Part shown: positions 1-64,000 of the stretch, in pieces | Layout of the letters: every line of letters begins with the position of its first letter | Numbering within the stretch: the stretch's first letter is position 1 | DNA from: Clavelina lepadiformis | Lineage: Eukaryota; Chordata; Ascidiacea; Aplousobranchia; Clavelinidae | Assembly (NCBI RefSeq): GCF_947623445.1 | Contig: NC_135242.1 | Span: forward strand, 18,848,001-18,912,000 | Length of the DNA: 64,000 bases | Reading direction: 5' to 3' | The notes under the pieces: model-generated | Databases searched by the model: none | What the model was told of the DNA's origin: nothing | What the model saw: only the letters and a program-made list of their open reading frames with translations | Program-made: the position numbers and the translations under genes

Positions 1-3000
1 CATTCCAAGAGCACGAGGTCGTGTAGGTCGATTGCTGTTGGTGCGAATATCTACAGAATAATGACAAGAGATTGCAGCAAAATATTGAATATGATATGCT
101 GGGATCATGAGTATGACTTTTTTGGCATCATTCATGGCAATGGATGCAAGGTGTGTTCAAAAGGTATTCGACCTTTGGAAATAAACCACGATATTAAGCA
201 TTTGACAAGTTTTGTTTCTTGGTCTATAAAATACTCCCTGTGGGAGTTAACACACTTTTCCCAGCGATTCCGACTTCAGAAACACATCTGAAACGCCTTC
301 TCTGGAATGCTATGAAGCTTTGCAGTCGTTTTTTTCATAACTTTCTCTCGTGATTCAAAACATTGTTCATTTCAGGATCGTTTAAACTAATATAGGAACC
401 AGGAGTCAGGCGGTATCCAAGCCAAGAGAATTAGTAGTTCGACCAGATAAGTTTGGTTCGTGCGGGCATTATGAACAAGTTTTTTGCTGTGGTGAACCAG
501 CCAATTCTTTGCTGCCATACTTAGGAGTTCTTGCAACACACATAGAGCTTCAAAAAGATGATGCGGAGCATATAAGTAGTATTTCCTATTGATCATATGT
601 GCATATTTACAGTATGATGCATAAAAACCATGTAGGTTAAAGTAATGTCAGCATTATTTCAACAAGGCTATATCATTACTTTAGCGTGACTAAGAGCTAA
701 CTTTTCACAGACGGGGGTGCAACAGTATTATTCGTTGCGTTCTGCCATTTTGCGGAAAATCATAAGTCTGACAAGAGCGTGCTACACATCTGAATTCAAG
801 GCATGAATGAGAAAAAGATGCCGCCTGGGAAATTTTCATTCGTACGCAGAAAGGGTATAACCAACTCCGACCAAAAACACTTTGTCCGGGCGTCATTACT
901 TACTATGAAGAAAAAAGCCTAATACTTTTTTGAACACACGTTGTACTTATAAGAAAAATGTTGTCTTGTGTTAATCAAATTTTAAATTAAAATAAAAAAC
1001 AGGATATAGTTTGGCACTCTGTAGGTTAACTTATATTTTATACACGAGCTTTTGCAAGCATTAGTTTGCTTCTTCAGGTGTACTACGAAAATCATTTTTT
1101 CAGAGTGCCTAACTATATCCTGTTTTTCATTTTACTTATAAGAGTGTGATACAGAATTGTTTTATGTAAAGTATTAAAACACACAGCACATCCAGTTGGT
1201 ATCACCCAAAATCATGCATATAACACTTTTATAATTGGATATTGTAACTATTTTACCTTCTCTTCCATTCCGATATGAAAGTAGAAGAGCGTGTTGATTC
1301 TCAGCAGTAACAGGATCAGGAAAGAGCACCCTCATCAAATAAGTCCGATAATCAAGGTACGGGATACCAACTCCTCCGGCAACGGTGTCCAGCTGAGACA
1401 TGTCGGTTTGGAGTTCGGCAAATGCTAAAAATAGAAGTAGGATCTGGATCAGCCAATCAAGGTTAAATGCAGGTTCCTGGCATCTACATTTTTTGGTGCT
1501 GCAAGTTTTCAAGAACTTATGTTAACAGTTGTACTAAAGGACATGGTACCTGTACAAAACCAATATTAAAATCAATTTAAGCGGTAAAAACAATAAGCTT
1601 GGAGTGCAATTTTTTACGGGACAACATTTTTGGCAATTTATCACTGAATTGGAGTATACCATCCAAAAATGCATTTTCCTCAGATTTTCACTCAACAAGT
1701 TAACTCCGTCGCATCGTTTACCTTCTTTGCACACTTTAGCCACTCTTGATTCCATCTGGTTCATCTGCATCATCATATTCTTCACTTCCATGTCGCTCGC
1801 CTTTGCTCTTCTTCGATAGACACAAACGAGAATAAAGATACCAACAGCAACCACCACCAGAATGCCGACAATAACTCCCACAACAGCTGGTGGAAATTGA
1901 CTTTCTTCGTTATATTGCAGCATTCCTATGCTCTCTGATGTAAAACCGCCAATTTGTACCTGAACATTTGTCAGCATTTGTTACTCTTCAAAGTAAGGCA
2001 ATTATCATAATTATAAATGTTAATATGAATTACAATTAAGGAATGTCATTTTCATAAATGGTCTTTAATGATCCACATCTTACTGTTTACAAACACATAT
2101 AAAAACTATGGTAAACAATTCGTGCATAAACCAAAAAGTTTCATATGCTAAATTAAATAATCTATTAAACAACAGGAGATGATTTGTTTTTACCTTGATC
2201 TCATATTCACCGACTGCAGCTTTAGGAGGTAAGCAAGCAATCTGATCTATGTCCAGCCTTGTCACATTGCACTGCATCTTTTCACCAATATAAACTTTGG
2301 CAGGAACAGACTTGCACAAGTTTTTATCCGGACATAAATTCAGGCCCTAAAAAGCATTTCACAGTCACACTCATTTCCATGCTGTTAAGCTGACAACGTA
2401 AATTAAGTCATCTTTTGAAATTATGAAAACATAAATTATGTCTTTAAGGGTAACAAATAAAAGATTGCTTAAATCATTTAAATGATCCTTGGAAAAAAAC
2501 TAAATTATTATATTTCTGATGCGTTACCAGTCTATCCCATCTGCCTACCACTATTAAAATTATTGACCATTATTATTTCAAGTTAATTACTGTGATGTAG
2601 ATTGGTTCGCCTCGGAATATTTTTGGATCACTAAAGAGATCTAGAGTTGGATTTGGTTTGTAGTATAACGATGCATTGTACATCACCGATGTTGGACAAC
2701 CTTTGTTCTGAATCTCAACACGCACAAATGCTTCATCTGAACACAATTTTCACATTAGCATATCTGCTACTTGATCCAAAGCAAATCAAGGCCACTTCCA
2801 TGCTGTAACTAATTTCTTACTTTGGTTCCAAAAGACACTTGATTTCGAGAGATCAGGTGATATGCAGGTAAGACTGGAGTCGGGTAGCAACTTACAGTCC
2901 TAGAAGCAATATTACAATTAAATAACAATATCACGGTTCATGTACCGTGATTAATATTCCTGAAACTTAATTAAAACAAAACTGACATTGAACTTACGCT

Positions 3001-6000
3001 GTAAAAGTGATCCTTCATAAGGGTAACCTTCATCTGTGGATTTTGTATGAGGTTCAGATTGACACCTCTCACTTTAAGAGGCAGTCCACCACTTCGAATT
3101 GTCTGTCTTGGATCAATTTTTGTAATGGAGACGTGGTCGATGAATTCAAAATATCCTTTTTTTGCGATTCGCTGAATGTTGTCAAAGTTTACCTGAAAAA
3201 ATTAAAAGATAATAACGAGAAGCTATAACAAACCACGTTGGCATTGTAGTAGGAAAATTCACATATTTATGTAGTTATCTGGTTAAAGAAACACAAATTT
3301 CAAAAAAAATACTGTGTAAAAACAAATACTATTGGTACTAATTATTGTGGTAAAACGAGATTTTTTTGAGGTCTAATTAATAATAAATTTTATTGTAATG
3401 CATTCAAAATTTTGTTCCTTATACATGAACACTGAAACAAAAATATTATTTACACAAAAATAGCAGAGTTTTCAAAAGCTCGGTAAAATACATACAGTAA
3501 CTCGCTGAACTGTGGTAGAACTGGATCTTTCTGCTCTGAATAAGGTTCGCAACGATGATTTGGCCACTTCTCGCCTTTTTCTGAATGCTGATGATATGGA
3601 ATCTTGCTTACATTCAAGTAGACATTCCAAATTGGTGTAACCAAGAGTGGATCTTTACAAATGCCAATAACGTTATAAAAAAAACAGTAATACGATAAAC
3701 TTGACATAGTACAGATGTAATACAAAGTAGTATAGTATAGGTGTACAAAGAAGTTTTACTGAATGCAAACATTTACATCTGCTAAGAAAATTTAAACATA
3801 CGATACATAGCGTTTAATAATATTATGCCAATGCCAACTTATCATACAACAACGATGTTCTAATAGTAATAATACTTCACCTGTCTACTTTGCACGGAAG
3901 TCCATCTACCAGGACAGTGACATCATTTCCTGTGTCCAAATGTTCACCAGAGAGTATAATGCGAGTACCCCAACCTCTTAACCCACGATTTGGTGTAAAA
4001 TCTTCCACAATAGGATCCACAAATTCAAAATTCTGCAACGAACATTGCACGGTCAATCGGTTATAATCAAGAATACCACTTTGTATTAAATTAACCCATA
4101 ACCAGAAGTTAATCTAACAACCCAGATCAACAAATATCTGTTTGAAATGACATAAATAAAGACATAAAACCTACTTCAGCTGATGTAGTGTTGTAGCTAC
4201 TCTCTGGTAAACATTGTGAGTTTTTGGTAATGCACAGAGTAATCTTTCCTGAAATGACTGCCTTTGCGTGAGGTGTGCATTCTGCTTCACAGCTAAGTCA
4301 GCAAAACATAAGCAAATGACTTGATCAGTTTATATAATAGCTCTTTCAAATATTCTAAATTTTCCATATCAGAAACTTTAGTTTTCCATATCAGTTTTAT
4401 TTAGCAAGCCAGAATGTGGCACTAAAACTATTATCACACTGACAACATTCTACTGTGAGGGCTGTGAAGAATAGCATGTAGCCTATTATGTAAACTTAAA
4501 AAATAGTTGGAGTAGGCATCAACAATGAGACGTTACCAGCTAGATTGAACTTGGTTGCATCTCACACCGGCAACATTAATTTGCATGTTCGAGTTCAGAT
4601 CAAGATTAACTCCCTTGATCCTTATAACTGTTTCCGCACTACTTCCAAATGGCGCAGACATCGGCGAAAACTGTAAACGGTTTGCAAAGACATATTACTT
4701 GCTAGCCAAAAACATATTATTCATATTCAGCACATAATTGCATAACAGTGCATTTTGAAACGTTTAATAGTGGCCAATGCATAGCTTACACTGGAAATTC
4801 TTGGGTAACGACATGAAACACCAGCGCTGGCTTTAAGCCAAGTGCCGATGCAGGTGTCGCCCTGGAGAGTACAGCGTGATAAAGATTCACACCAACCACA
4901 GCTCCACTCATCGGGAGATTGAAGACACGTTCCACAATTTCCTCCACCTTCCAAAGCGCACTGATAGATCTCCACTGAAACAATGGAATTTTAACAAAAA
5001 TTTAGTTAAGGACATTGAACAATGTTACTATTTAAAGCGAGATTATTAAACAAGATATCACTGTGCATACCACTTAGGTTCACTGGGTTATCTATTTCAA
5101 TTTGCCTCTCTCCTCTGTTCGCTGTAACAATTCTGAGCGATGCTTCAGTACTTCTGACACCATTCTCAAGTGTACCCTGCATGATAAAATTGAGCAGCAG
5201 AGGGCTGATATTAATGTTCACAAACATTTAATTATTACATTTTTTTGAAATCTATGATCCGGTTTATTGTCTTGATTTGTTTATGTAAAATGTATGTTTA
5301 TTGTCAGTGTAATGAATTCAGTATGATTGTAAATCCAAAATTCTGGAATAGACAATTATATTAATCGATATACATGTTTATTCGCCAGTGTAGTATATAG
5401 GGGGCACATGAATGATAATAATTTACAACTATCAGGAAAATAACAGGACATTCCCATGTACCTAGTTTAGCCAAAAAGATAATTACACATTATGTTTTGG
5501 CCAAGTTTATTAAAAACTGCTTAATTCGAATCGCATGTAGATTTTCTTTACTAATAATCAATACCTCGACTTGCTGGCATTCAATTCCAGTTCGGCTTCT
5601 TTGTCCAGTAGCAAGTTTTTTGCCACTGCGAGTGGTAATTTCACATGAAAATTTCTTCCACTGAGAAGGTAGCCGTTTGGCTGGAACATATATAGTTTCT
5701 TGTTTTCCCTTGGTAAGATAGAACTTGCTTGTACCATCAGCAAGAAGTGTGAGTTGAGGACAATTCTGTAATGATGTGAAATGCATTGTAGTTTATTTTA
5801 GAAGAACATTGGTAATACAGTATTTCAAACTTTAAGTACTTTGTCACTTGACAGTAGACTGACTACCATATTTTAAAACTTGTTAAATTGCAATTCAATA
5901 TAATTCCTATCTACTGTTAAATGGATTTTCTCCCATTTAAACGTGTTCTTGTTCAAACAATCTCTATCGCTCATTACACCATACAACATACGTTGTCAAC

Positions 6001-9000
6001 AAATTTCAATTACATAATAAAATCAACAAAACTATGATTTATTGCTTTCTGTTGCTGAGCACCAGGCCAACAAGGGTTTGGGAGTGGCATAATACTGCTT
6101 TAAACAAGATCTTAAAATAAGCACCATATTTGTAAAAAACTGTGACATTACAAATTAACACATATATGACGTAGCATGTAGTGGTAGGCTACTTGCTACA
6201 CTTTATGAAATAAAGTAGTGCATTCTATCAATGCTTTCAGCTGCAACAGTCAATCAGTATTTATCAGATAACGGTCGCAAAAAGCAGGTATCAGCAAAAT
6301 ATAAATTGCACAAGGACGGAAGGCAATAATTCATGAGAAAAGACTGCATTTAAAGCTTGAATTTATACGTTTAAGTATTATATGGACCTTTTGAGGATCC
6401 AACAAAACCATGGTTATCTAAAGCCCTCTAAGTGATTCAGGCCAGAATGCAAAAAAGGCCTGAATCATCAACAAGCGGTAGGATAATGTTCCATGATGCA
6501 GTGACGTCATGTTCAAGAAATAAAAGACTTTTAACCTGTCCCCAACGTCAATGTCGGTAGCCTTGACAAAGACAAATTGAAGACACGCTTCCGCCGTCAC
6601 GGGAGATAGGAATTAAAACTACCATTTATTCGAGTTATTTATTTTTAGTATGACGTCATCAATGCCAAGGTTAGTCAAGTTTCTAGAAACGGAGTCAATC
6701 GGGTTTGGTAGATACAATAAATCGTGAGAATAAAAATATATCAACAGGCTGAAGACAAGACCGCGTTACAACTGTACCAATTGCGCAACGGGGCATAAAA
6801 GATCGATCAAATACAAAACTTCTTTCAAAAGCCAGATCTTTTCAAGCGAGGGACTGGCCGATAATTAAGTTCAGATCGATTGGTCAAAAATCGCCGTGTT
6901 CGAAGCGTGTGAAAAAGAGTGAAACGTCACTGAAACAAAAATGTTCGAACCAAAGCAAAAGCTTGCTGTGATGTCGACTAAATATTACAAGGCCTTTAAG
7001 GCATACAACAACAAACAACGAAGTTGAAAATTCCATTAAATGGTTCAAGCACCTGAACAAGAATGTAGCTAAGAACGTTCAAGAGCGCAACGATCATGGA
7101 AAGGAAAAAGCAAGAAGCTGAATACGTTCAACATTTCTTATCACAAGTGTGCATTCCAGAGCAAAGCGGTTTTGGTTGCAATATGTAAGTTGCAACATAT
7201 CAATAATTCGCAGCATGACTTTATAACACCCATTCGGTGTAAGCTCCTTGAGAAATTTTCAGCTTTATCTCACAACGGTCAACCACATGGCGACAAGAAC
7301 CACAGCATACCTTAAGTACACTACAAAGAGCGACAGGACATATATTTTAACTGTTTTAAGCTACACGTGGTGCACATGGGGGGCCCGCATCCCAAATCGA
7401 ATTTGAAGAATGTGTAATTATATTACAAGCTACAAATGTTCATTCGATCAATCTAGGATTGTCCGACTCGTACACCCCAACTTAATTTGCAACTGTAACG
7501 ACACGTGCTTAAATTCTCTGCGTTACTGTGGTTTTGTAATTGGTTTTGCGCAGAACCAGAAGTAAGTCAGGTCAGTGTTGGTCTTGGAGAACTCACGTAA
7601 CGCAACCTGGACTCTTGAAATATTGTGATTGCAAAAAACACTTACCGCAGTAATATTCCAAACAAATTTGAAAATGACATCTTAGACAACTATGTTACCA
7701 CTGCATATGCCTTAATCTAAGGTTGACCGCATATTGCAAAACCTTAAACTTAAAAGTTAAAAGCAATTAAAAAAGTGGTGCACCAGCATTCCAGCAACGT
7801 ATATCATGCAATATGATTATAGTACATTGTTCATGTTGTACTTTTAGGTAGGTGTAAAACAAAACAAACATGTTGCAATGTTAGCGGCCATAAATAAATC
7901 GATAAGATTAAACAAACTGCTAAAATAAATCAATCGTAGTCAAGGGGTATCGGAAATCAACATTCGTTGATTACTGCAGCGATAATCCCACGTATATTGA
8001 CACATGGCATGGCGAAGCGTGCACCAGACTTGTCTTTAAAAAAAATTTCTGCTACATTTTACCAATTATTATTATCGTCACGTTTCAAACCGGCCAATAA
8101 CGTTCGATACCAACTCAGTGCATGTGGCTTGTGTTAATTTGCATTATTCTTACCTTGTTGTTGTGCTTTTGTGAGCAAGTGTGATCTATACACCATCGCC
8201 TGCGACAGTCTGTGCCTGTCTGAACCTGTCCACATGCCGCAATTGTTTCAAAAGCACTCGACCGGGAACTTAGGGAACTTGTTTTCGAAAGAATTAGGTT
8301 AAAATGTTAGATCTGCCACATGTCTGTACTTGCATGTACGAAAAACATAAGCGCCGCTTGCTCGCATAGAGCTGATTATTACCACATCGGGGACCATTAT
8401 AATACGTTGCATACAGTTCTATAGTAATTTATAAAAATAAATGTCGTGAGGTCGGTAATCTGTATTTGTTTAGTGCTTTTAATTTGGGTAAGATGGTAAA
8501 CACGTTTATTCAACAAGACAACCACCGCTGTTTCATAGTTTGTGGACGTAATGAGACCGAAGACTACAGCAAAATGTAAATTTTCTTCTTCGTTGAAAAC
8601 TAATTTAAGAGTCATTAAAAAAGATAATGTGGCAAGGAAGATGCATTTGGCTAATTAACACAAAAGTAATTACAGACATCGCAACTAAATCCGTTTTCAT
8701 TACCAAATGAAAACGAAAGATTACTTTCGTAAGGGGTAAATCGCATAATGGGATTTAAGAACGAACGTTAGATGCAATTAGTGGCAGGCTTGTACAGTAG
8801 ATGTTCAGTCAAACCGCAGTAGTAATGAAAGTTATCCGTCTCATGCATTATGACCGTCATTTGTCATTTACCACTATCTCCTTAAGAGGAATACTCACAG
8901 GAAAGGCGTTTCCATTCACTGGGAGAATAGTCATATCTTATTTAAGTAAGACTTATTCAACGACAAAAGATTGCGACCTTTGGCATTCTTTCATTACGCG

Positions 9001-12000
9001 CGTATATCGGTTGCCTGAAGCGAAAAAGCGATGGTTATGTCAATACAAGTTTCTACTGATGAGATTAAAATAAATCTATGATTCTATTTGAACGATAAAC
9101 TCAAAACAAACTAAATTAAGACGTTGATGCAATAGGATTTCATATATCAGGATACTACAACTAAGATATGTAACTTGTACAATTTTTGGCCGAAAAAAAA
9201 TTTAACTATGAAAGGAAAACCCGTCTCACAAAAAAGGTGAGGTTCAACAGTCGCTAAGATTTTAACAAAACTTCTTCCCCGTTGTACGGAAAAGTTACGA
9301 TTTATCCCTTCCTTTACCGACAGTGCCACTATAACCAGGACCGGTAGCAGGTACTTTCATAACAATAAAAGTTTATCCTAGCACACCTGGACGATAGAAT
9401 CAAAAACGGGTATGTATCTGTCTTTCAATTGTATTGACTTGGACAGTAACAAATGCTGTTTGACACAAAGTTTGCATAACGTGTACATGCAACGTTGTAG
9501 GTAGCCGAGGATTAGTCGTAAGTAAAGCTGTAAAATGTGTGGACATGGCGTAATTGACTTATTCCGCCCAAGGCTAATTTTTGTCGAGCTATTGGTCAAC
9601 AAAGAAACGCATTATAGCGACATTAAACTATTCTATGCCTTGACAATGATGACAATGTTTAACATACAATTGACTGGACAATGCAGTCGTCCTGAAAAGA
9701 AACAAACTTACAAGGCACACTACGTAAGCATACCTCGGAACAAGCAAAGCATATCAGCACCCAAACAGCTTGTAACCACCGGACCTAGCAGAAGGGGGTA
9801 GTGTGGCATTTTTTACGAAGTATTTTTGCCTCAGAACGAAATAGACTTTGTGGCCCCATGGCGACGGTTATAACAATAACTAGCGTTCGTTTATTGTATA
9901 ATGGCAAACAATGTTTACACGCCGTGTACACAACACATTCCGACCCTATTAAAACTGGTATGTCGTCAATAAACATCTTCCCAAGCACCGTGACCGCGCG
10001 TCTAGTTATAGTTGTAAACTACAAAACAAATGCTGTGCTTTTGTTGGGTACAAATTATTCTAGGACGCGAAAATGAATGACATTTGACGAAAGCATGTCG
10101 CACATATGATCGACAATACTGTTCCGATGTGGTCGGGTCTAAAAATAGTATGACGTAGTTTGAAGGAGTCTTAGATAAATTACAGCGGATGGAGGAAACG
10201 GGAAATCACCAACGTGCAAAGTCGGTACAAAATGTAAAATCAGTTGTCTCAGGTCGATTTCTACTAAATGACAATGGAAATACTGAGTCTACATGGTCAA
10301 AATAGCTATAATTTGATATCAAAATAAAAACTTATGTTGTTGTAACATTTCTACCGTCCAGTGAACTAAGTTCTTGACATGTTTGATCAACCACTAAAAA
10401 GTGAAGTCAAATCTGTAATTTTGGAATTATTTCAAGGCTTAAACATCGTGTTACAAATCGTATGAGTTGTTACGTGGAAAGCAGGGTGCGCAATGATGCG
10501 TTAAACCCCCATTATGGGAGGCGTCCAAAGAATGTCTTAATTTCTACAAAAGCAAATGTTTATGCAAGCACAAGCAGCATCAGCGAAAAGGTATCGGTTG
10601 TGACTGAATGCAATATGTTCTCGGGCTAACTGACGGATGATTTAATGGCAAAGTATTTGGTGCTAGACCAAAACATTTTTCAACAAATCAACAATTGTGG
10701 TCCTTTCACGAAAATAAAACAACAAGGATACAAAAAGACAAACAAGGCCAAGACAAAAAATACGCGCTTACACTGCATTTTCGACACAAACAAAACAGCT
10801 CACGGGGAAATTTACAGTATTCTACGATGACGCAACTGCAAACTCATATCAAAATCATGTTTCAACGATCTTTCCTTAACTACGTTCAACGTTTGACACT
10901 TTTGCAAAATTGAAAAACGTCAGGCAAAAAGAATACTTCATTATGGAGTTGGAATAATAACCTGATATCTGTTTTCGTGCTCCACAAGCAAGCAAAGTTT
11001 ACAGATGTTCATTTATGCTTTCATCAGTTCATTTCTAGAAAGCTCCTTGGCCAACTTGGAAAAACTTCCTATGGCCCAGACCCATGGGCTACAGGCCGGA
11101 CAACACTGGTTTATACCAACCGCTGGAAAAAGCCTCAAAACCGAGTTTTGGAATAAAGCAAATACATTAAGTCAACACCCAACAGCATAGAGGAAAAGCA
11201 TATCTTGGTAACTGCTAAAGATGGTTAATAAAGATGAATACAGATTGCAGTCATTGGTTGGATAAGCAAAATAAGTATATGACATACTCTAAAGTTCTAA
11301 ACTAAACTATCATAATATACAAGGATTTTTATCCTTACAGGCGAAAGCCAGATCAGTTTAACCACATTTCCGCGTAAACGTAACACAAACGGGAAAAAGT
11401 TCTGTTCTTCAAACAGTTAACCTTTGTGAGCTCTGACTGCTGCCTAAAACGCAAACAAATACCAATGCAGTGACGTAAAGGCTCTGTTCTGGGGTTACGT
11501 GCCCCAGACGGCTGAAACAAACGCGTCAAAACGGCCAATACAACCAGTGCTTAAAATTTTTTACAACGTATGGTGTATTCATGACGTTATTTCGGCCAAA
11601 TTTCGATACAAAAATAGACTAACGTCATCAAAACTTTATCCCTTCAATTGAGCACTTTCATGCGATAAATGGCAAATCAAGGCGTGCTAAGATGTAATAC
11701 TGCTGGCAGGAACGGACTGAGAACAATCTTTAGAGCTGTGCTTGACTTTCATTGCATCATTTTAGATTACGACGTACATAGATAGTTTTCAACAGCATTT
11801 TAGACTCATGGAGTACAGCGTCGCTATTTTAAATGAAAATAATTGCCAAAGACAGCGTGAATGGTTGACACTTTCGTGAGAGTAGAAACAATTATTTGAC
11901 ATATAATGTTTCTGCCTGTCCACTTAAAAGTTTTTATATAAGCGAGTGGATAAGATCTGATATCAACAGACACGTGAGTAGAGGTTGTATGGAGAAGAGC

Positions 12001-15000
12001 AAGCACATAAATTGGACAAGGTTCCCATGCGTCTGCACGCCTTGTAAACAAGTTTACCAAGCAGTCGTACTCCCCATGTTTTATGCAAGCTCTACCTAGA
12101 TCCTAGAGTTTTCTAGGTTATTGTTTTTGATACGTTTCAAGGCGATGCTGTTCGTCGTTTTGCTTCATATTCTCTTTTTGTACTTCGCTATTAACATGTT
12201 TTTATGGATATCGGACAACGGAAAAATACGGATTTAAGAATATCAACAAAGATTGCGTCGCATCTGACTGTAATATTTCACATCTTCAAAAATGGGAAAG
12301 ATGGTAAATACTGATTTCGCGCCAAATCTAAATCACTGGATATGAATGAAAAGGTAACCTGACTACGATTAGAGATGTATTCATTCAAGTGGGAAGCGGC
12401 TTTAGTCTTTGTTAGGTATGATTAAGAGAGCGCGCTATTCGTAATACTGTTGACACCCTTTTAAAATTCGGTAAACAAAAAAGCACAGTTGCTCTCTGTA
12501 GATTTAACTCTTTTGGAGGATAAGTACAGGGCGCTATCTAAAGAATAACTTGTCAATGCTTAGCAAGTAATTGTACCTTGGGTACATAACAGCGCGATTG
12601 AAACTAAAGCTTTTAGATGAAAGTATAAATCTAACGTTAGGTTAATGCATTGTTCCAACTTAGAACCACTGAGGAAACCGGAAAAGCGGACAAATAATTG
12701 ACAAATACTTTCCAAACTACCATGACATAAACAAAATCGAAGTTGAAAGTCGCACGGTGGAGATTGTGTTTCGTTGGCCGAGCGTAAAATGAAACAGACA
12801 GCCTTCAGTAACAACATTTTCATACTCAATTAAACTCGATATCGAAGACAATTTACATCATGCATAAAAATGTAACAACGAGTTCGTCTTTGTGTTACCA
12901 GAAAAGCACCCAAATACTACCTTCATAAAACTCTTAACTCTTACCATAGGACAACTAATTTGTACTTTATCCCTTACATATCACTGAACAAAATTTCCAA
13001 TTTTGGATACTTACATTAACTTGGCTGACGTGTGCTTGAGGATCACAGCGCGTTGAGGACTCATGTGTGCATAAATTATCGTTGATGCACCAGGTACAAT
13101 CGAAGTCTGTCGCCACGCACGACATGCATCTGTAAGATAAGCAGAAACCTTGCCGACTGCGACTATATCACGCAATGTAAAGGTAACGTCACAGGAAACA
13201 AGTTTTAAGCAGAAATTTTAAGTTCCCCAAACATATTTTCAAAAATAAGACAACTGCACAGAGAAAAGTTTAAACATTAGAATAGAAATGTAAGCAAAAT
13301 AATCCATCAACTCACGATGTATGTACGGAACAGTCGTAGAAGGTAAAATTAGCAGTAACCAGAGCATTCTTTCCACGGTAGACGATAGAAAGCGGAACCA
13401 CAACATGACCTAAGAGAGAAACACGGGGTAAACATAACTAAATTTAGCAAGATTGCTTAATTATAGTAGAGCATATACCGTAGGTTGTGAAACATTCAAA
13501 AACTAGCTGAAGTTTCAAGCGTATAAAACTCGAACAACCTTCTCCCATTTTCAGTCTGGGGATGCCAGCAGGTGGTGGGGAAACGCATTTGATTAAGATG
13601 TATCCACTTCTCTTTTTTATAGGCGGCCTGTAGTTGTACAAATCCCCAAATTTGCACTCATACTTTGCACCGTCGGTCACCATCGGTATATTGTAGCCCT
13701 TGAGCGGTATCTACAATATTAAATATGAGGTTGTAATTTGGCACACTTTTAAATTAACACTGTATAAAAACTATTCTAGCCAGTGGCGCGCGCAAGCGTT
13801 ACTAAGCATTAGGTATTCGTTAAGCAAAATAAACACAAAAATAAAACACATTTTGAAACTTTACGAAGACCACATTGTATTAGAGCCACATCATCATCGT
13901 ACTGCAAGTGTAGCTGTCGCGTGTTACCTGATGAAGCCAAACAAGCCTAGTTTCTATTAACTCCCAAGCATTTTTGTAAATGCAACAGCGTGATTGATAA
14001 GGGTTAATTGGAACATTGCACAAACAGCAGCAAGACCCGTGAAAGTGGCGGCCGCCATCAATGCATAACTCCACAACCATCACAACAGCACACAAGCACT
14101 GCTGTATGAAAGAATGTTGATAACCCGTGGCAAGCCTAGACGGTTCTTGGGATCAGCATACTTCGCATTGTTTGCGGTCGCGTGGCCTTCCATTTATCAG
14201 ACAACAACTTTAAGGCTAATGACAGAACTTTGTACAGGTGTGTGTTGTAAATTGCGATGCTGTTATAATCGGACTATACTGCTAGGGTGTCTGGTAGGGT
14301 GTTTCATTAACAAAAACACAATACAAAACTATATAAGGTGCATGGAAAGCGGTTGTAATCATCAAATTTGCTGGTCAGGTATATTATTTACTATTTACAG
14401 TAATGATACAGTAACAATAACTTCTGCGATCGTACGTTACAAGGAAAAATATAATCTACACAATTACTTACTGGTTTTTGATATTGTGAAGATGGTAACA
14501 TCAGAGGATTGTCGGAGTCAAGTCTTGGACATTCACCATCGCTTTGAATAAAACGGTACAATACTCTTGAACTTGAACCTTCACAGTCTCCCGATGAGGT
14601 ACACCTGTAACACAAAAAATGCGTAAAATCATATTGTTAGCATCAGTTCCAATGTAAAAAGTATGCAGCAGTTGCACAGACCTTTTAGTTGGCCCATTCC
14701 TATATTGCAAATATAAAATTACACAAATAACATACTTGCTGTCCAAAGTGCACCATCCACAGAAGGGATCCCTTGAACCCAAGCACGTTGCACAGTTTTC
14801 GTACTGTGAACAATCAAACAAGGGCATACCCACTGTAATGCTGGGTGTCATGGCATAAATTCTTTGTGAATCAGTGTTATGGCCGTATCCTAAACGAATT
14901 GCATTAACTGCAGAAAGGCTTTCACTGTCTAATGTTCCAGATGATCCACCAAACGTGTCACCAATTACAATGGTTTCATATTCCCTGTTCAGAGGACTTT

Positions 15001-16955
15001 CGGGAGTTGCTGAATCCAAGCGAAACTGTGAGTGAGTTATTGGAAGTATTAAGGAAGTACTTCAACAAGTAATTACTTCCTACAGATATTGTCAATAAAT
15101 GGCCGTCAAATATGATAAAATTGCACATTAGACATTATTGGTATCTTTACCTTTATCATTTTTCCATCTTGTGTGCCAAAAAATGCAACAGTATGATTTT
15201 TTTGTTCATTACGGGCCACTTCAATTGCAGTCACGACCGTATCGTTAGTTGTATAAAAAGCATCACTTGAAAGGACAATGTCGTAGTCTTGGAGAAGAGA
15301 GATAACATCCCAGATATATTTGTTGTTGCATACTGGAGTTGGTAAATCATCAAATTCCTATGAAACAAGCAATACCTTACAGCAAATACTAGAGCAATAC
15401 TAACAAATGTGAGTAGATTTAATTACAAATAAATTGTATATTACACATCTGACCTAATTCTTAGAATACAAATCAAAATACGATAATTTTGTTTTAAAAT
15501 CAAAGTTAACAACAGACATATATACAATCATAAAAATATATAACTTGTATACATGTTTATGAAAACATTTCATGTCTTGATAGTTAAATGAAGAAAAATC
15601 TGTTTACAGAAGCATAAAAAATTACTGACCACAGTTCCACATTCTGTAGAAGCTTTCTGAAGCCACCTCATAGCTCTTGGTGCAACTGAACGGCCTCGAC
15701 TTCTCATGCATCGCTTGATTAACTGCAAAAACTGATCTTCTATTTGCCACAGAGGGTACATGCAAACAGCACTCCCTGGTAATCCATTGCTTCTGACAAA
15801 AGACACGAAGACAACTTCCTTACTTCTTTGATTAATCTGAAGTTCTGCTTGAAGATTGCTACCTACTACAACAGTTCTTGAAGTGACAGCTTTGGTGTAT
15901 TTTATTCCAGCAAAACTACATTCTAAAGGCAGCTCCAAAAGAGAATGCAATGGCATGTCTTTTTCATTAAGGCAAACTTGTGATATGTATGTCACATGAT
16001 TAAATGAATCGGGATCAGATAAACTTGGTGGCACATTTCGTGCTGGATGAGTCGAGATAAAGTAACCAGTTTCGTCAGTGGAAAATCCATCAATAAATCT
16101 CACTGTGAATCCATCTTCAGCAAAATCCGAAGACATGACCAATCCTGCTTCTACCCAAAAGTTGCTATCTCTGTCTAAGAGCAAAGCAGATAACATGTCT
16201 TGGTTATGGCTGTCAGGTGGTAATTGGTGCTTTGATACAGTATACATTTGTTTAGCAAATAATACACTTAACTCCGCTTTGGAGTTTTTTATCGTTTTTG
16301 AAGAACCAACATAGAGTGACGTTTTGTTGTCATTGGATCGGGCAATAAACCCAACCGTGCTTAGGTCACGTGGTGCAGCAATTAACTTTGTAGGAGTAGT
16401 TTCATTTAAAAGAAGATTATCAAGTCGTTTTCTGATGTTTCCCTGTTGAAGAATCTGACATACCCCTTCATTGATGCTGCCACATGTTACAATCCTGTCA
16501 TGGTCATAATCAATCAACAATAATTTGTTAATGTTATCAGCGTTTTTATCACCACCACATTTTTGGTCAGTCAGTTCTTTGCATACCACCGTATCATCAT
16601 CCGGACCTGTTTGGACAGTAATGGGATTACTCAAATCAGCATCAAGTTGATAAAGCCTGTTGCGGGCACCAATATAAACTTGTCCACTGGGTTGTTGCTC
16701 AACAACTAGATTCTTGAATTCAAACAAGGGTGATGACTGGTCTCCAGATTGTGCACGATATTCGACTCGCTCTTTTACATTCACCGAGTCACAAACAGAT
16801 AGCAGAATTAATTGGAAGAAAACTAGTATAAAATTTTTGGTCCGAAATATTGATAAGTTTTTTAAACATCCACATGTCAGTGTCACTGATTTTGATTGTG
16901 TTTTAAACATTTGTACCTTATCTGGTACATTACTAAATCTGTGGCATTGCCTCAT
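1..16955 (-). CDS. PLXNA-like: Plexin-A-like semaphorin receptor (3' part lies beyond left edge)
   Basis: Single-pass receptor for semaphorins in axon guidance and cell motility. Exons, all joined in frame: 15630-16955, 15151-15357, 14736-15025, 14472-14604, 13479-13710, 13316-13409, 13015-13129, 5565-5765, 5071-5176, 4790-4974, 4537-4670, 4175-4292, 3881-4032, 3496-3652, 2998-3192, 2821-2899, 2591-2736, 2194-2346, 1722-1959, 1257-1424 (about 1476 residues). In order: a hydrophobic signal segment ([11 protein letters not shown]), sema domain, PSI 1 ([10 protein letters not shown]), a linker ending [11 protein letters not shown] 2 (FDCTWC), PSI 3 (CGWC), four IPT repeats, a membrane segment at about 1366-1390 followed by YRRR, then the GAP start with FAELQTDM and [13 protein letters not shown]. 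That last motif is nearer plexin A than B or D. An ATG at 16955 is chosen because the longer frame upstream has no ATG. The coding exon probably begins at an acceptor at 16988, so the 5' UTR is split or trans-spliced. The remaining GAP exons lie to the left. Confidence 0.95.
140..600 (-). mobile_element. Degenerate mariner (Tc1/mariner) transposase remnant
   Basis: Read on the minus strand, 387-596 gives a stretch like the mariner catalytic core (HNAR followed by [10 protein letters not shown], compare HDNARPH and PPYSPDL...LF). About 190-320 gives a C-terminal block ([20 protein letters not shown]) typical of mariner transposases. A likely terminal-repeat end, GTGTGTTCAAAAGGTATTCG, sits near 150. 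The frame is interrupted and the element is inactive. It lies in a plexin intron. The 5' end of the element (to the right) was not located. Confidence 0.6.
954..1133. repeat. Short hairpin/MITE-like element with 27-bp inverted repeats
   Basis: Arms at 995-1021 and 1101-1127 are inverted repeats matching at 26 of 27 positions (GGATATAGTTTGGCACTCTG inside the left arm). They enclose about 80 bp. The direct repeat ACTTATAAGA occurs at 944-953 and 1134-1143 and could be a target duplication. Located in a plexin intron. Confidence 0.55.
1257..1424 (-). CDS. Plexin exon: start of cytoplasmic GAP domain
   Basis: Last plexin exon inside the window. It begins in the family block AFAELQTDM and runs through [19 protein letters not shown], the conserved juxtamembrane-to-GAP segment. 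The acceptor is at 1425-1427 and the donor at 1254-1256, phase 1. No further plexin coding sequence was found between 1 and 1256. Confidence 0.93.
1722..1959 (-). CDS. Plexin exon: transmembrane and juxtamembrane segment
   Basis: Encodes the end of the last IPT repeat, a run of about 24 apolar residues ([18 protein letters not shown]), the stop-transfer YRRR and a Met-rich cytoplasmic helix that leads into the GAP domain. Within the family this helix acts as a dimerising coiled coil. Confidence 0.93.
5766..13014. other. 7.2 kb plexin intron, no gene recognised
   Basis: By far the largest intron of the plexin gene (others are 77-1665 bp). It separates the PSI 2 exon from the next extracellular exon. 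Only short unrelated open frames occur on both strands, none with recognisable family similarity. Two perfect TGACGTCA palindromes lie at 6502-6509 and 6651-6658. It may hold enhancers, but I see no direct proof. Confidence 0.6.
6502..6658. promoter_or_regulatory. Pair of perfect CRE palindromes in plexin intron
   Basis: TGACGTCA occurs at 6502-6509 and again at 6651-6658. The 8-bp palindrome is the consensus for CREB/ATF-type bZIP factors. Function here is inferred only from the motif. Confidence 0.3.
15630..16955 (-). CDS. Plexin first coding exon: signal peptide and most of the sema domain
   Basis: About 442 residues in one exon. A hydrophobic stretch near residues 42-56 fits a signal peptide, though it sits unusually far from the ATG at 16955; a start at the next in-frame Met (about 15 residues on) would shorten the leader. 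Sema-domain hallmarks include [19 protein letters not shown] and GVCQIL. The exon ends ...ECGTV and continues [10 protein letters not shown] in the next exon. Confidence 0.93.
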
Positions 16956-17410
16956 TTCAAACAGCAAAATACCATATTTCCAATAAGCCTGAAAATTAAA
17001 AAAGCATGTTATAGTGAACTTTATATATAAGTATGTCCATTGGCATAATCAGCGTCCACATACCGGTAACCCTTTTGGGGACAAGAAAATGTAGCGGCAT
17101 CAAAGAAAAATTTACAAAACATGTAGGCCTACTTACGGCAAAATTTTTAGAAGCTAAAAGGCAGCACAATAAGCGATTCAAAATTATTTGGTATCTACTA
17201 TCTACGCCAGACTAAACAAGTCTTATTTCAAATGAGCAACCTGTGTTTAATGTGATTTACTTTGTTCTCTTGTTGTTATTTACAAAGTTTTTCTTGTTTA
17301 CAAAGTGTAATGATGCTACAAATTGATTAGCCGCCAATGGCACCACAGGCCTACTTGAAGAAAACGCTATAGCAGTATCAATAGCCTATGTTTTACACAT
17401 TTGTCCACAG

Positions 17411-17418
17411 TGACGTCA
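17411..17418. promoter_or_regulatory. CRE palindrome upstream of plexin
   Basis: A perfect TGACGTCA about 0.42 kb upstream of the putative plexin acceptor at 16988. The same 8-mer occurs twice in the plexin long intron, which makes a regulatory role conceivable but unproven. Confidence 0.3.
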
Positions 17419-17454
17419 TCTGGTTGTGCAATTGTATGCTACACCCAAAAGTCG

Positions 17455-17700
17455 TACGGTCAAAGCTATTTTTCATGGTTTCTTGTTACCCTAACTTAAA
17501 TGTTATAACATAGTAACCTAAACCTAACCTAAATCTTCTTCTAAATTTAAATCTACTTTCAATTAAATCCTCAATAACTTAAATCGACTTTTTGCACATA
17601 GGCTAGCGGCTAGCCTATACCCATTCTCCTAACCGAACCCTCTTTAACAACGGGCTGCGTGACCTACTTACGGAGGCGGTGAAATAGTCACTATGTAAAA
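17455..17700 (+). repeat. Dispersed repeat family R2, copy 1
   Basis: Shares a diverged but collinear similarity with the reverse complement of about 48945-49185. Shared blocks include GTTTCTTG, ACTTAAA..GTTATAACATA, CAATTAAA, TTAATCGACTTT-like, TTCTCCTAACC-like, GCTG.GTGACCTAC-like and GAAATAGTCACT. Class unknown; no terminal repeats or target duplication were identified. Confidence 0.55.
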
Positions 17701-18293
17701 AGTTAGGCTTAATTTAGCCTGTACGTCCCTGTTTCCAGACCATCAATAACAACCCTTCACACTTTCAACAAACCAACTAGCACACTCCACACGAGCACGA
17801 GTGGACGTTTTATGTTAACTTTGTTTGTGACTGGTGATTATCTCGAATAACAGAGCAGAGGAAAAAAGGGAAAAACTTCAACAAAAAGTGAGTACAGAGC
17901 AAGGGAAATTAATTTTTTATGGAAAATTACGGATTGGATGGGATGAGATTGTCGTACTGCATAAAAATCAGCCTATTGCAAAATTAGCAGACTTAAACTA
18001 CAGTACAGTGGTATGGTATCATTTTTGTTGCCATTGCCCGTGTTCTGTGGAGCGCGAAACATAATATGGTAGCCTACTAACTTTGTTATAGCATAGCACA
18101 ATAAAGCAAGAAATATGCCCAGTATTACCCACAAACTATCAAATTTCGAGCGGAAAAAAGTGGCAAAGTCCTGCAGGGCTTCAAACTTGCAAGATAATCT
18201 ACAGTGGTGAGCGGTGCTACAACGCACACGGCTGCTTAAACCCAGACCCACTCTCAAGATGCCGTTATGTGACACTAAATAAAGGCTAATAGG

Positions 18294-19055
18294 GCATTTC
18301 CGAGCTACTGTCTGCGTAACAAGATTTTTTCGATCCCCTGTACTTAACAATAGAAAATGTCGATCCACTTTGATTCTTTTTTTAATTATAAGCGTTATAG
18401 CCATTGGATTGTAAAGATTTTGCTCAGGTGAGTAGCATATGAATTTCCTTAATAGAAAGATAAAATAAAGTGATGATAAAATAACTGATAAAAAAAATTT
18501 GATAATATGTTTCCTAGTTCTTATTTTACACTGGTTTGAATCCTACGCACTGGACTAGTTCAATACGAATTCACGTTACGTGGTCTGCGTGGCATGCGAC
18601 GTAAAATGCGTAAAAGTTGGCGTGTTATCTGTGGCGCGTTTGAATGTAATAATTTGGTTTGTATTTACTTTTAGTTTATTATTTTAAATTTTGCTTGATA
18701 TGCAAAACAAAACTAGCCCTTGTAACGCACCGCAAATAACACGCAAATTCTTAGCATTTTGCGTCGCATTCCAGGATAACCACGTAACGTGACTTGGTAT
18801 CGAACTATAGTTGTCCTGTGCATAGGATTCAAACCACTGTAAAATAAGAACTAGGCAACGTATTTTTTATGGCGTAAAATAATTCATATGTTACTCACCT
18901 GAGTGAAATCTTTGCAATCCAATGGCCAGAACGCTTGTAATTTGAAAAAGAACCATAGTACAGTAGGTAGACAATTTCCATTGTTAAGTGTATAGGGCTA
19001 TAGGCGATCAAAAAGTCTTGCCAACCAAAAAAATAACGATAGTAACTCGGAAAGG
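18294..19055. repeat. Long imperfect palindrome (foldback/MITE-like)
   Basis: Left arm about 18294-18646, right arm about 18718-19055, centre near 18680. Collinear inverted matches include CATTTCCGAG against CTCGGAAAGG, CTTAACAAT against ATTGTTAAG, GCCATTGGATTG against CAATCCAATGGC, CTCAGGTGAGTA against TACTCACCTGAG, CCTAGTTCTTATTTTACA against its complement, and TCACGTTACGTGG against CCACGTAACGTGA. Small gaps break the symmetry. No target duplication was recognised at the outer ends. Confidence 0.75.
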
Positions 19056-19387
19056 ATCAATTACAAAGTGGATTTAATACTATAATAATCACTTTACTTC
19101 GTTTCACTTGTCATCAATTTGCTAGTTAATCAATATTGACATGCCATTTACCTATTTTTTATTTTAATTAAGTTTAGTGATATGATTTTTATGATTTCTA
19201 TAATATCCTTACCGTTTCCCAAAGCAACCACAAAGCTGAGTAATTAATTTGTGTCTTGGCCATGCATAAACTATAAGAGTAGGTTTTTAGAAGAAATTTC
19301 TGTTAAGCTACCAAAATTTGAATGCTTATAAGCAACAACTAACTTCTAGACATAATAAAAAAGTAATTTAAGCGTCCACCACCTATT

Positions 19388-22300
19388 ATGACGAGTGAAG
19401 TTGAGGATGGAATGTTTTATCTTGAGCGTAAGTTTTGTCCAACAGCTTATATTAATAACCTTATAATTATACTGTAATACAATACGGTAGCGGTAATACT
19501 TTTACTTTATGACTTATGTATCTTTCTTGGAATGGTTTCGTTTTCACTATTCTTTGACATTACCAATTCCACTACTTCGAAGCACATTAATAAGATCTTT
19601 CCAGTGCCATAGCTTTTGCTGAACTTAATGAGTGTGAAATGTTTACTTGGCTGGTTTTGAACTAAGCGTAACTGTGCCATATGCTTATTACCAACCCAGT
19701 AAGAAGCTGGTCTTTGAATTTTGGGATTATATCAATAGAATTGCAAGTTTCATATCTGGTATATTGCATATAGAAGCGTCATCATAGTATAGTGGAAAGT
19801 GTGGCAGCTACTCAAACGAGATTCATCAACTTGCACGCCGAATTTTTTTCACTTCATGCCGTTTTATAATAAACAATAAAAAAAGCTTGTTGTTTGAAAC
19901 CAATTTATAATTAACAAACAAAAAAGTAAGGTTTCCATGCATGCCACCACACCTAAATTTGCATTTTTGCTCACACGAATTCTCGCTGAAAACTGCCATA
20001 ATTTCCACTCAGGGTCACAGAAAAACTAATACCTTCTGTCATTTAGTGCATGTTGTATCTATAGAGTTTTGCAGTTCAGTTGTTTTCTGATACACTCTTT
20101 CTGTCATTTTGATATTTGTTACTTACTTATTTGAAGGGGTTTCGGTTTTGGAGGATTCTGGAGATGAATATGAATACGAAGAGGCTAGTACATTTCAACT
20201 GGATATTTTAAGTTATTAAACTAAAATTTATACCTTTATTTTTAAATAATGTGGAGAGCATGCATTTTTAATTAATTTGACATGCTGGACTGTTATTTTT
20301 AATCATGACCTGATCCTTTAGGTACCAGTTGATGATGACATCAGCGTAGCAACCGTGGATATCGCTGAAGATTTGGAAAAAGCAGTCCATGTCATTGAAG
20401 AGGCAAAACTGGATGTTCGGGCCACGGTTTGTGAATCAGCCATATTTGCCTAACTCTGATCGAGTTTTTACACTATTTTTATTATTATTATTTCATCATT
20501 TACCATGAATGTCTTTCATCAGTACAAAGTTGAGGGGCTGGTTCAGGCGTCAGTGGTACAACATCCAGAAGTGGTTGATGATTTTGTGCGAAACTTTTTG
20601 CTTAAAATGAATCTACAAAAAACGCTGGAATGCTTTCAAACTGAATGGTTTGTGCGAGTAATTTCTTACATCCTTTTGTTTGTTTGTAGCATGTTTTTGT
20701 TTTTTTAGCATTAATGCATGTAGGATTTTAAGTTATTTTATTGTTTAGACTACAGTTAATTGTATACTATGTCGTAAAAACATGAGCTTTGTAAAACATG
20801 TGCCTGTCCAAAAATAAGACAAGACAGTACAATAATGAAGTCATTAAAATGTTTGTTAATAAAATTATTATTAAAAACTTTCCAGGTATGAAATGCTGCA
20901 GAAAGGATTGCTTGGAGAAGAAGATATTGGTGTTGTGCCTGATGCATACAGCAGGTTTGATTTCTTTTGTAATTTGTGGTAGGCCTAATTATTTATACTT
21001 GATATGGTTTATTAGGATAGTTTCAGACTGCAAAGAGTTTAAGTATTAAGATAAATCTAAAACACTTGAAACAATTAACAGAAACGAAGCATTGAATGAT
21101 GAAGTGAAACGTCTGAAAAATGAGCTTGAAAAATATAAAACGGCGGCCAGGTGATATGTTAAAGGTTTTATTTTTCTTTTGGTAATTTTTGGTACTGTTA
21201 AATCAGATGACAACTCTTCTAGCATAACTAAAGGAATAAAGATAAAAATTGTTTTATACTTTAATAAAATTAGTTAATGAAAGACTGAAAGTAGTCTATA
21301 GTCTTTTCTGTGTGCATGTTTGCCAGTTTAATATGCAAGTAATTACAAACACTTTTATTGCTGCTGTTACAGTAAAGCAAAAGAAACATATGTAAAATTA
21401 CAAAAGGAGAGAGATTTTCATCGCATTCATCATAAAAGAATTGTGCAGGAAAAAAATCGACTGATTACTGACATGAAAAGGTTACATAGTGTGTTAAACT
21501 TCGCTGTTTGAAGCTTAAAAACTTTTCTGCTAAGGCTTTTTTGACCAATGCATTGAATCAAAATTTTACAGACTTAAAAAACACTATAACTCGTATGAAC
21601 CTACTTTGAGGCAGTTAAAACACAAGTACGAACTGGCCATGAAAGAAAAAATGTTGACTAAGCTGGAGAGAGATCGGGCTATGGGTCAGGTATAGCTACA
21701 ATTTAAATAATAGAGTATCATAAAGACTTTTTAGTGTATAAAAGTATCGTTTTATTAGCAGAGTTTCTGACACAATGAAAAACCGCAATATCCTGTCATT
21801 TCCTTGCTCATTTATTTCTAGCTTACCGGACTACAAGCAACCCTTCGTAACATTGAAAGTGGCAAAGATGACAAAATTCCTCCTCATAGTGGGTATCGAA
21901 CTGAAAGGATGTCTTTTGGAGAAGGTCCAACACAATTGATGTTACGTGAGTCAAGAAACCAAATTTCAGAAACTAGATCCCCTGATCTTCCACCAACAAG
22001 TCAAACAAAGACATCTTCAGCAAAGCACGTCAAATATGAGTTGGCAAGTTAATTTGTGGTCATTTCAAGAAAGCTACTGCAATTCATTACATATGAGATG
22101 ATATAAGGCTATATGTAATATTAATAATAATTTTAATCATCATTCAATCACTTGATATAATTAATTAATACATTAATGGTTTGCATATATATGTATATGT
22201 TCAGTATACCTTATCTGTTTATCATACAGGACAGTGAATTTCCACCAGACACTCGTGTAAATCCTCATCTTGGTAGAGTGAAAGGTCCTCCCACACATCT

Positions 22301-24962
22301 TACTCGAACTGGTGGTTTTAGAAAGACTGCATCCATCAAAGCACATGATCTGGCTATTAGCAAGTATGCTCTTGATTATCTGGTTCGTTTGTTTTATGAT
22401 AAATGTACAATCATCTTAGTAAGTTTTACTATACTTTTAGCATTGCAATGCATCCACGCAAGCAGATTGCAGTAACCACCTCGGATGATCATCTATGGAG
22501 GATGTGGGCAATACCAAGTGGTGAAATAATAATGACAGGAGAGGGCCACAGTGACTGGGTGTCAGATTGCGACTTTCATCCGGGGTGAATGAATTATTAC
22601 CACTACAATGCAGTGGTTCTTAAACTGGGAGGCACGCCCCCCCTTGGGAGTTGCATGAGATTCAAGAGTGGGTACGCAAGAAATGACAAACTCTCTATTA
22701 GTTATGACTAAACATGCTTTTACAACCAAGCTGGACAGTCAATTGCTATCGGTTATCGAATATTTGGCTTCCAAAATGCAGCCAAATCCTTCCCATTGAT
22801 GAAAGTTATAAGCAAGAAATTGTTTTTTGATTTTGCAATAGGGTGGGCCGCGAGTTTTTTTTTGGCTTCGTCAAAGGGAGGTGCGTTTCAAACAGTTTAA
22901 GAGCCCCTGCCCTAAAGTATTGTATTGTATTGCATCATTTTCGCCATTGACTTTGTGGACTACAGAGTAAAAGTAATGGTAAATTTTATATCACAATAAC
23001 AACAATCCAGCAAATCAATGGATGGAAAAACCGACGGAACTTTAAAGATTTAAAATATGCAACATGTTAAGTGAAATGTTGCCAAAAACATAACACATTG
23101 ACACGGAAAACAAATGTTTGTACTAAACCAAACAAGAAATGTTTGTTGTCCTGTTTTGTGAACTGTGCATTGATTGATTCTTTTGTAGAGGTGCGCAGAT
23201 GGTGACTTCAGGGGGAGATGGCCGCGTTAAAGTTTGGGACTTTGCCAAAGGTGCTGCTGTACTCACATTCAGCGATCACACTCACGCTGTGTGGGGTGTC
23301 TCTTGGCATTCATGCGGAGATTTTCTTGCATCCTGTTCAATGGACAATACATCGAAGATATGGGATATTCACAGGTTTGTTTTTTTATCGTTTTTATGAT
23401 TTGGGAATAGTAAAATTAATTTTTTATTCTTTGTTTTTGCAATCAATAGTGTTGAGGCAAACTATATTGTAATTTAATGACAGTGCGTGTGGAAAACGTT
23501 TTGATTAATTCGATAACTTCCGCTTTTAAAGCGAACGCTGCCGTGCTACCCTTCGAGGCCATACTGATTCGGTCAATAGCATACAATTCCTGCATTACGC
23601 CAACACCATTTTAACATCATCAGCTGACAAGACTGTTTCCTTATGGGACGCACGAACGGTAGGGTTAATAACAATGTGTAACGATGTGGTGTTGTTGTTG
23701 TTACACATTGCCTAAAACTAATAGAAAGTTACATGCGTTTGACAAGACGATCATGCATATCCATTTTTTTCGTTTCCATTGTCTTACGCCACGTTTATTT
23801 TTCAGGGTTTGTGCGCACAAACATTCTACGGTCACATGCATTCAGTAAATCATGCCGTCTTTAACTTGAAGGTAAGCGTTTCCTAACATCCCGACGAAGT
23901 ATTCTTAAGTACTTCTCTTATCTTTTGTTTTCTTGTAACAGGGAGACACAATCGGATCCTGTGACAGTTATGGAACCGTTAAATTTTGGGATGTCAGAAA
24001 TGGAACATCATTCACGACTATCGACGTTGGACCGCATCCAGCTAACAAACTTGCTTTTGATCCATCTGGTATATTTACAAATTGTACAGTGCAATCCAGA
24101 CTTGGACAACTAAAATTTTTTTCAGCTTTTCTAAATTAGAGTGTGCTAAGCTGCACAAATTAAATTAGAATTAAGAATTTGCTAAAATTAGGAACTGAAC
24201 AAAAATCCGAACTAGGATCATATTTATTAAACTAACTAGTAACAAAGTTGTTAATTAGCAACTATACAAGTAGCGTTGACTAAATGTAGCAGATACCTGA
24301 ATAACTATTGTGAATTTGTGATATGTGTTATACGTGCGAGTTAACAGGCAGTTTGATGAAATAACAGATCAATGGATAACGCCATATAATTTGAATTGCA
24401 GCTGTAAAACTCGAATAATTTGTTGTTTAAGAAAAGGCATAGCATAACATTTAGATCTTGAGCACTCTACTTGCACTTTCTTTGCGCGAAGGTGTTTCTC
24501 GTTTCATTTATTAAAAAAACTCCGTTAGACAAACTAGCGTTTTCGGTAAAACCGGAAATTGGATTAGAATCAAAATTACAGCGCACAAGTAATTTGCAAA
24601 CTAGTATAAAATTTGACTTACTGACGCTTTTCTATAATTCGTCCAATTGGACAACTAGAATTATCTAGTTGTCCAAGTCTGGTGCAATCATTCTTTGGCA
24701 TATTGACAATATTGTTAAAGAATGCGATATTGGAAAGCTGCAGTGCACGTATACTGCATGTAACAAACTGTTTCTTTGCGATACAGGGCATTTGGTGGCT
24801 GCGGCGAGTAACGATGGCACGGTTAAGATGATAGAAATTGGGACAAGTAACATAACACAGCTATCTGGACATGACGATGCTGTACAGGCGGTGGACTTTG
24901 ACATGACTGGACAGTTTTTGTTGTCTGGATCCTCAGATGGCCATTTGTATGTGTGGACATGA
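19388..24962 (+). CDS. SPAG16: SPAG16 / PF20-type axonemal WD-repeat protein
   Basis: Structural protein of the ciliary central apparatus. Exons: 19388-19427, 20137-20183, 20322-20426, 20523-20647, 20886-20954, 21082-21150, 21373-21480, 21572-21689, 21822-22028, 22230-22363, 22441-22584, 23189-23374, 23532-23658, 23806-23871, 23942-24068, 24787-24962; about 615 residues (human 631). Order: acidic N-terminus (YEYEE), LisH-like helix around 65-110 (VVDDFVRNFLLKM, LECFQTEWYEMLQKG), coiled coil around 129-227 with the family block KERDFHRIHHKRIVQEKNRL, then seven WD repeats from about residue 300 (WAVSWHSCGDFLAS-like, CRATLRGHTDSVNS, TSSADKTVSLWDA, SGSSDGHLYVWT at the C-terminus). The second intron is ambiguous: either GC donor at 20184 with acceptor before 20322, or GT donor at 20188 with acceptor before 20329. 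Both keep frame. The gene runs on the plus strand, divergent from plexin. Confidence 0.95.
19790..20010 (+). repeat. Dispersed repeat family R1, copy in SPAG16 intron 1
   Basis: Begins GTGGAAAGTGTGGCAG and ends with an imperfect inverted match (the complement reads GTGGAAATTATGGCAG), suggesting a MITE-like element of about 220 bp. Related copies are at about 25990-26400 and 56480-56790, sharing AGTGTGGCAC, CGCCGA..TTTT and AAACTGCCAT blocks. Confidence 0.55.
22611..22909. mobile_element. hAT-like non-autonomous element in SPAG16 intron
   Basis: Ends CAGTGGTTCTTAAACTG and, inverted, CAGGGGCTCTTAAACTG; 299 bp, no coding capacity. The flanking 8-mers (CTACAATG and CCCTAAAG) do not match well, so the ends may be old or slightly misplaced. 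Five other hAT-type elements with different ends lie in this window. Confidence 0.65.
24096..24682. mobile_element. Non-autonomous TIR element in last SPAG16 intron
   Basis: A 17-bp perfect terminal inverted repeat CCAGACTTGGACAACTA (24096-24112 and 24666-24682), flanked by TGCAAT on both sides (24090-24095 and 24683-24688), a likely 6-bp target duplication. The 587-bp interior has no recognisable protein. A small palindrome around GGACAACTAGAATTATCTAG lies at the right end. Superfamily not assigned. Confidence 0.72.
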
Positions 24963-25807
24963 GTGAACGGTTTTACGAGTTAAAACATTTCTTTCTTGCT
25001 TTTGCTTGTTCAAACTGATTGTTGTCTGTGGATGTACATCTAATATTTGTATTTTATGCAGATGTAGTGATTAAAAATTTACATGTTAAACGGTTTGCAG
25101 ACCTATGGCTAGAGTTATCAATATAAAAGCGTAAACTTCGAAACTTCGTTTCGTCGTAAACTTGGTGTACGATTTCCTGCTCATACTGGTTCAGTTAACA
25201 CCTACAATCGTAAAATTCGTTCACGTATAATCTCTGTGTGAATCCAGTCATACCTAAAAATATTTAACCGTTTTAACATTTTAAACCAAACATCAATTGT
25301 ATAATTAATCGTAGCAACTTTACTGTGTCAGAAGACAGTTTAAAATCAGCGTTGTGAACTTGTGAGGACATTATCTTGGCAAAGTTACACAATTTAACTG
25401 AATCACAATCAGATTACAGAATTTTTTTATTAGTATCCTATTAATTATTATTTGAGACTGTGTGGGGTATGCTCAATTTTGGTGATTAGTTTAAGCTACG
25501 CTAGGCGACGCATGTTTACGTTTTATGTGCAGTTTGGAACCACATAAAATCGTGAAGAACCTTATCTTGCCACAGCGCAGGTTATTGTTCCAGAATTCCA
25601 GGCTAGGAAATAGAAAGATATTCGGATTGATGAGTCTCAATGAGTTACGACGCATATTTTATTGCAAGTTCATTTTCCGTTCAGTACAAAAAGATAGGCG
25701 CGTATATTAGCGCATGAAATAATAGTCCTGTTTCACCATAGGTAGTATGGGTGACTAGCCATAACCTGTAAGACATGTAGGCCTAGTCTTAATGGCATAA
25801 ATGCCTA

Positions 25808-25943
25808 CACTGTAAAAAATAAATTCTAATAGTTAGTCCTGTTGTTCGAATGAACTAATAGTTAGTCTTCCAACGAAAAGTATGGCTTATAGTTAGTCTC
25901 AATTGTCTCACTGACTTATAATTAGAAAAGATTTTTTACAGTG
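25808..25943. mobile_element. 136-bp MITE with CACTGTAAAAAAT ends
   Basis: Left end CACTGTAAAAAATAAATTCT and inverted right end CACTGTAAAAAATCTTTTCT, flanked by TA on both sides as expected of Tc1/mariner-type MITEs. The interior repeats the word AGTTAGTC several times. No coding sequence. Confidence 0.7.
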
Positions 25944-25989
25944 TATCCAATCTATAGGCCATGCACATGTCTAACTGGTCCGAATATTG

Positions 25990-26400
25990 TTCTACCAGTC
26001 TGCTGGCTGCGTCTAGTATACAAGTGCATAACCAGACGTCACAATTTAAGTAGCTTGCGTATCTAGTATACAAAGGCGTCCTGTGGTTGTGCATGCGCTT
26101 GTATAATATAGGCCTACCCTATTTACTGGCTTAAAGGCTAGCACTTATTGTAGAAAGTGTGGCACCTGCACACACAAGGTTTATCAACGTTTACACCAAA
26201 CTTTTTTATCTTCACAACAATGTATGGCCTATAGTACATAAAGCAAAATTGGATGTTTGCCGGATCACAGAGTTCAGTAGGCCAATGGCAGTTTTCGCCA
26301 AGATCTCGAGTGTACAAAAGCAAAATTTCGCTATGTGCACTGCGACTCGTAGCCCAAGTCTGTCCGGCACTTTTAGCAGGTAAGGTGCGGCCTTCTACAA
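25990..26400 (+). repeat. Dispersed repeat family R1, intergenic copy
   Basis: Contains TTTAAGTAGC..TCTAGTA, TGTGGTTGTGCA, AGAAAGTGTGGCAC and GGCAGTTTTCGCC blocks shared with the copies in SPAG16 intron 1 and EDC3 intron 1, but in a rearranged order. Boundaries are approximate. Confidence 0.45.
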
Positions 26401-27918
26401 TAGAAATCGGAGTAAAATTTAGTGTTCTCCTTTTTTCCAATGTCTAAATTAATTTAAAACTAATTTTCTCCAACCCAAACTCTCCCCTCTCATGTCTTAA
26501 TTACATCAAAAATAAATTTGGACAAAGAGATTGTCAAACAGTAACAAGATCCAAACCCAAAATCTCCAAACCCAAAACCTCCAGCCCCATCGTTCACCAC
26601 ACCGGCACCGTATTTGTTTCTTTCTCTCGTCCAAAACGATAGTGATAAGTTCTACGTAAATAAGTTATTATGATCCTTCAAAACCATTGTTCAGTTCAAT
26701 AAATGATGCCTGATTGACCATGTAGTATGTTAAGTGTTGAGAAACAATTAAAAGTTAATTTCTAGCATATGACTGGAAAATTTGATTATCTTTATTTTGG
26801 TACCCAACAATTTCAATAATTAATCGATTACTATAGCTTTGGTGCCTAAAGAGTCAAATAATCAGTTGATTTTTTGAATTATATCTAAGTATTAATTATT
26901 ATTATCAATAAAATGCTAACGATTGACGATCAATTTCATTGTGACAATATGACATCATTAGTTTTCCAGCAACCAGCATGTTTTTAATTTATATGAAATT
27001 TTGATGCTTGTACAAAGATTGAGTGGTTATCAGGATTTCGTAATGGCCAACTTATTTAGGCGAATAACCCATGATACGTTGTTTATGCATTTCAGAGTCA
27101 GACATTAACATGAAGCAAATAAAAACAAAGTTTATTGGCAAGGGCTAGGCTAATCTGAGTGTCAAACAGGTCAGTTGTCAATGTTTAATGCGGTGACATT
27201 ATAGAAAAACAGAATATTTTTGTTCCACTTTCACCATTTTCAATCAGGCGCAGGTAGATTAAAGAAAGTGTTAACTGCATGTCACAATGGATACAAATTT
27301 ATACTTGCATTCTTTGGTAACAAAAATGCTTTTTTTGCTGATTACCAATGACTGCATCACATTCCTATTTCACTTTGCCATGCTGTCCTCACCACATATT
27401 TGTTACAGACCCTTTTTGCCTACTGACTTAGAACTTTTACTTTTTTTTTCTATCAGAAACAAAACTTAAAATTTTTCTTTAATCGGTTTTTGCTTTACCT
27501 AGCTGGATATCACTAACTGCATAGCAACAATTTAACAACTTATTAATGTCAGTATGTCAGCCCACTTGATGTATAAGCTTACTATCAAAGTTTTACTCTA
27601 AAATTGCAGTTTGAATGTATGCCTGCAATGGAGTGCCAATCTACAATTAGCGGCTTAAACATCAACTTAATTTATTTAGTGATATTTAAAGTTGCATAAA
27701 TGCTTAGGCTAGACTTTCAATAATACCCTGCTAAGCTTTGCTTATTTTATCATCATTGCATGTTAATAGATGGTATTTGAATCTGTTACTTCCGGTTGTT
27801 CACTCACACTTTCAGCTGTGACATGTTTAAACATTCAGCAAATAATTCTAGATATCTTAAATGGCATAATATCATAATATTGTCTTTCTCTTTAAGCTTT
27901 ATCTTATTATATGCTACC

Positions 27919-30900
27919 ATGTCAGCTGGTGGCAAAGTTTTAAGTCGTGAGGTTGCCAAACCACTAGGTGAAGCAGATAAGGAAAAGAGGAAAAATGAAG
28001 AACCAAAGAAGATCTCCCGCGAAGAATGGAGGAAGCAGAAAGAGCTGGAAGAAGCACGTAAACTTGGAAATGCCCCAGCAGAAGTAGATGAAGAAGGGAA
28101 GTGAGTAATTTCATTGTCTATCACAGTATCTAGATCTACACTCTTCATACCCTTTTATGTCGCAGAACCCTTGTTAACTTTTATGGTTGAATTCCTTCAG
28201 AAATTATAAATTTCTGGACGGTGTATATTTGCAAAATTATTTTTAATCAGAAGTAAATTATACAAACTTGTCTTTTTTCTGTTTTTCACAGGGATATCAA
28301 TCCACACATTCCACAATACATTTCCACTGTTCCATGGTATGTGGATCCTACCCAGCGTGCTTCACTAAAACATCAACGTGTTCAGGATGAGAAAATTAAA
28401 GAGTTTTCCAAAATTGATGAATGGTACAAACGAGGTATATCTGACAAACCTATTGCAACAAAATATAGAAAAGGCGCTTGTGAAAATTGTGGAGCGATGA
28501 CTCACAAAAAGAAAGATTGCTTAGAGGTAAGCGCTACCACCCTATCGGCCACTACTAAAACCTAATTAAACATATTTTTATCTATCATAGTGATATTTAA
28601 TCTCTGTAATGGTCAACCTATACATTTTATAACAACTGGAAACTAACTTTACAGAGACCTCGTAAGATTGGTGCAAGATTCACAGGTACCAACATTGCAC
28701 CTGATGAGCATGTACAACCAGACATAAAGCTTGATTTTGCTGGAAAAAGGGATAGATGGAATGGGTAAGTAAAATAAAAGGAATCTGTATGATTCACTGG
28801 CCAACAAAAAATTTTTGGCAAGAACGATTTTAGAATATTTCAGGGGTGCTGAGCTCGAAAATGCCGTTAGGTTTTGCAAGTTTTGCACATAGATCAAGTC
28901 TCTTGAGATGTCATAGATAAATAATCACACACAACATTCACCAAGTCATAAACTTAGCAATAAACCTGCTATATGTCACACATATATATCTGTTACAGCT
29001 GTATAAATTGCTCTAACTGCCAACAGCTTGGTAGGTGACAGCCTATATCCCAACCACGGCAACCAGTAGGCCTACGGCAACGGTTTGACAGGTAGCCTAT
29101 GTGGTCTAAAAGATGCCGTAAGTTAACGGGCGCAAAAGATTGGGCTACCGGATTTTTTCTGTTTAAAACAATGTTAATTTATTGAATTACAATGCTTCAC
29201 GTTGCTAAATTCTTCACATAACGCCTATTTGATCAAAGGTTAAACTCCTACGACCTACACTTCTGACCTCAGTTGACTACCACACAAGAAAAGCAACAGC
29301 AACAGTATGTTGTCAAGCAACTTGAATATAATCTATGACATTACAAAAGCCTTGATCTACGTCACCCAAGAAGGCCAAAAACTGAGACTTTTTGTGATTT
29401 TCTTTTGCCGATAACTAGTTAACCACAAAATTATTTTTCAAAAATATGTTACCAGAACGTTCAGTTAATAGTGTTCTTTCCTATAAGACCAACTTGTTTT
29501 AGGAATTGCCCATAACTTTTAGCAATTATTTGCTTTCCAAACAGATACAATCCTGATCAACATCAAGAGGTTATCGAAGACTATGCCAAAATCGAAGTCG
29601 CAAAACAGACAGTTAAAGCCCAGAAACTGCAAGAAGAATTGCTATCTGGAAAAATGACTAATGCTGATGTGAGTTGAGTGTCAAGAACTCCTGTTGAAAA
29701 TGTTTGTGTTAGTGGATGTATGAGATATGTTGTGTTTCTGCAAGTGCTTCTATGGTATTTGATTTCATTTAACTAATCTTTAAAGCGCTTTTGGTATATT
29801 TTAGGATAACAATGAATCGGATGGAGATGAAGACAAATATGCTGATGGTGCCGATATGCCTGGAACTAATTTTGACACAAAGCGTCGAATCACAGTTCGC
29901 AACTTGCGTATTCGTGAAGATACTGCAAAATACCTTCGCAATCTTAACCCTAACTCTGCATATTATGATCCAAAGACTCGATCAATGAGGGAAAATCCAT
30001 ATGCAGGAACAGGGAAAAGTTTGACAGAGTAAGTTGGAGACATAGTGCATTTGCTGTGAAATTAAAACCATTACTTTTTGCAGGCTACATTGTTTGTGTT
30101 TTGAACTCGATAGATGTGGTAATTGCTACAGCCCTGAAGTTATAAGCATTACTTTTAGACCTTGGCTAATGTATAGAACAGGGGTCGGCAACCTTTTGCA
30201 CTTAAAGAGCCATTTTAACCGATATTCCACAAAATAAAAATCACTGGGAGCCGCAAAACTATTTTCACAATAAAACGAAAACGACACTCTGTAACAAAAC
30301 TGTCATGTGTCGCATTTATAAAAGCAGTTAATTCAGTAAGATTTAATTAATGTGATTTTTGCTCTTGCATTTCATTGCAAAGCATCTGTACGTGAGGGCT
30401 GTAGGATGTCATCTTCATCTTCAGACATGATTGTAAGCTGTCATCTGTGAGACGTGTGCGGTATCTGTTTTTAATGTAGTTCATGTTAGAGAAAAGTTAC
30501 TCACATACGTATGTGGATCCAAATATCGACAGGGTCCCAAGAGCATACTTTTTATATTATTATACGTATCAGGGAGAGCATTCCATGTTTCGAAAATCAA
30601 TTGGTCTGGTTTTGGTAGGTTTTCAATTTTGCTCCAATTGTGACCCTGAGCAAGATCGGCCTTCTGACGGGCTACATCCTCAAGGTCAGCTGTCAAGCGT
30701 CTAAACTTGGATATCCATATGTCTTTCGACATATGGATATCATATATCGACTAATTATGACGTCACAACCAGAATGATTATGCTTTCATTTACTATAATG
30801 TGCTCAGTGAGATAAAGACGCGAGTGTTCTTCTGTTTGTTTCTACTGTAGCAATAAAATTAATAAGAGCCGCATCCGATGGATGAAAGAGCCGCATGCGG

Positions 30901-33665
30901 CTCCGGAGCCGCAGGTTGCCGACCCCTGGTATAGAACATCAATTTTTGTTGTTGTGCAAAATATTGTAAAGCAGGATATGGCGTTCTTTGAACTGGATTC
31001 TGTTGAATTCATTCAGCTCAAACGAATTTCTTTTAAAAGGATTCATACACTTACCTAAAATTTAGGAAGTTTTTACCTTCAAAAGCTATAATGTGCTGAT
31101 TTAATTTGCATTAGGCTGGATTTTGCTGGTGACAATTTTGTCCGACACAGCGGTGACACTGGGGAAATGGCTAAGATGCAAAGTATGTTGTGTTATATCT
31201 GCTACATGGTGTTAAAATGTGAAATCCAGTCTGACATCATCTAATATTGATGTGAAAGCGGTCTAATCGAGATGTTGATTCTTGATTCCAGTGTTTGCAT
31301 GGGAGGCAGAAGACAAAGGAGTTGATGTCCACTTGCAAGCTGATCCTACAAGACTGGAGATGTTGCAAAAGTCGTTTGATGTTCGAAAAGAAGGCTTCAA
31401 GAACTCGCAGCGAGACTCTATCCTTGCAAAATATGGCGGCATCGAACACCTCGATGCTCCTCCTAAAGAACTCCTACTTGCTCAAACGGTAAGAACGGTG
31501 TTTCGGTTTCTTGTTGTCAACAGTAGCTAATCTAGAGTTGACTACAGCACTAGTCACTGTGATAATAGCTGACTCGTCTTGTTTAAAAGTAAGCAATTTA
31601 GAATGATGCAAAACATACGATAATCATTTATGAACATGAGTTGCTGTTTAGTTATGCAAGTGTTGTAATGCATATATGCTTTTTGTCGTTTAGGAAGACT
31701 ATGTTGAATATTCACGTCAAGGCAATGTTATAAAAGGTCAAGAAAAAGCAAAAACAAAATCAAAGTATGTTGAAGATGCATACATCAATAATCATACGGT
31801 AAGTAGCCTGACATAATCATATGAATTGTCTTGTGTGATCTAGATTTGGTGGTTAATCACCGGACTTCGTCTTGGTTGATACGTTCCATTAGTTGTAATC
31901 ATAGTTACTGTATTTGTTTGAATAGAAGCTGTGATTTCTGTTCTTTTTTGATATGGTTTTGTGCTCATTCTAATCAAAGGAGGCTGCTGTTTTTTCTTGC
32001 TACCAAATTTATTTGAACAGTCCGTACGGTATACGATGCAATTTTGAATATATTGCACAAAAGAGCTCTAGTGCTTTGAAAAAATACCATAGTCTTGTTT
32101 AAATATGAGCGTCAGATATGTGTGAGACAGTGAAACTATTTTAGTACAGTCATGCACCTTTGAAACAAGGGCACCTTGTAAATACGCTAAGTATTTTTGC
32201 TTTGTATAGTGTTCACAAACTCTGGATAATATTGTCTCTTTTGCAACTGCAGAGTGTCTGGGGTTCATACTGGAAAGAAGGGAAATGGGGATACGCTTGT
32301 TGTCATTCATTTATCAAACATTCATATTGCACTGGAGATGCTGGCAAGGAAATACATTCGGAACATATGACCCTTCCTGCTCCTTCAAAAAAAGGTTAAA
32401 AGAACTTGTGATTTTGTGTTCATTTTTTTATACCCATTGGCTATGTTGGCTCACAAATATGAAATGACTGCATGTTTCTAGTTTATGTAACATTGTCTGA
32501 AAGTCCAACTTAAAGATCTTTTTATTTGTGTAAAAATATCAGAATCGAAGTTGCAGAAACTTGAAGAAAAACATTCTGCATGGACTAAGGCTCTTGGAAT
32601 CGGGGAAGAAAAAGATGTAGAGCCGAGCAAAGCTGTGAATGAAGATGGCAGTGATGAGGAAAGTAGCCCAGACGAGGAGGATCTTCCGAAATCTTTACTG
32701 CAGGTCTGACATGCTAAATGGTTAGCTATGCAATCAGCAGAAGATTTTTGTAATTCAGTGTAATTGAGTAATTAATTATTTTTTATAGCAACATCGGGAA
32801 AAACTTGAAGAAGAGCGCAAAGAAAATAAAAGAAGGAGAAAGCGGGAGAAAAAAAAGAAAAGAAAAAAGAATAGAAAGAAACACAGAAGCTCTTCTAGCA
32901 GCAGGTAAGCGCCCGTTAGCAGTTAGTGATTGCAAAGATTGTGTTTTGTTGTGAGCAAGTTCGATCATCGTGTTGTTGTTAGAACCTTTTTAAACTATTG
33001 TTAGGACATATTCTTTGATGTTCTCTATTTGTATATTTGAAGAATGCGTTTTAATACGAAAATAATATCATCACCGGAATAATATGGCATGACTATTCCA
33101 TTGTTTTCAACGTTTTTTTCAACATTCCACGGGTTAACTTTAGTTCTTTGATAAAATTGCTATCGGTACCTGTAAATTGACATGTGCGAAATATATTATT
33201 GAACTGATGTTGCAGTGATTCTGACTCCGCATCAGACTCGGATGAACCCGCTGAAAAGAAAAATCGTAAGAAGATTATAAAAGAAGTGAAGAAAGAGAAG
33301 AAGATATCAGAAAAGAAATTACAGGAAGTATGGGACCCTTAACAATAAAAAACACCATTACATTTTTTTCAGAACCTTTGAGGTGCTGTATCAATAGGAT
33401 TATTTCATATTATTGCAATATGTAGTCTATATGGTTTCCAGATATCACTTTTCGTACGCTCCTTTTAAACCTTGCATTGTATTTGTAGGCCCTACGCAAG
33501 GAAAGGGAGCGAGTAAACAAGGTGGACAAACTGATGACTATGGACGAGAGAAAGCGACCTTACAACAGCATGATGGAGATTGCTGAACCGTCCAAAGAAG
33601 AAATGGAAGCTTATTATCTCAAGCAGAAGAACACAGACGACCCGATGCGCGATTTTCTCAAATAA
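27919..33665 (+). CDS. SLU7: Pre-mRNA splicing factor SLU7
   Basis: Second-step spliceosome factor needed for 3' splice-site choice; nuclear. Exons: 27919-28100, 28292-28526, 28655-28764, 29545-29668, 29805-30028, 31115-31182, 31292-31488, 31694-31798, 32253-32394, 32543-32703, 32789-32904, 33216-33327, 33489-33665; about 650 residues (human 586). Landmarks: [20 protein letters not shown] region near the N-terminus, [16 protein letters not shown], a CCHC zinc knuckle around residues 124-137 ([14 protein letters not shown]), [82 protein letters not shown], a Lys/Arg-rich and Ser-rich low-complexity tail, and C-terminal [12 protein letters not shown]. The ATG at 27919 gives the expected family N-terminus [12 protein letters not shown]. 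The frame is open further upstream, but that part looks non-coding. Confidence 0.97.
30171..30936 (-). mobile_element. hAT element carrying a transposase C-terminal remnant, in SLU7 intron 5
   Basis: Element 30179-30928 has inverted ends CAGGGGTCGGCAACC and an exact 8-bp target duplication GTATAGAA (30171-30178, 30929-30936). The minus strand from about 30730 to 30360 reads as the C-terminus of a hAT transposase, including [20 protein letters not shown], the dimerisation-domain motif, followed by SLQSCL. The rest of a transposase is missing, so it is non-autonomous: an internally deleted copy. Confidence 0.88.
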
Positions 33666-34083
33666 CGATCTTTGTAGCGTAGCGTTCGTTACCGCTTGTG
33701 TTTGTCATCCCTTTTTGAGGCTCTGAGGTGGTTAAAGAGACCCGTTTTGTAGCGGTTACATTTTGCGGGAGAAACAGTAAGACTTGTGGATGCAATATCA
33801 ACTGGCCTTGTCATTGTTTCCTTGTGTTTTTTCATTCGTGATACGTCGGTGGTCTGTTCAATTATCTCGTCTCGTGTCAGGCGTTCCTCTAAACTGGCCT
33901 GAACACCCTCTTTCTCACATGTAATTGCATTATTTCTACTGTAATTAGATTCTAATTGAAGACGTGTTTTCATTTGACCTGTGCGCTTTATCCTTGTTAT
34001 AGTCATAACACGCATTCATTGGATATCTAGAAACAGCCTATGTATAGCCTGCTCGGAAAAGCATTTTTATAAATTATGATTCT

Positions 34084-34089
34084 AATAAA
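34084..34089 (+). promoter_or_regulatory. Candidate SLU7 polyadenylation signal
   Basis: First canonical AATAAA noticed downstream of the SLU7 stop, 0.42 kb away. Plausible, but a nearer variant signal cannot be excluded. Confidence 0.35.
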
Positions 34090-34527
34090 GTTGCTGCCGT
34101 CAAACACGCTGGCATGATTTCATAATTCTCAGGTTGAATCCCCATAGAAATTTATTAATAGCGGATTTTTTTTGTTTAACCTCGTAAGCTCTTGCTCACC
34201 GGTCGGTCTTCAATTAATGAATCATCCATTTTATTTTTTGTCAAAAGCGCGGTGGGGACGAAAAATCAAGCCAGTTGTTACTAACACGCGCCAATGAACA
34301 GGAGAAAAGGCTTAAAACGTGCTCAAGAAAAATAACGTTAATAATTGCTGGTAACAACTACCACGGCCACGTAATTAGTTATCAATAAAACAAAAGTTGA
34401 CAAAGCGAAAATTAAGCAGACGAGCAGGTGATGTGTTCAAGCAACTGATAAATGAAAATTGCTTCAATGCTGTACATCAGTGGATGGGAAAAGGAACCCC
34501 ATCCCAGGCAAGAGCCTGTTTCTGGTG

Positions 34528-34718
34528 GTCATAGCCAGTGTTTTTTTTAAGGTGTTTTGGGGGACCGAAACGGTCCCCCAAAATTTCTCCAGCGGTTTCC
34601 CAAAATTTGGACTTGCAACTACAGGCTATTTTTTGGTATTTAAATGAAACACTTGCGGTCTCTTAAAACTACTTAGCGGTCACCCAAACCAAACCTTAAA
34701 AAAAACCCTGGTCATAGC
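34528..34718. mobile_element. 175-bp hAT-type MITE
   Basis: Element 34536-34710: ends CAGTGTTTTTTTTAAGGT and, inverted, CAGGGTTTTTTTTAAGGT, with an exact 8-bp duplication GTCATAGC on both sides (34528-34535 and 34711-34718). No coding capacity. Within unit A of the duplication; no counterpart was seen in unit B. Confidence 0.85.
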
Positions 34719-35683
34719 ACTTTTTGGTTAAAACATTGTTTATCATGCAGGATACATAAAATACGAATTATGTTAGAAGGCGAAATGCGTTTTCGTCGTG
34801 CACGAGCAATGCTGATACGAATAACATGACAGGCTTTGAACAATGTTAGTAATACAGGATGCTACAGTCAACCAGGTCCGTGAAGAGCGTAATATGAACT
34901 CGGGCCAGAAGGGAAACCTGGGCCTTTGCAAAATTTATGAAAGCTCGTTGTTCCTAAATAATGGTCCATAAACGGATTGTCGTTAAATTTCACACTAGGC
35001 TATACAAATATTAACCACGAGAGCATTTTATTTATTCCAAAGATACTGTAAATATGTTCAAAATATTTACACCTTTCTTCCTTGAGTATATTTCGCTTGC
35101 CACTGATCATTTTGTTGCAGCTTATTCCCATGGTGCGTATACGTACAAATACTTTTTTTTCCTGTTTGCTAGGCTTCGAAGTAAGTAAGATGCACCCTGC
35201 CTGAGCGTTTGCTGGGAAGAAAACGTCTTCGCCCTTTAGTTTAGAGTCATATTTTCGAAAGTCAGGGCACGATTAAGTTCGATCCCGGCGTTGCTGATGA
35301 TGTTACATTTGAGTTTTCAAACCCAACAATTTAAATTGTTCAAACAAAATATCATCATAACTCTAAAAGTGCTCACCAGCAATAAATGCTTTTATTTTTT
35401 CGCTCAGATGTTAAATGTCCTATTTTATATTACGCTCAAACTTGCCTTTCGTGAATCGACGGAAACGTTCATGCATATATTCCTGTTCAACTTTACCATT
35501 ACCGATTGTTCACCCTACATGTACAAAATGACATTCATGCTGTAATGAACTAGAATACTAGATTGATAAAATAGTAGTTAATAAGCTGAAAATTTGTACA
35601 AGTATAGTTAGTTGCAGCGAAAGAATCTGTTTACATCAAAAGAAGAAATTAGTACATAAAAAAACTTATTTCAAGGCAAAAGG

Positions 35684-37933
35684 ATGAGTCGAACGAACTC
35701 CGGTCATGTGAAATTAAAGTGTCTCCTGCTAGCATGTATCAGTTGCTGCCTCATAATCTTCTTTTATCTCCAAACAGGAGAGGTGCCGAAGATTAATTTT
35801 CGTACAGCATGCTGGAAGCCAGAGTGCTTCAATACGTCAGAAGGTTTCATAAGCTATGCCTCGCCCGTAAGTTTTACAGTATTAATTGCTGACTGGTCCG
35901 CTTATAATATATACACTTTTCAATGAATGGATTTATAAAATCTGAACCGACGTGAAGGTTATGTTATGCAAAATATGAGTTTAAACTGAGAAAAGTGCGC
36001 ACGATTTTAACTCGACGATTCCTCAAACTTCGAGTCCCAGTTACTAAGCTTGCCTGTGTGCAGTTTTCGTAATAATCTTATTAGTAGTCTATCAGTAATT
36101 TTTTCCACAGTTTGGCATCGTTCACCTGGACCACTGGGCACTGAAGATGACCAAATGTTATAGGCTACTAATACCTTGTCTAAGGAAAAAAGGGTTTATG
36201 ACGACTGTATGGTGTATAGTGCCCGCAAGTTTCAGTTACACAACTGAAATAATAAACTGCAATAAATTACACCGATATTTCTTGAAAATTCAATTATCTA
36301 TACAGGATCATGGATTAAAGGCTACTTCAAAAGTTGCAGCAATTGGTCGGAATGGTATCAATTCAATTGAAGGCCCCACATTACACTCAGATACTTACAC
36401 GCCAACATGGGTAGGCTAAGAGATAAAGCACTACTGGTGAATACAAAACTTTATTTTCTGCCGATGTTTCATTAACCCATTCGTATTAGCTTCATCAGGG
36501 CAATGGGAATAAAATTTAAAATTTTTACGAAAAGTGTAGAATAACGATTGCCAAGTTACAACTTGCTGTATTAACCATTAACATGGAATAACGATTGCTG
36601 CAATAACCTAACAATTATTACTGTAATAGTAGTGCCTTATATTTAATTATATCACGCCTGGTGGCAACCATTGTATATTTATGATGATAGGCTAAGTTAA
36701 CATCCATTAACTTCTGTGTTGGCTCTGCTACCGAACTTCTTGCTATACACAATGCTGGTCCTAGGTCGCCGTGGTTGCTGCTAAAAAGTGTGGCTCTGGA
36801 GCTCTTACCTACATGTTGAACGGTCATCCTAGCATAATCTACATACCGAGGAAAGAACTTGGTATAGACTCGACCTGCAACGCAAAACGTTATATGGCGA
36901 ATACCATAAGGTTGTTAAGTTATTAAACATTGGGTCTAATTAAAAAAGCGCTCGCGGTCTGAACTACAGCATGGTATAGGATATTTATTGCCTTCGATAA
37001 AAACAATTTTTCAGGGAATTCCAAATTACCCATACAGACCCTTTCGCTTACATTTTACGAGAGAATCAGTGCCTGTGGAAAGGACGTGCCTTCGAAGTTC
37101 TGGGTGAAATGAAACCACACAAGATTATAACCATGTTTTGCGATCCAGTGCATAGGGTGCTTTCGGATTACTTGCAGATTTCATTGCGACAGCCGGTTAG
37201 TTGTAAACAAAACTTAACTTAGGATGCCTCTTGCTGCTGTTGTACATATAACCTAAACATATTAGACCTAATACAAATTATTCCAACATGGTCTACAGTT
37301 AGCATAAAGTGTATTCAGCATTGTGAAACAAATGCTAGGCTTTACGAGCATAAAGATAATAAGTTATACAATTCTACAGTGAAAAAACTCTTGTTGCAGG
37401 AAAACTTCCAGCAATTCAAAAAAGCTTCATTAACGGATTCGATAGATCTGGCCCTCAAACACTTATACGCGGCCAGGAAAACTATGTTCGAGGATGAATT
37501 CGCGAGTCATGTAAGAAAGCTGGCCGTTCAGTTTCCGATCAATCATGTGGTAAATATTGTTTCAAAAGGAATGTACGTCTACGCACTGATGGAATACTAC
37601 AAACACTACAGAAAAGAAGACGTTCTAATTTTGAATGGAAAAGATATGATTTTGAGACCGTGGGAAGTTATGGACCAGGTGCAGATTTTCTTAGACCTGC
37701 CCGAGCGAATTACCCGATCGGATTTTTATAAAAACGAAAAAACTGGTTTCTACTGCTTCATAAGACAAAACATGCAATACTGCCCTAGTGATGAAAAAAG
37801 CCTCACCCACAGTAACGATACTGTAAAACCAACTCTGCCTCCGGATTACGTCATTAAACTCCAGAAATTTTTCGAACCTTACAATAAAAAGTTGTTCAAC
37901 CTACTAGGTTTCAAAATGGATTGGAAGAACTAA
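35684..37933 (+). CDS. Heparan sulfate 3-O-sulfotransferase-like protein, copy A
   Basis: Predicted type II Golgi sulfotransferase that would use PAPS to sulfate a glycan. Exons: 35684-35866, 36306-36410, 36765-36910, 37015-37195, 37319-37933; about 409 residues. A membrane anchor lies near residues 11-29 (LKCLLLACISCCLIIFFYLQ). The PAPS 5'-phosphosulfate loop is recognisable but altered (VVAAKKCGSGALTYML; family form KKGGTRALLEML). The 3'-phosphate motif is CDPVHRVLSDYLQ, with Cys for the usual Arg of RDPV. The C-terminal third is typical of HS3ST: GMYVYALMEYY, LILNGKDMI, QVQIFLDLP, KTGFYCFIRQ, a Cys pair, FFEPYNKKLF and a terminal DW. The catalytic Glu region reads KELGID, lacking the His that follows in HS3ST1 (NEVHFFD). 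Its twin lies 2.2 kb downstream. Substrate is unknown and activity uncertain. Confidence 0.85.
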
Positions 37934-38437
37934 GCAAAATTGTAAAGGCAGTTAAATATTGAAAGTCATATAACGTTCCCTATTACATACAGTTCACCAT
38001 TACCTCAGAACTTTAGTATATAAGCCCATATATATCAATCATGTCTGGGATTTTCCTAAACGAATAGTAAGCTAATCACCATTTTCAATTTTGCTGGTTT
38101 ATTGAGGCGGAAATGTCTTATCCTCAATCACCTTTCTCCATTCGGTTGTTAAACTGGAGTTTCGGTGTTTAGTTTTGGAGATCATACAAGAAATCACTCT
38201 ATAATATCTTAATGCGAAGATAGTTTAAAAACGAATGTGGTTATGAATTTTTTTCATGCTCAGTAGTTTAAAGTTTTAGTACATTTCTGGTTGGTTGTCA
38301 GCGTGTCATTTCAGTTTTATACAATCCTTTAAACAATTTTCTTTAGATTTTCTGTGAAAGTCTTTTGGTCGTTCCACTGAAATTAGCTTGTTTTCATTTA
38401 TATTTTAAACCATTCGGTGCACTATGTTCCTTTCTTG

Positions 38438-38841
38438 TTGTAGGGCAGGTGTGTCCAACCCGTGGCCCGCGGGAAGGTTCGATCTGAGTATTTTTCGAAA
38501 TAACTTATATTATCAACTGAATCGCCTACGTAATTTGTGGCGAACTTACATTCCGATAAATTGGCATTTATTGTTTGCTATACAATAGAGCAATAAATAG
38601 CAGAGATATTAGATAATATAGATTATAGAGCAATAGATAGATAATATACTATAGTCTCTAGTGCAGGGGTGCACAACTGTTCAAGATAATTTTATTGCAT
38701 CACAATTTATTTCTAAGATTAGAATTTTGCTGTGAGGGTTTTAATTAGAAATTAGCAGTAAACACTCAAGTGGCCCGCGCAATCATTTGTAAATCGCATG
38801 TGGCCCTTCGGCCAAAAAGGTTGGACAACCCTGTTGTAGGG
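38438..38841. mobile_element. hAT-type non-autonomous element, possibly composite
   Basis: Element 38446-38833: ends CAGGTGTGTCCAACC and, inverted, CAGGGTTGTCCAACC, flanked by an exact 8-bp duplication TTGTAGGG. Both ends continue into GTGGCCCGC/GTGGCCC-like sequence. A second hAT-like start, CAGGGGTGCACAACTG, occurs inside at about 38664, so a nested or composite history is possible. Absent from unit B, hence inserted after the duplication. Confidence 0.87.
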
Positions 38842-39282
38842 TATCTATGTTGCTCAATTGGGCCATCTGTTCCTTATTTGGAATATTAGATCATGATCAC
38901 CAACATCATCATCGTCACCAACAATGCTTAAAAAGTCAATTAAACGCTTGTTTCGTCTTTTATTAGGCGATGAATATCTACTGTCTATGCCTCAGTACTG
39001 CTCAGTTTTACACTAGGCTATTAACAATAACTAATAAGCTTTAGCAAACTGCATGATGGCAAAAGTCAGTGAAGACAGTCAATTCTTTGCGGCCAAGAAC
39101 TTGGAGAAACCAGGGCTGAAACTCACAACCTACTGTATTCAATTGCTACGACTCGGAAGTATGCATGTCGCGACATCGTTAAATTTCATGTTCTAAGTGG
39201 GGCAAGTTATCACACAATATAATCAATCAATAACAAGGAGGAGAATGCAAATTATTTTAATACCGCAGTAACTTGTCTTTCG

Positions 39283-39430
39283 TACGCAGGGACCTAGTTT
39301 GCTAAAAAAAACTTTGCAGGGGACAAACTTGATGATATGCGTGTTATTGGCAGTTACAAAATACAATTCCAATTGTGATACAAAAGTTAAGAGGACATGT
39401 TCCTTCTTTCCCCCTGGAAATAGTGCTGTG
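39283..39430 (+). repeat. Dispersed sequence homologous to foldback-element flanks
   Basis: Reads ACCTAGTTTGCTAA...ACTTTG.AGGGGACAAA.TTG.TGATATGC...CAATTCCAATTGTGATA. The same order occurs at 61512-61564 and again from 62473 after the element there, so this copy shows the uninterrupted site. Family not recognised. Confidence 0.65.
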
Positions 39431-40034
39431 GAAATTGTGCATGTATATAGACTGTTCATTGTTCAATGAGCATGATAGACCTACGTCATTATAAAATGGG
39501 CAGTAATTGTGGTATAATACATATAGGCAAATGTTACGCCAAATGCAGTTCGTGAGGTTAAACAGCCATGTAGGCTGGAACGCAGCGGTAATTTCTGACA
39601 TGAACTTCAAACAGGCGCTGCTGCAAAAAGTAAAAGGTTATGTATAACTGAGAGCGGTTTGCGTCAACCTGTTACGTAAATTCTTCCAACAAATCCCATA
39701 GAATTTTATTGCAAGCGGGTTTACGTTTGTTTAACGTTGCAAGCTCGGTTTTTTATTTCTAAAGTTCTTTGGTATGTAGGACCGTAATGTAGATTGGTAA
39801 GATAGCACTAATCTAACTTACAATTAAGTGCACACCAGCAATCAATACCTCTCATTTTTCACTCAGATGCCTATTGTTGTACATGTCGTGTTTATGTTAT
39901 GCTCATAACATGCCGTTCGTAAATTGACGGAAACGGCAATCGTTTATAGCCTATATGTCTGTCCAGCCTTTCCTCTGTTCAATTTCACACGCTACATGTA
40001 CAAAATGACTTCGTGCCGTAACAAATTAGATCGG

Positions 40035-40042
40035 TATAAAAT
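40035..40042 (+). promoter_or_regulatory. Candidate TATA box of sulfotransferase-like copy B
   Basis: TATAAAAT, about 45 bp before the block TATAGTTAGTTGCAGCGA that is conserved upstream of both copies. Copy A has GATAAAAT at the matching place (35565-35572). Start-site position is inferred. Confidence 0.35.
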
Positions 40043-40169
40043 ATGGCTGGTAAGCTAAAAAAATTTTGCCATGTATAGTTAGTTGCAGCGACAGAGCCTT
40101 ATTTCAGTAAAATACAAGATTTATATTACATTAGACTTAGACTCATTAGACTCTTTTCAAGGTAAAAAG

Positions 40170-42593
40170 ATGAGTCGAGCAAACTCTGGTCATGAGAAAT
40201 TAAAATGTTTCCTGTTACTATGTATCACTTGCTGCCTCATAATCTTCATTTATCTCCATGAATGGGAAGTGTGGGGGATTAATCTTCATAGAGCATGTTC
40301 GAAGGCAGAGTGTTTGAACACGTCAGAAGCCTTCATGAGCTATGCCTCGTCCGTGAGTTTTACTGCAATGTTTGCTGACTATAGTATATAAACCTTTCTT
40401 GAAACGGATTAATAAAGTCAGAACTGGCGTGAAGCTATGGTTACCAGGTTTTCTGCAGCTATTAATTCAAAACATGAGTGTAACTACCTGACATGTAGTT
40501 TCTTCATCAATTGCTATAGTTTGCATATGATGTACGTAGGCCGATATGCTACATAAATTAGTTACGTATAAATATATTTATTCTTAAATAAAAATATTTA
40601 CCGATATTAATTAATCAACTCGAGAAACGGTAACTAGCTTCAGACCGTTGCTAATTTGATTAATCCATTTCCAGTGGTGGTCAAAATAGCCGTCGGTCAA
40701 ATGGTCAAATAGGTAGTCAAAATAATAATAATAACTGGTTACTGATGAAGAAAAGTACTGTTACTTCCTAAAAAATTGTCTACTTCATTATACAAGTCGA
40801 AAAGTAATGCTATTCAAAACCGCTCAAGTAAAACGTTTTAACACGTTATAGCCTACTATACTCAAGTAAGAAGCTTAATCCGTCTAAATATAGCTGAAAA
40901 ATAAAAAAGTCTGCTTTTAAGAGTTTCAAATACTTACAATTGCACGTAACATTTTGAAACTTAATTAAGCAAACTAGTTTCTACTTAGCATGTAGTGCAA
41001 CTACCTACTTTATAGTACGTTACTTTGACCGAAGACTTTAACTCCAGTTTTACCACTTGGTCACGACTCTGCTACTTTGTTACATGCAGGTTATTTATAC
41101 CTCAAAAAAAGCCTTTATTTTTTCTACTAATCTTACCACTTCAAACTATCTGATATCATAAACTGCGCAAATAACTTAATGTTAGTTCCGTAAACTTTAA
41201 TACATTTAGTTATTTGCAGATGCATGAAATAAACCCGAACTTAGAAGCTGCAGATATTGGCCAAAAAGTTATAAATTCAACTGATGGCCCGACATTAGGC
41301 CTACACTCAAATTCTTTCACGCCAACATGGGTAAGTTAACATCCATTAACTTTTTTGTTGGATCTGCTGCACTTCTTGCTATAACTTACACGATGCTGGT
41401 TCCAGGTGCTTGCCATTGTTGCTAAAAAGTGTGGCTCGGCAGCTCTTACCTTCATGTTGGGTGGCCATCCAAATATTATCTACTTACCAAGGGAAGAATT
41501 TCATATAGACTCGACTTGCAAAGTGAAACGCTCTATGGCAAATACCATAAGGTTGTTTATAAATTGCTGAACAATATGTGTAATTTGTTTTTCAACAAAC
41601 GACGCTCAGAATTTCAACCAACGTAATAACCTGTGGTATATAATATTCATTTCGCTTTCAAAAATAACATTTTTTCAGAAAGTTCCAGATGGCCAATCCA
41701 CACCCTTCCGCTTACATTTTACAAGAGAATCAATGTCTGTGGAAAGGACGTGCCTTCGAAGTTCTGGGTGAAATGAAACCACACAAGATTATAACCATGT
41801 TTTGCGATCCAGTGCATAGGGTGCTTTCGGATTACTTGCAAATTTCATTGCGACAGCCGGTTAGTTGTAAACAAAACCTAACTTTTTGATTTTATCCAAA
41901 GGTTAACGTTAGAAAAACATAGCCTACTAATAACTTATATTATATTCTGGCATACATGTAGGATAAATTGTGATCTAAGTTATTTTGCATTGTAAACTGA
42001 ACGTAACACAAGCAAAAAATATAATATACAATCCTACAGTGGAAAAACTTTTGTTGCAGAATACTTTTGAACGATTCAAAAACGCTTCGTTAACGGATGC
42101 GATAGATCTGGCCCTCAAACACTTATACGAGACCAGGAAAACTAGGTCGGAGGATAAATTCGCGAGTCATGTAAGAAAGCTGGCCGTTCAGTTTCCGATC
42201 AATCACGTGGTGAATATCGTTTCAAAGGGATTGTACGTCTACGCACTGATGGAATACTACAAACACTACAGAAAAGAAGACGTTTTAATTTTGAATGGAA
42301 AAGATATGATTTTGAGACCGTGGGAAGTTATGGACCAGGTGCAGACTTTCTTAGATCTGCCCGAGCGAATTACCCGATCGGATTTTTATAAAAACGAAAA
42401 AACTGGTTTCTACTGCTTCATAAGACAAAACATGCAATACTGTCCTAGTGATGAAAAAAGCCTCACCCACAGTAACGATACTGTAAAACCAACTCTGCCT
42501 CCGGATTACGTCATTAAACTCCAGAAATTTTTCGAACCTTACAATAAAAAGTTGTTCAACCTACTAGGTTTCAAAATGGATTGGAAGAACTAA
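40170..42593 (+). CDS. Heparan sulfate 3-O-sulfotransferase-like protein, copy B
   Basis: Tandem paralogue of copy A. Exons: 40170-40352, 41220-41330, 41406-41551, 41679-41859 (or 41866), then a last exon ending at the stop 42591-42593. The copy-A acceptor just before CATTGT is not preserved here. A donor at 41867 (GTAAAC) joined to an acceptor before 41980 keeps frame and gives about 413 residues. Same membrane anchor, PAPS loop (AIVAKKCGSAALTFML), CDPVHRVLSDYLQ and C-terminal HS3ST block. The catalytic region reads EEFHID, keeping the Glu-x-His of HS3ST1 that copy A lacks. The start is set at the Met shared with copy A; the open frame extends 29 codons further upstream. The terminal ~80 residues are identical to copy A. 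Confidence 0.82.
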
Positions 42594-42660
42594 GCAAAAG
42601 TGTAAAAAGCAGTTAAATATTGAAAGTCAAATTTCTTACCATATGGTGCTGATATCACGA

Positions 42661-42666
42661 AATAAA
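42661..42666 (+). promoter_or_regulatory. Candidate polyadenylation signal of copy B
   Basis: AATAAA 68 nt after the stop codon. Copy A has diverged at the matching place and lacks it. Confidence 0.45.
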
Positions 42667-43438
42667 AGTACGTCAATCAGTTTTGTCATCTCTTTCTAAT
42701 CATTACCGAATAGTGATATAACCACCATTTCTAATTTCGCCACACATGTTTGAATATGAAAGTCTTAAATGTAATGTTTTAGCGTTCGGTATATGTTAAT
42801 TTCTATATATTTTATTAAACCATTTGGCTCAGTATGCCCCTTTCTTGTCGTATTAGGTATCACAATCGACTATATCCAGCTCTCTGGACATAGGCACATC
42901 TTTTGTGGCTAAAATCTAAAATCATCATCTGTTCGCTACTTGGAATCCTGGATCAGGCGCTCCGTTTTATGTTGATATCAACAGACTTTTGAGTTTGTAA
43001 CTAAATTTTTATCTTTAATTTGGCAACAGTGCTTAAAGAGGCCAGCAATTCTTATATAGGCGATGATAATTAATACGTAACCTGTAATACGTAACCTGTA
43101 ATAACTTATACGTTGATATTACTAATAAGCGTCGCTATATTGCAAGCCATGGTGGCAAAAATCGGTGAAGACAGTCAATTGTTTTTCCCCAGGAGATACC
43201 CACAATCACACGTGTTGGTTGTTATAATTTTTATACAGTACTTTAAATGCCAGTTGTCGCATATACAAGAAAGCTTTTTATGCGTCCGAGTGTCATTAGA
43301 CTACTATGTCTTTATATATATATGTGTTGGGGTTTGTAACTGGTTAAGTAATAAAGTTACGCGAACCGTTTTTCCGCTGAAAAGGGATCTTTAACGTTTG
43401 CTTTCTATTGTTTAGACCAGCTATGTCCCACCGAAATA

Positions 43439-43791
43439 CCTTAGTGCAGGCCTGGCCAACCCGCGGCTCTTTGCCCGGTATTATGCGGCTCTTTCGTTCA
43501 TATTGAACCTCCGAAAGAGAGCACATTTTACCCATTTTAGGCAGATAAATAATACAGAAAAGTAATCTCTACTGGCTAATGTTCAATTGATATTTGCTAA
43601 ATAATGATTGATTACATCAGATTTCGACTCAGAATAAAGATGATGAAACTGAAACAATATCTGATGCAGTAATATGACGTAATAAGAAAAAGCGTCATAA
43701 ATCATAATGTATATGAGGTGGCTCTTTGCGGTTAACATAGTAAGAAGTGAGGTTCCTAGTCTCTGACTGGTTGGCCACCCCTGCCTCAGTG
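43439..43791. mobile_element. hAT-type non-autonomous element in unit B
   Basis: Element 43447-43783: ends CAGGCCTGGCCAACC and, inverted, CAGGGGTGGCCAACC. Flanks CCTTAGTG and CCTCAGTG match at 7 of 8 positions, an aged target duplication. Subterminal GCGGCTCTTT and, inverted, CCGCAAAGAGCC. No coding capacity. Confidence 0.8.
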
Positions 43792-44689
43792 GGTCAAAAA
43801 TTACGTCACTAGTTCAATTTGGGCCGTACATTGCCACCATGAATAACTTAAACTACTAATCACACAAACAACACGTAAAATAACGGACGTTATGACGCTC
43901 AAACAATTTGTACATTGATAAAGTAATAATTAATCAACGGCAAACTTTCATATACATAACTTCTCGTTTTTTGGTAGCCTAATTACTGTAATTGTTACTG
44001 CCCGTAAGTTTGCAAGCTTTCCGAAATTAAACAAAACAGAAGCATATTTTTTCGAAACTTCATTTTAGCTAAACAATGTCGATATGCTGTTAACGTTAGT
44101 TTTTTATTGTGGCCTGAAACATGTAGTTTTCAATCTACAGTAATTAATTGCTGTCGCTCGAAAGTTAGCACGTTGGCATGGGGTGAAGTGTCATATAGGC
44201 TACAAAATGGGGCAAGTTATCACATGTTGTATTTGTAACCAGTGGGAAAAATCTAAATGATTTGGTAGAACCTTTTTTCACCCGTTATGATTTGACAGAG
44301 AAAATGGTTAATCTTCATCTACTGAAACGCTGATTTGAAAATTTAGTGAAGAAAGTCCTGGTTTTACGATTACAGACATGCGTGTTTGTGCGATGTGTTG
44401 ATTATTGAAATATTTCATTTTACATGACCGTTAGCAGCACACAACAGATGGGTGAACCGTTGGTTTGCACAGAAGCTAAGAAGAAATAACATTCATAATG
44501 AAGCAAACCATTACATAAATTGACAAAAAATTAAAAAAGGTGCAGAGAAGTAGACAAAACACATAAATTGAATGACCACAAAGACTATTTACCAAAAAAG
44601 GTACGATATAATGCTCAATGTTTATAGTTAAATGATGGCATCTTTAAAAAATAAGTGCAAAGTGATTTTTCCGCAAAAGGGTTGCAAGA

Positions 44690-46754
<2,065 letters not shown>

Positions 46755-47589
46755 GAGATTGAGGCAATTGCTTAATTTTTTAGAAATGTAGACTATTTTT
46801 TTTGGTTTTAGATTACGCCTATCATTTTCTGCGAAGAGTGAAACTTTACATAATTATAAAAATCGCTTTCTAGTGTACTAATCAGTGGTTACTGTAAATA
46901 AAAATTTGCAGCATGCTATAAGCCTTCTGCTATTCAGAAAAGCTATATATGGACCCAGATATATCAGTACAAGATTAAAATTACTAAACTTATGTTATTA
47001 AATATGTTATAAAACTTTAATCACTCTCCAAAAAAGGTAAAATATTAGTTTACAGCCATGTTGATTGACTTCCTGCTACTGTAACTTATTGCAAAAGTGT
47101 TGCATTTTACACTGAATCCGTCAGCTTTGGCTCAGAAATATAGCAAGACATAGTTTCCAAAACAAAAAGCAGACCATAGAATATTGCATAAAATAGGCCT
47201 ATTGCTGAGCTACAACAATGACATAAAACTTCTAGGCCTAGTCCTCTACACCTAAAGTTAATTAGGTATTACTGTAGTAAGTTCAGTGCAAAAGCTGATA
47301 GGTTATATCATTATCAGCAATGCATTTAGTAGGTTTTAAGTCCACTGGACAACATTTTTAAATTCCATACTACTCTATTTCGTTTAAGTGCTCATTTTGT
47401 AATTAGAGATAAATTAATTTTGATGGAAATTTGACGCACAACCTGTTCGCTTGTGTCCAAACTACTAATGTAAGGCCAACAAGCAAGATCAAGGTTGACT
47501 TGGCATGATTGGTCATGATCAGTCGAGGTAAATCCCCGGTTACCTTAACAACCACTTCCTTGTCGCTAGAGGCATTAAAGGCAAATTAA

Positions 47590-47830
47590 AAAAAACGACA
47601 GGCTTTGGAAATATGGGTTTATACAAAAAAGTTAAAAATGTTATGGACAAATAAAAATCATTATGTCATAAAAATCTTAAATGAAAAACAAAATGTATTT
47701 CCAGCGAACAAGACCGGGAAACTTAAATATTTTGGACATACAACAAGGAAAGAAAAACACATTTTTCAGGAAAAACTAAATGTGCTCGTAGAAGAAGGAA
47801 CAGGTTTTTTCTAATTTCAAAGAAGATTTT
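47590..47830 (+). mobile_element. Non-LTR retrotransposon (LINE) remnant
   Basis: A 69-codon open frame at 47605-47814 contains EIWVYTKKLKMLW...KLKYFGHTTRKE, resembling the segment after the reverse transcriptase in many LINEs (E.W.YRR.LK..W ... L.YFGH..R). Only this stub is recognisable, so the copy is inactive. Confidence 0.55.
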
Positions 47831-48378
47831 GCCAAATTGGTAAACTTGAAAAAAGAACATAAAAATTGGAATGTGCCGGAGAAAACCCTAACCCACTTGA
47901 ATATTTTAAGGAGGAAAATAGCAAGCCAGTAATTTACAGTCTCAAAATATTCAAAACACTTCATAAATAAAAGCCAAATAATAAACGAAATTTAACAAAA
48001 TAACAGATGGGATGATTTGGTCTTCTAAAAACCTTTCTCTTGGTTTTAGTTAATTTCGTAGAGTTTGTTTCCATTGCGGTTAATTTTATTTCAATTTGAT
48101 ATTTGGAATTTTCGAGAGCCTTGTATTTTGCTAGATCGAATATTGTACTGCAGAGCCTTAGTTTCCTATCAGGAAAATAAAAATTTGTTGATTTCTTTTT
48201 TGAAAAACTCAGTCTGTTATTTTCATGCTATGCAGTTTTCAGGGCTAATGTTTTTATTTGTAAACTCTGTACTAAATTTTTACTTGGAAAAGATATGCAA
48301 ACGTATTGTAATTAGAAGTGATCCAACCACGGACTGCCGATGCGACATTTTGCACTTTCAGTTCAAAAACAGACAAAA

Positions 48379-48384
48379 TTTATT
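48379..48384 (-). promoter_or_regulatory. Candidate MAD1 polyadenylation signal
   Basis: AATAAA on the minus strand about 111 nt after the MAD1 stop codon. Confidence 0.4.
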
Positions 48385-48494
48385 TCACTAGACAGAAGAA
48401 AAAGCATTAAAGAGTAAACTTTGTAAAATTGAAAAACGGCAATTATACCCATAAAAACAAAATGATTTGTTGCTGCATAGATGACATGGCACAT

Positions 48495-51400
48495 TCATTC
48501 TAACATCATGGTCTGCTGACTAAAAAGACTTATTGATAAAGCACTTAAAAACATTGGGATGGAGTTCTGATGGTGCAGGTGTAAAGATATAAGATCCTCT
48601 AACGACTTTGAAAACTCTGTTTCCAGCATTTGCATCGTCCCGTCTGGCTTCATCTAATATAACAAACAACAACTCTTAATGGGCTTTCATTTCGTTTTAA
48701 TTATCATTTTTATGACTTTATTTGTTGATTCCAGAAGCATATTGCACCTACCTCAAAAAGTAAACAATCTGATTCTGACTCAGCATACATTGACAGCAGC
48801 TTAAACCTAGAATCTGTTGAGGTGTCTATTCTGTACCCAGTAAGAGAATAGCATGCCTGCAAAAATAATAAAAAAACATTCAAGGTCATTGGTCATATTA
48901 TCAGCAAGTCTATTATTCTTGAAACTAAATTATGTAACTTTAAACGAAGTGACTATTTCTTCATATGTAGGTCAAGCAGCGCAGTGAGGTTAGGGGTGGG
49001 TATGCAGAAAGTTGATTAAGCTGTTTAAGGTTTAATTGGAGTTAGATTCGGATTAGAAGGTAGATATAGGTTCTTTATGTTATAACCTTTAAGTTAGGTT
49101 ATCAAGAAACTGAGAAAACAAGCTTCGAATGCATGATTTTTTCCAGTGATATAGTGGCAGCCACTTCTAAATATCATAGCAACGATACCTGTCTGTATTC
49201 TTGTATTTTCTTACTGAATATTTCTTTAAGTCTTTGATTACGCAACTCAGCTCGCGCGATTTGTTCTTTAGCAGTTCGGGAAATTTCAACTTGAAAGCAT
49301 TAACACAAATACGATAATTACTCAGTTCAATTAAAGTAAGTTAACCTAAAAATCTCAATCTTCTACGACATAATTACCTTCAGATATAGAGACTTCATGC
49401 CCTTGCTGTAATTCAGTAATTTTTTTACGCAATTCTGTGTTGTCTGCTTTCAGCTGAGCCACGTCTTGCTTTGATTTTTGATGAGCCAAAGCTGACGGAT
49501 TCATTGCGAAATGCAATACCTTTGAAATTGCAGCAAATCAATCTACATATCTGGATCAAGCATATAAATCACTAATCTGGTACATCCTATCTCAGTGGTA
49601 TGTGAATCATACAATATTGGGGATAAAAACCTTTCACGTTCGTTTTTATACTTATATTTTGAACTACAAACCTTAGTATTTTCAGGATTGTAGTCTCCTT
49701 TAATTCTGCCTTGCTCTATCCATGTCTCAAGATGTTCAATCTTATCATGCATAGTGATACGCTCCTTTTCATATTCCTCGATCTATTTTGAAGAATATGA
49801 TGGACATGAAACATGACACTCAACATATGAACAACAGTTGGCTTTAAAAGTACGTAGTTTGTAAGAGTGTAAGTCAACTACATCCACAAAATCAACCAGA
49901 TGACACCAAGTAGATGACACAGTAATAACATACCTTAACTTTTAATGTTTCTAGTTCAGAGTCATTTGCATTTTCACTTTTCATACATTGAGAAGGTGTT
50001 GGGCAGACACCAGCACTTGGATAAACTTCAGGGCCTCCTAACTGTTTTGCACGTAACTTGTGAAACAGTTTTTGTTCTTCACTTTTCTGAAAAAAAGCAT
50101 TACGAATAGCAAAAAGAATTATGCCATTGTAATTATAAAGAAATGTGCAACAAAAACCAGACATACTTGTAATTCATTTTCCAACTGCTCAATTCTGAAA
50201 TATAGTTTTCTGTTAGCATCCTCAGAATTCTGAAGTCTTCTGCTAAGCTGTGTTGTGTGTGAGGTGGAAGTCAACTCAGCATCATATGACTGAAATGATT
50301 GTCAATAACATGTCTTAAAAAAAATTGACATGTGGCGAAGTAAAAGAAGTTATTAGATGACTTTTCATGTAAGTGCCTTCCAGCGCTTCTTAAATGGTAA
50401 CAAGCTAGTACTGCAAGCTTTATGCAAACACATGATGCTATTGGATTATGGTTTTGTGGTAAAATTGCCTTGCTTGCTTCACCTGTAAGATAGAACGAAT
50501 TGAATCTCTCTCATGAGCAAGTAACCCGGCTTTTTTTCGAAGACGTATTAACTGTGCACTTAAGGAGGATGAACTTTCTTGTTGTTCAGCAAGCTGCATA
50601 GTAACAAAATTTGTTTTATAGATTTATTGTTAAATTTATAAAATTTATTAAATACTTAAATTTATTGTTGGCCTTGGCACAAAAAACAACCTTGGCATCC
50701 AGCACTGTCTTTTCTTGTTTCTCAGTCATATATTTTTTGCTTAATATTACATGCTCAGACTCTAATGTTGCATTTCTTTCCTCCAAGAATTCTATCATGT
50801 GACGCAATTCCAACACCTACATTATGACAATAGGTGATAAGAATTAAACTTATTTAATAACTAATATGCAGTTCACAAGCAAAGGTTAAATACCTGCGAC
50901 GAAAGTTCATTGTATTTGGATGTGACTGACTGGTTGTTATCTAAAGATTTGAGCCTTGCCAAGAGGTTGTTATTTGTTGCTTCCAGGTTGTCCATTTTAG
51001 CACACCGCTCTTCAGCTCTATCTAATTTTGACTCGGCTAACAAGAGTTTTTCATTGAGAAGAAAAGCATTTTCCTGGTTTTCTCTAGAAATAAATTGAAA
51101 TGTTGAATTTATGCGAACAACTGATAAATAGCAAACAGATGAAAGCCAGTACTTTAGTTTGTGGTTCTCCTCAGCTAAGCGCTTGTATTCAATCTCTAAT
51201 TGTCTGAGGCGGCTCAAGTCTTCTTTAAAAATCTGCAGAAAAATAGCAGACTTCGTAACTTTTCTTTTTATAAGACTATGACATTTTGTTATGTTTTGAA
51301 CAAAAATTTTATTTTTACCTTGGCCATTTTTTCAGCATCTTCAGCTTCTGATAGCCTAGATGTAAGTTCCCTTAGTTCCCTTTTCAACTCTTGGATTTGG

Positions 51401-53861
51401 GTTTCTCTCTGCTGATGCAAATGTGTGGCCTCCTGTGCTTCATTTATTCTGAAGAATGAAAGTTAAGTTTTGCAACATAACGAAAATTGTTTCATCACTT
51501 TCAAAACCGTCATAACATGTTTTTTCATCTATTTGCTTTGTTGAGCATAAAAACACAACATTCATAATCATATTTATAACATGGGTAACTTACATAAGTC
51601 TAATAGAGCTTAAGCTTAATCTTATAAAAACGATAAGAACATCTAGCAAACAGAATTTGTGAATACCATCTTGGACTAGAGACATGTTATCATTATCAAA
51701 CACTACATCAACCAGCTAGGCGAACATAGCGAACTAACTCTTGAGAGTAGTTGGAAAACTTTGTTTTAGTTGTATACTATATAATTATGGATATGCAGTG
51801 ATATCATTTTGCTTCCCTTTCAGGTCTCAATATAAGCAAGTACTACTAATCTACTATATTTAAACATTGTTGATGTGATTTTTTGTACTTGTTGGTAAAG
51901 TGTTCCATATGTGAAGACATTTCCTCCAATCTTAATTCCAAAATATTCACATGAGATTTTAAGTTCATATTTTCCTCCTGAAGCTGGCTGTTCTTGTTGG
52001 CATTCATTGCAAGTTCATTTGCAACACCTAGATTATTGCAGTGTTTTGTGAATTATCATCAAACTAAACTTTGCAAAAATAAAGCAACTTTCTCTGGATG
52101 CTACTAAATAATGTACAAAAAGATTAATATTTCAAATCCTCCACAGTAAATACTAAAAATAATTTAATTAAATGAAAGAAAGCAAATCCTCAAAAAGGCA
52201 TACGGTCATCTGCTTCTTGTTTGACTTTGTGCAGCTGACTGTATGAGCTTTCCCACTTGCTTATTTCATCGTTCTTTTCTTTTTTGGCAGATTTTGTCTC
52301 ATCGATTAACTCCAACGACTTCGATGTAAGCTGCTTCACTTTAAATTGCAAATTGTCACATCTGAAAAATAATTGCTTGTATTTTTCATAAAAAGAAAAC
52401 TTGAACCTGAAGTCTGGTAATAAATACAACATTTTACATATACTAGCTTAATGCATAGTTCAAACGTTACAAAACCTTAACTTACTTTTCTTTCAAATGA
52501 CAATTTTCAGAAAAAAACTGATTCACTTTACTCTCCAGCTCTATGTTAGCTTTAACTTGTGCTTTTTTAACAGATTCAAATTCAGCTTCCATGTTCTTTA
52601 TTTTCAACTAAAAATAACAGGAATTAATGACAAAAATTATGTAGCATATATAATACCAGATTTCCAGCAGAATGCAATACGTTATTCATCACCATCATTT
52701 CAACATTGGACAATGCTGCCTCAGGTTTTACAACTTCTGTTGACGTCTCTTGCAAAGTCTCATCTTTTGCGATGTTGAAGGGAATGCTACTCAAAAACTG
52801 TATACAGATAGAAACTATTAGTATTATTTCAAATTGTGCACGAGTATGGTGTACAAATTACAGTTATCGGAAAATATGGCAATTTCTGACAAGAATTGTA
52901 CGTACAGACAGAAATTTTAGCTTGCCAGTGTGCATTAAAACCCAATTCTGCAGTTCTAATAAATAAATTTATAATAATAATCCAATTTATAATAAATTGT
53001 CAACAAAAACAAAATGTGCCTTGTTTGTTTATTATAAATTGACAAGAACACAGAAGAGTTTGACGAGCATGTTGATTTGTCTCATCTGTTCATGTACCGC
53101 ACTTTCAACTATGTCAAATCACCACATTTGCAAGTACATCAAACTGCAATGCATGGCAGTTTTCAACAAGGTATTGTATAAGCAGAGACACCAAGTGACA
53201 GGTTGGCGGCGTGACAGACTGCATTGAAGACTAACTTATTTGTTTGTTGATTAAAAACTGGTGTGAAGTGAATAAGTTTGCTGTGACCGTTGCTAAGTTT
53301 TGTGCATATGTATGCCATACTTTCCACTATGGCACATGCATTGCAATTTAAAAAATCCAACACAACTATTCAGTGTTGTAATGTCTCAAGTCAAATTTTC
53401 CAACAACAATTGTGATAGCAAAGAATGGAGCTATAGGTAACAGAATTATAATTTTTTCCAAAAAATATACTTCTATCAAAAAAACATCAACCAGACTAAT
53501 TTTGAAACAGACACAACATTATGATTACCATTTAGACGCAATGCATAGTGTGACAAAGAATATTTTCGATTTAAATGCATTGTTTTGTGCCACAGTTTAA
53601 ATTGGGTCAGCTTGAGTCGAGTCATAACTTAAATTGACTAGAGTCAAAATTCAAATTGACTTGAAACGAGTCAAAAATAATGACTTGGTTACAACACTGC
53701 TAATTGTACCAGAATTATCAGCATGTAGAAGTAGCTACCGGCGAGCTTCTATTGGCTGCAGCTCTTCGTTGTGTATCCAAAAAATTAGTAAAATCTCCCA
53801 TAATCCTCATCACTTTCGTGTTGTCTGGGGTATAATAAACTGATAACTTATCTTCATCCAT
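48495..53861 (-). CDS. MAD1L1: Mitotic spindle assembly checkpoint protein MAD1
   Basis: Kinetochore coiled-coil protein that recruits and converts MAD2. Exons: 53739-53861, 52657-52797, 52486-52607, 52204-52361, 51889-52027, 51319-51448, 51153-51232, 50894-51083, 50691-50816, 50483-50593, 50167-50289, 49934-50086, 49672-49782, 49378-49519, 49189-49289, 48752-48856, 48495-48653; about 737 residues (human 718), in frame throughout. Almost all is heptad-type coiled coil. Near residue 569 is the MAD2-interaction motif KVLHFAMNP; near 636-638 the Bub1-contact RLK within [11 protein letters not shown]. The C-terminal RWD-like domain reads [40 protein letters not shown] and [15 protein letters not shown]. 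The first exon (MDEDKLSV..., [15 protein letters not shown]) is assigned by frame, position and weak resemblance to the human N-terminus, so it is the least certain. Confidence 0.94.
48945..49185 (-). repeat. Dispersed repeat family R2, copy 2
   Basis: Reverse complement is collinear with 17455-17700. It lies in the MAD1 intron between the exons at 48752-48856 and 49189-49289, almost abutting the latter. Confidence 0.55.
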
Positions 53862-56302
53862 GGTCAGACGGTTTCAGGTATTAAACAACCTATTTAATGT
53901 ACCTTTAAGAAATTTGTGTTTTCTTTTTGTATGAAGGCTATCCAAGATTTAAGGGATCCATAAATGTTATAATAAACTTTAGATAAACTATACAAGTTTT
54001 TAACTGATTATACTAAAGCGACTGTTGAATACGGTGAAAGTCATTACAGTATGACATCATAGCATAGTGATTGGACACGCTAAACACCCTAAGAGAAACG
54101 ATCAATTTACACATTTGTAGGTTTTAAGAGTTTTAAAGTATTATGTAACTTATGGTCAAACACAGCACCGAGTTGCATAGACTTTCTGGCTGTTAAACCT
54201 TTCACAGTTATAGCGATAAGCAAGTTACTACAATAATGCAAATTAACAACATGTACATATTATTGCATCAGTCATCATACACTTCATACAATTCTACATA
54301 TAATTACAAGCTTCGCTCGTCATCGTTTAATGTTCGCTAGTTGTCCATGCTTTCACTCTTTGCGTGTGAAACAAACTGAATAAACATTTTGTTAATAAAA
54401 CACAAGGTCTTTCATAGTACATCTCAAGCCCAATATTTAGAGAGATAAAATCGTTTTTATTCAAAATCCGAAAAAAAACGGGTTTACCTGGTTATTTGCT
54501 GTCACATACCCGAAACCCGGGTTTTAAAATTAGTAGAATGTTAAGAGAAAACACTTTGAAAAGTTTAAAAAAAAGTTTTCGAAATAATTGAACGGCTTTA
54601 AACCCTTTTTCTATCATGTTCACCATGTCAGTCGTAGGCACAAGTGTGTTGCAGTAACGCATTCCTGCATGGTTGTAGTGCATAGTATTCGAAACCATCA
54701 CGTTGTAGAACAACCGGGTTTTCACGAGTTAAAAGAAAAATTCTTTGTCTTTTGGTGCGTTGCATGTTACTAATGTTGTGGACCCTTGTGCAAAACGCCA
54801 AAATTACGCCCAATTCAGTTTTATTTAGTTCGCTTTATTTCTTTGACTTGCCGTTCTCTCACTGTTCTGTATTTCATGCATAATACACGAGGCTAAAAAT
54901 GTGTGACAGATAAGCGAGAAAGTAAACCATCGCGAGGGGCAGCATACAACTGCTTAGCATGGGAGAGAACCCTGCTTTTTGTGTGACCTGCGATGAATAG
55001 GAAAAGTCCATCTTCCTTCTCGCGGAAGCTAGCCAGCTAATTCTAAATTTTGACAGTCTGAAAAAGTCTGGCTGGTTTTTCCTTGGTTACTTATCAACTT
55101 TGTATAGTACCTTGTACAGTCAGCATCAATTGCTTTAGCTCAAAAGACCTATTACTAACGCATACATCCCGCGCTCGTTCAGGCTAAAATTTTCTTAGAC
55201 CCACAGCATTCGCCAAAAATTTTTTATCGAAAACACTCCGCTCAGTCGCTCTATGCGAGTCCAAATTTTATGGGGGGTTCAAACTTTCATACAAAATTTC
55301 AATACAGCGGTATCATTGCTCAAACCAAACCAAGAGCTCGAAAGCAACCTTATTCTGCTTTATTGATATTGATTAATAAATACCGTTGCGTTTTGGTACT
55401 GTCCTTGCTTGATATACCGTCCTTGCTAGTTAACACATGGCCATGTTAACTAGGCAACGTCATAGCCCCCCTTTATATTACTTTATATTAACTTTTTGCA
55501 TGTTTTGCATCTTTGCCACTTGATCCTATCTATAAATTACGAGTAAGCATTTGTTTCAATTTTACTATAATAGTGATGATCATCTCATTATCAGATCCTA
55601 CAAACAGTGGCGAAAATAAACAATACAATACAGTTATGCTTTAGTCCAGGGCTTCCCAAACTTTTTTGCTCGCGACCCCTTTCAAACTTCTGAAGTTTTC
55701 CGCGACCCTTCACGTTTAAATTGATAAGCAGTGCGAAATATACATTAGTCATTAGTGACATTTATTGAGATGCAAAGACTGAATTCAAGCCACCAGTACT
55801 CAAAGCCTACTTACTACTTTACACATATGTAGGCTACTGCAAACAAAAAAGCACACACATTTATTCAGTGTGATTGGTCCGACTGCTTTCTGCTACAAAG
55901 CAAGTCCAGCCGTGGCTCAATATCTGTTAATGCTGGTCTCAAGGCGGTTTCTATGTTTATTAGGCTGGAAGTATATTTTGTTTTGATTGTATTTTGTACT
56001 TCGTGTAAAATTGGTATACGCTCTGCGACCCCTGAAGTTCGTTACGCGACCCCTTGCGGGGTCGCGACCCCCAGTTTGGGAAGCCCTGCTTTAGTCTATA
56101 CAGTAGCTCATACCTAATCATTTTCGAATATATATTTTTGATCCAGTGAATATCACGTGACTAGCAAATATATAAACTTAGTTTGTCACGTGACTAGATC
56201 ATTTAACCATAGTAAGTAGTTTGGATTGTACTTCGTATACCGAGTTGTATGCTACTATACTGTACTGTAGTTGTAGGCCTCAGTAATTTTGAAAATTACA
56301 AC
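53862..56302. other. Shared upstream region of MAD1 and EDC3
   Basis: The two genes are head-to-head, 2.4 kb apart. The region contains a hAT-type insertion (55639-56096). No coding sequence recognised; the overlapping open frames at 54492-54813 on both strands show no family similarity. Confidence 0.5.
55639..56096. mobile_element. hAT-type non-autonomous element upstream of EDC3
   Basis: Element 55647-56088 (442 bp): inverted ends CAGGGCTTCCCAAACT, with an exact 8-bp duplication CTTTAGTC (55639-55646 and 56089-56096). Subterminal CGCGACCCCT motifs recur on both sides. No coding capacity. It sits about 0.2 kb upstream of the EDC3 start codon. Confidence 0.9.
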
Positions 56303-59300
56303 ATGGCAGCAGATTTTGTAGGTAGACATGTCAGCATCTATTGTGGACCGACGCTTGGATATTATCAGGGTTGTATAAAGTGCGTGGATGCCGCTTCGCA
56401 AACTATTACCCTCACTTCCCCATGTAGAAGCGGTGTGCGTTGTGATTTGCCGGAGATAACTCTGTCGTAAGTATCGACCATAGTGGTAAGTGTGGCACAT
56501 GCACGAAACTCATGATCGTGTACGCCGAGCTTTTACACGTTCACGCCGATTTATAATAAAAAACTAGTCAAATTTGGTTGCTTGAACACTGATTTGTACC
56601 GTAAGAAATAGTTTAAGCAAAAACTAGGTCGTAATTTGAGTAGCGGGTCTAGTACTGTAGTATAAAAGTTCATGCTGTGGTTGTGCACTACCGCATTATA
56701 TCCCAAAACTTAAGGCACACCATCACCCGAAAATTTTGTTTTTGTGCGTACGATTTGTTATAAAAAACTGCCATGCTTTCCAGTTGGTATTGACGTTGTT
56801 TTATGTAAATCGCTCGTTGCAGACACACGTTGTATATAACTTTCCTTCCATGTCTTTGGCATCTGAGGTTTGATCATAATTTTTAGGCTAGTACAGCAGC
56901 TTAATTGAATAAATTACCTTACTATGTACAGCGCATGCGATATCATTGATTTAACACTTATTGATGAATTGATGCATGATGGAGAACCTGCAGTTACTGA
57001 TCCGCAAACTTCTACTAAAGTTGAGACTTCTTCTAAGCCTCAGCCTATTTTGCATGATCCTAAGTCAAGACAAAAGTGTAAGGATGCTCAAATGCTAAAC
57101 ACCCCATCTCCTCAATCAATTTCTCCACCAAAGTTAACTCACAGTTTCAAAGAGCAACGACATTCTAATGTCAAAGATGGGAGACCACAACCCCAAGGTA
57201 TTGCGATTGAATTTGTCTAATTAAATGTATTTATCATTGTATTTTTCGTCAAAATCACGGTGGGACAAAATCACCGTGGTTAAGGTAAGTCACATACCAT
57301 ATGCTTATTATATTTATACACACTTAGATTGCATATATACAGGCAATAGACGACGTATAGCTTCACATCGCCAGCAGGAAGATTGTTTTAACATAGATGA
57401 GTCGGAATTAAATCAAGACTTTGATTTTGAAAAGAATCTTGCTCTGTTTGATAAACAAGCACTTTATGATGAAGTTTACTCTGGAAGTGATGGCGAAATC
57501 AGGTATTGGCTGTAAAACATATATGCATAATATTTTGAACAGCCTAATATTACAGAACAAACCACAATGCTTGACCGGAATACATAATGTCATAATTAAG
57601 AGCTTTGCTAAAACTGTTACTAATTTGACTTGTATCGAAACAGTTTAATATTCTTGTTGTTGAAGTGTGATATATATATATATACATATATATTCTTTTG
57701 GCATTATGCTGTACACAGGACACCAATGAAATCTCGTAAAAGTAAAAAAGTACCAAACTACAGACATGATGAAAACGTTCTGGAAAGTAGACCAACTGTT
57801 TACAGGCAAATTGTAATAAATGATAAACTTAAAGAAGAAGTAGCGGAATATTACACAGGTATCAAACATTTTTTTCAACCTAACTGTAGCACGTTTTCTT
57901 CTTTCCCATGTATGATGCTTGTTTTAGTTTTGCGTTGCTTTAGTATGCTACAGTTTCGAAGTGTTTTGCCCGGGCCAGATTCATGGGACTTCCCTTGTGG
58001 CTATACAGTAGATTTTGCACAGTAACAGTATTTTCACTGTAAAGGGTGTGTGTGTATAACAAACAATGGCATATATCTTACAAAATGTAATAAAACAAAA
58101 CAATATCTACATTTTTTTGAAGGGCTGGGGGCCATCGGCATTGAGAGTTTGGGTAACGGGACCATGGATAAAAAAGGTTGAGAACCATCGATATATCGTT
58201 TATTTTGTTTAACAGATACAGGTCTTGTCATACCTTGTATATCATCATCTCTTCATAACAAAATATGTTCAACGGCAGCAGAGATGGGTATAAGTAATAA
58301 CAGACAAATTGAAGCCTTTGGAATAAATGCCAGCCAAATGTCACTTAATCTCATGGGGGGCAATACCAGGTGAGTAATCAGTGCCACATATGCCATAGAA
58401 GCTACATTGTGACTATTTATCTTCGTAAGTAAAGTTGGGTTTTATATTTTTGGGCTTGAAAAATTCCTGGGTCTTATTTTGGCTTCAAATGCCAGTTGTA
58501 TTATTTCCTACTGTTATTTTAGACTATTTTAAAACAAAACATTTCTTTGATGTTCAAATGGTTATTTATCAATAACATGAAATATCATGAAATAAATGTG
58601 GTGAAAAAGATTACAAAGTAGAAGGAACTGACACTTCATATTACTACATGCTGCCTGGTGTTGTATTCTGAGGCAGGTTTCTCTTATTTGAGAAACCTAT
58701 TAATCTGAATGGTGTTTATTTTTGAGGCAGTAAGCTCTATGGTAGATTTCTAAATGTTGGTGACCAGCAGTAAATCACTTACAATGTAAAGTTTGCATTT
58801 AAAACATTTCTTCAGGTTACATCCACGTAACGCACATCAATGTCCTCACGTTGTGGTGTTTACTGGCCCACATGAAGTTGGTGCACAAGGTATCGCCACA
58901 GCTCGGCATCTTGCCAACCAAAACGTGAAAGTTGACGTGTTTATGGCAAATTTTGTTGAGGTATGATTAGTGATTTTTTAATTGTTCGTTCATGTAATTT
59001 AAAGTTAGAACAAAAAATTGATAAATTAAGACTGGAATTGGATTTAAAAGTTGATCTTCGATTGTTATTTATTTGCCAGATTAATGACAATTTACAAGAT
59101 GAACTAAAACTGCTTGCTCTGACAAATGCAGGCCTTGTGCATGATGTCAAAGGTATTTGCTTGTTGCGTTTGACCAATGGAAATGTGTTAGGTTCGAATT
59201 TGCAATGGTCGATATTCACATATAGGTATTTTTACAGCCCTGCCGTCAGCACCGGTTGACTTAGTAATTGTGGCAATGGACAACGATCAAAGTAGCTTTT

Positions 59301-59662
59301 TAAAACAACAAGCATGGTACAACCAAGCAGCTGAATGGTGCCGTAACACCATGGCACCAATCATGTGTTTATGTCCTCCGGAGCAACAGGTCGGCTTGAT
59401 TTTGGTTTTAGATTTGTGATCAACATTTTCAGCGTTATTGTGAACTTTTTTTAAATATATTTTTAATTTTTAGCTTGGTACTCCTTGCGTGAATGTAAAG
59501 TGGTCAGTGTGCTGTGTATTGCCCAAGTCGCTTCCTTCTTCCTGCGGGATGATTTACCTCGTCGATCTCGGACTTCCGCCGAAATTGTTTAAAAAATTGG
59601 GCATCAAATATCGCTCTCCGTTTTGTTCAAAGCCATTCATCGCACTTCATCCAAGTTGTTAG
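56303..59662 (+). CDS. EDC3: Enhancer of mRNA decapping 3 (EDC3)
   Basis: P-body scaffold that stimulates DCP2 and binds DDX6. Exons: 56303-56466, 56932-57197, 57343-57502, 57719-57858, 58216-58369, 58816-58960, 59080-59152, 59238-59389, 59474-59662; 480 residues (human 508), all in frame. The LSm domain runs from residue 1 to about 75 (VGRHVSIYCGPTLGYYQG, SQTITLTSPCRSGVRC). A disordered Ser/Pro linker follows. The FDF motif is near 169-180 (DFDFEKNLALFDKQALYDEV), then YRHDENVLES. The YjeF-N domain fills the rest: VIPCIS, TAAEMGIS, GGNTRLHPRNAHQCPHVVVF, TARHLANQNVKVDVF, APVDLVI and IYLVDLGLPPKLFKKLGIKY. The ATG at 56303 gives MAADFVGRHV, matching the family start. The first intron contains an R1 repeat. 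Confidence 0.96.
56480..56790 (+). repeat. Dispersed repeat family R1, copy in EDC3 intron 1
   Basis: Starts near GTGGTAAGTGTGGCAC and ends near AAAAACTGCCATGCTTTCC. Internal blocks ACGCCGAGCTTTTACACG and TGTGGTTGTGCA match the other two copies. Confidence 0.5.
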
Positions 59663-61065
59663 TTAATAAATATCAACGAAAATAATCAAACTATGTTGCA
59701 TTAAAACCACACATCCACACAAAATACTCTTGCCCATTATACCTTTGCAACAGAAATTTTAGCAGTTTTTTTTAAAGTTGAGCTAAAATTCAAATGAGAT
59801 TATAACCGACGAAGCACATGATTGCCAAAACGTGGTTACACAAGTCTAATTAAGGACTTAACTTTTTGGGCGGGAGAAAATAGTGCATTCTTCACATGGG
59901 TCAGCCCACCAATCACTAGGAAAGCTGGCTATTTTTCTGTGCATGTTTCCATCAATTTTACCGGTTTGATAATTACCGATTTTATGAAGCTGTTGTTGGA
60001 TGTATATACCATGTTTTTACCTGTACGCTGCGCTAATACAATCGCATCTAAATTATGTAAGATGTTGCATGAATCAAGTTATCTTGTAGCCTACGTGACG
60101 TCGTTTTTGTCGATAACCATAAGCTCACAGTATATGGCACATACGCGTAATTGTACCTATGAGTAAAATTTATTGAGTGGTAACGTTTTTAACTGATTCA
60201 GTTGTATATATTATCTTGTTAAGCCGTTTGTGGTTTAGTATTAAAATTAAGTTTATCAAGTGAGTAGCGTAGGCATATAAATTTCACGGTTCCAAGTTGA
60301 TTCAAGACAAATCCGCTCACAGACGATTCAACCAACGGTCGTTTGGCCATTAAATTGCATAAAAACTTACAGAGTTATCAACCAACATATACGAGTACAT
60401 TGTCATTGTTTACAGGAACGTCTACGCATTGCATTATTAGGTATGGATACTGCTTATACCACGCATACCAATAGGCTGCGTTTTTTGTACTGAAATGAAA
60501 ACAAGTTTGTGCTGTAATGAATATTTAGCGAAAAATTGGAAAAGGAAGCCCACGCCGCTTAAAACACTCTCCCACTTTAAATGCTTGCCCACCTTGTCAG
60601 TTTTTCACCCAAGGACCCAACATAAATTTGCCAAAAACGTCTCAATCAGGCGAAGTACGGATAACAAGTAACAGCAAGTGTTCTAAGATCTATGAATACC
60701 AGGAAAAGGGTCAACAGTCGGTGAATTCCACAAAGTGAAGGATAGCCTTTTTGTGCTTCCGATAACAACGTTGGCAACAAACAATTCCCAGCGTTGACTT
60801 TGTGAAGTTGGGATAAGTCCGAAAGTCTATACGGTTAGAAATCAAAGGCGTAGTAGATGGAGTTTTCATGGCAGGGTTCAGTCTTTCTTTGGCAAATAGC
60901 GTGTGTAGGCTTTCTCAGCTGTCACTTTTTCGACATTAATTTGCTCCGTGGTTTACTTTTCATAATGAGTCAATTCAGCGTCAGGCGTATTGGACTTCAG
61001 AAGTGCTGTCTGTAAGGTTATTATAGAAATTCGCAAAGTGAATAAAAATCCTTCTCTTCGAAAAT

Positions 61066-61500
61066 TTAGTCGGCAATTTGCATGACTTGTTGCGGGTCTC
61101 GTAAGCCCTTCACCAGGCAAAGGAATATTAATTCATTGACGACCTGCTCATCATTTTCAGCAGGATAAGCTCGTTTGCCCAGAGTCGTCACTTTTAAAAC
61201 AAAGTTGCAAGCAAATTCATCTTCTAGCTGATATGGGAAAAGGATCTTCGCTTTCGAAATATAGAGCTTTCTGTGCTCACTGTCCTTCGCCAGCTCGATA
61301 AGATAAACAAGATCGTCAAAGTCAACTTTACTGATGACAGTGTCATATTGCTCTAGAAGCAGCATTTCTTCTATGGAAACTATAGTAAAAAATGATTCTC
61401 TCGCTTCTTCAGAAAAATTGCTAAGGCGAAAAGAAGAATTGAATTAGTAAACAAACCTATCCAAATTATCGCCTCTTCAGTAAAATTGTTGCGGCCAAAA
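61066..61500 (-). mobile_element. LTR-retrotransposon gag-like fossil fragment
   Basis: A minus-strand stretch of about 100 codons resembles capsid-type gag sequence of LTR retrotransposons (helical, with a LxKRAYPAENDE-like segment and KGLRDPQQ). It is a broken, isolated remnant; no LTRs, protease or polymerase were recognised nearby. Family (Gypsy or related) is uncertain. Confidence 0.35.
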
Positions 61501-61555
61501 CAGTCCATGATAGGAACCTAGTTTGCTAATTAACTTTGAAGGGGACAAATTTGGT

Positions 61556-62481
61556 GTGATATGCGGTTCCACGACATATGGCCGCGGGAAAGTGGCCGCG
61601 AACAAACTCACCGGGGTCAACTGAACGTGACGTAAATTGACCGCAGACAAACTGACTGTGACATAAACTGGCCGGCGATCAAATTAACCGTCGATAAATT
61701 GGCCGGCGATCAAATTAACCGACGACAAATTGGCCGTCAAAAGGTCAAAATTCTAATTCACTATCTAGTCACTATCCAGTATGTGTATTGCAGTCAAGGT
61801 TGCCACTCGTAGAGTTTTTTGGCCCCTTGTACGGTGACCCATATTCATAGATTTCTTATTGTTACATACATTTTCCCAGTCTAGACGAGTTGTTTGATGA
61901 GATTATGAAACAATGCGTTGTAGCCTATCTCATGTTGTAACAATGGACTTATTGCAATAACCATCGTTGAAGATTTTGCAAACCGTGACATATTAGATTT
62001 TCTCAGAGGCATCGCCCACAACCTACAATTTGCGCAATAAACTTCCTTGTTTGTCAAATAACAGCTTGTGTAAATTTTAGTGCCCATATTATGTAGTGTC
62101 ATATGTGTTTTGCAGTGAACGTCTTTTAATGTTGTTACTCGTATTTCTCGTATTTCCGGAAATATTTCTGTTTATTTCAATAAACGTTTCAATGTGTATT
62201 GAAATAAAAAACAATTTTGTTAAAAACAAAGGAAATAGTTACAAACAAATATTTACTTTACATATCATATACTACCGAGTTTAAAATTTTGACCTTTTGA
62301 CGGCCAATTTGTCGCCGGTTAATTTGATCGCCGGCCAATTTATCGACGGTTAATTTGATCGCCGGCCAGTTTATGTCACAGTCAGTTTGTCTGCGGTCAA
62401 TTTACGTCACGTTCAGTTGACCCCGGTGAGTTTGTTCGCGGCCACTTTCCCGCGGCCATATGTCGTGCTCCCGTGATATGC
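61556..62481. mobile_element. Foldback/MULE-like element with ~190-bp tandem-repeat arms
   Basis: The 908-bp element 61565-62472 is flanked by an exact 9-bp duplication GTGATATGC (61556-61564 and 62473-62481). Arms are about 61565-61757 and 62281-62472, nearly perfect inverted repeats containing CACGACATATGGCCGCGGGA. The inner half of each arm is an array of about 15-16-bp related words such as AAATTGGCCGGCGATC, AAATTAACCGTCGAT, AAATTAACCGACGAC. The 0.5 kb core has no recognisable protein. Nine-bp duplications with tandem-repeat arms fit foldback (FB) or Mutator-like elements. Confidence 0.88.
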
Positions 62482-63205
62482 AATGGTAGTTGCAGAATGC
62501 AGTTCCAATTGTGATAAACTATGATAATTGTTCGAACGTTGGGGGGACATATCTCCCTGTCCACACCTGAAACGAAGTCCCTGGACTCTCAGCGGTTGTG
62601 GAATCCTGGCGCGCTCGTAAACATAACGGAATATTCTGAATCTTTGTTATGCCAGATTTTCGCATTCACGGTGAACGACGGTACCAGAACAAGTTAAGTA
62701 AGTTCATTTCCATTTTTTCAGTTAATCTTTTTAGCATAAAGTACAGTAGTGACTTAATTGCTTGTATGCAACAGAAACTTTGATTGCAATTTAGCTGACG
62801 TATACTGTATTTGGATTTATAATATGTAGGCCTATTTGTATTGGCTATACCTGGATTTTTTGAACGATTCGGTTTCGACAATTCTAGTTCATAATCGTAA
62901 TTAAAGATATAGGTGTCATATAACTTTATACACAACATGTTACTGCGAAAGACAGATAATAATTTGTAAATGTTTATATTTACTTTTAAGATAGTTGGAT
63001 GCTGGTATATTCGTCTCTCTAAATAACAAATGTTACTCGAACGCAACCCGTTTGCAAGCTCCTCTTTGCCTTGCTTTGCTATAGGCTATATTTTGTTGAT
63101 TGACTGCGTTTCTTCGTGAAACTGCGTTTCTTTACGGTGTTACAGTTTTGTTGTTTGTTTTAAGTTGTAATTTCTTTTTGTTGCTCTGTTGCTTTCTTCT
63201 AAAAT

Positions 63206-63277
63206 CTAAATTATACTTCTGTTAGTCAGCTAAATTATACTTCTGTTAGTCAGCTAAATTATACTTCTGTTAGTCAG
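63206..63277 (+). repeat. Exact 24-bp tandem repeat, three copies, abutting a start codon
   Basis: CTAAATTATACTTCTGTTAG plus TCAG, repeated three times without mismatch, ending one base before the ATG at 63279. It lies in the presumed 5' UTR or proximal promoter of the OATP-like gene. Confidence 0.95.
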
Positions 63278-63278
63278 C

Positions 63279-64000
63279 ATGTCCTATATTGACAGCTCTC
63301 AACCTTCACAAAGTAGCGGATTTAGACGAAGATCAAGGATAAGAAATGCAAGCGATGTTCTTAGTCCTAGGGGAAAGGCGGATGTATTTCTCATTTTATC
63401 TCCGTCTAAAGATAGCTTACCGTTTACTGAGCTGATCAAACCTAAAACTGCAGAAAGCTTCATCGTTAGATTTGTTGTTTGCCTCGTGTTTATGAATATG
63501 TTTGTAGGTATGCTTCAATACTCGATTAAGGTAAACTTTGAGAACAGTATTTGGAAGATGGATGTGTTTTGTGCTTTATTTGACGTATGTATTGCAGAAA
63601 AAGATATATTTCAAAAATATTAATAGGCCGAAAGATACACTTCAATACTTTTGACTACTTCATATCCAATGCTTAGATATTGAAAGACTGAATTTCTTGA
63701 GCTGAACTATTACCTCATTATCTAGACATACGCAACTACGATCGAGCGCAGATACGGTTTGTCCGGGTCTACAATAGGACTATTTGTTGCTGGAAGCGAC
63801 TTCGGGCATTTGCTTTCGCTTATACCTGCAACTCTAGCTGCATCGCGTTTCTCAAGGTAAAGTAAGCTACAACAAACTAGCCTGTTCGATCCAGTTTAGC
63901 AGCACGTAAACGTGTAATTTGTGTGAAATGTGTTGCATTTTCACAAAACCTATTTTCCCTTCTCGCAAGGCCATGGATAATGGCTATTGCAGGTATAGCA
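63279..64000 (+). CDS. SLCO-like: Organic anion transporter (OATP/SLCO-like), N-terminal part
   Basis: Multi-pass plasma-membrane transporter for organic anions; only the first exons are inside the window. Exons: 63279-63530, 63726-63856, 63970->64000. There is a cytoplasmic Ser/Arg-rich N-terminus of about 55 residues, then TM1 (FIVRFVVCLVFMNMFVGMLQ), then TYATTIERRYGLSGSTIG, which matches the OATP signature after TM1 (ITTIERRF.L.SS..G), then the TM2 region (LFVAGSDFGHLLSLIPATLA), and RPWIMAIAG, comparable to the RPRWLG...G loop before TM3. The ATG at 63279 directly follows the 24-bp repeat array. The gene continues to the right. Confidence 0.8.

Follow-up and report, generated by a model that had tools for sequence, protein, structure and literature searches.

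Phantom-type Mutator-like elements (MULEs) with tandem-repeat arms are the closest described counterparts of the transposon examined here. Phantom constitutes group 20 of the MULE tree, in which Tunicata are included, and its members combine 8–10-bp target duplications and terminal repeats of 18–613 bp with a FLYWCH finger, a SWIM finger or none (PMC6446971). In the mosquito Aedes aegypti, Muta5 carries nine 15-bp units within 151-bp repeats, and Muta1 carries nine 12-bp units, separated by 3–4-bp spacers, within 145-bp repeats (PMC5225508). Arrays of 9–15-bp units are found in 10 of 12 long-armed mosquito MULE families and a FLYWCH finger in 13 of 14 families; Muta1 transposes in yeast, where Muta5 did not (PMC5225508). 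For chordates, a survey published in 2019 gave limited evidence of MULEs: one Ciona savignyi sequence was accepted, earlier reports from lancelet and horse were not confirmed, and nine vertebrate Repbase entries were mentioned (PMC6446971). Because MULEs are so poorly documented in chordates, a family from the tunicate Clavelina lepadiformis matters.

The element lies in a stretch of 64,000 nucleotides of C. lepadiformis DNA (the window). The range first singled out, 61556..62481, consists of a 908-bp element plus its two 9-bp duplications (Table 1). The original prediction, made from the letters alone, described a perfect 9-bp target duplication around two near-exact inverted arms of ~190 bp, within which words of 15–16 bp alternate. 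All three traits are real. The same nine letters, GTGATATGC, stand on both sides. The inverted arms proper (61570–61756 and 62281–62467) are 187 nt long and 99% alike, with two mismatches; the inverted symmetry excludes the outermost 5 bp, where the ends differ (GGTTC on the left, GGGAG on the right). Each arm holds about ten units of 14–16 nt, of which the inner ones alternate between 15 and 16 nt, which yields a 31-bp period. At a lag of 31, the arm body matches itself at 0.63, against 0.43 for the 99.9th percentile of 2000 shuffles of its letters, a reference that takes the maximum over lags 5–49. When the element is folded as a single DNA strand, its stability greatly exceeds that of 20 shuffled versions (z −28.6).

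Table 1. Features of the 908-bp element in the window (window coordinates)
Feature	Position	Strand	Remarks
Element	61565–62472		908 bp; flanked by a perfect 9-bp duplication
Left target-site duplication	61556–61564	.	GTGATATGC; identical to 62473–62481
Right target-site duplication	62473–62481	.	GTGATATGC
Left tip	61565–61569	+	GGTTC; asymmetric, outside the inverted repeat
Right tip	62468–62472	-	GGGAG (read inward)
Left arm	61565–61756	+	Terminal inverted repeat with tip
Right arm	62281–62472	-	Tip included; repeats the left arm in inverted orientation
Unit array	61589–61736	+	Ten units of 14–16 nt, core AAAYTGRCCG; last unit counted as its 10-nt core only
Left inner segment	61757–61958	+	Positions 193–394 of the 2598-bp full-length element
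Internal-deletion junction	61959–61961	+	AAC shared by both sides (3-bp microhomology); 1690 bp of the full-length element absent
Leftover transposase codons	61960–62037	+	Last 26 codons; tblastn 100% over 26 aa
Right inner segment	62038–62280	+	Same as in the full-length element

Some further observations concern the surroundings of the insertion. A Pfam scan of four open reading frames beside it gave no domain match, so we put forward no host gene. At 63206–63278, a 24-bp unit, CTAAATTATACTTCTGTTAGTCAG, occurs in three perfect copies just ahead of an open frame that starts with ATG at 63279. A second inverted repeat (47088–47227 and 49394–49528), with copies ~71% alike over 144 columns and ~2.2 kb apart, is possibly another old transposon.

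We read the window element as a Phantom-type MULE made non-autonomous by a deletion and presumably moved by the FLYWCH–MULE transposase of full-length copies, and assign this reading a probability of roughly 94%; the Phantom assignment was set by domain make-up and structure. The evidence comes from the 209.06-Mb C. lepadiformis assembly (95 contigs, the window being on contig C3). The original prediction had proposed searching the whole genome for the arm sequence, for other copies with 9-bp duplications and for full-length relatives encoding a MULE or P-type transposase. The exact left 28-mer proved to have 125 copies in the genome and the exact right 28-mer 108, whereas the reversed control patterns had no match. 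Among 746 first-look candidates for the window left arm, 40 were scored, and all 40, among them the window copy itself, are identical to it across 192 nt.

At the fetched loci, 102 distinct ends resolved into 48 paired elements and six ends without a partner. These paired loci were drawn from searches favouring the best-matching copies, and the pairing rule allowed only opposite tips no more than 6 kb apart, with the best-matching flank taken where a choice existed. A perfect 9-bp duplication borders 46 of the 48 copies and one more has a single mismatch; at C5:2022459, the remaining copy, the duplication is shifted by one base. When flanks were re-paired at random, the mean number of exact matches was 0.94, a value that includes true partners meeting by chance. 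The lengths of the paired copies fall into a few classes (515 bp, 15 copies; 908 bp, six; 1313 bp, five; 2598 bp, four; 1050 bp, two), with sixteen other lengths seen once each. The second pairing linked each end to the nearest converging one, blind to tip type and flank, and used 100 of the 125 left and 89 of the 108 right ends. Here, a GGTTC end is coupled to a GGGAG end in 82 of 83 pairs, and 23 ends were left over. The exception, an apparent right-right pair, is an error of pairing beside a known 515-bp copy (C3:16663601), which itself joins a left to a right end and has a perfect duplication. In a separate case (L036, C2:3341595–3342109), the opening letters of the target duplication GGTTCCACT resemble the left tip of the element, GGTTCCAC, which may be chance or reflect an insertion close to another tip.

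Full-length relatives were also found. Eight copies of ~2.6 kb have the same tips and arms, and differ from one another by 3–16 substitutions and 0–56 gap columns. The 2598-bp element encodes a protein of 472 aa, whose frame is uninterrupted in four of the eight full-length copies examined (L041, L043, L045 and L046) and broken by stops or frame changes in the others (L039, L040, L044 and L047). Pfam identifies an N-terminal FLYWCH domain (PF04500, E 1.2e-13, residues 4–64) and a MULE domain (PF10551, E 2.1e-10, above cut-off, residues 191–286), both within one open frame. The foldback or MULE-like nature that had been predicted is thus borne out by full-length copies with the same ends. Candidate catalytic residues, picked by eye, are D194, D256 and E388, together with H282 and W370; their order and spacing are close to those of D214, D283, H307, W401 and E419 in Muta1 (PMC5225508). 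The transposase probably has a DDE active site. Comparison with NCBIfam and with solved structures found nothing similar to it at E <= 0.1, and a scan of viral contigs found no relatives.

Taken together, the family has the MULE domain and a 9-bp duplication within the 8–10-bp range of MULEs, the N-terminal FLYWCH finger plus MULE domain of Phantom, and the long inverted arms built of tandem repeats that define the foldback structural class. The original prediction had not recognised a described family. This holds for the sequence itself; it does not hold for the architecture, which is that already described for the foldback-armed, Phantom-type MULEs Muta1, Muta5 and Tm1.

In the window copy, positions 1–397 of the full-length element are joined to positions 2088–2598 at a 3-bp microhomology, and 907 of the resulting 908 positions are identical. 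The window copy is a non-autonomous MULE that derives from the 2598-bp element by one internal deletion. All 40 shorter paired copies likewise match the full-length element to the left and to the right of a gap. Ten deletion junctions were examined: six are clean, with 1–4 bp of microhomology, and four (in the 1227-bp, the 677-bp and both 1050-bp copies) contain extra or changed bases. The 1313-bp class, outside these ten, also differs beside its gap.

One locus captures an insertion event together with its empty site. At L052 (C8:17949334–17950765), a 515-bp copy is nested in a 908-bp copy and flanked by GCAATAACC. Removal of the insert and one GCAATAACC restores the window element with no mismatch in 908 positions, and the window element itself contains GCAATAACC once, at 61954, the matching empty site. 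Direct comparison of the filled site in L052 with the empty site in the window thus shows that the 9 bp were made at insertion. At three other loci (L012, L047 and L055), young copies lie inside older relatives of the same family; such nested insertions perhaps hint at a preference for related sites.

Divergence within the young family is close to zero. Five of the six 908-bp copies are identical, the window copy among them, and lie on four chromosomes; nine of the fifteen 515-bp copies show no difference from the majority sequence of their class. The spread of identical copies over several chromosomes, combined with four open frames, argues that the family moved very recently, and recent activity is what the original prediction had suggested from the similarity of the arms. 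We infer from the same sequence evidence that the family is probably active today. Alternatively, the family moved recently and is now dead, its arms a relic whose ~15-bp units have no binding role. This is unlikely, although an uninterrupted frame in only four of the eight long copies examined would suit it, as would the fact that movement is read from sequence and that the structurally similar Tm1 of root-knot nematodes has been described as inactive (PMC3169594). Against a dead family speak the identical copies on several chromosomes and the four open frames, and the unit core can still be recognised by eye in an older, diverged subfamily, though its arms differ.

For a living family, a simple mechanism can be proposed. 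The zinc finger of the transposase would bind the arrays of ~15-bp arm units, and the transposase would cut at the asymmetric tips. A staggered cut at the insertion site would then produce the 9-bp duplication. The 908-bp copy, with almost the whole gene gone, would be mobilised in trans by the transposase of full-length copies.

Alternatively, the arrays in the arms may have arisen from replication slippage alone and been homogenised by recombination, without transposase selection. Some copies are indeed short of about one or two arm units (16 or 31 bp), with lengths of 484, 892, 1282 and 2567 bp against 515, 908, 1313 and 2598 bp, as slippage could produce. However, the Phantom-type families described from mosquitoes and nematodes also have arrays of 9–15-bp units, which argues for a role, and we judge slippage alone improbable.

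Merlin was the first alternative considered, as its transposons make 8–9-bp duplications and have GG tips. The genome yielded no hit to the Merlin domain PF12762 (DDE_Tnp_IS1595) at E <= 0.001, in a search that detected it in one of 14 control genomes, and the domain is absent from the transposase. The P superfamily, to which Galileo belongs and which the original prediction had left as an option, was also discarded, as FLYWCH and MULE are the sole Pfam domains in the transposase of full-length copies. A foldback element of another superfamily (P-type or Merlin), with a transposase unrelated to MULE, would fit foldback arms and a ~9-bp duplication alone, as P-type Galileo has such arms, but is scarcely credible given that full-length copies with near-identical arms encode FLYWCH and MULE domains, that Pfam shows no P-type or Merlin domain in the protein and that Galileo duplications measure 7 bp (PMC3573991).

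Under the preferred reading of a Phantom-type MULE, the older subfamily offers a view of how the present arms may have formed. Six older copies (two at L047, one at L055, two at L012 and one at L006) all have perfect 9-bp duplications and the tips GGTTC/GGGAT, and their two arms are only ~72–78% alike over the alignable part. A search with one of them returned 577 first-look candidates; among the 40 that were scored, the principal matches are 88–99% alike. With the tips as reference, all six carry their interior in the opposite orientation to that of the young family; the short same-strand matches of 44–49 nt seen in five of them lie within a stretch that is self-complementary. L059 and L061, two longer old copies that retain parts of the transposase, agree with this reversal: their gene runs towards the GGTTC end, whereas that of the young family runs away from it. 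The transposase in both is 87–97% identical over the matched protein pieces. L059 measures 2760 bp from tip to tip. At L060, the main transposase piece also points to a GGTTC tip, within a rearranged stretch. A more diverged member of 526 bp (L006, 2631–3156), with tips GGTTC/GGGAT and the duplication GATACCTTT, is perhaps a third age layer of the family.

The young arm is chimeric in all six comparisons: the old GGTTC arm is the best match for its outer ~105 nt, the old GGGAT arm for its inner ~97 nt. The arms thus appear to have recombined; most simply, a crossover between them would have flipped the interior, after which one arm was copied onto the opposite end, stopping 5 bp short of the tip. 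Divergence suggests that the change ran from old to young, and no intermediate came up among the copies examined. A fuller version, which we advance tentatively and at somewhat below even odds, is that the young family was born when a crossover between the old arms flipped the interior with its gene and the chimeric arm was copied, the last 5 bp being spared because two different tips are needed, so that every transposition would pair a left end with a right end of another kind, although the arms are nearly perfect copies. Chimeric copies of Galileo have also been attributed to recombination, as a proposal (PMC3573991). The pair of old and young subfamilies, a well-preserved record of apparent arm recombination in which tip asymmetry is kept, allows one to test foldback-arm recombination as a source of new transposon families, and the need for tip asymmetry.

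With its open full-length copies, identical derivatives and clean empty site, the Clavelina family stands out as a good candidate both for an active MULE of chordates and for a gene-delivery tool in tunicates. A titles-level look at the papers listed for Clavelina and tunicate MULEs found no report of this family, which may nonetheless have been published.

Several known systems resemble the family to different degrees. By description, not by sequence, it is similar to Drosophila FB elements, which make 9-bp duplications; sea urchin TU elements, with outer arms of ~15-bp repeats and ~8-bp duplications, are also similar by description. FB and Galileo both have long tandem-repeat arms, as in Clavelina, but Galileo differs in its P-type transposase and in the length of its duplications (PMC3573991). 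In a tree-free comparison, the Clavelina element fits the Phantom group by its duplication, repeat length and FLYWCH finger (PMC6446971).

The nematode Mutator/Foldback element Tm1 also resembles it in construction, with an autonomous copy of 2593 bp that encodes a Phantom-like transposase of 496 aa with FLYWCH and MULE domains, as in Clavelina (PMC3169594). Shared traits include arm units of 13–15 bp, asymmetric tips outside the inverted repeat (7 bp in Tm1), 9-bp duplications and MITE-like derivatives (PMC3169594). However, Tm1 arms vary in unit number and are on average 93% alike, compared with 99% for the window arms, and the tip and unit sequences differ (PMC3169594). According to its description, no two Tm1 copies are identical and the family is judged inactive, whereas Clavelina has many identical copies (PMC3169594).

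Muta1 and Muta5 share with the Clavelina family 8–9-bp duplications, subterminal units, a single transposase (504–554 aa in the mosquito elements) and many non-autonomous derivatives in near-identical copies (PMC5225508). They differ in host and sequence. Muta1 ends in a 10-bp palindromic terminal motif, whereas the 5-bp Clavelina tips differ between the two ends; the Muta1 and Muta5 genes are predicted to have two to three exons, whereas the Clavelina domains lie in one open frame (PMC5225508). Finally, most Muta1 derivatives are described as having variable, unrelated interiors (PMC5225508), in contrast to the 40 shorter Clavelina copies, which match the full-length element on either side of a gap.
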